Source: a virus
Reading direction: 5' to 3' (one strand)
Virus record (IMG/VR): IMGVR_UViG_3300047470_000238
Span: 1 to 41,398 of that record
Length of the DNA: 41,398 nucleotides
In this document: positions 1 through 41,398 of the stretch, in pieces
Numbering within the stretch: the first letter of the stretch is position 1
Layout of the letters: each line of letters opens with the position of its first letter
Program-made: the position numbers and the translations under genes
The notes under the pieces: generated by a model
Seen by the model: only the letters and a program-made list of their open reading frames with translations
Told to the model about the DNA's origin: nothing
The model's database searches: none

Positions 1-2136
1 AACGTGACCGCCGCGCAAAACGCGGCGAACGCGGCGAACACCTTGGCCGGCGGGAAGGGCAAGGTGATCGTGCAAACCGCTGCACCGGCGGCGGCCGATC
101 AACTGGCGCAAAACCTGTGGATCGACATCACCGGCGGGGCGAACACGCCGAAGCGCTGGACCGGCTCGGCTTGGGTGGCAGTGACGGACAAGGTGGCCAC
201 CGATGCGGCGGCAGCGGCAGCCAATGCCTTGTCAGTGGCCAACACCAAGGCCGATGCCTCGGCAGTCAACAGCCTGACCACTCGCGTGGAAGCGGCTGAA
301 GGCACGATCAGCAGCCAGGGCAGCTCGATCACCGGGTTGAACAACAGCCTGACCACCACCAACACCAACGTGACCGCTGCGCAAAACGCGGCGAACTCGG
401 CGAATACCTTGGCCGGCGGGAAGGGCAAGGTGCTGGTGCAGGCGGCGGCGCCGGCAGCGGCCGATCAGTTGGCGCAGAACCTGTGGATCGACATCACCGG
501 CGGGGCGAACACGCCGAAACGCTGGACCGGCTCGGCCTGGGCAGCCGTGACCGACAAGGTGGCGACCGATGCGGCGGCAGCGGCAGCCAACGCGTTGTCG
601 GTGGCCAACACCAAGGCCGATGCCTCTGCGGTCAACAGCCTGACCAATCGGGTGACTGCAGCAGAAGGTACGATCACCTCGCAGGCATCATCGATCACCA
701 ACCTGACCGCCTCCATCAGCAACGTCGGCAGCGATAACCTGCTGTACAACCCGTCGTTCGATGTAGTCGACCCTGCGCTGAGCGGCCTCCCTGCCGGCTG
801 GATGCTTAACAACAACAACGTGACGGTGGTCCCATCGGTCGTGGCGTCCACCCTTGACTCGGCCGGTAAGGCGGCAAGACTTGACATAACCCTGAACAAC
901 GCTAGCAGCTATTCCAGCCTGCGCCCGGTCACCGGCGAGCAGCCAGTTACCGTCCCCGGTCAGGTGTTCACGCTGTCGGTTAGTTTCCGGGCTACGGTCG
1001 GTATGATCGCTCGCCTGTACTTTCAGTGGATGAGCGCTACTGGTAACTGGATCTCCGACGATTCCTTTGTATCGGTCAGTGCTGCCGAGGAATGGCAGCG
1101 TATCTCGAAGACCTCGTCCCCAGCCCCGGCCAACGCGGCATCGGTCCGAATTCTGTGCCGAATCATCGGGCCGCTGAACGGCGCTAGCATCACTGGTTTT
1201 GTGGAGTGGGATCGAGCCCAGCTGGAAATCGGCAACGTGATGACGGGCTGGCGCGACAGCAATCAGGTGCTAGCCGGCAACGTGGTCACCACCGCAACCG
1301 CACTGGCCACGCTCACCACCTCCGTGACGGAGCAGGGCACGACCCTCACAAGCCAGGGCACCTCGATCACCGGGCTGAACAACAGCCTGACCACCACCAA
1401 CACCAACGTGACCGCCGCGCAAAACGCGGCGAACGCGGCGAACACCTTGGCCGGTGGCAAGGGCAAGGTGATCGTGCAAACCGGGGCGCCGGCGGCAGCG
1501 GATCAGCTGGCGCAGAACCTGTGGATCGACATCACCGGCGGGGCGAACACGCCGAAGCGCTGGACCGGGTCGGCCTGGGCGGCGGTGACCGATAAGGTGG
1601 CCACCGATGCGGCAGCGGCAGCGGCCAATGCCTTGTCGGTGGCCAACACCAAGGCCGATGCCTCAGCGGTCAGCAGTTTGGACAGCCGCGTGACAGCGGC
1701 GGAAGGGACCATCAGCAGCCAGGGCGCCTCGCTCACCTCGCTGAACAACAGCCTGACCACCACCAACACCAACGTGACTGCCGCGCAAAACGCGGCGAAC
1801 GCGGCGAACACCTTGGCCGGCGGCAAGGGCAAGGTGATCGTGCAAACCGGCGCACCGGTGGCGGCCGATCAACTGGCGCAGAACCTGTGGATCGACATCA
1901 CCGGCGGGGCGAATACGCCGAAGCGTTGGACCGGCTCGGCCTGGGCAGCGGTGACCGACAAGGTAGCCACCGATGCGGCAGCGGCAGCGGTCAACGCCTT
2001 GTCGGTGGCCAACACCAAGGCTGATGCAACTGCCGTGACCGCCTTGACCGGCCGAGTGACTGCTGCAGAGGGAGCGATCACCAGTCAGGGCACTTCGCTC
2101 ACCTCGCTGACTAACACGCTCAGCCGGGTCGGGCAG
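1..2136 (+). repeat. 366-bp in-frame repeat units of J (copies 3-6)
   Basis: Units begin at 1, 367, 1405 and 1771 with the codons for NVTAAQN, and each is 366 bp (122 residues). The array is interrupted between about 733 and 1404 by a beta-rich insert. The first two copies lie at 40540 and 40906. Bases 1-363 are identical to 40540-40902; the other copies differ at scattered positions. Each unit has a small domain (about residues 17-60, with the LWIDITGGANTPKRW motif) followed by an alanine-rich coiled-coil segment. Confidence 0.93.
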
Positions 2137-3681
2137 AACTCGCCGACCAAGGTCTACCAGAGTCTGTTCACCGGACTGGCGACGGATCAGTGGCGCCTGA
2201 ACTCTGCCAGCCTGGCGACCGTTGCGTTCAGCAACGTGGCGGGCAACCTCAGCGGTGCCACCCTGACCTTCGATTGCGGGACAGGCAAGCACTGGTGGGG
2301 GGCGACCAACAAGCTGATCAGGTTCGACCCAGCCCGTCTATACAAAGTAACTGCCCGGGTTCAGCAGGTGTCGACAGTGGTTGGCAACACCCAAACCTTC
2401 TTGGGTCTGGATGGCTACGCAGAGGACGGCGTAACCCGTATCAACACCCTCGGGACCAGCAGCACCAGCAACGCTCACTACGTACTGACATCCTCCAGAG
2501 TCTTGGAGGTTGGGGTGTGGACCGAGTTCACCGCCTACGTGAAGGGCTTCACCGTCGGCGCTGAAAACGGCGGGTCCGGTGCGGGGACGCTGGCTGACCC
2601 TCGCCGGATGAAAACCGGGATTGCCTGGATTTCTCCCATGGGGATCTTTGGCTACAACAACCTCGGCGGTGTCGTGGCGCTGGACTACTTCTGGATCGAG
2701 GACGTGACCGAGCAGGTGCAGATCGATGCGACGTCTACTGCCCTGTCCGGTCTGACCTCCACCGTATCGCAGCAAGGCACCACACTCACCAGCCAAGGCA
2801 ACAGCCTGACGCAACTGACCAACCGGGTAGGCGATGTCGAGGGCGTCAACAGCGGTCAGGCGGCGGCGCTCAATTCGCTGGATACGCGGGTCACTTCCAC
2901 GGAAGGGAAAGTCACTGCTCAGGCGACAGCCTTTCAGGCGCTTCAGGCATCGTCGCGAGACGACAACGGGGAAGGCGAGCTGGCGGATGCGTTTAAAGGC
3001 TGGACGAGTACCGCTGCAATCGCTTCGGAATCCAAGGTTCGCACCTCTGAATCTGAAGCCTTTGCGCAGCGGATCACCGGCTTTGATGCCCAAATAGGAG
3101 AGAACACGGCCAACATCACCGAGCTGGAACAGGTGGTGGCGACCAGTAATTCAGCGACGGCGACGAAGATAGATCAGCTGAATGTCTCGGTCGCGAGTAA
3201 CACCGCCGCCATCCAACAGACGTCCACGGTCTTTGCTGACACCAACGGCAAGCTATCCAGCATGTGGTCGGTGAAGATGCAGATCAACGCCCAAGGACAG
3301 TACGTTGCTGCAGGCATCGGGCTTGGCATCGAGAACACAGGGGCTGGCCTGCAAAGCCAGTTCCTGGTCAGCGCGGATCGCTTCGCCATCGTTAACGGAA
3401 TCAACGGCAATCTGTCTGTCCCGTTTGCGGTCCAGAACGGGCAAGCGTTCCTGCAGTCGGCCTTTATCCTCGACGGCACCATCACCAATGCCAAGATCGG
3501 CAGTTACATCAGCTCGAACAACTACATCCCCGGCCAGCAAGGCTGGGTTCTCTATAAAGACGGAACGCTAGAGATCAATGGGATTGTCCCGGGCCAGGGG
3601 CGGCTGGTGATCAACTCGCAGAACGTCTCGGTCTACGACGCCAACAATGTGTTGCGTGTCCGACTCGGCTACCTGGGGTGA
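1..3681 (+). CDS. J: Tail tip / host-specificity protein J, C-terminal part (5' part is at 37537-41398)
   Basis: The frame is open from base 1 and matches the frame of J at the right end. Joined across the circle, J would be about 2,471 residues, roughly twice lambda J. This part carries four of the six copies of a 122-residue repeat (copies begin at 1, 367, 1405 and 1771). Two beta-rich inserts of about 180 residues (about 733-1280 and 2137-2720) look like carbohydrate-binding modules, with an NPSFD start and a GW-R-D end in the first. A coiled-coil stretch and a DUF1983-type C-terminal domain follow (about 2950-3678, ending RVRLGYLG). J proteins form the central tail fibre that contacts the receptor. 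The family call is firm; the repeat copy number depends on the assembly. Confidence 0.9.
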   Translation, partial: NVTAAQNAANAANTLAGGKGKVIVQTAAPAAADQLAQNLWIDITGGANTPKRWTGSAWVAVTDKVATDAAAAAANALSVANTKADASAVNSLTTRVEAAEGTISSQGSSITGLNNSLTTTNTNVTAAQNAANSANTLAGGKGKVLVQAAAPAAADQLAQNLWIDITGGANTPKRWTGSAWAAVTDKVATDAAAAAANALSVANTKADASAVNSLTNRVTAAEGTITSQASSITNLTASISNVGSDNLLYNPSFDVVDPALSGLPAGWMLNNNNVTVVPSVVASTLDSAGKAARLDITLNNASSYSSLRPVTGEQPVTVPGQVFTLSVSFRATVGMIARLYFQWMSATGNWISDDSFVSVSAAEEWQRISKTSSPAPANAASVRILCRIIGPLNGASITGFVEWDRAQLEIGNVMTGWRDSNQVLAGNVVTTATALATLTTSVTEQGTTLTSQGTSITGLNNSLTTTNTNVTAAQNAANAANTLAGGKGKVIVQTGAPAAADQLAQNLWIDITGGANTPKRWTGSAWAAVTDKVATDAAAAAANALSVANTKADASAVSSLDSRVTAAEGTISSQGASLTSLNNSLTTTNTNVTAAQNAANAANTLAGGKGKVIVQTGAPVAADQLAQNLWIDITGGANTPKRWTGSAWAAVTDKVATDAAAAAVNALSVANTKADATAVTALTGRVTAAEGAITSQGTSLTSLTNTLSRVGQNSPTKVYQSLFTGLATDQWRLNSASLATVAFSNVAGNLSGATLTFDCGTGKHWWGATNKLIRFDPARLYKVTARVQQVSTVVGNTQTFLGLDGYAEDGVTRINTLGTSSTSNAHYVLTSSRVLEVGVWTEFTAYVKGFTVGAENGGSGAGTLADPRRMKTGIAWISPMGIFGYNNLGGVVALDYFWIEDVTEQVQIDATSTALSGLTSTVSQQGTTLTSQGNSLTQLTNRVGDVEGVNSGQAAALNSLDTRVTSTEGKVTAQATAFQALQASSRDDNGEGELADAFKGWTSTAAIASESKVRTSESEAFAQRITGFDAQIGENTANITELEQVVATSNSATATKIDQLNVSVASNTAAIQQTSTVFADTNGKLSSMWSVKMQINAQGQYVAAGIGLGIENTGAGLQSQFLVSADRFAIVNGINGNLSVPFAVQNGQAFLQSAFILDGTITNAKIGSYISSNNYIPGQQGWVLYKDGTLEINGIVPGQGRLVINSQNVSVYDANNVLRVRLGYLG

Positions 3682-3684
3682 ACA

Positions 3685-4041
3685 ATGGCTTCATTTGGCC
3701 TGCGCGTGTTTGATGAAAACGGTGGCCTATCCATGGACACCAATACCTTTACTTACCAGGTGATCTGGCAGGGCGTGATCGATTTCAGCGGGGCAACGCC
3801 CAGCTACACGCTGAATATCCCTGACTTCAACCCAGCCAACTGCGTGTTCATGATCATTCCGACGAGGGCACAGGATGTGCAGTCTGCAGAAAACGATGGC
3901 CTGGGAAATACCAAATCTTACCCCTACGTCACCACGGCGGTGGGGCAGGTAGTTATCCGGCCAAAAAACCCGTCATCCAGCGCCTCAACGCTCCAGACAA
4001 GGATTGTCGCCAAGGGGTACGCCATCAGGTATTCCACATGA
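3685..4041 (+). CDS. Small tail-tip associated protein, function unknown
   Basis: A 118-residue protein starting 3 bases after the J stop, with a GGGG ribosome-binding stretch inside the J stop region. It is beta-rich with many aromatic and polar residues and has no membrane segment or known catalytic motif. Its place directly after J, and its translational coupling with the next gene, suggest a structural or decoration protein of the tail tip. I recognise the position, as in other Pseudomonas siphophages, but no named family. Confidence 0.8.
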   Translation: MASFGLRVFDENGGLSMDTNTFTYQVIWQGVIDFSGATPSYTLNIPDFNPANCVFMIIPTRAQDVQSAENDGLGNTKSYPYVTTAVGQVVIRPKNPSSSASTLQTRIVAKGYAIRYST

Positions 4042-4697
4042 GCTTTGGATTTCAGAGCATCAACGACAACTCATTTGTTCAGATCGACGCCGAGGCCCCC
4101 AGGCTGTGCATGCTGACCAAGGGGTCGTATTCCGGGACGACCAATGCGTCTGGGGTTTTTGCCAGGGCAATCACCAGCCAAGACCCGCCGCTGGTGTTCA
4201 TTCGCCCGGATCAGGGGGTGATCCAGGTTCCGATTTCGGTGTGGTTCACCGGTGGCCCGGGAAACTGGACCGGGTTCACCATGAAGGCGTCCAACGTCAC
4301 GGCAACGCTGAGTGGTCAATATTTCGTGGCCGCTTGGGCTGCCATGGGCACTGCGGCTTATGGCCTACGGTTGTGGGATCAGAATGCCGCGCTGGTCTAT
4401 GACAGCGGTGCGCCGGCGGTGGTCGTGACATTTGCCGCGGGCAACTGGACCTATCTTGGCGATGAGGTGCTGACCGTGGGGCGACGTTACATCTGGGGCA
4501 TCGGTAAGTTGCTTGGCGCAGGCGAATACATCTCCCTCAATCCGTTCGCCATGAACTGTCACAACAATGCGTCGGGTGGTGGTTGCGCACTTGGCGTCGA
4601 TTACGCCAACGGCCGGATCATGATGTACAGCCTCGCCACAACTGCCTGGACTGACCAAGGTCACCGTCCATTCCTCTGCGCCAAATTGCTGGCCTGA
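4038..4697 (+). CDS. Tail-tip associated protein, function unknown
   Basis: A 219-residue protein whose ATG overlaps the previous stop (ATGA), so the two are probably made together. The N-terminus (MSFGFQSINDNSFVQID) resembles that of its upstream neighbour's class. The rest is beta-rich, with repeated G-W-T and aromatic residues and several cysteines near the C-terminus. No enzyme motif is visible. From context it is a virion protein of the tail tip or receptor-binding apparatus; this is inference. Confidence 0.8.
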   Translation: MSFGFQSINDNSFVQIDAEAPRLCMLTKGSYSGTTNASGVFARAITSQDPPLVFIRPDQGVIQVPISVWFTGGPGNWTGFTMKASNVTATLSGQYFVAAWAAMGTAAYGLRLWDQNAALVYDSGAPAVVVTFAAGNWTYLGDEVLTVGRRYIWGIGKLLGAGEYISLNPFAMNCHNNASGGGCALGVDYANGRIMMYSLATTAWTDQGHRPFLCAKLLA

Positions 4698-4721
4698 ACA
4701 CCTTATTTTCAGGAGATATAT

Positions 4722-5654
4722 ATGCCCTGGTACAAAGCCGGGACGGCTTCTGTCGTCCTAAATTCCAATGCGGTGATTGGTGCAGGTACTGCGTTTATTG
4801 CCAATGCCCGAGTTGGCGACGCTTTCCGTGGACCGGATGGGGGCTGGTATGAAGTCACCAACATCGCCAGCGACACGGCCATGTCGATTGACCCTCCTTA
4901 TAAGGGCGCGACCAATGCGGCAGGCGCTTATGCACTGGCACCGATGCAGGGTTACGTCAAAGACTCAGCCGATACTCTGCGGGCGTTGGTGAACCTGTAC
5001 GGTAGCAAGTTGGCCGCCCTGGGGACCACCGGCAACTACGAGACCTTGCCAGTTACCAAGGGCGGGACGGGGGGCACCGATCAGGCGAGCGCGAGAACGG
5101 GGCTCGGGCTCGGCAACGGCGCTACGCACGCCGTGCAAACATCGAGTCATGACACTACAGCAGGGGCTCTGTTGATGCCTGGAGCGTTTGGCTGGGGTAT
5201 GACGGGCACTACATTACTAACCATTTCCGATGCAAACGGTGTTAGACCTTCTGGCTTGTACTACATACTGAGTGGCTCAGGAAACATGCCAATTGTTGGT
5301 GATGCACTGTTGGAGGTAAAGAACCTATCTACAGTAGTGATTTACCAAACACTGACATATTGGGGGTCGAGGCGGAAGTTTGAACGAACCTACGTTACGA
5401 ATGCGTGGAGTGTCTGGGATGAAGTTATCACCACCAGTAACTTGGCTTCATCCGTTGCCTTCAATCAAGTCGGTAGTTATTCCTTCCTTAAAAACTTAAC
5501 GGGCGCCGTCGTAGCCAGTGGAGCAGTAGTGGCTGGCTCAAGCCTAAGTTTTAGTGATACCGCCAACTCTGCTTGGGGTGCGCCTACAGGCGCTTGGAGG
5601 GCCATGAGCGCCGCCGCAAACAACCAGGCAACGTTGTTTATGAGAGTCAATTAA
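4722..5654 (+). CDS. Side tail fibre protein (receptor-binding candidate)
   Basis: A 310-residue protein with a strong ribosome-binding site (AGGAGATATAT). The N-terminal 100 residues are of the virion-attachment type seen in Pseudomonas fibres (MPWYKAGTASVVLNSN). A hinge with the fibre repeat VTKGGTGGTDQASARTGLGL follows at about residues 112-132. The C-terminal half (about 5160-5640) is visibly richer in A/T and has less biased codons than its neighbours, consistent with an exchanged receptor-binding domain. It is followed by a TAATG junction with the probable chaperone gene. Confidence 0.85.
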   Translation: MPWYKAGTASVVLNSNAVIGAGTAFIANARVGDAFRGPDGGWYEVTNIASDTAMSIDPPYKGATNAAGAYALAPMQGYVKDSADTLRALVNLYGSKLAALGTTGNYETLPVTKGGTGGTDQASARTGLGLGNGATHAVQTSSHDTTAGALLMPGAFGWGMTGTTLLTISDANGVRPSGLYYILSGSGNMPIVGDALLEVKNLSTVVIYQTLTYWGSRRKFERTYVTNAWSVWDEVITTSNLASSVAFNQVGSYSFLKNLTGAVVASGAVVAGSSLSFSDTANSAWGAPTGAWRAMSAAANNQATLFMRVN

Positions 5655-6172
5655 TGAATATTAAAAACCCTCGTTACAACCAGCGCGGCACCATCGATTG
5701 TGAAGTAGAGCACGAGGCTCTTGGCTGGATTCCTTTTACCGCCTCGCCAGACGATGACACTGAGTTCGGTCGTGAGCTGTATGCAGCTCTCATCTCGGGT
5801 GCGCACGGCGTTGTTGGCCTGTACGCGGAAGCGCCATTGACGCCGGAACAGCAAGTGGCGCGCATCGCGGAACGGCGTTATGAGGTTGAAACGTCGGGCA
5901 TCACCGTTGACGGCATGGCCATCAATACCGACGACCGTGCCAAGACCTTGATCAATGGTTCCGCGATTAAGGCCATGCGCAACCCGGCTTACACCTTGCG
6001 CTGGAAAACCCCGGAAGGGTTCGTTGATCTGCCGTCTGCCCAGGTATTGGTGATGGCAGAGGCGGTCGCGGACTTTGTCCAGGGCTGCTTTGATCGTGAA
6101 GCTGACCTGCTGGCAGCGGTGGGCGATGGCACCTTCACTACCGCCATGCTGAAAGAGGGGTGGCCGGTATGA
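5654..6172 (+). CDS. DUF4376-like tail fibre assembly protein
   Basis: A 172-residue protein starting at the ATG in TAATG at the fibre stop. A longer frame extends upstream, but the coupled start is preferred. The C-terminal half (VDGMAINTDDRAKTLING... YTLRWKTPEGFVDL... AVADFVQGCFDREADLL) matches the DUF4376 pattern found in proteins encoded next to tail fibres, where it is thought to act in fibre folding or assembly. It overlaps the next gene by ATGA. Confidence 0.85.
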   Translation: MNIKNPRYNQRGTIDCEVEHEALGWIPFTASPDDDTEFGRELYAALISGAHGVVGLYAEAPLTPEQQVARIAERRYEVETSGITVDGMAINTDDRAKTLINGSAIKAMRNPAYTLRWKTPEGFVDLPSAQVLVMAEAVADFVQGCFDREADLLAAVGDGTFTTAMLKEGWPV

Positions 6173-6570
6173 GTCGTTTCACCACTACCCTGAAAACTGA
6201 GCAGATCGGCAAGTGGACGCACATTCTCCTTGATGAGTTGGTGCTGGCCGATGAGAGCCAGCGCGTCATCACGGTGCCGGCCGGCTTCGCCACGGACTTC
6301 GCCAGTATCAAGGTGCTGCACAATGCCTTCCTGTTCGCGCTATTCGCGCTGGTGTCCGGCTACGGCAACTACGCGGCCACGGTGCATGACTGGCTGTACG
6401 CAACCGGTGCCGTCAGCCGCAAGCAAGCTGACGCCATTTTCTACCGCGCCCTGCGCGCTGAAGGGGTGGCGCGCTGGCGGGCCTGGCTGTTTTGGGTCGG
6501 CGTTCGAATAGGTGGCGCTGGGCGATACAGCAAGGCGCCCAGGCCCGCCAACTCCCGGCAGCAGCCGTGA
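6169..6570 (+). CDS. DUF1353 family phage protein
   Basis: A 133-residue protein starting at an ATG that overlaps the previous stop. An in-frame ATG at 6160 is possible but lacks a better binding site. It carries the DUF1353 hallmarks: a VPAGFATDFASI motif, the VHDWLY segment and the later RKQADAIFYRAL segment. The conserved D and H residues suggest metal binding, but no activity is proven for the family. It is common near the ends of tail modules in Pseudomonas phages. An intrinsic terminator follows. Confidence 0.85.
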   Translation: MSRFTTTLKTEQIGKWTHILLDELVLADESQRVITVPAGFATDFASIKVLHNAFLFALFALVSGYGNYAATVHDWLYATGAVSRKQADAIFYRALRAEGVARWRAWLFWVGVRIGGAGRYSKAPRPANSRQQP

Positions 6571-6596
6571 TGGTCTGATCTGCACAGAACACAGTC

Positions 6597-6622
6597 ACCC
6601 GCCATCGAGCGGGTTTATTTTT
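6597..6622 (+). terminator. Intrinsic terminator after the DUF1353 gene
   Basis: The stem ACCCGC (6597-6602) and GCGGGT (6609-6614) closes a 6-base loop and is followed by a T-rich tail (TTTATTTTTG). Confidence 0.8.
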
Positions 6623-6650
6623 GTCCAAAATCTGCAACCGGAGATTCACC

Positions 6651-6881
6651 ATGTCCTTTATCGTCATCAACACCAGCAACAACTTCGACCCGATCAATCA
6701 AGAAATCTTCGCCACGGCCGAAGAGGCGGACGCCCAAGCGCGCGCCATTATTTCAGCGCAACCGCAGGCCGTGGTGCGCACGGCGCAGCTGATCAATGCC
6801 TACAGCGCCCAGGTGATCATCACGGCAGAGCCGGTGCCGGAGGTTCCAGCGGCGCCGGGTGAGCCGGATCTAGCGGAATAA
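6651..6881 (+). CDS. Hypothetical protein at the end of the late operon
   Basis: A 76-residue acidic protein with a good binding site (CCGGAGATTCACC). It has one alpha/beta region and a proline- and glutamate-rich tail (AEPVPEVPAAPGEPDLAE). No signal peptide or motif is seen. It lies between two intrinsic terminators, so it is expressed either by readthrough of the first or from its own promoter, which I could not identify. Confidence 0.75.
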   Translation: MSFIVINTSNNFDPINQEIFATAEEADAQARAIISAQPQAVVRTAQLINAYSAQVIITAEPVPEVPAAPGEPDLAE

Positions 6882-6898
6882 CCCGACGCCCCGACAGG

Positions 6899-6918
6899 CC
6901 CGCCGCGCGGGTTTTTTT
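6899..6918 (+). terminator. Strong intrinsic terminator closing the late region
   Basis: The palindrome CCCGC-CGC-GCGGG (6899-6911) is followed by seven T residues. It separates the late region from the plasmid-maintenance region. Confidence 0.88.
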
Positions 6919-7025
6919 ACGCCTGAAAAAAATCTCTGCAGGCTGTTTAAAAACCCGAGCCGGTCGTTATGGTGATTCAGGCGGTGAGTTTTTCGCCGTG
7001 GTGCGCTCAGACAGTTCAAGGCATA

Positions 7026-7041
7026 CTGTTCGTATGTACAG
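7026..7041 (+). promoter_or_regulatory. LexA-type SOS box
   Basis: The 16-mer CTGTTCGTATGTACAG fits the LexA consensus CTG-N10-CAG, including the outer CTGT/ACAG. It lies 50 bp before the start of the 7091 gene. No other site of this quality was noticed in the window. Confidence 0.7.
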
Positions 7042-7090
7042 TGTTCTGTCTGGCGCGTAAAATCGCAGCCGCCGACGCAGGGAGTACCCC

Positions 7091-7333
7091 ATGCCACAAA
7101 CACAGAAAGTTATCGAAGCGCTATCACCGGAAAGGCCAGCAATGACGCCCAGCCCTAACCCTCTGATCCAGGGAAATGCAGCAGACACACTTTCAGCGAC
7201 CCGCGATTATGTCGCCGACATTGCCAGTTCGTTCTCAATGGATGATCAGGTGGAGCGCGGCCGGTGGCTGCGGGTGATGGTGGTTCTGCACGCGCTGGAC
7301 GCGGTCATGACAGAAAATCTTTATCACAGATAG
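7091..7333 (+). CDS. Small protein of unknown function behind a LexA-type box
   Basis: An 80-residue protein with a binding site GGGAGTACCCC. The N-terminal 30 residues are proline-rich and probably disordered; the rest is predicted helical (LSATRDYVADIASSF... WLRVMVVLHALDAVM). It loosely resembles the small helical DUF3077/DUF6124-type proteins of Pseudomonas, which is a weak call. The SOS box upstream suggests induction by DNA damage. It sits between the late-region terminator and rep, so it could affect induction or copy number. No function can be read from the sequence. Confidence 0.65.
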   Translation: MPQTQKVIEALSPERPAMTPSPNPLIQGNAADTLSATRDYVADIASSFSMDDQVERGRWLRVMVVLHALDAVMTENLYHR

Positions 7334-7414
7334 TGGAAAACGAATTTTCGCGTGGTATGCTTTTGACCATTCGGCGCTGATAGCCGAGACAGACTTTAAG
7401 AAAAAACAAGGGAT

Positions 7415-7460
7415 TAGAAAAAAGAAAACCCCAGGCTGGCAGGCCTAGGGTTCTCGGTGA
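7415..7460 (-). ncRNA. Candidate antisense RNA / intrinsic terminator hairpin in the rep leader
   Basis: Arms 7427-7436 and 7443-7452 form a 10-bp stem with loop TGGCAG (sense strand). On the - strand the one imperfect pair becomes a G-U wobble, so the stem is complete only in the antisense RNA. The hairpin is followed on the - strand by TTCTTTTTTC, making it a textbook intrinsic terminator for leftward transcription. Short antisense RNAs ending this way control RepA synthesis in IncFII- and IncB/IncL/M-type plasmids. The loop is similar to, but not identical with, the UUGGCG loops of the latter. The 5' end and promoter are not identified. Confidence 0.45.
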
Positions 7461-7493
7461 TCGGTAAAAGACTAAGCTTCAAACGACCCTCGT

Positions 7494-8561
7494 ATGTCGA
7501 AGTTTAGCCACCCATCGCCTTCTAAGCAAGCCCGTTACGATAGGGATAGCTTGATGAGCGTCATGACCGCACCCGGTCAAGACGACGCACCCGCATTTAT
7601 GTGGGGCCGTCGCCATTACAAATATGCAGGCCAACACCTGGGCACCGGCAACCGCTGTGGGCACGATCCGCAGCACTTGGCCGCGGAGCGCTTGGCCTTG
7701 CCGGAGGTCAAGAACGGCTTTCGGGTCAAGGTCCTGCAGCGCCTGATCGACAGGGCGCAGGCGTACTTCAACGACCCCGCATCGGTGCCGCTGCTGGCCT
7801 ACCTGAGCGGCAAAAAGAACCGTGACGGATCGCCGCGGCAAAATCGCAGCGAAGGCCGAGAGGCGCAGTCCCTGATCCTGTCGGCAATCTATGCCTCAAT
7901 GGATTTGAAGTCGCTGCGCGTGGGCACCTACACCCCGCGCGGCGAGTTCAAAAACCTGTCTTTCCTTGATCTGGCCCTGCGCTGCGGCCTGACCCGTCAG
8001 ATCAAGAACGCAGACACCGGCGTTGTCGAGACTGTGCCGTCCAGCCGGTTCTGGCGTGGCGTGGCGTGGCTCAAGAAGGCCGGCGCGATGACGGTTTTCG
8101 AACAATATGAAGAAACCCCTGACGGCCCGCGTGGCCGCCCGGCGATCAAGCATATGAGCGCGAAATTTCTGCGCATCCTCGGCGGATTCACCAAGGCGCA
8201 ATTCAAGACCGCGACCAAGAAATCCAGCGATAAGGTCGCTGAGTATTTGGCGGGCTCCACGGCTGCCGGCACTCAGACCGTGCAGGAGCGTGAGCAGCTG
8301 GAGAATGAGATTCGCAGCGCGCGCGTCCATAAAGAGCTGTTCCCGAAACCCGCCATCAAAAACCGGATGCCACCCGAGGTGCCACGCGACAACAGCGCCG
8401 ACAGCCAAGTCGACGACTACACGGCGTACACCAAGGCGATCTATGCGCGTATTGAGTGTGACACCGGCACCAAGCCGCGCGGCAAGCAAGGCATGGAGCT
8501 ATTCGCCCGCTATGGTGGCCTGAGCCGCGATGCTTGGCTGCGAGAGCGGCACAACCTGTAG
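7494..8561 (+). CDS. RepA-like plasmid replication initiator
   Basis: A 355-residue protein rich in basic residues. The central part (SFLDLALRCGL... FWRGVAWLKKAGAMTVFEQYE) resembles the first winged-helix domain of RepA initiators of IncFII/IncL/M-type plasmids, and the total length is typical for them. The ATG at 7494 has no clear binding site. The in-frame ATG at 7554 is preceded by AGGGA at good spacing and may be the true start, leaving 7494-7553 as leader. A hairpin leader with a candidate antisense RNA lies upstream and a hairpin-rich, gene-free stretch lies downstream, where such plasmids keep their origin. The family call comes from pattern only. Confidence 0.6.
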   Translation: MSKFSHPSPSKQARYDRDSLMSVMTAPGQDDAPAFMWGRRHYKYAGQHLGTGNRCGHDPQHLAAERLALPEVKNGFRVKVLQRLIDRAQAYFNDPASVPLLAYLSGKKNRDGSPRQNRSEGREAQSLILSAIYASMDLKSLRVGTYTPRGEFKNLSFLDLALRCGLTRQIKNADTGVVETVPSSRFWRGVAWLKKAGAMTVFEQYEETPDGPRGRPAIKHMSAKFLRILGGFTKAQFKTATKKSSDKVAEYLAGSTAAGTQTVQEREQLENEIRSARVHKELFPKPAIKNRMPPEVPRDNSADSQVDDYTAYTKAIYARIECDTGTKPRGKQGMELFARYGGLSRDAWLRERHNL

Positions 8562-9284
8562 CCGCCACCCCTCCCCGCTGAACGCCACCCCCGAAACCTC
8601 GGGCGAGCCACCGTGCCCGCGCTGAGGTTTTGGCGTGTCCATCCCCTAGCAATGCCCTTCCCCCGCTCCGAAAATGGCTGAAAAGAGCCCTGGCGAGCCC
8701 TGATTTACCCATCCTTTTTCTATTCGATCCGCCTGCACCGCTCCGGCCGCGCGCCGGCGTAAAAATTAACTGGGACCCCTTAAAGTTAAGTAGGTGAGGA
8801 GTTGAATTAAGTCATGACTGTTCTTTTCCGCTTTGCTTCTTAGAATCTTGCGGCTTGCCTACGGCCAGCCTTGTTAATGCCTCGGCAAGCCGAGAACAGT
8901 TTGTTTACGCCTGAGCTTCGCCCAGGCAACGATGCCGCCCGCAGTTCGTGCCTACGGCACGGCGGGACGGACAGTCGATCGGTGTCGCAACTGACGCCGT
9001 TCCGTCAGTGAGGCGCCTTCCAGTCGCTGTGGCCCGCCCCCATGGACAGAACAACCTGACGACCGTGGGGCGGCCCTTCGCTCCTTCACGCGCCGCCTTC
9101 GGCTGGCCTGTCGCGCAAGCGCTCCGGCGAACGGTGTGGGCGGTTGGCTTCGGGTTATGGGGGCGGCCTACGGCCGGCCAATGCCGCTGGGGAGGTTTTG
9201 ACGCGAACAGCGAGCGGCGCTAAGGATTAAGGCGCACGCCCGCTGTGAGGCATTACAGCGGCTTTTGCTGGCTAAGCGGCAAAG
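8562..9284. other. Gene-free region downstream of rep: candidate replication origin with a hairpin array
   Basis: No credible gene lies in these 720 bp. The first 200 bp contain a C-rich stretch and then an A/T-rich patch (about 8760-8840) that could be an unwinding element. After it come short hairpins with 2-6-base loops: 8852-8870, 8881-8894, 8909-8927, 8947-8961, 8990-9009 and 9164-9176. Three of these have TAC loops. Origins of RepA-type plasmids lie directly downstream of repA, and structured single-strand initiation sites can follow; assigning that here is inference. I saw no good DnaA box. Confidence 0.45.
9241..9270 (+). other. Hairpin between the origin candidate and the lipoprotein gene
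   Basis: CGCTGT (9241-9246) pairs with ACAGCG (9255-9260), followed on the + strand by GCTTTTGC. It could be a weak rightward terminator. It has no T tract on the - strand, where the lipoprotein gene ends. Confidence 0.35.
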
Positions 9285-9686
9285 TTACAGATTGTTCCTG
9301 CAGTACGGCGCGGCCTGGGCAAAGCCCTGGTCTTTGTACAGCGTGGTGCTGGCCGAACCAAAGTACGGCGAGGTGCCGACCAGATTGTCACCCGCCGGTT
9401 GAATCGGTAGGCGCGTGCCGTCCTGAAAGTACAGCGTGCCGCCGCTGTATTTCAGATTCATCACAGCGTTATTGGTGTGGTATGCGCTGCACATCACGCC
9501 GGCACCGTTGCTGCCGATGCGCATCGACAACAGGTAAGGCCCCATGGTGCCTGTCCAGTCGCCGGCCACGCCGGCCGGAACCGGCTCGGCGGTTCGCTCC
9601 ATGTACTTGTTATCCATCATATCGCCGGTGGGCATGGCGCAGCCGCCCAGGGCGAGTAGCGCAGGGATGAGAAAAAGCGTTCGCAT
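9285..9686 (-). CDS. Small lipoprotein, possible superinfection-exclusion factor
   Basis: A 133-residue protein with a short signal peptide and a lipobox LGGC, the lipidated Cys being residue 16, so it is expected to be anchored in the outer or inner membrane. The mature part is beta-rich (GDWTGTMGPYLLSMRIG..., two later cysteines) and looks like a small beta-barrel or sandwich. It is the only - strand gene between the late region and the ParA cluster and is not part of the lysis cassette. Prophage-encoded lipoproteins of this size often block superinfection; that role here is inference from position. Confidence 0.75.
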   Translation of the reverse strand: MRTLFLIPALLALGGCAMPTGDMMDNKYMERTAEPVPAGVAGDWTGTMGPYLLSMRIGSNGAGVMCSAYHTNNAVMNLKYSGGTLYFQDGTRLPIQPAGDNLVGTSPYFGSASTTLYKDQGFAQAAPYCRNNL

Positions 9687-9796
9687 GTCGTTCCTATAGG
9701 TTCAGGTGCGGCCGCTTCCAGTGTCGACCGCCGGCAGCAGTAGAGCGAATCGGCAGCGGCGGGGCAACTTTCTGCAGTCGACCCGGCAGAATTCTT

Positions 9797-9845
9797 GCGT
9801 CAATGCGTTATAAAGTCATTGCGTCAAATGACGCAATGACGCAAT
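9797..9845. repeat. GCGTCAAT-family repeat site 1 (imperfect palindrome ATTGCGTCA-AA-TGACGCAAT)
   Basis: GCGTCAAT at 9797, the 20-bp inverted repeat at 9818-9837 and a further GACGCAAT at 9838-9845. It lies in the divergent gap between the lipoprotein and the 9901 gene. The same inverted repeat occurs at 14376-14393. Confidence 0.8.
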
Positions 9846-9900
9846 ATTGCTTCTATGGAATCGGCGGTAAGCGCCGTTCGATTATGGAGAATTTGCGGTA

Positions 9901-10497
9901 ATGATCGACCCCAATGACCCCGGCACGCTGGACCTGATCGCCGCCTGCGAAGAGCCACTGAGCGGCGCCGAGCGCGCGCGCCGGCATCGCCTGAAAAAGA
10001 AACAGGCCGGCGTCAAGGCCATCAGCCTGACCCACACCGAGCGCTGTGTCTTGAGCCTGGGCGTGTTGGCCCATGAGGATCTGTTTCACCGCCCGGCGGA
10101 CTGGGTCACCAGCCAAAAACCTGGGTTTGATGCGTTGCTGGCCAAGCTCTGGCCCGAGGGCGACGACGGCCGCTACCTGGCCGAACCGCAGCGCAGCACC
10201 CGCCGTCCTGCAGGATTCTTGCACGACGAGTTGAAACGGCAACGCGAGAGGGTCACCCGCCTTGAGATTGAAAACCGCCGCCTGCGCGAGGCCATGCAGC
10301 AAATCGTCCAGGAAGTTAGCGGCGGCTTGGCCAGCCCAGCCCCGGCCGAGGCCCCCGGGCGCGTGGCGGCCCTGGAGCGTGAGAATGCTTTATTAGAGTC
10401 TGAACGCAATGGCGCCCTGGCGGCGGTCAAGGTCTACGTGGCACGCTTAGGTAATGCCAAGCTGTCGACCGACTACCGCCGTCAGCCCGGCGAATAA
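9901..10497 (+). CDS. Coiled-coil protein, possible DNA-binding or plasmid-maintenance protein
   Basis: A 198-residue protein with binding site GGAGAATTTGCGGTA. The N-terminal segment holds a basic patch (RARRHRLKKKQAGVKAIS, about residues 25-42) followed by a compact helical region. Residues about 105-185 form heptad-rich coiled coil (LKRQRERVTRLEIENRRLREAM... VAALERENALLESERN). The layout, basic head plus long coiled coil, recalls KfrA-like plasmid proteins, but no family is recognised. It sits just downstream of a dispersed-repeat site, which could be its operator. Confidence 0.7.
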   Translation: MIDPNDPGTLDLIAACEEPLSGAERARRHRLKKKQAGVKAISLTHTERCVLSLGVLAHEDLFHRPADWVTSQKPGFDALLAKLWPEGDDGRYLAEPQRSTRRPAGFLHDELKRQRERVTRLEIENRRLREAMQQIVQEVSGGLASPAPAEAPGRVAALERENALLESERNGALAAVKVYVARLGNAKLSTDYRRQPGE

Positions 10498-10536
10498 ACG
10501 AGCGTGACGCGTAACGCACTGAAAGGAACCCCCGCC

Positions 10537-10845
10537 ATGAGGAACGCGCCGAAAGCCCCGCCGCCGCCGCCGCCGCCGCCGCCGCCCAGAGACCCGGACG
10601 GCGTGTGCCACCATTGTGGCGCCGCCGCCGTGGCCTTCGGCCGCTACTGCCCGGTCTGTTACGGCGCGGTGTTGCACCCCGAGGGGCGGCCGCTGCTGCC
10701 GGGTGATCCGGACGACCCGCACCGCGCCTTCAATGCCGAGGCGGATGCCTATCTGCTCGACCTGCAGATGCCGCGGCGCGATTTTATCGGCGCGACCATC
10801 GAGCTGCTCGCCTGCCGGCGTCGCCGAGGAATGATCAACCAATAG
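10537..10845 (+). CDS. Proline-tract zinc-ribbon protein
   Basis: A 102-residue protein. The start at 10537 is chosen because it is preceded by AAAGGAACCCCCGCC, a leader repeated before the next gene; an upstream GTG at 10504 is less likely. Residues 8-17 are ten consecutive prolines encoded by a CCG run. A zinc ribbon follows, with C24-x2-C27 and C38-x2-C41, then a helical C-terminus ending RRRRGMINQ. Probably nucleic-acid or protein binding; the function is unknown. Confidence 0.75.
   Translation: MRNAPKAPPPPPPPPPPRDPDGVCHHCGAAAVAFGRYCPVCYGAVLHPEGRPLLPGDPDDPHRAFNAEADAYLLDLQMPRRDFIGATIELLACRRRRGMINQ
10558..10587 (+). repeat. CCG trinucleotide tract encoding ten prolines
   Basis: Nine or so consecutive CCG codons followed by CCC, in frame in the 10537 gene. 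Such tracts can change length by replication slippage in multiples of three. Confidence 0.85.
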
Positions 10846-10860
10846 AAAGGAACCCCCGCC

Positions 10861-11094
10861 ATGAGCAAACCTGCCCAATCCCATGTCGTCACCCTGACGG
10901 TCGACAATGCCGGCCGCCAGGCCGATACCCAGCTGAGCGATGAGGAAGCTCTGGCCTTGGCGCAACTGGTCAAGCGCTTGACCTGGGCCGACATGCGCGG
11001 CTGTGCGGTGGACGACGCCGAGACGTACACCATCCGCGATGCTGTCGGCAAGCTACAGGACGCCCTGGCCCGTGCCGGCTATGCGCCGCGCTGA
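10861..11094 (+). CDS. Small conserved accessory protein (DUF7706-like)
   Basis: A 77-residue protein with the same 21-base leader as the previous gene. The core pattern ALALAQLVKRLTWADMRGCAVDDAETYTIRDAVGKLQDALARAGYAPR resembles the DUF7706-type proteins carried by Pseudomonas plasmids and integrative elements. No catalytic motif is visible. From its neighbours it belongs to the accessory block that accompanies the plasmid functions. Confidence 0.7.
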   Translation: MSKPAQSHVVTLTVDNAGRQADTQLSDEEALALAQLVKRLTWADMRGCAVDDAETYTIRDAVGKLQDALARAGYAPR

Positions 11095-11186
11095 CCTGTA
11101 AACAATCCGCACACATGAAAGGAATCTCGTAGTGGCGACGGCGTTACACTGGCCTCGCCATTACGGCGCAATCAAAAGGAGCAGGT

Positions 11187-11384
11187 ATGCAGTTGCATGA
11201 AGCGGTTGAGTTGAAAGAAGCGTATTCCGTGGGCGATGCCAATGCGGCGGTGCAAGACGGCTGGAAATTATTGGCCGTGGCCTCTGGCACCAATGGCGTG
11301 ACCTATGTGCTGGGCCAGAAGGCCAAGCCCAAGGGGCTGAACATCTCAGCCGCCGCGCTGGCCAGGGCCAACCAGGGGCTGTAA
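11187..11384 (+). CDS. Small conserved hypothetical protein
   Basis: A 65-residue protein with a strong binding site (AAAAGGAGCAGGT). It has a helix, a short beta-hairpin (WKLLAVASGTNGVTYVLGQKAK) and a lysine-rich turn. It stands alone as a transcription unit: a 90-bp gap lies before it and a strong terminator behind. Similar small proteins occur in Pseudomonas accessory elements, but no function is recognised. Confidence 0.75.
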   Translation: MQLHEAVELKEAYSVGDANAAVQDGWKLLAVASGTNGVTYVLGQKAKPKGLNISAAALARANQGL

Positions 11385-11415
11385 GCGTTACGAATAACGC
11401 CGTTTATGTAAAACA

Positions 11416-11453
11416 GGCCCCCACACTAACCAAGAGTGTGGGGGCCTTTTTTT
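11416..11453 (+). terminator. Strong intrinsic terminator
   Basis: A 12-bp stem GGCCCCCACACT (11416-11427) pairs with 11435-11446 around a 7-base loop, followed by seven T residues. It is the strongest terminator in the window. Confidence 0.92.
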
Positions 11454-11499
11454 GTGGTCGTGTTTACCAGAACCCCATAGACTGGATGACCAGACACCC

Positions 11500-11523
11500 G
11501 GTCACTGGTTTTACGCAGTGACC
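11500..11523 (+). promoter_or_regulatory. Inverted repeat before the 11553 operon
   Basis: Perfect 8-bp arms GGTCACTG (11500-11507) and CAGTGACC (11516-11523) with an 8-base spacer, 30 bp before the first gene of a four-gene coupled operon. It could be an operator or a 5' leader hairpin. Confidence 0.5.
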
Positions 11524-11552
11524 GCCACTCACCCGAAAAAGGAGATCCGCGC

Positions 11553-11828
11553 ATGCCGGCCCCTGCCCTGCGTGACCTGACCAAACCGTTGTTGGCCTTT
11601 TGGGTCGGCGACGACGATATCTATGCGGCCGAGGATGAAGCCCAAGCGGTGACGCTGGCCAATGCCATCGCCGGCCCCGGCACCTACAGCCTGGACGATG
11701 TGGCGCCAGTGTCGGCCGACACCTTGGACGACCGCCTGCGCGACGAGGAAGGCCGTTTGGCCTGGACCCTGCGCGGGCTGCTGATGGATCAGACCGAGCC
11801 GGGTTATCTGGCGGGGTATGAACAATGA
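11553..11828 (+). CDS. Hypothetical protein, first gene of a coupled four-gene operon
   Basis: A 91-residue acidic protein with binding site AAAAAGGAGATCCGCGC. It shows alternating acidic and hydrophobic residues, with no motif, signal or membrane segment. Its stop overlaps the next start (ATGA), and the four genes 11553-12587 are all joined by such overlaps, so they are probably made in fixed ratios and may work together. Not recognised. Confidence 0.72.
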   Translation: MPAPALRDLTKPLLAFWVGDDDIYAAEDEAQAVTLANAIAGPGTYSLDDVAPVSADTLDDRLRDEEGRLAWTLRGLLMDQTEPGYLAGYEQ

Positions 11829-12082
11829 CCGGTGACGAGCTGGTCACGCTGTTCAGTCGCCTGAGCCTCGGCGAATTGCCGCAAGCCTATGCCGCGCTGC
11901 TGCGCGGCTTTGAGCGCGCACAAAACGCCGCCGAGGTCGATCAACACGCCGAGGATATTACGGAGCTGTTATGGGCTTTGAAGACCGGTGCCGTGGTCAC
12001 GCCCGAACAGGTCCAGGCCATGAGCAACGCCATGCGCCACGCGCTGTTGGCGGCGCGGCAGCGCCTGGGGGTGGCGCCATGA
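11825..12082 (+). CDS. Hypothetical helical protein, second gene of the coupled operon
   Basis: An 85-residue, almost wholly helical protein (LFSRLSLGELPQAYAALLRGFERAQNAAEVDQHAEDITELLWALKTG). It starts at an ATG overlapping the preceding stop and ends at an ATGA junction. No DNA-binding or enzyme motif was seen. The composition suits a small helical-bundle partner protein. Confidence 0.72.
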   Translation: MTGDELVTLFSRLSLGELPQAYAALLRGFERAQNAAEVDQHAEDITELLWALKTGAVVTPEQVQAMSNAMRHALLAARQRLGVAP

Positions 12083-12342
12083 GCGGCCGTGACGGTAACG
12101 AGGCGCACGACCCGTTGGCGGCGCTGAATTTGCCGCAGGGGATTCATGCCCAGGCGCTGAAACTGCTGGGCGCCATCGCCCAGGCGCGCACGGCGGCCGA
12201 CTGCACCCGCGCGGCGGACCGCGCGGAAGGCTTTGGCCTGGGGCTGGAGACGGTCAAGGCGCTCAATCCGGCGAGTATCGAAGGCCTGTACCTGGCGTTT
12301 GAGCATGCGGCGACGGCGCGGCTGATGGTGCTCGAGCAGTGA
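12079..12342 (+). CDS. Hypothetical helical protein, third gene of the coupled operon
   Basis: An 87-residue protein beginning at the ATGA junction; a longer frame extends upstream but the coupled start is preferred. It is mostly helical (IHAQALKLLGAIAQARTAADCTRAADRAEGFGLGLETVKAL). It resembles its upstream neighbour in general character but not clearly in sequence. Not recognised. Confidence 0.7.
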   Translation: MSGRDGNEAHDPLAALNLPQGIHAQALKLLGAIAQARTAADCTRAADRAEGFGLGLETVKALNPASIEGLYLAFEHAATARLMVLEQ

Positions 12343-12587
12343 TTGGCGAGGGCATTCAGGAGGAGGTGTTGCGCGCCCTGGTCGAGCAACACGCGGTGCG
12401 CGAGGTGTTGGTGGCCAAGGTCGACGGCGGCCCCGACTGGGGGCTGTCGATCCGCCTGGGCGGCAGCGGCGCGCGCTGGGTACCGGTGCGCTCGCGGCGT
12501 GAGCGGGTGCGCACCTGGGCCAGCCTGACCGCCGTGGGGCGATTTGCCGATGGCATCGGGCTCAGGGGCTTTAGCGTCGAGCTGTGA
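12339..12587 (+). CDS. Hypothetical protein, fourth gene of the coupled operon
   Basis: An 82-residue basic protein starting at a GTG that overlaps the preceding stop (GTGA). It has an N-terminal helix, then a beta region with many arginines (GLSIRLGGSGARWVPVRSRRERVRTWASLTAVGRF) that could bind nucleic acid. It is followed closely by a bidirectional terminator. No family is recognised. Confidence 0.7.
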   Translation: MIGEGIQEEVLRALVEQHAVREVLVAKVDGGPDWGLSIRLGGSGARWVPVRSRRERVRTWASLTAVGRFADGIGLRGFSVEL

Positions 12588-12607
12588 TATTGGCGGGAAA
12601 TCGCAGG

Positions 12608-12646
12608 CACAAAAAAACCGCCGTAGGAGGGGCGGTTTGTTTGTGC
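12608..12646. terminator. Bidirectional intrinsic terminator
   Basis: AAACCGCC (12615-12622) pairs with GGCGGTTT (12631-12638). The stem extends with one mismatch to GCACAAA / TTTGTGC. The A run on the left and T-rich right side allow termination in both directions. Confidence 0.8.
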
Positions 12647-13179
12647 AAACCCCATTGGAGGTAGGGTTCGCAGGAACGCTGAAAGCGTCGAGACGAATCG
12701 ATCATAAGTTACGGCCTGTTATTAGCGCAATGGCGTTAAAGCGCTTTAACGGCTGATTGCGCCGCTTAATTCGCCGGTTATCCGATAGTTTGGCCGCCGA
12801 ATGAAAAGGCGAAGCGCGGCGAAATTAAGCACAACGACGGCGAAATCAGCGAGATAGTGCCACCTGTGAAGGCTATAAGGCTTTTCGTCAAAAAACCAAA
12901 CATCCCGCGAATGACCTCGTCAAGGGCTTTCCGTCTGTCTGAAAAATAAACTTCAAAAAAACGTCAAAGTCCTTTTTTCTGTCCGGTGTTTTGGAGTATT
13001 ACGTTACTCGGGGCATGCGATTGCCCCTGGCCTCTTTCGCCACGCCTGGAAAACGTGCCGGGATTTGGAAGGGCCGACAAACACCTGGCACGCTGAAAGC
13101 GTCGAGACACTCTTTCAGCACCCCGCTGCTTTGTCCGGTAAGGGCGACGGGGGTCAGGCTTCTATTGGAGAAGCCGCTG
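12647..13179. other. Gene-free repeat-rich region
   Basis: No gene is supported here. The stretch holds two exact 19-bp repeats ACGCTGAAAGCGTCGAGAC (12676-12694 and 13090-13108); a perfect 18-bp palindrome CGTTAAAGCGCTTTAACG (12734-12751); an imperfect inverted repeat GCTTAATTCGCCG (12764) / CGGCGAAATTAAGC (12817); several GGCGAA direct repeats (about 12807-12846); and an inverted repeat CTGAAAG (13093) / CTTTCAG (13112). It may be a control region, centromere or small-RNA locus. Confidence 0.6.
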
Positions 13180-13293
13180 ATGCGACTGATCAAATGGATA
13201 CGCCGTGTTTGGCAAGGCTTTGGCGCCTTGCTGCGGGTGGTTCAGGCCTATCGCGCCTTTGCTTGGCTGCGCGACCACCTCGACCACCTGTAA
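13180..13293 (+). CDS. 37-residue cationic amphipathic peptide
   Basis: The ATG at 13180 is preceded by TTGGAGAAGCCGCTG, a good binding site, and the frame is closed just before a strong terminator. The peptide (MRLIKWIRRVWQGFGALL... ending RDHLDHL) alternates aromatic/aliphatic and basic residues, as in membrane-active or toxin-like peptides. A longer in-frame reading from 12991 has no binding site. The function is unknown. Confidence 0.55.
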   Translation: MRLIKWIRRVWQGFGALLRVVQAYRAFAWLRDHLDHL

Positions 13294-13303
13294 CCGCTAC
13301 AGG

Positions 13304-13326
13304 CCCCGCTCCGGCGGGGTTTTTTT
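13304..13326 (+). terminator. Intrinsic terminator after the 37-residue gene
   Basis: CCCCGC-TCCG-GCGGGG (13304-13319) is followed by seven T residues. Confidence 0.88.
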
Positions 13327-13332
13327 CGCCCA

Positions 13333-13360
13333 TAAAAAAGCCCCGTCGAGTGCGGGGCTT
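13333..13360 (-). terminator. Intrinsic terminator of the leftward ParA / ribbon-helix-helix unit
   Basis: AAGCCCCG (13338-13345) pairs with CGGGGCTT (13353-13360). On the - strand the stem is followed by a T run (complement of the A run at 13333-13339). Confidence 0.85.
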
Positions 13361-13378
13361 GCGGGTGGTGGTGCCGAT

Positions 13379-13633
13379 TTACTTCGGCGCACCCATTCGA
13401 TCCATCATTTCTTCAAGGGCCTTGATGGTCGCTTGCTTGACGTTGGTTTTGTGGTCCAGGGCAAACTGTTTCACACGCTGATGAAAATCTGCAGGAACGC
13501 GCAAGTTCATCGGTACATCACCCTCACGCTCGGGCTTATCAGTGTTATTACCCATAACGGTGGACAATGTTTCGCTGGTAGGTGGCGTGCCCTTCCCTAC
13601 GTTACGCTTTGGCGGCTTTGGTACGTCGACCAT
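13379..13633 (-). CDS. Ribbon-helix-helix DNA-binding protein (ParG-like partition partner)
   Basis: An 84-residue protein. The ATG at 13633 is chosen because AGGGGA precedes it at good spacing; a TTG six bases upstream is poorly placed. The N-terminal 40 residues are flexible and basic. The C-terminus (VPMNLRVPADFHQRVKQFALDHKTNVKQATIKALEEMMDR) fits a ribbon-helix-helix fold. In ParA/ParG-type plasmid systems such a protein binds the centromere and stimulates the ATPase. It lies downstream of ParA, and a perfect GCGTCAATTGACGC palindrome stands just before it. Confidence 0.75.
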   Translation of the reverse strand: MVDVPKPPKRNVGKGTPPTSETLSTVMGNNTDKPEREGDVPMNLRVPADFHQRVKQFALDHKTNVKQATIKALEEMMDRMGAPK

Positions 13634-13648
13634 GGTCAATCCCCTACT

Positions 13649-13690
13649 GCGTTAAAGTGTTAAAACGTCAAAGCGTCAATTGACGCAATA
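13649..13690. repeat. GCGTCAAT-family repeat site 2 with perfect palindrome GCGTCAATTGACGC
   Basis: A run of GCGTTAAA, GTGTTAAA, ACGTCAAA and GCGTCAAT units that ends in the 14-bp palindrome 13673-13686. It fills the 57-bp gap between ParA and the ribbon-helix-helix gene. Confidence 0.85.
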
Positions 13691-14347
13691 TTAAGCGGTG
13701 CGCTGCAGGTACTTCAAGCGGTCAATGACGGATTGCACCAGCGTGCTGGCCTGCTCCCGCAATCCTTTATGACTGACTTCGGTCAGGGCCAATCCGGCAT
13801 CGAGCGCGCGACGGTAGAGGACTTTTTCGTAAATGGTTCCGGCGAGCAAATGGTAGGGCGTGGCCGCCAGATAGCTGCGTGACTCGACAATTTCCTTGTC
13901 ACTGTCGCCACCTCTGATGAGTGCCAGGGCGATCCGCTCGGGGGCAATGCCGTGTTTATCCACCAGCGTGTTGGCGAGCCTGATGGTGGGGCGCATGTCG
14001 TCACGGCTTAAGCCGGTGGGCAGAATCATCAGATCCACCGCGTTTCCCATTTCCACTGTGCCCGCATTAGCCTTTGGCTGGCCGTCGAAAATGATCAGGT
14101 CCAAATCGTCAGAGCTGGACGCTTTAAAAGCTTGGCTAAAGGTAGCGAAGGTTTCGACCCGGATAGAAGGCGTAATGCCACTCTGCATGCGCTGCAGATT
14201 CCATTCATGGCAAGTGGACTGGTCCAGGTCAAGATCACAGATCTTCACCTGCCAGTCAGCGGCGGCGTAGGTGACGGCGATGGAGCGCGCGATAGCGCTT
14301 TTGTAAACGCCGCCCTTCTGCGATGCGGTGCCGATTCGAATAGCCAT
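13691..14347 (-). CDS. parA: ParA-family partition ATPase
   Basis: A 218-residue protein with the deviant Walker A motif KGGVYKS (residues 11-17). Tyr before the Lys is also found in the SopA and P1 ParA motif. The DLDLDQST segment at about 38-45 follows, then the Walker B strand LDLIIFDGQ. The length matches small type Ib ParA proteins, which lack a DNA-binding N-terminus and use a ribbon-helix-helix partner. Here that partner is encoded just downstream. ParA forms ATP-dependent nucleoid-bound gradients that move plasmid copies to daughter cells. The gene lies in the leftward lysogeny cluster, flanked by dispersed repeats. Confidence 0.85.
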   Translation of the reverse strand: MAIRIGTASQKGGVYKSAIARSIAVTYAAADWQVKICDLDLDQSTCHEWNLQRMQSGITPSIRVETFATFSQAFKASSSDDLDLIIFDGQPKANAGTVEMGNAVDLMILPTGLSRDDMRPTIRLANTLVDKHGIAPERIALALIRGGDSDKEIVESRSYLAATPYHLLAGTIYEKVLYRRALDAGLALTEVSHKGLREQASTLVQSVIDRLKYLQRTA

Positions 14348-14365
14348 ACTGTTCCCCTTTTGGCG

Positions 14366-14393
14366 TTATTGCGTCATTGCGTCAAATGACGCA
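14366..14393. repeat. GCGTCAAT-family repeat site 3 (upstream of ParA)
   Basis: GTTATTGCGTCATTGCGTCA with the inverted repeat ATTGCGTCA-AA-TGACGCA at 14376-14393, 20-45 bp before the ParA start. Its position suits an operator for ParA autoregulation or a centromere. Confidence 0.85.
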
Positions 14394-14435
14394 GCCAAAG
14401 AATAGCGCGCAGCCGGGGATCGATCAAACGTTTTT

Positions 14436-14466
14436 AACGCAATGACGCTTTAACGCAATGACGCAT
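14436..14466. repeat. GCGTCAAT-family repeat site 4
   Basis: AACGCAATGACGCT followed by TTAACGCAATGACGCAT: two tandem copies of a 16-base unit, ending at the 3' end of the LuxR-type gene. Confidence 0.85.
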
Positions 14467-14924
14467 CAGGCGATGGCGGAGAACGAGCGGGCAATCTGCA
14501 GGCTGAACAATTGGCCGGCCGAGGCTTGCTCGGTGTTGCCAGATCGTCCCGAGCGGCCATTGCTGGTGGCGCGGGTCAAGCGGGTCAGGCTGATGGGGAT
14601 ACGGCTGCGTGTCGGGGTGCGGTTGCGGTTGCTGTGGTGATCGTTGGTCACGGCGCAGCTGGTGGCCAGCAGCGCGCACAGGGCGCGCGGCAGCAGTACG
14701 CCGAGGATGAAACCACGGGCCACCATGTGCCCGGGTGTTTTGGCGCCGAGCTTGGCGCGCACCTGCATTTCCACCATACGCAAAGTGGCGGAATCGGTGT
14801 GCGTAGCGGTTTGAATGGCGTTTAAGGGGTTGCCGTTGGCCATGGCGACCAGCACATCTAATTCAAGCTCCGAAAGGTTCTGCCCGGGTGTGCCGATCAC
14901 GTCATCGTTTTTCAGAGTGGTCAT
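14466..14924 (-). CDS. LuxR/GerE-type helix-turn-helix protein
   Basis: A 152-residue protein. Residues about 17-75 (LSELELDVLVAMANGNPLNAIQTATHTDSATLRMVEMQVRAKLGAKTPGHMVARGF) fit a LuxR-type DNA-binding domain: ELEVL-like helix 1, a recognition helix and the KLGA/RVQ end. There is no N-terminal receiver or ligand domain. A hydrophobic stretch (GFILGVLLPRALCALLATSCAV) and a basic Ser/Thr/Arg tail follow. Similar short LuxR-type genes occur next to the repressor in other Pseudomonas prophages. It probably regulates part of the lysogenic programme; its targets are unknown. Confidence 0.75.
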   Translation of the reverse strand: MTTLKNDDVIGTPGQNLSELELDVLVAMANGNPLNAIQTATHTDSATLRMVEMQVRAKLGAKTPGHMVARGFILGVLLPRALCALLATSCAVTNDHHSNRNRTPTRSRIPISLTRLTRATSNGRSGRSGNTEQASAGQLFSLQIARSFSAIA

Positions 14925-14948
14925 GCTGGTCGTCCTTGAATAGCGGGG

Positions 14949-15224
14949 TTAGAGGGTGGTGATGGCCGGCATCGAGCCGACCGCGTTGGCCAGTCGTTCC
15001 GACTCGTCCGCGGCATGACGGGCCACCAGATCGATGCGCGACAGCGCTTGCTCGGCATCGCCGCCATCGAGCGCCGCTGCCGCGATGGCCTGGATCGAGG
15101 CAAACATCGCGCCCTGGGTCAGAATCGAGACGCTGAGAACGGCCCGATTAGATTCGTTAAACACGGCCATAACCGGTGTGTTCGGGGCATTCATTACGTC
15201 GACGGTGCGCAGCGGTGAGTTCAT
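14949..15224 (-). CDS. Hypothetical protein of the lysogeny cluster
   Basis: A 91-residue protein starting at the ATG at 15224, shortly after AGGG. It is mostly helical and alanine-rich (FASIQAIAAAALDGGDAEQALSRIDLVARHAADESERLANAVG). It recalls the small helical DUF3077/DUF6124-type proteins frequent in Pseudomonas, but weakly. A repressor-operator-like palindrome lies 27 bp upstream, so it is probably the first gene of a leftward unit controlled by the repressor. Confidence 0.7.
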   Translation of the reverse strand: MNSPLRTVDVMNAPNTPVMAVFNESNRAVLSVSILTQGAMFASIQAIAAAALDGGDAEQALSRIDLVARHAADESERLANAVGSMPAITTL

Positions 15225-15250
15225 TCCCTAACCCTATTTCTGTGGTGTTG

Positions 15251-15269
15251 TTTCCACTTAAAGTGGAAA
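15251..15269. promoter_or_regulatory. Probable phage operator TTTCCAC-TTAAA-GTGGAAA
   Basis: A perfect 7-bp inverted repeat with a 5-base centre, upstream of the leftward 15224 gene. The same CAC-N5-GTG core recurs in the immunity region around 16025 and 16085, so it is probably bound by the repressor and/or the Cro-like protein. Confidence 0.7.
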
Positions 15270-15285
15270 ATAATAGCAAATTAAC

Positions 15286-15311
15286 GCCCCTGCAAAATGA
15301 GGGGCTTTGTG
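15286..15311 (-). terminator. Intrinsic terminator of the repressor gene
   Basis: On the - strand GCCCCT-CATTTTGC-AGGGGC forms a 6-bp stem directly after the repressor stop. Only a short T-poor tail (GTTAATTT) follows, so it is moderate. Confidence 0.55.
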
Positions 15312-15962
15312 TTATCGGCTGGTGGCTATAAGCACCACACGACCGATGATCTGATACTTCTGCAGTTCGTCTGCGGTACAGCGCAGGTCGGGGTATTGGT
15401 CGGCGTCGGTGGAAGCGATGGTGAAGGTTTCGTCAATTTCCGGCCTGATCCAACGAACCCACACCCGACCACTGACCAATAAAGCGAACAGGTCACGCTG
15501 TGACGCGTCACGTTTGCCCAAGTCCAGCAGCACCCGGTCGCCCTTGTTCACCACGCCTTGCATGCTGTCATCCGGCATACGGACCAGCATCAGGTTATCC
15601 GGCAATATAGCGAGTTCGTTCAGGAATGAAGCGCGGAAGGCGAGGGCGTCGTCGGCGATAGAGCTGTCCAGCAGGAGCCCGGCCACGTTGGGGCTTTTCT
15701 GCGGGTAGAAATAATCGCCGGCATGCTCGGCGTCATCGAGCCCGGCCAGATAGCTGGCCGGAACGCCGTACAGCCTGGACAGCGGCATAAACGCTTCCAT
15801 CTTTGGCCGCCGCTCGCCCAGCTCCCACATGTTCATGCCGGTGGTGCCAATAGGGTTAGGGGTGTAATGGCCGAGGCGTTTGATGGCTTCGTCTAACGTC
15901 CATCCGCGTGCATCGCGGCACTTACGTAAGCGCTGTCCGATGATCTTGCTGAGGTCGGTCAT
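15312..15962 (-). CDS. CI-type phage repressor (HTH plus S24/LexA-like domain)
   Basis: A 216-residue protein. The N-terminal domain (about 5-75) is an XRE-type helix-turn-helix (IIGQRLRKCRDARGWTLDEAIKRL... MNMWELGERRPKMEAF). The C-terminal half is an S24 peptidase-like dimerisation domain with the nucleophile motif DDSMQG (Ser133). A possible cleavage pair Ala94-Gly95 lies 38 residues before it. The general-base Lys expected 37 residues after the Ser is Arg170 here (VWVRW), so RecA-stimulated autocleavage may be lost. It lies divergent from the Cro-like gene across a region with operator-like repeats. Confidence 0.9.
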   Translation of the reverse strand: MTDLSKIIGQRLRKCRDARGWTLDEAIKRLGHYTPNPIGTTGMNMWELGERRPKMEAFMPLSRLYGVPASYLAGLDDAEHAGDYFYPQKSPNVAGLLLDSSIADDALAFRASFLNELAILPDNLMLVRMPDDSMQGVVNKGDRVLLDLGKRDASQRDLFALLVSGRVWVRWIRPEIDETFTIASTDADQYPDLRCTADELQKYQIIGRVVLIATSR

Positions 15963-16021
15963 GCTCTACCAATTTCTCCGTTTATCGTGCTGGCATTTTA
16001 TCCCTGCTATTCGGCGATTAA

Positions 16022-16124
16022 TACACTAATTGTGGAAAAACCTAAAAAAATGCTTGCCAGGCGGGGCGCTTAGTTCCAATATTTCCACACATAGTGATAT
16101 TGGCGTTTCCTACTGTGGAACTAA
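16022..16124. promoter_or_regulatory. Immunity operator region between repressor and Cro-like gene, with rightward promoter
   Basis: Cores CACTAATTGTG (16024-16034) and CACACATAGTG (16086-16096) match the CAC-N5-GTG core of the perfect operator at 15251. A further TTTCC/GTGGAA pair lies at 16106-16120, and a long inverted repeat TTAGTTCCA (16070-16078) / TGGAACTAA (16116-16124) encloses part of it. A promoter candidate TTGCCA (16054-16059), 17 bp, CAATAT (16077-16082) points right. Transcription would start at about 16089, only a few bases before the first possible GTG start. Confidence 0.65.
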
Positions 16125-16339
16125 ACGACTGGATTGACGAACAAGGCGGCGTGCCTGAGGCGGCCGAGATGCTGGGCGAGTCCAAACGCGCGGTGGCGAG
16201 CTGGTATTACGCCGAGCGCGCGCCGGGCTTGAAGGCGGCGGTCAAGATCGTGCGCAAGTCGGAGCACCGGGTGGATTTCAACGGCATTTATTGGCCGATT
16301 GCCCGCAAATTGCTGGGCTTGGAGAAACCAGAAAAATGA
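16094..16339 (+). CDS. Cro-like DNA-binding protein
   Basis: An 81-residue protein (74 if the second GTG at 16115 is used). Neither start has a visible binding site, so the mRNA may be leaderless. The helix-turn-helix is GGVPEAAEMLGESKRAVASWYYAERAPGLKAAVKIV, followed by the short strand VDFNGIYWPIARK seen in Cro-like proteins of Pseudomonas phages. It is the first gene of the rightward early operon, divergent from the repressor, and overlaps the next gene by ATGA. It probably represses the repressor promoter during lytic growth. Confidence 0.75.
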   Translation: MILAFPTVELNDWIDEQGGVPEAAEMLGESKRAVASWYYAERAPGLKAAVKIVRKSEHRVDFNGIYWPIARKLLGLEKPEK

Positions 16340-16911
16340 GCTGGATTCGCTTGCCCGGTGCGCTGTCTGCCACTCCGGTCGTAATCAATTTGGAACGCCG
16401 CTTTGGCCTGATCGGTTATGCCCGTTTGCTCAAGATGCTGGAGTTGCTAGCCGTCAGCCCGACGCGCGAAGAGGGCGCGGTGGCCATGCCCTTGAGCGAT
16501 TGGCTCGACGCACTACAGGCCCCGCATGACGAGCTGTTCACCTTGCTGAATGCGTTGCGCCAATCGTCGTGGCTGAACTACAGCATTGACGACGATCCGG
16601 GCGCGCCGTTGGTGGTGGATTTCCTGCAGGCCGACAGCTTCCTGCCGGAGTCGACCCCGATCCTGCTGCAGTCCGGCGAGCAGTGGGCGTTCTGGTGTGA
16701 AACCGAACTGAACATGCCGCGCCATGTCACCGGCGATCCGTACACGCAGCAGCTGTTCCGTCGCTGGTGTGCGGCCAACGTCACGGTCACGGAAATGCTG
16801 GAGGCCTGCGAAGCGGCCACCCAAGGTGCCGTCGTTTCGCTCAGCCCGGACAGCCTGCACGCCCAGCTACAAGCCGTTCGCACCGAGCGGCTGAAAAAGG
16901 CCCGCGGCTGA
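16336..16911 (+). CDS. Early protein, possibly replication-related
   Basis: A 191-residue protein coupled to the Cro-like gene by ATGA. The N-terminal 110 residues (MSWIRLPGALSATPVVINLERRFGLIGYARLLKMLELLA... WLNYSIDDD) resemble the winged-helix N-terminal domains of replisome-organiser type phage proteins, a weak call. The C-terminus is helical and basic (LHAQLQAVRTERLKKARG). No helicase or ATPase gene accompanies it. It could recruit the host replication machinery or work with the RepA-like protein. Confidence 0.6.
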   Translation: MSWIRLPGALSATPVVINLERRFGLIGYARLLKMLELLAVSPTREEGAVAMPLSDWLDALQAPHDELFTLLNALRQSSWLNYSIDDDPGAPLVVDFLQADSFLPESTPILLQSGEQWAFWCETELNMPRHVTGDPYTQQLFRRWCAANVTVTEMLEACEAATQGAVVSLSPDSLHAQLQAVRTERLKKARG

Positions 16912-16914
16912 GTC

Positions 16915-17178
16915 ATGGCCCGTCGTCAGTTTGCCCACCAGCACTGCCGCTGCACGGCGCGCCGTTGTGGCAAACGCTTTAAAGGTTTTCCCGGTGTGAC
17001 CCTGTGCCCGGTGTGCGCACGGGTTGGCCGACTGGACAAATGGGCTCAATCGAAGCCCTGGCGCGCGCAAGTGTGCCGCTGTGATGCGTACCCATTTCAC
17101 CACCGCCGAGGCGGCGGGGCCTGCAATGGCCCGCGCGTCTGGCCGAATTTGCCGGGTGTTTCCGGTTTGCCGTTCTAG
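16915..17178 (+). CDS. Cysteine-rich zinc-binding early protein
   Basis: An 87-residue basic protein with several Cys/His groups (HCRCTARRC, CPVC, CRCDAYPFHHRRGGGAC), probably binding two zinc ions. It resembles small zinc-finger proteins in the nin-like region of Pseudomonas phages that carry a C-x-CD-x-Y-x-FPHRRGS motif. It starts three bases after the previous stop. Nucleic-acid binding is likely; the exact role is unknown. Confidence 0.75.
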   Translation: MARRQFAHQHCRCTARRCGKRFKGFPGVTLCPVCARVGRLDKWAQSKPWRAQVCRCDAYPFHHRRGGGACNGPRVWPNLPGVSGLPF

Positions 17179-17194
17179 GGGAGCTGTACAAGGG

Positions 17195-17593
17195 ATGATC
17201 ATTATTGGCTTGACTGGCGGTAAGCCGGATAACCGCAAAGAAATTGCTGAGCGCCTGGAGAAGTTCGGCGGTCATCGGTTAAAGACGTGGGCAGGTTCCG
17301 AGTCTCTGAAAGAAGCGCCGCGCGCGCGTGATTTGTCGCTGGTGTTGAATGATGCCGGCCGGAACAAGTCACTGGGTGGCATCGTGATTTACAACGTCAT
17401 GACCAAGGCCGAGGCTGATGACATTCGCCGCCGTGGCGGGGTGATTTGGCATGTGATGGGCAAGCCATCCGAGTCGATTCCAATGGAGCTTGCAGACCCC
17501 AAGGTCACCCATATGCACGGTGGCTGCCGGCACTTTCTGGACTCGATGCACGCCTTTTCTGATCACCTGATGCAGATCGCGGCGGCCAGCTAA
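17195..17593 (+). CDS. Degenerate dNMP kinase-like (P-loop-fold) protein
   Basis: A 132-residue protein. The ATG at 17195 is preceded by AGGGGAGC at a somewhat long distance. The N-terminus IIIGLTGGKPDNRKEIAERL has the shape of a phage deoxynucleoside monophosphate kinase P-loop, but the GxxGxGK[ST] residues are missing. The later segments GGIVIYNVMTKAEADDIRRRGGVIWHVMG and HMHGGC... LD match the family layout. It may be an inactive relative that binds nucleotides or another partner. It ends in a TAATG junction. Confidence 0.6.
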   Translation: MIIIGLTGGKPDNRKEIAERLEKFGGHRLKTWAGSESLKEAPRARDLSLVLNDAGRNKSLGGIVIYNVMTKAEADDIRRRGGVIWHVMGKPSESIPMELADPKVTHMHGGCRHFLDSMHAFSDHLMQIAAAS

Positions 17594-18021
17594 TGGGCCG
17601 GCGGCGCGTAAGCCATATCCATTCGCTCATGGAGCTATGGTCGGCATGGTGTGAGGGTTCCACCGGCCAACTCGGCGCCGGCAGCTCAATGCTTGCGCGC
17701 CTGATCGATGGCAAAGGTGAAATTCTGTTCGGCAACAGCGGCCCGGGTTCCAGCGAGCCCAATGACGGCATCGAAACCCGGATTGAACGCATCGTCATGG
17801 CGCTGGCCCAGCGCAATCAAGATTGTGCGGATGTGCTGCGGCTTGAGTTCTCTGCCGGCTGGTGGGGCGTCTGTGCCCGCCGAGGCATCCGCAACTATGA
17901 CCCTCGTGGCATGGACCAGATGAAGCGTGCGCACATGATGGGCATCAGCTTGCGCACCTACGAGCGGCGCCTGCAGGAGGCCATGACCACTATTGAAGCC
18001 CAATTGAAGGAGAAACCATGA
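17593..18021 (+). CDS. Putative late-gene antiterminator (Q-like)
   Basis: A 142-residue basic protein starting at the TAATG junction. The central and C-terminal region (RIERIVMALAQRNQDCADVLRLEFSAGWWG... DQMKRAHMMGISLRTYERRLQEAMTTIEAQL) fits the sigma-like helix-turn-helix layout of phage Q-type/DUF1133 regulators, with the final helix pair contacting DNA. The position, near the end of the early operon, is where lambdoid phages keep Q. Several intrinsic terminators inside the late operon would need such a protein. Confidence 0.6.
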   Translation: MGRRRVSHIHSLMELWSAWCEGSTGQLGAGSSMLARLIDGKGEILFGNSGPGSSEPNDGIETRIERIVMALAQRNQDCADVLRLEFSAGWWGVCARRGIRNYDPRGMDQMKRAHMMGISLRTYERRLQEAMTTIEAQLKEKP

Positions 18022-18263
18022 CGCGCGATGACGTCCAGATGATGGCCCGCATGCTGTTGACGGGTGAGATTTCCCCGTCCGCCGAAAATGGCGCCCGGTT
18101 GATTGACCATGTGAGCGACCTGCAGACCTTTGTCATCGATCTGACGGAATGGCTGGCTTCGCCGCCGAGCCCGATGAAAACCGCTACCTATTACCAGATT
18201 CAAGCCCGGGCGCAACGGTTGCGCAACGTCATCGAGCCGCCGAAGTCTCTGGTGATGTTTTGA
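18018..18263 (+). CDS. Hypothetical early protein
   Basis: An 81-residue helical protein coupled by ATGA to the Q-like gene. Residues such as LLTGEISPSAENGARLIDHVSDLQTFVIDLTEWLASPPSPMKTATYYQIQARAQRLRNVIEPP suggest a small helical bundle with a proline-rich turn. Not recognised. A dispersed-repeat site begins at its stop codon. Confidence 0.72.
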   Translation: MTRDDVQMMARMLLTGEISPSAENGARLIDHVSDLQTFVIDLTEWLASPPSPMKTATYYQIQARAQRLRNVIEPPKSLVMF

Positions 18264-18285
18264 CGCAATGACGCTTTGACGCAAA
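18258..18285. repeat. GCGTCAAT-family repeat site 5
   Basis: TTTTGACGCAATGACGCT followed by TTGACGCAAAT: the same unit as site 4, placed between two early genes and about 30 bp before the next start. Confidence 0.85.
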
Positions 18286-18311
18286 TCAATTCAAACGATA
18301 GGGAAAACGCC

Positions 18312-18959
18312 ATGACGGACAAACCCGCAAAACCCGCTAAAGCCGCAAAACCTGACAACATCAAGGCCGAGTCGCCGGCGCTGACCGACAAGGTGGCCAC
18401 CGATGCGGCGGCAGCGGCAGCCAACGCCTTGTCAGTGGCCATCACGAAGGCCGATGCGGTAGTGGTCAGCAGTTTGTCCAGCCGGGTGACGGCACTGGAA
18501 GGGACGATCACCAGCCAGGGCAGCTCGATCACCAGGCTGAACAGCAGCGTGACCAGCCAAGGCCAATCGATTACCTCGCTGGATGCCCCGGTTTTTTCTA
18601 CAGTCGGCGCCTTAACTACAGTGCTGAACACGAAAATCGTTGAACCGGGTGGTCTGGCGCTATCGCCTGCAGTGGTGGCTGTACTGGCGGAGCGTGCCCG
18701 TCAACTGCAGGAGGAAGGGCATACAGCCGAGGCCGACGCCGCTTGTCAGAATGGTGAGCTGGTCAAGGCCGCCATCTGTTACGCGATGGCACCGGCGCAG
18801 CTCCCGATTCACCGCGCGATGTTTTCCTGGCCCTTCTCCCCGGCCAGCTGGAAACCGACTGAACCAACCCGCGATCTAGTGAAGGCGGCTGCGCTGTTGC
18901 TTGCCGAGCTTGAGCGCCGTTATCGACTGGCCGAAGCCAGCGAATCCGAAAGCGTTTGA
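18312..18959 (+). CDS. Chimeric early protein: J-repeat segment fused to a conserved phage domain
   Basis: A 215-residue protein starting at the ATG at 18312, after a lysine/alanine-rich leader. Residues about 23-80 (TDKVATDAAAAAANALSVA... EGTITSQGSSIT) are the coiled-coil half of the J repeat; 18382-18448 is nearly identical to the J units at DNA level. The C-terminal half (LSPAVVAVLAERARQLQEEGHTAEADAACQNGELVKAAICYA... WPFSPASWKPTEPTRDLVKAAALLLAELERR) is a domain conserved in many phages, of unknown function. The gene is therefore a fusion, probably made by recombination with J. Confidence 0.8.
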   Translation: MTDKPAKPAKAAKPDNIKAESPALTDKVATDAAAAAANALSVAITKADAVVVSSLSSRVTALEGTITSQGSSITRLNSSVTSQGQSITSLDAPVFSTVGALTTVLNTKIVEPGGLALSPAVVAVLAERARQLQEEGHTAEADAACQNGELVKAAICYAMAPAQLPIHRAMFSWPFSPASWKPTEPTRDLVKAAALLLAELERRYRLAEASESESV

Positions 18960-18989
18960 TGCTTTGATGCTTTGATGCTTTGACGCAAT
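18955..18989. repeat. Tandem 8-bp repeat TTTGATGC and GCGTCAAT-family site 6
   Basis: Three TTTGATGC units run into TTTGACGCAATC. The stop codon of the chimeric gene lies in the first unit. The last unit is the standard repeat of the dispersed family, so the others look like decayed (C to T) copies. Confidence 0.8.
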
Positions 18990-19053
18990 CCGCACCCATC
19001 CTCAAGCATTGCCCGCCGTTCGCGTGGGTAGGGGTTTGGTGCGTCCACTGACC

Positions 19054-19078
19054 GGCCGGGACTGACATACGCCCGGCC
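19054..19078 (+). other. Hairpin in the leader of the recombinase gene
   Basis: GGCCGGG (19054-19060) pairs with CCCGGCC (19072-19078) around 11 bases, ending just before the GGAGCCC binding site. It may be an attenuator or part of a recombination site. Confidence 0.45.
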
Positions 19079-19093
19079 ATTCGGAGCCCGGCA

Positions 19094-20374
19094 ATGTCCC
19101 TTTCAAGTACCGTTCACATCAAGTTCAACGACGCCGAGCTAAAGCGCCTCGCTGACCAGTCCGTTATCCGTAACGTGCGTGATCCTCGACACCCTGCCTT
19201 GCATTTTCGCTTCGGCCAAAACCGTGCGCGGGGCTCGTGGCATGTCATTCGCCATGTTGCCGGCAAGAGTCCTACTCGCAAGCTGGGCAACTGGCCGGAC
19301 ATTACCGCCAAAACCGCCCTGGAGCTGCTGCCGAAGAAGCTGGCCGAGCTGACTGCCGATCCAACTGCCCTGGTGTCGGTGTCGAGCTGGGCGCGGGTGG
19401 CAGACCTGCTGCACTGGTACGCGGACCGTATCGAGCGCACCCGTAAGATGTCGGCCAAATGGAAGGGCACCGTGCGTTCCCTGGTGGCCTGTCAGCTATT
19501 GCCGCGTGTTGGCTCGCTCAATCTGCAGCTGGTCGAACATAACGCCCTGGATGAGCGCCTGATCTGGCCCATGCAAGAGGTTCACAGCTTGGCCTATACC
19601 CGGCAAGCCTTTGGCCTGCTCAAGTCGGCATTCAAGCGTGCGGCCAAGTTAAAAATGCTGGCTGCCAATCCGCTGGCCGAGGTGGTGTTTTCCGACTTCA
19701 TTGATACGCCGATTCGCCCCAAGCCCTGCGCCTTGAGGCCGCATCAATTGCCGGATCTGGTCAAGCGGTTGTCCACGGATGGCGTCCAGTTGACCGCCCT
19801 TTGCCTGTTGCCGCTGATGATGCTCTGCCATGGCACCCGCATCAGTGAAACCCGCTTGGCCAAGTGGCAAAACCTGACCCTGGAAGAGGGTGGGGAATGG
19901 TTCCTGCCAGCGGCCGACACCAAGACCGATACCGACCATCGGCTTCCCCTGACTCGGCACACCGTGGCGCTGTTGAAGGCCTACCGGTTCCGTCAGCGTC
20001 AAGCCGGCTACGAGGGCGCCTATCTGTTCCCGCGTGGGGATGGTGACCCACTCAGCGAAACCCAAGCCCAAGAAAAAATAGCCTCCTTGACGGAAGGGGA
20101 GTGGACCAGCCACGACCTGAGAAAGATCGCCCGCAGCATGTGGTTAGACCTCGGCGTCGAATACTTCATTGGCGAGATGTTGCTCAACCACGCGATGGAC
20201 GATCTGCAGGCGGCGTACATCCATACCCACGCTGAAACCCTCAAGCGCGACGCCCTGGAGCGTTGGCATTTGTGGCTGGAATCGAAAGGCCTGTGTTTTT
20301 TTTGGGCCACCGAGACAACACCGAGACAGCCTGCAGCAGCGATCACCCTCAACACCAACAACGACGCGGCCTAG
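19094..20374 (+). CDS. int: Tyrosine recombinase (integrase or multimer resolvase)
   Basis: A 426-residue protein with all active-site residues: Arg249 in GTRIS, Lys277 in TKTD, His340 and Arg343 in HDLRK, His366 in LNHAM, and the Tyr375 nucleophile in AAYIH. The N-terminal 200 residues hold an arm-binding-type region and a core-binding domain, as in P4-like integrases. The gene reads away from the early operon. No excisionase-like gene or clear attachment core was found next to it, so it may integrate the phage or resolve plasmid multimers. Confidence 0.92.
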   Translation: MSLSSTVHIKFNDAELKRLADQSVIRNVRDPRHPALHFRFGQNRARGSWHVIRHVAGKSPTRKLGNWPDITAKTALELLPKKLAELTADPTALVSVSSWARVADLLHWYADRIERTRKMSAKWKGTVRSLVACQLLPRVGSLNLQLVEHNALDERLIWPMQEVHSLAYTRQAFGLLKSAFKRAAKLKMLAANPLAEVVFSDFIDTPIRPKPCALRPHQLPDLVKRLSTDGVQLTALCLLPLMMLCHGTRISETRLAKWQNLTLEEGGEWFLPAADTKTDTDHRLPLTRHTVALLKAYRFRQRQAGYEGAYLFPRGDGDPLSETQAQEKIASLTEGEWTSHDLRKIARSMWLDLGVEYFIGEMLLNHAMDDLQAAYIHTHAETLKRDALERWHLWLESKGLCFFWATETTPRQPAAAITLNTNNDAA

Positions 20375-20415
20375 CGCCGGTTTTTCCAAACCATTGCAAA
20401 GGAGGAAGTTAGAAC

Positions 20416-20637
20416 ATGCAAAGCGAGCCGACGATAATAGCTATTCACTGCCCCAATTGGATTGTGGCGAGAGCCCTTACCAGGCTAACCAATTGCTATG
20501 CGAGGTGGGAGGTGCATCGTTGCAGTACCAATGGCCGCATACGGCGCTTAGGGCTTTGGGCAAAGACAAGGGGGATTGTTGAGCATGACCGTTTGCTGGC
20601 GTGCCAATCGGAGCCCAATGAATGGTGTCGAGCGTGA
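20416..20637 (+). CDS. Small hypothetical protein after the recombinase
   Basis: A 73-residue basic protein with a near-perfect binding site (AAAGGAGGAAGTTAGAAC). It has four cysteines and many arginines (CPNWIVARALTRLTNCYARWEVHRC... RIRRLGLWAKTRG). The next gene starts within it. A role as recombination directionality factor is conceivable from size and position, but nothing specific is visible. Confidence 0.6.
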   Translation: MQSEPTIIAIHCPNWIVARALTRLTNCYARWEVHRCSTNGRIRRLGLWAKTRGIVEHDRLLACQSEPNEWCRA

Positions 20638-20999
20638 CGGGTAACGCCAAGGTGAAGCCGGCCACCAAGCGGCAGCAGAAGCGCCGCGCGATCCTCAAGG
20701 CCGAAGGGGTTAAGGAAGTGTCGTTCAAGCTCAAGCCCGCACTGGGTGGTGTGCTGTCCGCCTCGATGGCGGCGCGTTCAGGCACTGGCGAGCCGTATAC
20801 CGTCGAAGAGTACATATGCTCTCTTATTCGTGAGGACGCGGCCCGCCTGGAAGGGCAGATCGCCGACGCCCAGCGCTACCCGTGCAAGCAATGCGGCAAG
20901 ACCCTGCCGACTGGCTGCGGTGGTGCCTTTAAGGGCGAGCTGGCTTGTCTGCATACCCCAACCGCTTGGAAATTACTTATTCCAACGGTGGATGTGTGA
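20622..20999 (+). CDS. Hypothetical protein with C-terminal zinc ribbon
   Basis: A 125-residue protein starting at the ATG at 20622 after GGAGCCC. The N-terminus is very basic (KVKPATKRQQKRRAILKAEG). The middle has the VEEYICSLIREDAARLEGQI helix, and the C-terminus has C-x2-C (KQCGKTL preceded by C), then a further cysteine pair. Similar proteins occur before the lysis cassette in Pseudomonas phages. Probably DNA binding; the role is unknown. A CGTGACGGGTAACG motif stands at each end of the gene. Confidence 0.7.
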   Translation: MVSSVTGNAKVKPATKRQQKRRAILKAEGVKEVSFKLKPALGGVLSASMAARSGTGEPYTVEEYICSLIREDAARLEGQIADAQRYPCKQCGKTLPTGCGGAFKGELACLHTPTAWKLLIPTVDV

Positions 21000-21110
21000 C
21001 GGGTAACGATTTCAGCCTTCCCGCAGCTTGCTCGCTTTGGTTTGGCGGTTTCTAGTAACTTTCTCCCTATCGTGGCGTGTTTGCGTTCACGGCCCTGACA
21101 ATCACCTTTG

Positions 21111-21134
21111 AAGCCCTGGCATTTGCCGGGGCTT
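21111..21134 (+). other. Hairpin upstream of the lysis cassette
   Basis: AAGCCCTGGC (21111-21120) pairs with GCCGGGGCTT (21125-21134), with one wobble pair and loop ATTT. No T tract follows, so it is not a normal terminator; it may stabilise or attenuate the lysis mRNA. Confidence 0.5.
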
Positions 21135-21155
21135 CGTCGTTCTGGAGCCTGCCAA

Positions 21156-21410
21156 ATGAGCAGAGTCACCCGGGCCAAGGTCGCATTCACCGCGTTGATT
21201 CTGCTGGTTGTCGCCGGCATTTCCCATGCGCGGGCTGAGAGCGTCGAGCGCGCCCTTGCTGTTCCGTCTGCTGCTTATGCCGGCGCCACGCTGTTCGGGC
21301 TGCCAGTGTCGGAAATCACTCAATGGGTAATGCTGCTGTACACCGTGGCGTTGCTTGTCTGGCACATCAAAACCAAATGGTTAGCGAACAAGGCCGAGGT
21401 GGCTGAATGA
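21156..21410 (+). CDS. Holin
   Basis: An 84-residue protein starting at ATG 21156 after CTGGAGCC. It has two hydrophobic segments (AFTALILLVVAGISHA and ITQWVMLLYTVALLVWHI) and a charged C-terminus (KTKWLANKAEVAE), as in class II holins. It overlaps the endolysin start by ATGA. It would form holes in, or depolarise, the inner membrane and so activate the SAR endolysin that follows. Confidence 0.85.
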   Translation: MSRVTRAKVAFTALILLVVAGISHARAESVERALAVPSAAYAGATLFGLPVSEITQWVMLLYTVALLVWHIKTKWLANKAEVAE

Positions 21411-21898
21411 AGCTGCCGCGCGGTCTGGTCCTGCCATTGGCAGCCGGGTTCGCCCCGGTCCTGCTGGCTTTCGTGCTGTTCTTTGAGGGGTTGTCGCTGG
21501 TTGCCTATAAGGACACCGGCGGCGTCTGGACTATCTGCGTCGGTCACACCAAGGGTGTTCGGCCTGGTGATGTGGCCACTCGGTCGCAGTGCATGGCTTA
21601 CCTGTGGGATGACTTGGCCGAGTCCCGCGCAGCAGCTGATCGGCAAGTCACGGGGCCTATCTCGTGGCTGTGCCGTGTTGCGGTGGTCGACTTCGCTTTC
21701 AACCTGGGCGAGCCCGCGCTGGCCCGTTCGACGTTGCGCCGCAAGCTGAATGCCGGCGACGTGCGGGGCGGCGCTGATGAGTTTTTGAAGTGGATGTATG
21801 TCGGTGGTCGGGATTGCCGCCTCGCCGAATCAAATTGCTCAGGCATAGTGGTTCGTCGGCAGACAGCGCGCGAGCTGTGTTTGGCTGGTGTGCCGTGA
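21407..21898 (+). CDS. SAR endolysin, GH24 lysozyme
   Basis: A 163-residue protein with the T4-lysozyme-type catalytic triad spacing E-x8-D-x5-T (Glu27, Asp36, Thr42, in FFEGLSLVAYKDTGGVWTICVGHT). The N-terminus (about 7-25) is a moderately hydrophobic, glycine/alanine-containing signal-arrest-release segment, as in P21 and P1 endolysins. It would be exported by Sec and freed when the membrane is depolarised. It cleaves the glycan backbone of peptidoglycan. Several cysteines may control activation. Confidence 0.92.
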   Translation: MKLPRGLVLPLAAGFAPVLLAFVLFFEGLSLVAYKDTGGVWTICVGHTKGVRPGDVATRSQCMAYLWDDLAESRAAADRQVTGPISWLCRVAVVDFAFNLGEPALARSTLRRKLNAGDVRGGADEFLKWMYVGGRDCRLAESNCSGIVVRRQTARELCLAGVP

Positions 21899-22041
21899 TC
21901 ATCCGGCGTTACTCGATGGTGTTTGCGGACGGCAAGAGAGCGACCGTGCTGGACCCGAACAGCGAGCTACCCGAAACCCTTATTCCTGCCCTGATCGCGA
22001 TCTTTGCGCCGGGCTACGTGCTGCGAGTTGACCCGCTATGA
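21895..22041 (+). CDS. 48-residue hypothetical protein in the lysis cassette
   Basis: It starts at a GTG overlapping the endolysin stop (GTGA) and ends overlapping the Rz start (ATGA), so it is coupled on both sides. The sequence (IIRRYSMVFADGKRATVLDPNSELPETLIPALIAIFAPGYVLRVDPL) has no signal or motif. The tight overlaps are the main support. Confidence 0.6.
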   Translation: MIIRRYSMVFADGKRATVLDPNSELPETLIPALIAIFAPGYVLRVDPL

Positions 22042-22484
22042 CGCTCAACACCCTGCAGGTATCGGCGCTGGCCGCCCTGCTGCTGGCCGGTGCTGGCTTG
22101 TGCTATCAGCACGAACAGAGCGCCCGGCAGGCCGACACCATCGGCACGCTCAAGCGTGATGCATCACTCGCCCAGGGCGTGATCGAGGTGCAGGGCAATG
22201 CGCTGGCCTCGATCCAACAGCTGCAGGGCGAGATTGCCTCGATCACTTCGGCCACCCGGGCCACGCGACAGGCGCTCGATGCGCAGTCGGCAGCTATCAG
22301 TCAAAGCCTTGAAGAGTTAAAGCGCAATGATCAAACCATTCGTTCCTACCTTGATAGCCCTGTCCCTGCTGCTATCGGGGTGCGCTGGCAGCGAGCCGAA
22401 TCCGTCGACCCCATCACCTACCGCACCGGCGGTGTGCGGGTTGACCCCGTGCCGTCTGCCGGCGCATCTCGCCCTGGTCAGTAA
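22038..22484 (+). CDS. Rz: i-spanin (Rz-like)
   Basis: A 148-residue protein with an N-terminal membrane anchor (VSALAALLLAGAGLCYQ), a long periplasmic coiled-coil rich in Gln/Ala/Ser and a proline-containing C-terminus. This is the lambda Rz layout. The Rz1 lipoprotein gene starts inside it in another frame. Together they would span the periplasm and fuse the two membranes in the last step of lysis. Confidence 0.85.
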   Translation: MTLNTLQVSALAALLLAGAGLCYQHEQSARQADTIGTLKRDASLAQGVIEVQGNALASIQQLQGEIASITSATRATRQALDAQSAAISQSLEELKRNDQTIRSYLDSPVPAAIGVRWQRAESVDPITYRTGGVRVDPVPSAGASRPGQ

Positions 22485-22599
22485 TGAGGATTGGGACAAA
22501 GCCATGACACAGACCGAGGACGCGCTACTGCAGTGCGCTGGTCAGGTGCTCGACTGCATCCGTGTGCAAGAGGCTGCCACCCATGCCGCCGCGCGCTAA
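22327..22599 (+). CDS. Rz1: o-spanin lipoprotein (Rz1-like), overlapping Rz
   Basis: A 90-residue protein with a signal peptide and lipobox LLSGC (lipidated Cys at residue 19), then a proline-rich segment (SEPNPSTPSPTAP), as in Rz1. It begins within Rz in the +1 frame and extends about 115 bp beyond it, longer than lambda Rz1. Outer-membrane partner of the i-spanin. Confidence 0.87.
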   Translation: MIKPFVPTLIALSLLLSGCAGSEPNPSTPSPTAPAVCGLTPCRLPAHLALVSNEDWDKAMTQTEDALLQCAGQVLDCIRVQEAATHAAAR

Positions 22600-22957
22600 G
22601 CGGGGTTGTCGAGCGCCGATGTGTGCAGGCCTGACCAGTGAGCGGCACGGCTACTGCACTCAGCATGAGCACTTGGCCAGCGGCTGGAATGCTCCCGGCC
22701 GGGGCACAGCCGAACAGCGTGGCTATGACGCGACATGGCGCAAGCTGCGACTGCAGATCCTCAGGCGCGACCGCTACCGATGTCATTGCGATGAGTGCCG
22801 AACCTTCGGCCGTGTGCTGCCGGCCAGTGAAGTCGATCACCGCATACCTAAGTTCGAAGGTGGCACCGATGACCCCGCAAACCTCTATGCAATCCACTCC
22901 GACTGCCACAAGCGCAAGACCGGCGAGGAAGCCAAGCGAGCGCGGGCGCTTCACTGA
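22583..22957 (+). CDS. HNH endonuclease (packaging-associated)
   Basis: A 124-residue protein starting at ATG 22583, overlapping the end of Rz1. Zinc-binding cysteine pairs frame the HNH core (CHCDECRTFGRVLPASEVDHRIPKFEGGTDDPANLYAIHSDCHKRKT), with the DH, N and H residues in place. In HK97-like phages an HNH nuclease encoded beside the terminase assists cos cleavage by TerL. The position directly before the candidate cos region and TerS supports this. Confidence 0.9.
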   Translation: MPPRAKRGCRAPMCAGLTSERHGYCTQHEHLASGWNAPGRGTAEQRGYDATWRKLRLQILRRDRYRCHCDECRTFGRVLPASEVDHRIPKFEGGTDDPANLYAIHSDCHKRKTGEEAKRARALH

Positions 22958-23380
22958 GTACACGTCCAAGGCGCTGCGCATGCGGCGCTATGCCGTGTCT
23001 ATCGGTGCTGCTGCGAGCTTGGTTGCCCTGGGCGACTTCCAGTTTGATAAAGCGCTGTTCCTTCGACACAAAGCGCCAAGAAATGGACGTTGTTCTGCGT
23101 ATTTCACTGCGCTTTCAGAATTAAACAGGGCAATCGAAACCTATTCGTTCGCCGGTCGTTGGCATGCGTACTCGATGCCCAACCTGTCGAAGCTGATTCG
23201 AAAAAATATTCGAAAAAATGCCGAAAAAGCGTTGACTTCTTCGATTCTCGTCGAACGCCTGCCGACAGGGGGAGGGGGTGGGTAAATCTCTACAGCCTCG
23301 TCGGTTAAACACCGTCCCCTCAATCGTTCACGTACACCCGCGAAATTAAAAAATCGGCAAAGGCCTGGAGGGCTTGACGA
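22958..23380. other. Gene-free region with candidate cos site
   Basis: A 420-bp gap between HNH and TerS. It has a tandem 12-bp repeat ATTCGAAAAAAT (23196-23207, 23208-23219). A G-rich run then leads into GGGTAAATCTCTACAGC (about 23264-23297), a layout I associate with cos regions of HK97-like phages. A 100-codon frame (22980-23285) exists but has no binding site and runs into the G-rich element; I do not call it a gene. Confidence 0.55.
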
Positions 23381-23857
23381 ATGGCGCGAGGCCGACCCCC
23401 AAAACCGACGGCCTTGAAGCTGATTCAGGGCAATGCCGGCAAGCGCAAGCTGAACAAAAACGAGCCGGCGCCGGATGCCTTATCCGATGTGCCGCCGGCG
23501 CCAATCTGGCTTGAGGAAAGGGCGGCGGCCATGTGGGAGCACGCCGCGCCGTGGCTGGTCGAGTCGCGAATTCTCACAGACACCGATCTGCACAATCTGG
23601 AGATTTTCTGCGTGGCCTATCAGCGCTGGCGGGAAGCCCAGGATGACATCACGGCCAACGGCATCGTGGTGCCCGGCCTCAAGAAAGGGTCCGTCGTGAA
23701 GAACCCCGCCTGCACCGTGGCCAATGAGAGCCTTCGACAGATCAACACCTTCGGCGCCGCCTTGGGCTTGGACCCGGCGGCGCGTGCTCGATTGCGCCCA
23801 GGTGATAAGCCGAAGGTGAACCCTTTCACCGCGATGCGCGGAGGCAAACCCGGATAA
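23381..23857 (+). CDS. terS: Terminase small subunit, P27 family
   Basis: A 158-residue protein with the P27/Terminase_4 pattern: MARGRPPKPTALKLIQGNAGKRKLN at the start, the central LTDTDLHNLEIFCVAYQRWREAQDDI helix region and the VKNPACTVANESLRQINTFGAALGLDPAARARL end. It recognises the packaging site and recruits the large subunit. The candidate cos region is directly upstream and TerL begins 6 bp after its stop. Confidence 0.93.
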   Translation: MARGRPPKPTALKLIQGNAGKRKLNKNEPAPDALSDVPPAPIWLEERAAAMWEHAAPWLVESRILTDTDLHNLEIFCVAYQRWREAQDDITANGIVVPGLKKGSVVKNPACTVANESLRQINTFGAALGLDPAARARLRPGDKPKVNPFTAMRGGKPG

Positions 23858-23863
23858 CGAACT

Positions 23864-25618
23864 ATGGCCAGTTACCCCAACGTCAACGCGGCGAACAAGT
23901 ACGCCCGTGATGTGGCGTCTGGCCGGATCGAGGCATGCAAGTTCGTCCAGTACGCATGTCAGCGGCACATCAGCGACTTGGCCAAATCCAAGAAACGCGG
24001 CAGCAAGTGGCGCTTTGATAAGGACGCGGCTGAAAAGCCCTGCGTGTTTATTCAGATGTTGCCGCACGCCAAGGGCAAGTGGGCGGCCAAAAAAGAGCTG
24101 ATCGTGCTGGAGCCCTGGCAACAGTTCATCGTGGCCAGCATCTTTGGCTGGGTCAGCAAGAAAACTGGCCTGCGGCGCTTCCGTGAAGTCTATTGCGAGA
24201 TCCCGCGAAAGAACGGCAAGTCAGTGCTGGCCGCCGGGATTGGCCTGTACATGTGGTGCATGGACGGCGAGTTTGGTGCCGAGGTGTACTGCGGGGCGAC
24301 CACTGAAAAGCAGGCGCTGGAAGTGTTCCGCCCGGCCAAACAGATGTTGTCGCGAACGCCGGATCTGGTCGCGGAGTTGGGCGCCGAGGTCATGGCGCGC
24401 AACCTGTCGATCGCCGACGATGAAAGCCGCTTTGAGCCGGTGGTGGGTGATCCGGGCGACGGCAGCTCGCCCAGCTGCGCGCTGGTCGACGAATACCACG
24501 AACACCAAACCCCGGCCCTTTACGAGACGATGTTGACCGGCATGGGCGCGCGTGATCAGCCGCTGATGTTTGCCATCACCACGGCCGGTTTTAACCTGGC
24601 GGGTCCGTGCTACATCCACCGCAGTCAGGTGGTGGACATGCTCAAGGCATCCGCCGGTATTGGCGATCTGCACAACGAAGAACAGTTCGGGATCATCTAC
24701 AGCCTGGACGATGACGACGACTGGCAAGATCCGAAAAACCTGCGCAAGGCCAACCCCAACTATGGGATTTCCGTCAGTGAGGAATTCCTGCTCAAGCGAC
24801 TGCAGGATGCGCGGCGTTACCCGTCACGGCAAAACTCATTCAAGACAAAACACCTAAACATTTGGGTGTCGGCCGCGCATGCGTGGTTGAACATGTCGGA
24901 CTGGGCAGCCTGCGGGGATGACTCGCTGTGCATTGAAGACTTCTTAGGGCAGCCGTGCTGGATGGGTGTCGACTTGGCGAGCAAGTCCGACATCACCGCC
25001 GTCGCCCTGGTGTTCCGCGACAAGGTGGAAATGCCCGAGGGCAGCGGTAAGTTTAAGGATCGCTGGACAGTGTTCTGCCGCTCTTACCTTCCAGAAGGGG
25101 CCGTAGAGCGCGCCGCGCAGAACCAGAAGGCCTATGAGGGCTGGATTCACGACGGCAAGCTGTTGACCACCGAGGGGGATGAAACCGACTTCGACATTAT
25201 CCGTGAAGATATCGGCGACCTGATTTCAATGTTCGCCGTTGAAGAGGTCGTTTATGACCCCTACCGCGCGACGCAGCTGGGTCACCAGATGCTCAAGGAT
25301 GGGGCCAATGCGGTCCAGTTTGGCGGTGGTTTCAACCTGATGAACATGCCCATGCGTGAGATTGAGGCGGCGCTAATTTCGGGCAGGTTTCGCCATAACG
25401 GTGACCCGGTGTTGACGTGGATGGCGGGCAACGTCGTAACACGCGAACGCAAGGGCTTGCTCAATCCGCAAAAGGCGGACGAAGGCAAAACTAACATGAG
25501 GAAAATTGACGGCATGGTTGCCATTTTGATGGCCATGCACCGCGCGTTATTGGCTGATGCGCCTCAAGATGAGTCGCTATCGGACCACCTCGAATCCCAC
25601 GGTATACGGACCCTTTAA
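23864..25618 (+). CDS. terL: Terminase large subunit
   Basis: A 584-residue protein of the Terminase_1 (HK97 gp2-like) family. The ATPase domain shows PRKNGKS (about 114-120, Walker A) and ALVDE (about 206-210, Walker B). The nuclease domain begins near WMGVDLASKSDITAVALVF, with its first catalytic Asp, and later acidic residues follow around VVYDPYRATQL. It cuts and translocates phage DNA into the prohead. The length is normal for the family. Confidence 0.96.
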   Translation: MASYPNVNAANKYARDVASGRIEACKFVQYACQRHISDLAKSKKRGSKWRFDKDAAEKPCVFIQMLPHAKGKWAAKKELIVLEPWQQFIVASIFGWVSKKTGLRRFREVYCEIPRKNGKSVLAAGIGLYMWCMDGEFGAEVYCGATTEKQALEVFRPAKQMLSRTPDLVAELGAEVMARNLSIADDESRFEPVVGDPGDGSSPSCALVDEYHEHQTPALYETMLTGMGARDQPLMFAITTAGFNLAGPCYIHRSQVVDMLKASAGIGDLHNEEQFGIIYSLDDDDDWQDPKNLRKANPNYGISVSEEFLLKRLQDARRYPSRQNSFKTKHLNIWVSAAHAWLNMSDWAACGDDSLCIEDFLGQPCWMGVDLASKSDITAVALVFRDKVEMPEGSGKFKDRWTVFCRSYLPEGAVERAAQNQKAYEGWIHDGKLLTTEGDETDFDIIREDIGDLISMFAVEEVVYDPYRATQLGHQMLKDGANAVQFGGGFNLMNMPMREIEAALISGRFRHNGDPVLTWMAGNVVTRERKGLLNPQKADEGKTNMRKIDGMVAILMAMHRALLADAPQDESLSDHLESHGIRTL

Positions 25619-25620
25619 CC

Positions 25621-25878
25621 ATGAACGACACCACCAATCGGGCGGCCAATACGGCTACCCGCGACAGGCTTCGCCTGCTCGCTGGAAAAGTCCAAACGGC
25701 CGCGCAGTGGCTCAGCCAAAAGACGGCCAAAGCCTTGCCAGACATTGTGGGAATCGCTGGGCTCGGTATTGCTGGGCAAGGCGTTCGGATGCAGTTCGGC
25801 GACCCTGCGGCCTTGATGTTTATCGGGGGGGTGTTGCTGGCTGTAGCGGTTGCATCAGTGCTGCGGGGTGATGGCTGA
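25621..25878 (+). CDS. Small membrane protein between terminase and portal
   Basis: An 85-residue protein with a basic helical N-terminal half and a hydrophobic C-terminal half (VGIAGLGIAGQ... ALMFIGGVLLAVAVASVL) that could cross the membrane once or twice. No binding site is obvious, so translation may be coupled to TerL (2-bp gap). Its stop overlaps the portal start. Similar small genes occur here in related phages; the function is unknown. Confidence 0.7.
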   Translation: MNDTTNRAANTATRDRLRLLAGKVQTAAQWLSQKTAKALPDIVGIAGLGIAGQGVRMQFGDPAALMFIGGVLLAVAVASVLRGDG

Positions 25879-27089
25879 TGTTCAATCGTATGCTGTCCCG
25901 TAAGAGCGGGTTTAGTGGCGGGGCCAACGCCATCGACACGCCGGAAAAACTGGCGGCCGCCCTGGGCGTTGACTACTCAACGTTTGCCGGTCAGCGCATC
26001 ACGCCGGCGAAAGCGCTGCAGCTGGCCACCGTGTTCAGTTGTGTGCGGGTGTTGGCCGAGTCGGTGGGGATGCTGCCGTGCAAGCTGTTCAAGCAGAACG
26101 GTCGGATGCGCGAAGCTGTGACCGGTCACAAGTTGGGTTATTTGCTGCAGGTGGCGCCCAATGGGTTTATGACCGCCCAGGAGTTTTGGGAGCTGCTGGT
26201 CGTTTGCCTCAACCTACGGGGCAACTTCTATGCCTACAAGGTCATGGCTCTTGGGGAAGTGCAAGAGCTGCTGCCCATGGACCCCGGCTCTGTGCGGCCG
26301 AGGCTCAAGGATGATTGGGAGCTGGTGTATGACGTCACTTGGCGTGACGGTCGAACGGAAACGCTGGGGCAGGACAAGATCTGGCATGTCCGCCTGTTCA
26401 CGCTCGATGGCATCAATGGCTTAAATCCGGTGGCTTACGCGCGGCAGTCCATCGCCCTGGGGCTTTCCACCGAGGCGCACGGCGCCAAGTTGTTCGAAAA
26501 CGGCGCCGTCACCAGCGGCGTGTTGAGTACCGAGCAAGCGCTCAGCGATGTCGCCTTTAACCGGTTAAAGAAACAGTTCAACGAAGAGCATGGCGGGTTG
26601 GCCAATGCGCACAAGCCCATGGTTCTGGAGATGGGCCTGAGCTGGAAGCCAGTCAGTTTGAACCTTGAAGACAGCCAGTTTCTCGACACGCGCAAGTATC
26701 AGCGCGCAGAGATCTGCGGCCTGTTCCGCGTACCGCCGCACATGGTTGCGGACCTCGAAAAAGCCACGTTTTCCAACATTGAACACCAAGGCGCGGACTT
26801 TCTGAACAACGCCCTGGTGCCCATTTTGACCCGTGTCGAAAGCCGGGTTCGGGTTGGCCTGCTCAAGAAGTCAGAAGCCGAAACCTACTACGCCAAATTC
26901 AACACCGCCGCTTGGCTGCGCGGCGACCTCAAGTCGCGTCTGGAAGCCTATGGCAAGGGTATTCAGTGGGGCATGTGGTCGCCGAACGATTGCTTGGCCA
27001 AAGAAGACGAAAACCCACGCGAAGGCGGAGACATCTACCTGACCCCGATGAACATGACCACCAAGCCCGAGGCCTCCGATGGAGCTTAA
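25878..27089 (+). CDS. Portal protein, HK97 family
   Basis: A 403-residue protein with the HK97-type portal pattern: ALQLATVFSCVRVLAESVGMLPCKLF near the start, the central RDGRTETLGQDKIWHVRLF and LNPVAYARQSIALGLSTEAHGAKLFENGA segments, and the conserved FRVPPHMVADLEKATFSNIEHQG motif. It forms the dodecameric DNA-entry ring and binds the terminase. It overlaps the protease gene by 11 bp. Confidence 0.95.
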   Translation: MFNRMLSRKSGFSGGANAIDTPEKLAAALGVDYSTFAGQRITPAKALQLATVFSCVRVLAESVGMLPCKLFKQNGRMREAVTGHKLGYLLQVAPNGFMTAQEFWELLVVCLNLRGNFYAYKVMALGEVQELLPMDPGSVRPRLKDDWELVYDVTWRDGRTETLGQDKIWHVRLFTLDGINGLNPVAYARQSIALGLSTEAHGAKLFENGAVTSGVLSTEQALSDVAFNRLKKQFNEEHGGLANAHKPMVLEMGLSWKPVSLNLEDSQFLDTRKYQRAEICGLFRVPPHMVADLEKATFSNIEHQGADFLNNALVPILTRVESRVRVGLLKKSEAETYYAKFNTAAWLRGDLKSRLEAYGKGIQWGMWSPNDCLAKEDENPREGGDIYLTPMNMTTKPEASDGA

Positions 27090-27726
27090 AAAACTACACG
27101 TTCCGTTCGAAATCAAGGCGGTTTCCGAAACCGGCGAGTTTGAAGGTTACGGCTCCGTGTTCGGGGTCAAGGACCACGGATGGGACATTGTTGTCCCGGG
27201 TGCTTTTGCCAAGTCGCTAGCGGCCTGGACCACTAAGGGCCGATTGCCTCCAGTGCTCTGGCAACACGACACCCACGAACCCATCGGCCCGCATCTGGAG
27301 ATGTACGAAGACGCTAAGGGCCTGTTTGTTAAAGGCCGTCTGCTGATCGATGACGATCCGGTGGCACGGCGAGCGCACGCGCACATGAAGGCCGGCAGCG
27401 TGACAGGCCTGTCCATCGGTTATGTGCTGAAAGACTACGAATGGGACAAGGACAAAAGCGCCTATCTGCTCAAAGAGCTGGAGCTTTGGGAAGTGTCTGT
27501 CGTGACTTTCCCCATGAACGAAGAGGCCACCGTCACCGACGTCAAGTCGGCGCTGGCCAAGGGCGAAGTTCCATCGCCGAAAGATCTGGAGCGAGCCCTG
27601 CGCGAGGTAGGGCTGTCGCACAGCGAGGCCAAGGGCTTTATGGCCAAAGGCTACACCGCCCTGCGCCCGCGCGAAGCGGACGGCATGGCCGCACTGAAAT
27701 CCCTTATCAATCGAATCCCCAATTAA
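27079..27726 (+). CDS. Prohead maturation protease, HK97 gp4-like (U35/S78)
   Basis: A 215-residue protein. Catalytic candidates are His63 in LWQHD and Ser112 in GLSIGY. The family signature DHGWDIVVPGAFAKSL and the segment VKGRLLIDDDPVARRAHAHMKAGSVTGLSIGY are intact. It cleaves the N-terminal delta domain of the capsid protein and then itself. The start overlaps the portal end, and the capsid gene follows after a strong binding site. Confidence 0.94.
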   Translation: MELKKLHVPFEIKAVSETGEFEGYGSVFGVKDHGWDIVVPGAFAKSLAAWTTKGRLPPVLWQHDTHEPIGPHLEMYEDAKGLFVKGRLLIDDDPVARRAHAHMKAGSVTGLSIGYVLKDYEWDKDKSAYLLKELELWEVSVVTFPMNEEATVTDVKSALAKGEVPSPKDLERALREVGLSHSEAKGFMAKGYTALRPREADGMAALKSLINRIPN

Positions 27727-27735
27727 GGAGGCTTT

Positions 27736-28944
27736 ATGCCCCGTGATAGCCAAGATATTGCCCAGGTTGCTGAAGAGCTGGGCCAACGCTTCGACGAGTT
27801 CAAGCAAAAGAACGATCAGCGTCTTGATGGTGTGCTGCAGGAAAAAGCCAAATTGGCCGAGGCGGTCGAGAAGATCAACGGCGAGTTGTCAGGGCTGGCC
27901 GAGTTGAAAAGCCAGATGGAAGCCGAACTGACCGCCCTGAAACGCCCGGGCGGTGGGGGCTCTGCCTCCAAAGAGGTTTCCGAGCACAAGGCCGCTTTTG
28001 GCCAATTCATGCGTAAAGGCAATGACGATGGCCTGGCAGAGCTTGAGCGCAAAGCGCTGAACACCGTTACGCCAGAAGAGGGCGGCTACGCCGTGCCGGA
28101 AGAGCTGGACCGAACCCTGATCGAGCTGGCCCGTGATGCCGTGGTTATGCGTCAGGAGTGCCGTGTGATCAGTTTGGGCGGTACCGGCTATTCGAAGCTG
28201 GTCAACCTCGGCGGCACGACATCGGGCTGGGTGGGTGAAACTGATCCGCGTCCAGCAACAGGCACGTCCAAACTGACGGTGGTGAAGCCGTCCTGGGGTG
28301 AGGTCTACGCAAACCCGCAAGCCACCCAAGGCATGCTGGATGATGCGTTCTTCGACGTCGAAAGTTGGTTGGGTACCGAGGTGAATCAGGAGTTCACCGA
28401 GCAGGAAGAAGCCGCGTTCAGCTATGGCAACGGCGTGGGCAAGCCGAAAGGCTTATTCGCTTTTGCCACCGAGGCGAAGGGCGATAAAGACCTGACCTTC
28501 GGCAAGCTGCAGCACCTGCTGGCTTCGGGCGCTGGCCTCAATTCGGACGACCTGATCAAGGTCATTCACACCCTGCGCAAGCCATATCGTGCCGGCGCCA
28601 AATGGATGATGAATGGCCTGTCGGTGATGCAAGCGCGCTTGCTCAAAGACACTGAGGGCAACTATCTGTGGCGTCCAGGCCTGTCCGAAGGTGCGCCGTC
28701 GATTCTGCTGGGTTATGGCATCGCCGAAAACGAAGAAATGCCGGACATTGCGGCGGGCTCTCAGTCCATCGCGTTCGGTAACTTCAAGCGCGCTTACACC
28801 ATCATCGACCGCATTGGCACCCGCGTGCTGCGCGACCCGTACACCAACAAGCCCTATGTGGGCTTCTACACCACCAAGCGCGTCGGCTCCATGCTGGAGA
28901 ACCACCAAGCCGTCAAGATGCTGCAAATGGGCGCGGCGGGCTGA
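27736..28944 (+). CDS. Major capsid protein, HK97 fold
   Basis: A 402-residue protein with a very strong binding site (AATTAAGGAGGCTTT). Residues 1 to about 105 form a charged coiled-coil delta/scaffolding domain ending in a glycine-rich linker. The HK97-fold part begins near LNTVTPEEGGYAVPEEL and contains the typical EEAAFSYGNGVGKPKGLF and GSQSIAFGNFKRAYTIIDR segments. The protease gene directly upstream fits removal of the delta domain. Whether it makes HK97-type crosslinks cannot be told. Confidence 0.95.
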   Translation: MPRDSQDIAQVAEELGQRFDEFKQKNDQRLDGVLQEKAKLAEAVEKINGELSGLAELKSQMEAELTALKRPGGGGSASKEVSEHKAAFGQFMRKGNDDGLAELERKALNTVTPEEGGYAVPEELDRTLIELARDAVVMRQECRVISLGGTGYSKLVNLGGTTSGWVGETDPRPATGTSKLTVVKPSWGEVYANPQATQGMLDDAFFDVESWLGTEVNQEFTEQEEAAFSYGNGVGKPKGLFAFATEAKGDKDLTFGKLQHLLASGAGLNSDDLIKVIHTLRKPYRAGAKWMMNGLSVMQARLLKDTEGNYLWRPGLSEGAPSILLGYGIAENEEMPDIAAGSQSIAFGNFKRAYTIIDRIGTRVLRDPYTNKPYVGFYTTKRVGSMLENHQAVKMLQMGAAG

Positions 28945-28963
28945 TCGGCATCACTATGGAGAA

Positions 28964-28985
28964 GGCTCGCGCAAGCGGGCCTTTT
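28964..28985 (+). terminator. Terminator-like hairpin after the capsid gene
   Basis: GGCTCGC (28964-28970), GCAA loop, GCGGGCC (28975-28981), then TTTT. One wobble pair. It lies inside the late operon and probably reduces downstream expression unless antiterminated. Confidence 0.7.
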
Positions 28986-28989
28986 GCTT

Positions 28990-29331
28990 ATGGCCACTAA
29001 AGTTTTCTGGACCCCCGAGCAGTTGCGCATTCAGGCGCGGCTTGAGCCGGACGATGCGTCGTTGGATCAGCAGTTGGGGCTGTATGCCAAGGCCGCTGTT
29101 CGGGCGATTGAGGCGAGCACCAAGCGCACGCTTTACTCAGATGCCGAAGCCTTGCCGGCCGACGCGCCGGAAAATGCGCTGCAGGCCTGTGAAGACATCC
29201 AGCTGGCCATCCTGATGATGGTCGGCCATTGGTTCGACAACCCGTCGGCCGTCAACGTCGGCAACATCACCAGCGAAATCCCCTTGGGCTATCGCTTTCT
29301 GACTGACCCCCACCGCTGGCTCAGCCTATGA
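28990..29331 (+). CDS. Head-tail connector, gp6-like
   Basis: A 113-residue protein. The ATG at 28990 is chosen; a TTG at 28984 is inside the hairpin tail. The pattern LEPDDASLDQQLGLYAKAAVRAIEASTKRTLY... ALQACEDIQLAILMMVGHWFDNPSAV matches the phage gp6-like (HK97 gp6/DNA-packaging) family, which forms the ring below the portal. It overlaps the next gene by ATGA. Confidence 0.88.
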   Translation: MATKVFWTPEQLRIQARLEPDDASLDQQLGLYAKAAVRAIEASTKRTLYSDAEALPADAPENALQACEDIQLAILMMVGHWFDNPSAVNVGNITSEIPLGYRFLTDPHRWLSL

Positions 29332-29636
29332 GCCTGAACGACCGTATTGGGCTGCAGAAGAAAATCCAGGGCAAAGGCCCGACAGGGCAGCCCACGCAAG
29401 TGTGGGAGCAGTTCGCCAAGCCCTGGGCTGATGCCAAATCGATTTCCGGTCGGCAGTTCACCAGTGCCAGCGCTGAACAGTCGGAAGTCACCATGACCTT
29501 CAAGGTGCGCAAGCGCGGAGATGTCATTGCCGGCATGCGCGTTACGCATAACGGACAAACGTTTGAGGTTGTCGCGCCGCTGCAGGATGTGCCGCGCAAC
29601 TTCACCACCCTGATGTGCAAATCGGTGAAGACCTGA
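29328..29636 (+). CDS. Head closure / head-tail adaptor protein
   Basis: A 102-residue beta-rich protein of the phage head-tail joining type (MSLNDRIGLQKKIQ... VWEQFAKPWADAKSISGRQF... VTMTFKVRKRGDVIAGMRVTHNGQTFEVVAPLQD). It corresponds to HK97 gp7 or SPP1 gp16 in position and pattern. It is coupled on both sides by stop/start overlaps. Confidence 0.87.
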   Translation: MSLNDRIGLQKKIQGKGPTGQPTQVWEQFAKPWADAKSISGRQFTSASAEQSEVTMTFKVRKRGDVIAGMRVTHNGQTFEVVAPLQDVPRNFTTLMCKSVKT

Positions 29637-30055
29637 TGGAAATATCCATGGACATCCTCGGGATGGATGCGCTGGGGGACGACTTCCTAAGTTTGAGCCT
29701 GGCCCTGCAAAACAAGGTCAGTCGCGGCGCGGTGTTGGCCGGGGCGCGGGTGGCGCGTGACAAGGTGCGCGAATCGGCCCCGGTGCGAACCGGTAAGCTC
29801 AAGCGCGGCACCGTGGCCACCGTGGCCCGGCGTGCTGACACCCCGGGCGAAGTGGTGGCGGGGGTCAAGGTTTCAGCCCCGCGCAACCAGAAGGACGCCC
29901 CGTTCTACTGGAAGTTTATCGAGTTGGGCACCCGCAACATGGTGGCCGATCCGTTCATTCGACCGACCTGGGATAGCGGCTTGGCCGAGATCGAGGGCGC
30001 GGTTATCAGCAAGTTAGCCGATGGCATCGACAAGGCCATCACCGGCAGTGGGTGA
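29636..30055 (+). CDS. HK97 gp10-like tail-component protein
   Basis: A 139-residue protein starting at the ATG that overlaps the previous stop; an in-frame ATG at 29648 is an alternative. The pattern LALQNKVSRGAVLAGARVARDKVRESAPVRTGKLKRG... FYWKFIELGTRNMVADPFIRPTWD is that of the HK97 gp10 family, found at the neck between head closure and tail terminator. Confidence 0.9.
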   Translation: MEISMDILGMDALGDDFLSLSLALQNKVSRGAVLAGARVARDKVRESAPVRTGKLKRGTVATVARRADTPGEVVAGVKVSAPRNQKDAPFYWKFIELGTRNMVADPFIRPTWDSGLAEIEGAVISKLADGIDKAITGSG

Positions 30056-30059
30056 TCCC

Positions 30060-30413
30060 ATGTTTTTAGAAGAGTCCCTGTATTCCAGGCTGTCGCCCTT
30101 GGTCGACGGTCTGGTGTTCCCGGGTATTGCGCCGGATGGCACGGCCAGCCCTTACATCACCTACACCATCATCAGCAGCGACCCCGGCTTTACCTTCGGC
30201 GGGCCGGACGGCTCCGGACCGGCGCAGGTGCAGATCGAGTGCTGGGCCGCTGATCACCTGCTGACGCTGCAGACCGCCAAGGCGGCCTTTGACGAGCTGG
30301 TTCTTGATGATGCGCCGGGCTTCGGCTGTTCCGGCGCGATGCGCCTGTCGGACGCCAATGAAAACGGCATGTTCGGCATTCGCTGGGAATTCACCTTAAC
30401 CCCTCAGGAGTAA
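30060..30413 (+). CDS. Tail terminator / completion protein (DUF3168)
   Basis: A 117-residue protein starting at ATG 30060. The layout (LYSRLSPLVDGLVFPGIAPDGTASPYITYTIIS... VQIECWAADHLLTLQTAKAAFDELV... RWEFTLTP) matches DUF3168 / lambda gpU-type terminators, which cap the tail tube before head joining. It sits directly before the tail tube gene, as expected. Confidence 0.87.
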   Translation: MFLEESLYSRLSPLVDGLVFPGIAPDGTASPYITYTIISSDPGFTFGGPDGSGPAQVQIECWAADHLLTLQTAKAAFDELVLDDAPGFGCSGAMRLSDANENGMFGIRWEFTLTPQE

Positions 30414-30418
30414 CACGC

Positions 30419-30880
30419 ATGGCAGAAAAAAAAGCGGCCAGCCAATCGGCCTTGGGCCTGGATTTGGGCATGACCGACACCGTCCAAACCGACGCCTCGG
30501 CGTTGGATCTGGTGTATGTAGCGTTAAACACCGTGATCAAAGACATCGATCTGCAGGACGGCCAGACCGATGAAAACGAAGTCACCACCTTTGCCAGTGA
30601 TGTGAAGGAATACGAAGGTGGTCTGTCCGACAGTGCCAACGTGACGTTGTCCGGCAACTGGGCGCAGTCTGCCCCGGCGCATATCTCGCTGATGAAGGCC
30701 AAAGCCGACGCCAAGCTGCGAGCGTTCCGTATCAAACACAAGGACGGCAGCACCGGGAAATTCCTCGCATTCGTCAAGCAGTACACCTACAAGGCGGCCG
30801 CCGGCGGCACCTTGGCCGCGACCTTCTCCGTGCGTGTATCGGGCGCGGTGGTGTGGGATCAAGCGGGGGGTGGCGCATGA
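30419..30880 (+). CDS. Major tail tube protein
   Basis: A 153-residue protein with a strong binding site (CTCAGGAGTAACACGC). The beta-rich core (NVTLSGNWAQSAPAHISLMKAKADAKLRAFRIKHKDGSTGKFLAFVKQYTYKAAAGGTLAATFSVRVSGAVVW) fits the siphophage tail tube fold. It is followed by the chaperone pair and tape measure gene, the canonical order. It overlaps the next gene by ATGA. Confidence 0.9.
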   Translation: MAEKKAASQSALGLDLGMTDTVQTDASALDLVYVALNTVIKDIDLQDGQTDENEVTTFASDVKEYEGGLSDSANVTLSGNWAQSAPAHISLMKAKADAKLRAFRIKHKDGSTGKFLAFVKQYTYKAAAGGTLAATFSVRVSGAVVWDQAGGGA

Positions 30881-31386
30881 AACGGCTGATTACTTTCCTG
30901 CGCTCCTTGCTGTTGGTGCCCTTGGCGGTGCAGATCCGCACGGCCGTGGTCAACCTGTGGAACAACGTTCGCTATGAAGTGGTGCAGGTCGAAGAATGGG
31001 GCCAGACGGTCATCGTGCGCGGCCTGACTCTGGATGAGTGGCTGGAATACAACCGCATGGGCCAGCTGCTGGCCGGGATCCCCCCGGGCGGCGATGAAGA
31101 CACGCCGGGTGAGGGCTCGCCATTACCGGCCGAGCCTTGGCAGAAGTACGGTCATCGCGCGCTGTACGCATTCGTATTGGTCGCCACCTTGCACGACCGC
31201 AAGCGTCGACCGGTGTTCGGCTTGGCCGGCACCCCGGAACGCGCCCAGGACGTTGCCGACGTCGCGGCCGGGTTCAGTGACGTGCATGACCAGCTGGTCA
31301 CCACGGCGCTGCGCCTGAGTGGCGTGCAAACTGCCGCCGAGGGTGAGTCCGCCCCTGACCCGGTGGACGCGGCGGGAAACGTCTAA
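30877..31386 (+). CDS. Tail assembly chaperone G
   Basis: A 169-residue protein starting at an ATG coupled to the tail tube stop; a longer frame starts upstream but is not needed. It has a conserved YEVVQVEEWGQTVIVRGLTLDEWLEYNRM segment and an acidic, proline-rich linker. Position and the frameshift signal at its end identify it as the G component of the lambda-type G/GT chaperones that coat the tape measure protein. The slippery sequence GGGAAAC lies two codons before its stop. Confidence 0.88.
   Translation: MKRLITFLRSLLLVPLAVQIRTAVVNLWNNVRYEVVQVEEWGQTVIVRGLTLDEWLEYNRMGQLLAGIPPGGDEDTPGEGSPLPAEPWQKYGHRALYAFVLVATLHDRKRRPVFGLAGTPERAQDVADVAAGFSDVHDQLVTTALRLSGVQTAAEGESAPDPVDAAGNV
31374..31380 (+). 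promoter_or_regulatory. -1 ribosomal frameshift site GGGAAAC
   Basis: The heptamer is in the correct phase (G GGA AAC) in the G frame, six bases before the G stop. After a -1 slip, translation enters the frame of the 31413-31718 ORF with no stop in between. Lambda uses GGGAAAG at the same place. Confidence 0.88.
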
Positions 31387-31718
31387 GGGCGGAGCCTGGG
31401 CTGGCCTTCAAAATGGCTCTGTGCCTGCGCCTCGGCAAGTCGCTGGGCGAACTCAACGCCATGTCGGCCGAAGAGTTCTTCTTGTGGCGGGCCTTCGACG
31501 CCGAGTCGCCCATCAGCGACGTGCGCGGTGACGTGTTAGCCGCCATTACGGCAGCGGCGCCGCTGCAGGCCGCCGGCATGAAGATCAGCGCCATGGACAT
31601 GCTACCGCCCTGGTCCAGCAAGGCAGAAACACCCGAACAGGAAGAGGAGGCGGCCGAAGACAAGGCCGAAACATTCTTCGCGTTCCTGCGCGGCAAAGCG
31701 GCGCTGTCGGCCGCATAA
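31380..31718 (+). CDS. T part of the GT tail chaperone, made by -1 frameshift
   Basis: This frame encodes about 112 residues appended to G, giving a fusion of about 280 residues. It reads RLRAEPGLAFKMALCLRLGK and then LGELNAMSAEEFFLWRAFDAESP, a segment typical of lambda T-like domains, followed by a proline/glutamate-rich linker and a short C-terminal helix. An ATG at 31413 exists but has no good binding site, so independent translation is unlikely. The T part binds the tail tube subunit. Confidence 0.85.
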   Translation, partial: RLRAEPGLAFKMALCLRLGKSLGELNAMSAEEFFLWRAFDAESPISDVRGDVLAAITAAAPLQAAGMKISAMDMLPPWSSKAETPEQEEEAAEDKAETFFAFLRGKAALSAA

Positions 31719-31758
31719 GCCGAGGCGGCGCAGTCTGCGCCGTTACCCGTAACACCCT

Positions 31759-31787
31759 AGCCCGCCGCGTGCGGGCTTTCCTATTTT
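31759..31787 (+). terminator. Terminator-like hairpin before the tape measure gene
   Basis: AGCCCGC (31759-31765) pairs with GCGGGCT (31771-31777) around a 5-base loop, followed by TTCCTATTTT. It is internal to the late operon. Confidence 0.65.
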
Positions 31788-31799
31788 CGAGGGGCGTAC

Positions 31800-34700
31800 A
31801 TGTCCGGCCAGACTTTACGGTCGCTGGTGGTCAGCGTTTCGGCTGAAACAAGCGCCTATCAGCGAGAAATGGCCCGCGCCAGCCGCATGGGTCGCGACTA
31901 TCTGCGCACCATCGGCGACGGCAACCGGAGCGCCGCCGCTGGCTGGCGGGCTCAGCAAGCGGCCATTGAGGCGCAAACCCGCTCCCTATCCGGCCTGACG
32001 GCCGGGGTGTCCGAGTATGCGCGGACCATGCTTGGCGCGTTGGCCCTCGGCAGCGCAATCACCGAGGCCGACAACTGGGGGCAGGTGGCCAGCCGCTTAA
32101 AAATGGCCACCGGTTCATCCGAGGAATACAAGGCAGTGTCTGAAAAGCTGATGGAAATCAGCGACCGGACCTACAAGAAGTATTCCGATCAGGCCGAGCT
32201 GTTCATCACCTCGGCCAAGAAGATGAAAGAGCTGGGCTATTCCACCGAAGTCACCACGGCGTTTGTCGACGTGTTGGCCTCGGGCCTGACGGTCAGCGCA
32301 GCGAGTGCCGAGGACACCGCCGAGGTGATCAAGGCGGCCTCCGAAGCGATCGCCTTGGGCAAGCTGCAGGGCGATCAATGGCAAGCCATGCTGACCAAGG
32401 CCCCGGCGGTGATCGAAGCCATGGCCGACTCGCTGGAGGTGAATACCTCGGCACTGGGCGTGATGGCCAGCAAAGGCGAGCTGGTGACCAGCAAGTGGTT
32501 GCCGGCATTGATCGCCAAGCAACAGGAATTGGCGGACAAAACCGAGAAAATGCCGACGACGGTGGGGGACGCGCTCACCCGCTTGTCCAGCCACTACGGC
32601 AAGTGGTTGGGCGAACAGAACGAAGCCGCGGGCGTCACGCAGAATCTGGCCAGTCTCATCAATTTACTGTCGTCCAACATGGACACCCTGGCCATTTCAG
32701 TCGTGGCCCTTGGGGCAGGTGGGCTGACCAAATTCGCCGCCGAAGGCGCCAAGGCGCTGCTGACCGAAGTCAATGCCATGCGCGCGTCCATCGCGGCGAA
32801 CATTGGCAGGGCGGCCGCCCAGGCCGACGTGATGGCCCTGACGGTGCGTGCAACTCAGGCCGAAGTTATCAGCGCCCAAACGCAAGTCACCACCACCGTG
32901 GGCACCAACGCCCATGCCGCCGCACTTGCGCGCCTGCGGCTGGCCCGTATAGCGGACTTTGAGGCCACCCAGGCGCAAACGGCGGCTCAGGCAGCGCTTG
33001 CGCGCGCCTCAGGCCTGGGCGCGCGTGCCATGGGCGGCTTGATGGGCTTGCTCGGTGGGCCGGCCGGTCTGGCCGTTTTGGCGGCGGGTACGGCGGCCAG
33101 TTTCCTGCTGTTCTCCGACAACGCCGAAGCGGCCAATACGGCGGCCACCGACCTGAAAAAGCCGATCAAGGAGCTGCGCGAGGAATGGGAAGCGCTGGGC
33201 GCGGCGCAGCAACGGCCGGTTTTGGCAAAATTGGTGGAGCAGCAGGCCGCCGCCCAAGCCAAGGCCGCTGAAATCGTCAAGGAAATGCAGGCCGTGGCGC
33301 AAGGGCCGTCCGGTGACTATTTGGGCGGTCAAAACTTCAAGGCCAACCAGTATCAGCGGGCGAGGGCGGCGGGCAATTTCCGCCGTAACATTGCCGCCGG
33401 CGTCGATATCGACCAAAGCACTCAGGAGCTGGTGGCGGCCATCGGTCCCACTGCGAAGTTGCGCGGCGAGATTGAGCGCTGGGCGGCCAGTTATGCCGAG
33501 GCGATCCACAACAGCCACGCCGCCGGCGAGCAGATAAACGTCCTGCAGGGAATCTTGGATCGGGGTGCCGGCGCTGCCAATAACCTGGCGACAGGCCTGG
33601 GCAACATCAAGAGCCTGTCGCCGGACATGGCCAGCACCTGGGAAAAGAAGATTGGCGCGCTGACCGAACAGGCGGCCAAACTCAAGGACGCCACCACCCT
33701 CGGCGAGGTCAATCGCGGAATTGCCAATGATAGCCTTGAGGACACCCCCGAAGGGCGCAAGCTGGCCGAGCGCGCCCGTGCGGCAGCGGCGGCGGCGGAT
33801 GCCGAAGAGTCGGCGAAAAAGGCCCGCGAAGAGGGCGAGCGTAAGAGCAAGCAGGCTGCCGAAGAGTCGTTGCGCAAGGCCAAGCAGCTGGATGACAGCT
33901 ACAAGCGCACGCTGGCCACCCTGACGCAACAGTCGGCGATTTACGGCAAAACCACTGAGCTGGCCAAGGTCAAATATGAGACCACGCAAGGCGAACTCAA
34001 GTCGCTGACCGATGCGCAGAAAAAGGAGTTGGAGCGCGCCGCTACGGCCAAGGATTTGCTCGAGGCGCAGAAGGCCTACAAAGACCTGATGGAAGGGGCG
34101 CAGACGGCCGAAGAAAAGCTGCTGACGCAAATGCGTGAGCGGGTCAAGTTGCTCAACGAGGCGCGCGCCGCCGGCGCGGTCACGCCTGAGCAGTACGACG
34201 CAGCAACCGACCAGTTCAGCAAGGCGGCGATCACCAAGGCGCCGAAGTTCGGCGGCCTGGACGCGTCGGTGGGTGGCGCAGCGGGCGAGCTGATCAAGGT
34301 CGCCGAGGCGCAGAAGGAACAAGAAAAATGGCAGGCCGACGAGCTGGAGCGGCAAAAAACCTTTCTCGATGAAAAGCTGATCAACGAGCAGCAGCACGCG
34401 GATCGGGTCGCGGAAATCACCAAGACCAACAACGATCGGCTGTCGAGTTTGGGTACGGCCTATCAGGTCGCCACGCTGGGCATGTTTGCTGACGTGACGA
34501 GTAACGCCGGCGATATGCTGACGCAGCTCGGACAGGAAGGCTCCACGGCTTACAAGGCGTTGTTTCTGGCCAGCAAGGCGGCCGCCATCGCGCAGGCCAT
34601 CGTCTCGACCGAGGTGGCCGCCGCGAAAGCGTTGGAGCTGGGACCGATTATGGGTATCCCGGCGGCATCGCTGATACGCGGTATGGGCTACGCGTCGGTG

Positions 34701-35057
34701 GGCATGATTGCCGCGACCGCGCTGACCGGTATGGCGCACGACGGCATCGACAACATTCCGCGCGAAGGCACTTGGCTGCTCGATCAGGGCGAACGGGTGG
34801 TGGACAAGCGCACCAATGGTGACCTGAAAAACTTCCTGTCCGCCGCCAGCAATGACGGCGCCGGGGCCTCGGCGGCCGCGCCAGTCAGCGTAACCATCTA
34901 CGTGCAAAACGATGGCTCGGCCACCAGCGAAGCGCCGGCCGGGCTTGAGCAGTTCGGTGCAGAGCTGGGGCGTTTTGTTGAGGCCCAATACAAGGCGCTG
35001 GTGTCCCGCGACCTGCAGGACGGCGGCACCATCAAGCGGGCGATCAGACAGAAATAG
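31800..35057 (+). CDS. Tail tape measure protein
   Basis: A 1,085-residue protein. The N-terminus has the TMP domain (LRSLVVSVSAETSAYQREMARASRMGRDY), then a long helical part with a hydrophobic segment at about 415-440 (GLMGLLGGPAGLAVLAAGTAASFLLF). Extended charged coiled coil follows (about 640-900). The C-terminus is typical of lambda H-like proteins (GMAHDGIDNIPREGTWLLDQGERVVDK...). At about 0.15 nm per residue this predicts a tail of about 160 nm. It fixes tail length and is ejected with the DNA. Confidence 0.95.
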   Translation: MSGQTLRSLVVSVSAETSAYQREMARASRMGRDYLRTIGDGNRSAAAGWRAQQAAIEAQTRSLSGLTAGVSEYARTMLGALALGSAITEADNWGQVASRLKMATGSSEEYKAVSEKLMEISDRTYKKYSDQAELFITSAKKMKELGYSTEVTTAFVDVLASGLTVSAASAEDTAEVIKAASEAIALGKLQGDQWQAMLTKAPAVIEAMADSLEVNTSALGVMASKGELVTSKWLPALIAKQQELADKTEKMPTTVGDALTRLSSHYGKWLGEQNEAAGVTQNLASLINLLSSNMDTLAISVVALGAGGLTKFAAEGAKALLTEVNAMRASIAANIGRAAAQADVMALTVRATQAEVISAQTQVTTTVGTNAHAAALARLRLARIADFEATQAQTAAQAALARASGLGARAMGGLMGLLGGPAGLAVLAAGTAASFLLFSDNAEAANTAATDLKKPIKELREEWEALGAAQQRPVLAKLVEQQAAAQAKAAEIVKEMQAVAQGPSGDYLGGQNFKANQYQRARAAGNFRRNIAAGVDIDQSTQELVAAIGPTAKLRGEIERWAASYAEAIHNSHAAGEQINVLQGILDRGAGAANNLATGLGNIKSLSPDMASTWEKKIGALTEQAAKLKDATTLGEVNRGIANDSLEDTPEGRKLAERARAAAAAADAEESAKKAREEGERKSKQAAEESLRKAKQLDDSYKRTLATLTQQSAIYGKTTELAKVKYETTQGELKSLTDAQKKELERAATAKDLLEAQKAYKDLMEGAQTAEEKLLTQMRERVKLLNEARAAGAVTPEQYDAATDQFSKAAITKAPKFGGLDASVGGAAGELIKVAEAQKEQEKWQADELERQKTFLDEKLINEQQHADRVAEITKTNNDRLSSLGTAYQVATLGMFADVTSNAGDMLTQLGQEGSTAYKALFLASKAAAIAQAIVSTEVAAAKALELGPIMGIPAASLIRGMGYASVGMIAATALTGMAHDGIDNIPREGTWLLDQGERVVDKRTNGDLKNFLSAASNDGAGASAAAPVSVTIYVQNDGSATSEAPAGLEQFGAELGRFVEAQYKALVSRDLQDGGTIKRAIRQK

Positions 35058-35065
35058 GGGCGCAT

Positions 35066-35407
35066 ATGGCGTTGGAACAGTTCACGTGGGCCGGCCGTTT
35101 GGGCGCTGCCGGCGAAGAAAAGCAACGGCTGCGCACCAATGAGTATGGCGACGGTTACGCTCAGGTGATCGGCGACGGCATCAACAGCGATACGGAAAGC
35201 TGGCCGCTGACCTTCACTGGCCAGCTGACCTACATCCAGCCGATTCGCGAATTTCTCAAGCGCCACCGGCGCGGCCGGGCGTTTGCTTGGGCGCCGCCGG
35301 CGGGGGAATTGGGCCTCTACCGTTACACCTCATCGGTGACCCGGCAGCCGCTGGGAAACAGCCTGTACAGCCTGACCGTGACCTTTGAGACGGCCTTTCA
35401 TCCTTAG
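35066..35407 (+). CDS. Minor tail protein M
   Basis: A 113-residue protein of the lambda M family (F-W... RVNEYGDGYAQVIGDGIN-type core, here LRTNEYGDGYAQVIGDGINSDTESWPLTFTG; later IREFLKRHRRGRAFAWAPP). It is part of the tail tip complex assembled on J. Binding site AGGGGCGC. The next gene begins 9 bp after its stop. Confidence 0.9.
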   Translation: MALEQFTWAGRLGAAGEEKQRLRTNEYGDGYAQVIGDGINSDTESWPLTFTGQLTYIQPIREFLKRHRRGRAFAWAPPAGELGLYRYTSSVTRQPLGNSLYSLTVTFETAFHP

Positions 35408-35415
35408 GAGTGTTT

Positions 35416-36165
35416 ATGAGTTTTACCGCAGACGTGCAGGGCTTGAACCCCGGCGACACGGTGACGCTGTATGAGGTCGATTGCTCGGCCTTTGGTGGCG
35501 ATGTCTTGTACTTCCATGGCGAGCTGGTCAAACACACCCCCAGCGACATTCAGCAGGCGCTGGCCCGGGGCGAAGAGCTGCGGGCGAAGTCGATCTGGTG
35601 GAAGGGCGTCGAATACCGCTCATGGCCGGTCAAGATCAGCGGCCTTGACGTATCCGTTGACGGCCCGTCACCCCGGCCGACGCTGTGGGTGGGCAATCTG
35701 GACGGCTCGATCACGGCGCTGTGTTTGGCCTTTGACGATCTGGCACAGGCGCGGGTGACCGTGCGCGAAACCTTCGCCCATTATCTGGACGCGGTGAATT
35801 TTGAAGCGGGCAACCCGGAGGCCAACCCCAACGAAGAGCGGCTGCAGTATTGGGACATTGACCGCAAGGCCGAAGAGGATGACGAAGCCGTCACCTTTGA
35901 GCTGGCGTCGCCGGCCGACTCCAACGGTCACCGCATTCCGGCGCGGATCATCCACGGCATGTGCGAGTGGTGTTTGCGCGGCGAATATCGCGGCGCTGAC
36001 TGTGGTTATACCGGACCGGCGGTGAGCGATGCCGATGGCAAGCCCACCGATGACCCGGCCAAAGATGCTTGCGGCGGCCTGTTGGGCGACTGCAAGGCGC
36101 GTTGGGGCGCCAATAACCCGCTGCCGTTCGGTGGCTTTCCGGGGGCCGCCTTGTTGCGGAGTTGA
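35416..36165 (+). CDS. Minor tail protein L (iron-sulphur type)
   Basis: A 249-residue protein. The ATG at 35416 after TTAGGAG is preferred over a GTG at 35410. The C-terminal domain has the lambda L cysteine set (Cys186, Cys196, Cys219, Cys226, with an extra Cys183) in CEWCLRGEYRGADCGYTG and KDACGGLLGDC. In lambda these bind a [4Fe-4S] cluster. The protein is a structural part of the tail tip next to M and J. Confidence 0.9.
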   Translation: MSFTADVQGLNPGDTVTLYEVDCSAFGGDVLYFHGELVKHTPSDIQQALARGEELRAKSIWWKGVEYRSWPVKISGLDVSVDGPSPRPTLWVGNLDGSITALCLAFDDLAQARVTVRETFAHYLDAVNFEAGNPEANPNEERLQYWDIDRKAEEDDEAVTFELASPADSNGHRIPARIIHGMCEWCLRGEYRGADCGYTGPAVSDADGKPTDDPAKDACGGLLGDCKARWGANNPLPFGGFPGAALLRS

Positions 36166-36167
36166 TC

Positions 36168-36896
36168 ATGCGTAAACACATTCTCAAGGCTATCCGTGAA
36201 CACGCGGCGGCGGACTATCCGCGCGAGGCGTGCGGGCTGCTGCTGCAGGTCGGCCGCCGGCACGTCTACCAGCGTTGCAATAACTTGGCCGACAACCCGA
36301 ATGATGAGTTCATTTTGGACCCGGCCGATTACGCGGCGGCCGAAGACGCCGGCGTCATTATCGGCATCGTCCACAGCCACCCCGACGCCACCAGTCGAGC
36401 CAGCCCGCACGACCTGGCGCTGTGTGAGGCCAGCGCGCTGCCCTGGCACATCCTGAGCTGGCCGGAAGGCGATCTAAACACCATCGTGCCCACCGGCGAA
36501 GTGCCGCCGCTGGTGGGGCGGCCCTTTGTGCATGGGGTGTGGGATTGCTACGGCATTATCCGCGACTGGTACGCCCTGGAACGCGGCATCGAGCTACCCA
36601 ATTTCACCCGCGAGGATGGTTGGTGGGATCGTGGCGATGATCTGTATATGCGGCTGTATGCCGAGGCGGGGTTTGAACAGGTCAGCGGTGCGCTGCAGGT
36701 GGGGGACGTTATCGTCATGCAGGTGCTGGCCGAGCAGTCCAACCATGGCGCGGTGTACCTGGGCGACGGCAAGTTTCTCCATCACCTCTATGGGCGCCTC
36801 AGTGAACGCGCCGTTTACGGCGGCTACTGGCAGGAACGCACCACCCTGACGCTGCGCTACAAGGGGAGGGCCGGCGATGGTCATGCAAGCGATTAA
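36168..36896 (+). CDS. Tail tip protein K: JAMM plus NlpC/P60 peptidase
   Basis: A 242-residue protein starting at ATG 36168 after GCGGAG. The N-terminal JAMM/MPN domain has Glu20, His69-x-His71, Ser79 and Asp82 (HSHPDATSRASPHD). The C-terminal NlpC/P60 domain has Cys127 (WDCYGIIRDWY) and His193 (SNHGAVYLG). Both active sites look intact. It probably trims the peptidoglycan peptide bridge during entry or acts in tail assembly, as for lambda K. Confidence 0.93.
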   Translation: MRKHILKAIREHAAADYPREACGLLLQVGRRHVYQRCNNLADNPNDEFILDPADYAAAEDAGVIIGIVHSHPDATSRASPHDLALCEASALPWHILSWPEGDLNTIVPTGEVPPLVGRPFVHGVWDCYGIIRDWYALERGIELPNFTREDGWWDRGDDLYMRLYAEAGFEQVSGALQVGDVIVMQVLAEQSNHGAVYLGDGKFLHHLYGRLSERAVYGGYWQERTTLTLRYKGRAGDGHASD

Positions 36897-37476
36897 CGCG
36901 CCTCAGGTGGTGCGCACCGTTCGCCTGTATGGCGTGCTGGGTGCCCGCTTCGGGCGTGAGTACCGGTTGGCGGTGGCCTCGCCGCGCGAAGCGATGCGCG
37001 CGCTGGCCTGTCAGGTGCCCGGGTTGCGCCAGTTTCTCGAAACCAGCCGCGAAAGGGGCTTGGTGTACGCCGTGTTTGTTGGGCGGCGCAACGTGCCTGA
37101 GCGCGAGTTGGACCATGGCGCCGGCGAGCTGGATATTCGCATTGCCCCGATCATCAGCGGCAGCAAGAAGGCCGGTCTGTTTCAGACCATCTTGGGCGCG
37201 GTGATGGTCGTGGTCGGGGTCATGTCCACCGCGTATGGCGGCGCCGGGATGATCGCGGCCGGGGTCGGCATGATGACCGGCGGGGTGGTGCAGATGCTGT
37301 CGCCGCAAGCGTCCGGCCTGAAAAGCCGGCAGGCGGCGGAAAACACCCCGTCGTATGCCTTCGGTGGCGCCGTCAATACCGTGGCCCAAGGTAACCCCGT
37401 GGGCCTGGGCTACGGCGAACGGGAGATTGGCGGCGCGGTGATTTCCGGCGGTATTTACGCCGAAGACCAAATGTAA
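36877..37476 (+). CDS. Tail assembly protein I
   Basis: A 199-residue protein overlapping K by 20 bp, with binding site GGGGAGGGCCGGCG. The N-terminal half is a beta-grasp type domain (VRTVRLYGVLGARFGREYRLAVASPREAMRALACQVPG). The C-terminal half has a glycine-rich hydrophobic stretch (ILGAVMVVVGVMSTAYGGAGMIAAGVGMMTGG) and then the conserved YAFGGAVNTVAQGNPVGLGYG. This is the lambda I layout. It assists J in tip assembly and is not retained in lambda virions. Confidence 0.92.
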   Translation: MVMQAINAPQVVRTVRLYGVLGARFGREYRLAVASPREAMRALACQVPGLRQFLETSRERGLVYAVFVGRRNVPERELDHGAGELDIRIAPIISGSKKAGLFQTILGAVMVVVGVMSTAYGGAGMIAAGVGMMTGGVVQMLSPQASGLKSRQAAENTPSYAFGGAVNTVAQGNPVGLGYGEREIGGAVISGGIYAEDQM

Positions 37477-37495
37477 ACAACCCGATTTTTGAAAG

Positions 37496-37517
37496 CCGGC
37501 CCTGAGCCGGTTTTTTT
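37496..37517 (+). terminator. Terminator-like hairpin between I and J
   Basis: CCGGC-CCTGA-GCCGG (37496-37510) followed by seven T residues: a full intrinsic terminator inside the tail operon, 20 bp before the J start. Confidence 0.8.
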
Positions 37518-37536
37518 ATGTCCGAAGGATTTGACC

Positions 37537-40500
37537 ATGGCAGCAATTCAAGGCCGTAAAGGTGGATCGAGCGAAGCCAAGACGCCGGTAGAGGCGCCGG
37601 ATTCCATCCGTTCTGTGGCGCGGGCCAAGATGTTGCTGGCCTTGGGCGAGGGGGAATTTGCCGGCGGCCTGGATGGCACGCGTATTTTTGCCGACGGTAC
37701 CCCGCTGACTGCCGCCGATGGCACGGAAAACTTCCCGGGCTTTAAATGGGAGTTTCGCCCAGGCACGCAGCATCAGGAGCATATTCCCGGGCTGCCATCG
37801 GTCGAAAATGAAATCGGCGTGGGGGTCGAGCTGCGCAGTACGGCGCCGTGGGTGCGCGCTGTCAGCAACGCCCAACTGTCCGCTGTGCGTTTGCGCTTGT
37901 CCTGGCCAGTGCTGCAACAGCAAGTGGACGGCGGCGACGTGACGGGCTACCGCATCGATTATGTGGTGGAAATCTCAACGGCGGGCAATGGCTGGGTGCA
38001 GGCGCTGGCCGCCACCATCAACGATAAAACCACGACCAAATACGAGCGTTCGCACCGGATTGAACTGCCGGCCAGCACCGGCGGGTGGAGCGTGCGCGTT
38101 CGGCGCCTGACCGCGAATCAGGACAGCAATAAGATCGCCGATACCATGCGTATCGAGGCGATCACCGAAGTCATCGACGCCAAGCTGCGCTATCCGAACA
38201 CCGCCTTGCTGTATGTCGAGTATGACGCCAGCCAGTTTCAGAACCAGCCGAAGATTTCCTGCAAGCCGCGCATGCGGGTTATCCGTGTGCCGACGAACTA
38301 CAACCCGGAAACGCGCAGCTACAGCGGTATTTGGGATGGCACGTTTAAATGGGCGTGGACCAATAACCCGGCGTGGGTGCTGTACGACATTATTCTGAGC
38401 AAGCGTTTCGGCATGGGCCGGCGCCTTGATGCGTCCATGGTGGACCGCTGGGAGCTGTACCAGATTGCCCAGTATTGCGACGAGCTGGTCAGTGATGGCC
38501 ATGGCGGCATGGAGCCCCGGTTTACCTGTAACGTTTACATTCAAGACGCGGCCGACGCTTGGGACGTGTTGCGCGACATCGCCGCGATTTTTCGCGGCAT
38601 CACCTACTGGAGCGGCCGGGAAATGGTCGCCCAGGCGGACATGCCCTCGGATGTGGAATACGTGTTTTCGCGCTCCAATACCAAGGTGGTCGACGGCAAA
38701 ATCAGCTACAGCAGCCAGTCGGAGCGCTCGCGTTATTCGTCCGTGTTGGTGGCTTACGACAACCCGAAAAACCGTTACGAAAGCGAGCCGGAGCCGGTGT
38801 CTATTCCGTCGCTGGTGCGCCGTTATGGGTTCAACCAGACGCAGATCACGGCCATCGGCTGTGTCAGTCAAAGCGAAGCGAACCGGCGCGGGCGCTGGCT
38901 GCTGCTGACCAACGCGGTCGACCGATCCATCACCTTCACCACGGGGCTGGATGGGTATCTGCCGAAGCCTGGGCGCATCATTGGCATGGCGGACGCGTTT
39001 CTGGCCGGCCGTGAGCTGGCCGGGCGCATCAGCTTGGTATCCGGCCGGCAAATCACCCTGGATCGGGATGTCGTGGTTAAGGCGGGCGACCGCTTGCTGG
39101 TCAACCTGCCGAGCGGTCGCGCCGAAGCACGCACCGTGCAGAGCGTGAGCAATCGCGTCGTTACGGTAACGACGGCGTATTCAGAAACGCCGTTGGCACA
39201 GGCGCAGTGGGGCATCGAATCCACCGATCTGGTGATTCAGCAATACCGCGTCACGTCCGTTACGCGTAACGATAAGGGTTTTGAAATCTCGGGGATCATG
39301 ACCGACCCGGGCAAATATTCGCAGGTCGACAGCGGCACCCGTCTCGAAACGCGGCCGATCAGCGTGATTCCTGCGCGCGCCCAGGACGCGCCGGCAGCGG
39401 TCAAGGTGTCGAGCTTCACTCGCGTGGTGCAAGGGATCGCGGTCACCACCTTGCGCGCAGACTGGGAGGCGGCGAAAGGCGCGATTGCCTACACCGTCGA
39501 ATGGCGCAAAGACTCGGGCGAATGGGTCGCCGTGCCCCGCATGTCGGGGCTCGGCTTCGAAGTGCCGGGGATCTACGCCGGCCGCTACCTTGTGCGCGTT
39601 CGGGCGCTCAACGTGATGGACGTGGCCAGCGTGTTTGCGTACAGCGCGGAGACGGTATTGAACGGCAAGGAAGGCTTGCCGCCGGCGGTCACTGAGTTGA
39701 TCGTCACGCCGTTGCTGTTTGGTATCGGCCTCAATTGGGGCTTTCCTGCCGGCGCCGAGGACACGCAGCGCACGGAAATTTGGTACGGCCCGACCAGTGC
39801 CCTAGAAAGTGCGATCAAGCTGGCAGATCTGGCCTATCCGCAAAGTGATTACTCGATGCAGAGCCTGCAGGCTGGCGCGAGGTTCTTTTTCTGGGCACGC
39901 CTGATCGACCGGACCGGCAACGTCGGCCCTTGGTATCCAACGGGTATGGGGGTGATGGGGCAAGCCAGTGACGACCCCGGGCCAATCCTTGGTCAGATCG
40001 CCGGCCAAGTTGGCGAGACCGAGCTGGGTAAGGGGCTGTTAGACCGGATCGAGCTGATTGACGGACCGTCAACCCTGCCGGGATCGGTCAACAATCGCGT
40101 GAATGAGCTGAGCGAGCAAATCGGCCAAGTCACGGATCACCTGCAGGAGCTGGTGAATGAAGGACAAGCCGCGCTGACCGACGCTCAGCAGGCGTTCAGC
40201 GAAGCTCAAGCCGAGCTGCAGCAGCAAATCGATCAAGTCAGCACCCTCGCCAAATCTGGCGAATACCAGAAGGATAAAGCCTACGCCATCGGCGCCTCGA
40301 CGCGCCTGAATGATCGCCTGTACCAAGCCAAAATCGCGGTGCCGGCGGATGCCAGCGGCGCGAAGTCGCCGCCGAATGCGACCTATTGGGTGGACGTTGG
40401 CCAAGTAGTGTCCGAGTCGAACGGCTTGGCCGCACGGGTCAACACCACTGAAACCAAAATCACCAGTATCGAGGGGGTCAATACCAGCCAGGGCACGGCG

Positions 40501-41398
40501 ATCACCGGGCTGACCAACAGCCTGACCACCACCAACGGCAACGTGACCGCCGCGCAAAACGCGGCGAACGCGGCGAACACCTTGGCCGGCGGGAAGGGCA
40601 AGGTGATCGTGCAAACCGCTGCACCGGCGGCGGCCGATCAACTGGCGCAAAACCTGTGGATCGACATCACCGGCGGGGCGAACACGCCGAAGCGCTGGAC
40701 CGGCTCGGCTTGGGTGGCAGTGACGGACAAGGTGGCCACCGATGCGGCGGCAGCGGCAGCCAATGCCTTGTCAGTGGCCAACACCAAGGCCGATGCCTCG
40801 GCAGTCAACAGCCTGACCACTCGCGTGGAAGCGGCTGAAGGCACGATCAGCAGCCAGGGCAGCTCGATCACCGGGTTGAACAACAGCCTGACCACCACCA
40901 ACGGCAACGTGACCGCCGCGCAAAACGCGGCGAACGCGGCGAACACCTTGGCCGGCGGCAAAGGCAAGGTGATCGTGCAAACCGCTGCACCGGTGGCGGC
41001 CGATCAGTTGGCGCAGAACCTGTGGATTGATATCACCGGCGGGGCGAACACGCCGAAGCGCTGGACGGGTTCGGCGTGGGCAGCGGTGACGGATAAGGTG
41101 GCAACCGATGCGGCAACGGCAGCCGCCAACGCCTTGTCGGTGGCCAACACCAAGGCCGACGCGGCAGCGCTGACCAGCTTGACTACCCGCGTGACCTCGG
41201 CGGAAGGGACGATCAGCAGCCAGGGCACTTCGATCACCGGGTTGAACAACAGCCTGACCACCACCAACGGTAACGTGACCGCCGCGCAAAACGCGGCGAA
41301 CGCGGCGAACACCTTGGCCGGCGGGAAGGGCAAGGTGATCGTGCAAACCGCTGCACCGGCGGCGGCCGATCAACTGGCGCAAAACCTGTGGATCGACA
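37537..41398 (+). CDS. J: Tail tip / host-specificity protein J, N-terminal part (continues at 1-3681)
   Basis: The ATG at 37537 follows TCCGAAGGATTTGACC. The frame is open to the window end with no stop (1,287 codons), and position 41272 corresponds to position 1 in the same frame. The N-terminal about 700 residues are the conserved lambda J core (ALGEGEFAGGLDGTRIF..., YPNTALLYVEYDASQF..., WAWTNNPAWVLYDIILSKRFGMGRRLD..., a long segment of hub and fibronectin-like domains). A coiled coil (about 40100-40250), a small GEYQKDKAYAIG-type domain and the first 122-residue repeats (from 40540) follow. It is the receptor-contacting central fibre. Confidence 0.93.
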   Translation, partial: MAAIQGRKGGSSEAKTPVEAPDSIRSVARAKMLLALGEGEFAGGLDGTRIFADGTPLTAADGTENFPGFKWEFRPGTQHQEHIPGLPSVENEIGVGVELRSTAPWVRAVSNAQLSAVRLRLSWPVLQQQVDGGDVTGYRIDYVVEISTAGNGWVQALAATINDKTTTKYERSHRIELPASTGGWSVRVRRLTANQDSNKIADTMRIEAITEVIDAKLRYPNTALLYVEYDASQFQNQPKISCKPRMRVIRVPTNYNPETRSYSGIWDGTFKWAWTNNPAWVLYDIILSKRFGMGRRLDASMVDRWELYQIAQYCDELVSDGHGGMEPRFTCNVYIQDAADAWDVLRDIAAIFRGITYWSGREMVAQADMPSDVEYVFSRSNTKVVDGKISYSSQSERSRYSSVLVAYDNPKNRYESEPEPVSIPSLVRRYGFNQTQITAIGCVSQSEANRRGRWLLLTNAVDRSITFTTGLDGYLPKPGRIIGMADAFLAGRELAGRISLVSGRQITLDRDVVVKAGDRLLVNLPSGRAEARTVQSVSNRVVTVTTAYSETPLAQAQWGIESTDLVIQQYRVTSVTRNDKGFEISGIMTDPGKYSQVDSGTRLETRPISVIPARAQDAPAAVKVSSFTRVVQGIAVTTLRADWEAAKGAIAYTVEWRKDSGEWVAVPRMSGLGFEVPGIYAGRYLVRVRALNVMDVASVFAYSAETVLNGKEGLPPAVTELIVTPLLFGIGLNWGFPAGAEDTQRTEIWYGPTSALESAIKLADLAYPQSDYSMQSLQAGARFFFWARLIDRTGNVGPWYPTGMGVMGQASDDPGPILGQIAGQVGETELGKGLLDRIELIDGPSTLPGSVNNRVNELSEQIGQVTDHLQELVNEGQAALTDAQQAFSEAQAELQQQIDQVSTLAKSGEYQKDKAYAIGASTRLNDRLYQAKIAVPADASGAKSPPNATYWVDVGQVVSESNGLAARVNTTETKITSIEGVNTSQGTAITGLTNSLTTTNGNVTAAQNAANAANTLAGGKGKVIVQTAAPAAADQLAQNLWIDITGGANTPKRWTGSAWVAVTDKVATDAAAAAANALSVANTKADASAVNSLTTRVEAAEGTISSQGSSITGLNNSLTTTNGNVTAAQNAANAANTLAGGKGKVIVQTAAPVAADQLAQNLWIDITGGANTPKRWTGSAWAAVTDKVATDAATAAANALSVANTKADAAALTSLTTRVTSAEGTISSQGTSITGLNNSLTTTNGNVTAAQNAANAANTLAGGKGKVIVQTAAPAAADQLAQNLWID
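40540..41398 (+). repeat. 366-bp in-frame repeat units of J (copies 1-2 and the start of 3)
   Basis: Units begin at 40540, 40906 and 41272. The first 363 bases of the unit at 40540 are identical to positions 1-363, and 41272-41398 is identical to 1-127. The window is therefore cut inside copy 3. Confidence 0.95.

Follow-up and report, generated by a model that had tools for sequence, protein, structure and literature searches.

The window and its putative SOS locus

The stretch of DNA analysed, referred to here as the window, is the 41,398 bp IMG/VR virus record IMGVR_UViG_3300047470_000238. It encodes portal, major head and tape-measure proteins of a tailed phage together with an integrase, ParA, an S24-type repressor and RepA, a relative of plasmid-type Rep proteins. 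As tailed-phage genes occur alongside a plasmid-type repA relative, the window was taken to be a phage-plasmid. The features discussed below are as follows.

7026..7041, plus strand: predicted LexA (SOS) box CTGTTCGTATGTACAG, exact CTGT-N8-ACAG
7035..7063, plus strand: sigma-70 promoter TGTACA-17-TAAAAT, with its -35 inside the LexA box
7079..7084, plus strand: ribosome-binding site AGGGAG, 6 nt before the ATG
7091..7333, plus strand: gene for a putatively SOS-controlled small protein of a new family, proposed antirepressor (ATG start, 80 aa)
7353..7361, plus strand: conserved extended -10 TGGTATGCT, probable repA promoter, as suggested by invariant alignment columns
7424..7455, minus strand: covarying repA-leader hairpin, terminator-like on this strand, probable end of an antisense RNA
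7457..7507, plus strand: possible 16-codon leader peptide, matched in length and stop in 2 of 13 other leaders
7554..8561, plus strand: repA, its reading frame open from 7494 and its start probably at 7554 (M21)
15312..15962, minus strand: S24-type phage repressor, proposed target, with Ser133 kept and Arg170 at the catalytic lysine position

The box lies 49 bp upstream of the 80-codon gene and its right half constitutes the -35 element of the promoter. Exact CTGT-N8-ACAG sites occur twice in the window, at 7026 and 9243. Sites with at most one mismatch number 8, compared to 11.2 in shuffled sequences, and the consensus count alone is therefore no proof. Using a scoring matrix built from the boxes of nine relatives, with the window left out, the site at 7026 scored 19.9 and the next-best site 7.2, and none of 60 simulated genomes had a better top site. 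It again ranked first with a second matrix, built from 12 sites that we take to be E. coli LexA sites (16.3 versus 14.4 for the runner-up), and was beaten in one of 60 simulated genomes. On these scores 7026-7041 far outranks every other LexA-like site of the window, in agreement with a preliminary description that had placed an SOS box ahead of the small gene. The ribosome-binding site, called good in that description, was graded as fair.

The second exact site (9243-9258) has a GC-rich middle, lies downstream of the minus-strand gene 9285-9686 and is probably a chance occurrence. On the plus strand 5' of the box the terminator scan reported no terminator; a GC stem followed by a T run is visible at approximately 6895-6915.

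Conservation of the gene together with its box

At the DNA level, the region 6000-10500 has only distant relatives. Megablast returned no match among 50,697 phage records and, among 72,556 plasmid records, one 311-bp match in a single record. A search of IMG/VR found no close relatives of the small protein and a search of IMG/VR and GTDB contigs found none of RepA; for the repressor, close relatives were found at two loci in IMG/VR. When the small protein was used as a tblastn query, Delftia pHQS1 and Pseudomonas phage PARCL1pr were matched at 50% identity each and Aeromonas and Edwardsiella sequences weakly. The Edwardsiella protein as query in turn retrieved Vibrio pVPGX2, P. lundensis pPL-38ph and two P. 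aeruginosa plasmids. Ten further contigs were obtained from scans of IMG/VR and GTDB, including L031, the sequence of which is that of pVPGX2, so that the 21 loci comprise 20 distinct ones. A Halomonas member was picked up by its position before repA. The hosts of the homologues are thus Pseudomonas, Delftia, Aeromonas, Edwardsiella, Vibrio and Halomonas, in addition to metagenomic phages.

A CTG-N10-CAG box was found 35-73 bp upstream of the start in all 21 loci (20 distinct, the gene start of L031 being truncated in this count). It takes the strict form CTGT-N8-ACAG in 17 loci and ends in CCAG in the other 4, the P. lundensis box being of the relaxed form, and ten distinct box sequences are represented. 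A -10 element matching at least 4 of 6 positions follows the box-internal -35 by 17-18 bp in 16/21 loci; no clear -10 at that spacing was found in the Vibrio element (two loci), Halomonas or two P. aeruginosa loci. Seven complete genomes (283,709 bp) contain ten strict sites. Among their 1288 ORFs of at least 60 aa, 8 are preceded by a strict box at a distance of no more than 100 bp, and six of these are the small gene; the remaining two are an ORF on the opposite side of the same P. aeruginosa box and another P. aeruginosa ORF. Three non-phage plasmids with a related repA, taken as controls from 165 plasmid records with a Rep match, have no strict box before repA (0/3), and their upstream ORFs were judged by eye to be unlike the small gene. 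In one of them (L025) a CTG-N10-CAG sequence, CTGG...TCAG, is followed after about 190 bp by an unrelated ORF. This conservation of the box across relatives strongly supports the LexA control that had been proposed for the small gene, and suggests that LexA would bind the box and that the gene would be induced by DNA damage.

The small protein

N, L, D-T and G positions are kept in an alignment of 14 members, and pN/pS values of 0.07-0.37 across nine pairs indicate that the protein is under purifying selection; the small gene is therefore not just a leader. Two AlphaFold models (mean pLDDT 75 and 79) both predict a two-helix hairpin, and fold searches with the two models gave nothing at E < 0.001. 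None of the 14 members matched Pfam or PHROG profiles, and the five members scanned against NCBIfam had no match of note. Neither a homology nor a fold match to any antirepressor emerged from these family and fold searches, which counts against an antirepressor role. A suspected resemblance to Pfam DUF3077 was rejected as the Pfam search gave no such match. At the level of titles and abstract openings, no description of the gene was found in literature on SOS or copy control of phage-plasmids or on the relatives. The gene appears to have been unnamed previously and the family to be new to Pfam, PHROG and NCBIfam.

Distance correlations were calculated over nine dereplicated genomes. Distances between small proteins correlated with those of the repressor (r 0.68) and the integrase (r 0.70) and showed no tracking of Rep (r 0.19). 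The correlation with the repressor, strong at first (partial r of 0.84 given Rep), was dropped as an argument for contact between the two proteins once the integrase served as control. With the integrase tracked just as closely, co-evolution gives the repressor no special place, and this equal tracking speaks against repressor specificity.

repA, its leader and control of replication

By tblastn, a Rep match follows immediately after the small gene and in the same orientation in 19/21 loci; two of the three Reps used as queries themselves belong to these loci. The next ORF of the Vibrio element (two loci) bears only a distant resemblance to Rep. Ten repA leaders align with a covarying fold in which 23 cells changed on both sides, versus 7.6 in shuffles and 1-12 in slid controls. 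In the window, Delftia and P. aeruginosa the first leader hairpin forms a terminator on the minus strand, which makes an antisense RNA opposite the repA leader likely; the scan found no minus-strand terminator in the Edwardsiella leader. The repA leaders of IncFII/IncI-type plasmids are antisense-controlled, and those described here resemble them in having a hairpin opposite a minus-strand terminator and, in some members, the loop UUGGCG. However, the Rep proteins here were not matched to those families and Rfam gave no match at cut-off, the best being rnk_pseudo at 25 bits against a cut-off of 55, which was not accepted. A conserved leader peptide was also considered and rejected, 16 codons ending in GTTTAG being found in only 3/14 leaders.

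No plus-strand terminator was found between the small gene and repA in three of the four loci scanned (window, Delftia and Edwardsiella), and SOS transcripts may therefore enter repA. Together with the gene order and the structured leader, this is consistent with an SOS promoter that acts mainly on replication, with read-through overriding or titrating the antisense RNA and giving a burst of RepA, possibly with help from the small protein. Purifying selection on the protein itself is at odds with that alternative, as is the terminator-like hairpin on the plus strand of the P. aeruginosa leader. A further argument comes from two loci, L017 and L018, which are 94% identical over the late end, box, gene and leader, then have differing Rep reading frames, after which similarity resumes. 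By sequence, the Rep coding region has here been exchanged cleanly in nature, with nearly identical DNA on either side and the small gene unchanged. The replacement and the low correlation with Rep weigh more against a protein that binds Rep than against read-through. Overall, a mainly replicative role is considered unlikely, though it is the strongest of the alternatives.

The phage repressor

One S24-type repressor family is common to the whole phage-plasmid group. In all 16 S24 repressors compared, some of which are near-identical, arginine occupies the position of the catalytic lysine, and the nucleophile position is serine in 13, alanine in two and threonine in one. Both serine and lysine are retained in three ordinary S24 proteins encoded by the A. 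rivuli genome. On account of the arginine in 16/16 and the loss of serine in 3/16, self-cleavage of these repressors is probably poor or absent. A change of lysine to arginine may leave slow cleavage, as LexA work has indicated, and the window repressor retains Ser133 and has Ala94-Gly95 at a plausible cleavage spacing, points that count against an antirepressor.

The Vibrio repressor, not one of the 16, also reads arginine at the lysine position. An initial reading of the Vibrio element as having a short non-S24 repressor was rejected, as its S24 gene is broken by a frame change. In pVPGX2 (L015), frame changes or stops disrupt the repressor (31951-32594) as well as the integrase (36817-38029).

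The small gene was expected, although not as a strictly defining feature, wherever the altered repressor occurs. The exception is pHN2, in which an altered Ala/Arg repressor is accompanied by neither gene nor box, and this counts against an antirepressor. Its 82-kb record (L035) contains one phage-plasmid of about 41 kb twice, in tandem. In a further case (L034/G379) the sequence ends at the gene site.

A LexA-controlled antirepressor as the favoured reading

The explanation favoured here, with a probability of roughly 0.55, is that the small protein is a LexA-controlled antirepressor of the phage-plasmid's own S24-type repressor. LexA would repress the promoter of the small gene until removed upon DNA damage, whereupon the small helical protein would be made, bind the repressor and inactivate it, thereby linking induction to the SOS response. 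If self-cleavage is impaired, SOS induction would depend on a different route, and a LexA-controlled antirepressor would supply one; the small protein probably wakes the dormant phage, given that the repressor seems unable to cut itself. The interpretation given in the preliminary description is partly supported. Of its two suggested roles, antirepressor or enhancer of replication from the adjacent rep, the former fits better, since the repressors look poorly cleavable or non-cleavable and the gene persists where Rep has been exchanged. Against it, the gene adjoins repA and the repressor gene is about 8 kb away.

The two roles might also be combined, one LexA promoter working two switches, with the protein releasing the repressor and the transcript lifting copy control by running into the antisense-controlled repA leader. 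This is a tentative proposal and probably not the correct one. If true, DNA damage would in a single step turn a plasmid of low copy number into a phage that replicates.

Somewhat more doubtful is a target in the host, such as cell division, host replication, RecA or another SOS function, in place of the repressor or Rep. Small SOS-induced proteins directed at the host do exist, SulA being one, and the small protein varies in step with the phage backbone as a whole, with no evident partner. Yet a single family found in at least six host genera is tied to one phage-plasmid type, and 369 gammaproteobacterial genomes gave one real match, in a known A. rivuli element, with one further weak match inside a 744-codon frame. 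It is very improbable that the phage's own repressor binds the box, or that the box arose by chance, even though CTGT-N8-ACAG with one mismatch is common, as LexA half-sites are preserved in the ten distinct boxes and the repressors share no more than 35-65% identity with that of the window, around whose start a different word, TGTGGAA/TTCCACA, is repeated.

Comparison with known systems

The proposed antirepressor follows the logic of the Gifsy antirepressors GfoA, GfhA and GftA and, as judged from family profiles, is probably unrelated to them in sequence. Those are described as LexA-controlled, encoded outside the immunity region and acting on repressors that RecA does not cleave (PMC3121763), and the small size, the LexA box at the promoter and a gene outside the immunity region are shared features. 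The Gifsy repressors are described there as short and like the CI N-terminal domain (PMC3121763), whereas those studied here are full-length S24-type proteins with altered catalytic residues. The small protein has no match in Pfam, PHROGs or NCBIfam, and its gene precedes a plasmid repA. Tum of coliphage 186 is likewise a LexA-controlled antirepressor encoded near the late region; by description, the small gene resembles it in predicted control and in location, whereas coliphage 186 integrates and the window is a phage-plasmid.

In the TF-smORF modules of linear plasmid-like phages, small proteins are described as inactivating the repressor, and one is encoded near repA (PMC10432266). Small phage-plasmid proteins directed against a repressor, as proposed here, and a position near repA are points of likeness. 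Those modules are described as SOS-independent and driven by transcription factors, with autoproteolytic repressors (PMC10432266), whereas here a LexA box precedes the gene in 21/21 loci. No constant neighbouring regulator gene of the TF-smORF type was found across the small-gene loci; an HTH gene divergent from and adjacent to the small gene is present in Vibrio only.

Phage-plasmids move resistance genes between bacteria, and cargo among the relatives includes mercury genes and a record named for blaVCC-1. Little is known of how phage-plasmids leave the plasmid state. An SOS switch conserved in one phage-plasmid type across at least six genera would explain damage-triggered release, and the small-protein family is newly offered as a testable candidate.

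Additional sites

The window sequence CACAGATAGTGGAAA (7320-7345), upstream of the repA promoter, shows conservation within the Delftia group and similarity to the TGTGGAA words found next to the repressor gene; it is a possible repressor operator on repA. A strict box, CTGTATATGCAAACAG, is located at 2161-2176 of pPAC1.3b (L023), with a hypothetical 246-bp gene 53 bp downstream. In pPL-38ph (L016), the strict LexA-like sequence CTGTTTATTCATACAG (37244-37278) lies 18 bp before a DNA adenine methylase gene that adjoins the small gene and is perhaps a second SOS gene.

Follow-up and report, generated by a model that had tools for sequence, protein, structure and literature searches.

The window analysed here is the whole of a single virus record, IMGVR_UViG_3300047470_000238, with a length of 41,398 bases. 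Its first and last 127 nt form an exact terminal overlap (1–127 = 41272–41398), and these identical ends indicate a circular genome of approximately 41.27 kb. Because of the same overlap, the tail-tip gene J is continuous across the contig ends on the plus strand. Its 5′ part (37489–41398) carries the FNIII-A_GpJ domain (PF24801), and its 3′ part (1–3681) carries the Phage_Tail_Tip domain (PF09327), a PHROG tail-protein match and repeats. The J repeat unit measures 366 nt (122 aa) and comprises a globular half (NVTAAQNAAN...KRWTGSAW; NVTAAQNAANAANTLAGGKGK...KRWTGSAWVAV) and a coiled half (TDKVATDAAAAAANALSVANTKADA...LNNSLTT). A repeat search placed donor-type coiled halves in the 3′ part of J at 178–357, 544–723, 1582–1761 and 1948–2127, and further repeat units lie in the 5′ part at 40717–40896 and 41083–41262 (all on the plus strand). 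The contig ends fall within these repeats, and the number of J units may have been collapsed by assembly. The relatives of the virus point to Pseudomonas as the host genus.

Far from J, the plus-strand gene at 18312–18959 encodes a protein of 215 amino acids. Its reading frame is intact, with an ATG start and a ribosome-binding site (AGGGA) 7 nt upstream. The upstream neighbours are a Q-like ORF (17593–18021) and an 81-aa ORF (18018–18263), both on the plus strand and assigned by PHROG matches and synteny. The fixed downstream neighbour of the gene family is a tyrosine integrase (19094–20374, plus strand; PHROG integrase match and synteny). From the gene order, the gene at 18312–18959 is probably early and J late; a promoter scan found no promoter. 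The encoded protein consists of a basic K/A/P N-terminus, a J-type coiled segment, a linker and a conserved phage C-terminal domain. The N-terminus (MTDKPAKPAKAAKPDNIKAESP; 18312–18377) is the gene's own and in alignments resembles the K/A/P-rich N-termini of syntenic relatives. The J-derived segment (TDKVATDAAAAAANALSVAITKADA...LNSSVT) occupies 18376–18555 and is followed by the linker (18556–18665), which according to the alignments appears to start with a second TSQGxSITxL motif. By this motif, the start of the linker may still be J-like at the protein level to about 18584; the approximately 27 residues beyond it bear a weak likeness to the end of the relatives' linker (APVFS.. versus PPVF..). 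The C-terminal domain extends from about 18666 to 18956.

An unprompted repeat search grouped 18376–18555 into one family with six J copies, and blastn delimited the same homologous stretch with an E value of 1.6e-49 against the window's own J. Over these 180 nt the segment shares 73–83% DNA identity with the J units of the window, and its protein sequence is up to 78% identical to them. Aligned without gaps over 180 nt, the segment reaches 83% identity to J at best, whereas the maxima were 50% for 300 codon shuffles and 47% for random 180-mers from the window; since both controls stay far below the observed value, the likeness to J is not due to chance. No other place within 3.7–37.3 kb nears the segment's identity to J. 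An earlier, sequence-only reading had described 18382–18448 as nearly identical to J units such as 182–248, and 63 of these 67 positions indeed agree with the unit at 178–357. It had also described a weaker similarity continuing to about 18552. The extent holds, with homology reaching 18555, but the weakening is not gradual: successive 30-nt blocks counted from 18382 show identities of 97, 97, 70, 57, 93, 70 and 40%, so that a block of 93% recurs after a dip, and the dip falls where the J units also vary among themselves. The segment corresponds exactly to the coiled half of one J unit and starts where that half starts (18376). The globular half is absent from the fusion gene, in which homology begins at 18376. 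An AlphaFold monomer model predicts a helix at residues 29–62 with moderate confidence, while residues 66–95 are of low confidence. A Pfam scan detected neither the FNIII-A_GpJ nor the Phage_Tail_Tip domain in the fusion protein, and the matches of the coil to the SlyX and S-layer profiles fall short of their cut-offs.

The junction comes from a single virus record that ends inside J repeats, and no second contig with it was found, as would be expected if J-derived reads had been joined to an unrelated early gene during assembly. We consider such a chimera very unlikely, because the longest exact match between the segment and J is 38 nt, shorter than the 127-nt overlap, and because the segment differs by at least 16% from every J unit found (maximum identity 84%). 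In addition, both flanks are syntenic with relatives and the frame is open through both borders.

The C-terminal domain is common in temperate phages; it has no Pfam family and is distributed over several PHROG families of unknown function. The C-terminal part of the fusion protein is matched by PHROG 9763, 6628 and 9434 and others, namely 14548, 3956 and 11504, all of which share the domain (E values down to 9e-30). These families differ from the window protein in that the matches cover mainly its C-terminal part and that the sampled domain-bearing proteins lack the J segment. The domain motifs read AERxRQ..EG..D..GEL..AA.CYA..WP..KP..RDLVKAAALLLAE, and the window copy carries the features of PHROG 9763/6628 (ERxRQ, EG, D, GEL, CYA, WP, KP, RDLVKAxAL and AExER) as well as the fold. 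A 65-sequence alignment and an all-helical AlphaFold model (pLDDT 96) define the domain, which has phage structural relatives in BFVD. The earlier description of a coiled segment joined to a conserved phage domain holds. Among solved structures, a domain-profile search gave no match and a PDB fold search no significant match. A MazG-like all-alpha NTP pyrophosphohydrolase, with the fold and metal-binding acidic motifs of that group, was considered as an identity for the domain. Here BFVD gave one weak match, to a protein annotated as a putative NTP pyrophosphohydrolase (E value 0.86, probability 0.93, TM score 0.57), which is a lead only, and D91 has been lost from the window copy. Loci with the domain include L010, L018, L020–L179 and L218–L297. 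Among 114 non-redundant N-terminal parts, the partners of the domain included Ead_Ea22 (nine), Lar restriction alleviation (four), DUF7220 (two), MazG-like (two) and MazG (one), which indicates that fusion to different N-termini is a normal habit of the domain. In two Escherichia coli phages an Ead_Ea22 part is followed by the same C-terminal domain.

The locus is conserved in related phages. In six relatives the product of the domain gene has a K/A/P-rich N-terminus, and a disordered, Ala/Pro/Lys-rich spacer takes the place of the J piece. In L020, L101, L219, L041/L187 and L030/L186 an integrase homologue was located downstream by tblastn, and in G433/L369 an integrase frame adjoining the domain gene was read from the translation. 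In PARCL1pr the flanking genes are present without the domain gene, and 105 nt lie between them. A search of other domain proteins for the J segment (HMM, filters off; 240 loci from two overlapping scans) gave nothing significant. In 399 Pseudomonas genomes no J-like match was found in short frames; among the matches listed on the J segment alone, every frame exceeded 1,500 codons. Peptide-pattern scans of genome and viral collections revealed no homologue with the same fusion, nor did degenerate patterns placed at its 5′ border and within the domain, or searches of phage and plasmid collections. A 332-aa frame with the segment in L327, considered as a second fusion, proved to be a J gene broken across frames. 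The comparison of C-terminal-domain homologues that the sequence-only reading had proposed thus yielded no independent carrier of the J segment in the 240 overlapping loci and the 399 Pseudomonas genomes, and the fusion is known from one phage.

The position of the segment among J units bears on its source. A tree of 81 J segments from the window and related phages nests the gene segment among the J units of this phage group, where it clusters with the window unit at 1582 (support 0.88). Measured by identity alone, J units of the contigs L299, L301 and L298 are just as close to it (83–84%). Tree and identity together indicate that the donor was the J gene of the same phage group, within which the individual donor phage is not distinguishable. 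With the same-locus relatives that lack the segment, this nesting supports the proposal that a J-type tail repeat recombined with a gene of a conserved family.

For three window units, the position-matched J units of related phages show 97, 94 and 89% identity, and for two others 82%; the gene segment is more diverged than most of them. Since these units are often far closer to one another, the fusion segment has diverged outside J without any sign of staying in step with it. In view of this divergence, of the 84% ceiling on identity and of the shortness of the longest exact match, the suggestion that the shared patch swaps sequence with J is not supported. A secondary conversion event in the 67 nt at the 5′ end was also considered; the gene–J pairs (94% identity in the 5′ part, 75% in the 3′ part) lie within the J–J spread, so that no such event need be assumed. 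The synonymous divergence is 0.34–0.79 between the gene segment and the J units and 0.33–1.06 among the J units. The corresponding dN/dS values are 0.27–0.58 for the gene segment and 0.11–0.42 for J–J pairs, and coding constraint on the J segment thus looks to have been retained.

The same comparisons weigh on the idea that the early protein pairs with J through its coil, as a decoy or as a chaperone of tail assembly. The protein identity to the J units makes heteromeric coils physically possible; however, no relative carries the segment, the locus is probably early whereas J is late, and the segment, instead of tracking J, has diverged from it. We regard this interference or co-assembly as very unlikely. 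There is likewise only a slight chance that, through its J-derived coil, the early, non-structural protein pairs with J in mixed coiled coils and thereby influences tail-tip assembly or superinfection of its own phage group; were it to do so, mixed J coils would be a direct regulatory link between a lysogeny locus and the tail, created by one recombination event.

Several known systems allow the layout of the fusion protein to be placed. The early protein Ea22 of phage lambda, encoded near int, favours lysogeny and combines a short N-terminus with a coiled coil and a C-terminal domain (PMC10834534). The full protein is a tetramer, while the isolated C-terminal domain is a dimer and is insufficient alone (PMC10834534). 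Ea22 proteins of Stx phages differ in their C-terminal domains and have been described as a repertoire (PMC7093339). The window protein resembles Ea22 (PF13935) in having an N-terminus, a coil, assigned by homology and a predicted helix, and a separate C-terminal domain close to int. It differs in that it shows no match to PF13935 (Ead_Ea22) above the cut-off, in that its coil comes from J and in that its C-terminal domain is all-helical, whereas that of lambda Ea22 is mixed alpha–beta (PMC10834534). The window protein is thus Ea22-like in layout and is not a member of the Ea22 family. With gpJ, the central tail fibre of Pseudomonas siphophages, it shares at the DNA level a 60-aa segment that equals one coiled half-unit; it differs from gpJ in its short length, in having none of J's conserved domains and in the distance of its gene from J.

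We consider it probable that the gene encodes an Ea22-like modular protein at a lineage-specific locus, in which the spacer has been replaced by a J coil that now serves as an oligomerizing stalk, and that the product is a non-structural accessory of early functions or lysogeny. In this reading the locus between the Q-like gene and the integrase is specific to the lineage and its product is modular: an N-terminus that is basic and of low complexity, then a spacer and the conserved all-helical C-terminal domain. Illegitimate recombination would then have exchanged the disordered Ala/Pro/Lys-rich spacer for about 60 residues of one J unit from the same phage group. As the simplest mechanism, and by analogy with Ea22, the J coil would act as an oligomerizing stalk that multimerizes the C-terminal domain, much as the coiled coil seems to be required in lambda Ea22. 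The fusion protein would accordingly belong among early or lysogeny accessories and not be part of the virion.

The state of the C-terminal domain bears on the main competing account, in which the fusion is a neutral accident: the J piece would be one more tolerated linker in a spacer that is free to vary, the coil would have no specific role and the function may be fading. The window domain keeps 25 of 31 conserved positions and has the tied lowest conservation score among the 65 rows of the alignment. The window copy, at 18651–18956, is changed at D30, R73 and D91, three positions that are each conserved to 97% or more across 64 homologues. These losses, taken with the lowest-tied conservation, suggest that the gene may be decaying, and the three changed residues make filler in a decaying gene a serious alternative. 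The relatives' spacers are of low complexity and barely alignable, and the fusion has been seen once, as an accident would predict. Against it, the frame is open, dN/dS relative to J stays below 1 over the segment and a coil-type sequence has been kept. A neutral origin is accordingly possible, though we judge it rather unlikely, and an oligomerizing stalk in an Ea22-like accessory protein is our preferred reading.

Smug et al. (2023) reported ongoing domain shuffling in phage proteins; the links that they describe connect tail fibres with one another, and many involve proteins of unknown function (PMC10684548). In that work domain mosaicism is defined by a fragment of 50 aa or more, with at least 30% identity and low pairwise coverage, that is shared by otherwise unrelated proteins (PMC10684548). 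On length, identity and coverage the present fusion falls within this definition, the fragment having 60 aa, up to 78% identity and a coverage of 28% of the window protein. The case differs from those of Smug et al. in that the donor gene is identified and lies in the same genome, and in that relatives without the fragment occupy the same locus. Fragment shuffling between phage proteins is already established, and the fusion is an unusually clean new case of it, not a new type of system. Donor and recipient are rarely both seen in one genome with the pre-fusion state kept in relatives; here a single case shows the repeat that served as donor, both borders, the empty locus, and the recipient locus in forms that have or lack the fragment. 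The fragment has passed from a late structural gene into an apparently early gene, which makes it possible to test if coils of tail fibres act as ready-made oligomerization parts for regulatory phage proteins.

Clusters of repeats with an 8-nt period (TTTGACGCAATGACGC...) occur between genes at 9794–9845, 13649–13689, 14363–14386, 14433–14467, 18259–18285 and 18955–18989. The fusion gene and a ParA-like gene (13691–14347; CbiA/MipZ Pfam match) each lie between such clusters, which are also present at one further intergenic place. The motif TGACGCNNTGACGC has 21 matches with up to two mismatches, compared with 7.5 expected. In G433 the ParA is 61% identical and the same motif is dispersed at five places; in G006 the ParA is 52% identical and a different repeat of 8-nt period (TAACGAAT) lies on either side of it; neither ParA nor repeat occurs in PARCL1pr. 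The repeats resemble partition or operator sites, dispersed and varying with the ParA lineage, and the phage also has an integrase. An 86-aa ORF on the minus strand (13379–13639), RHH-like by eye and with no Pfam match, adjoins the ParA-like gene and is a candidate for its DNA-binding partner.
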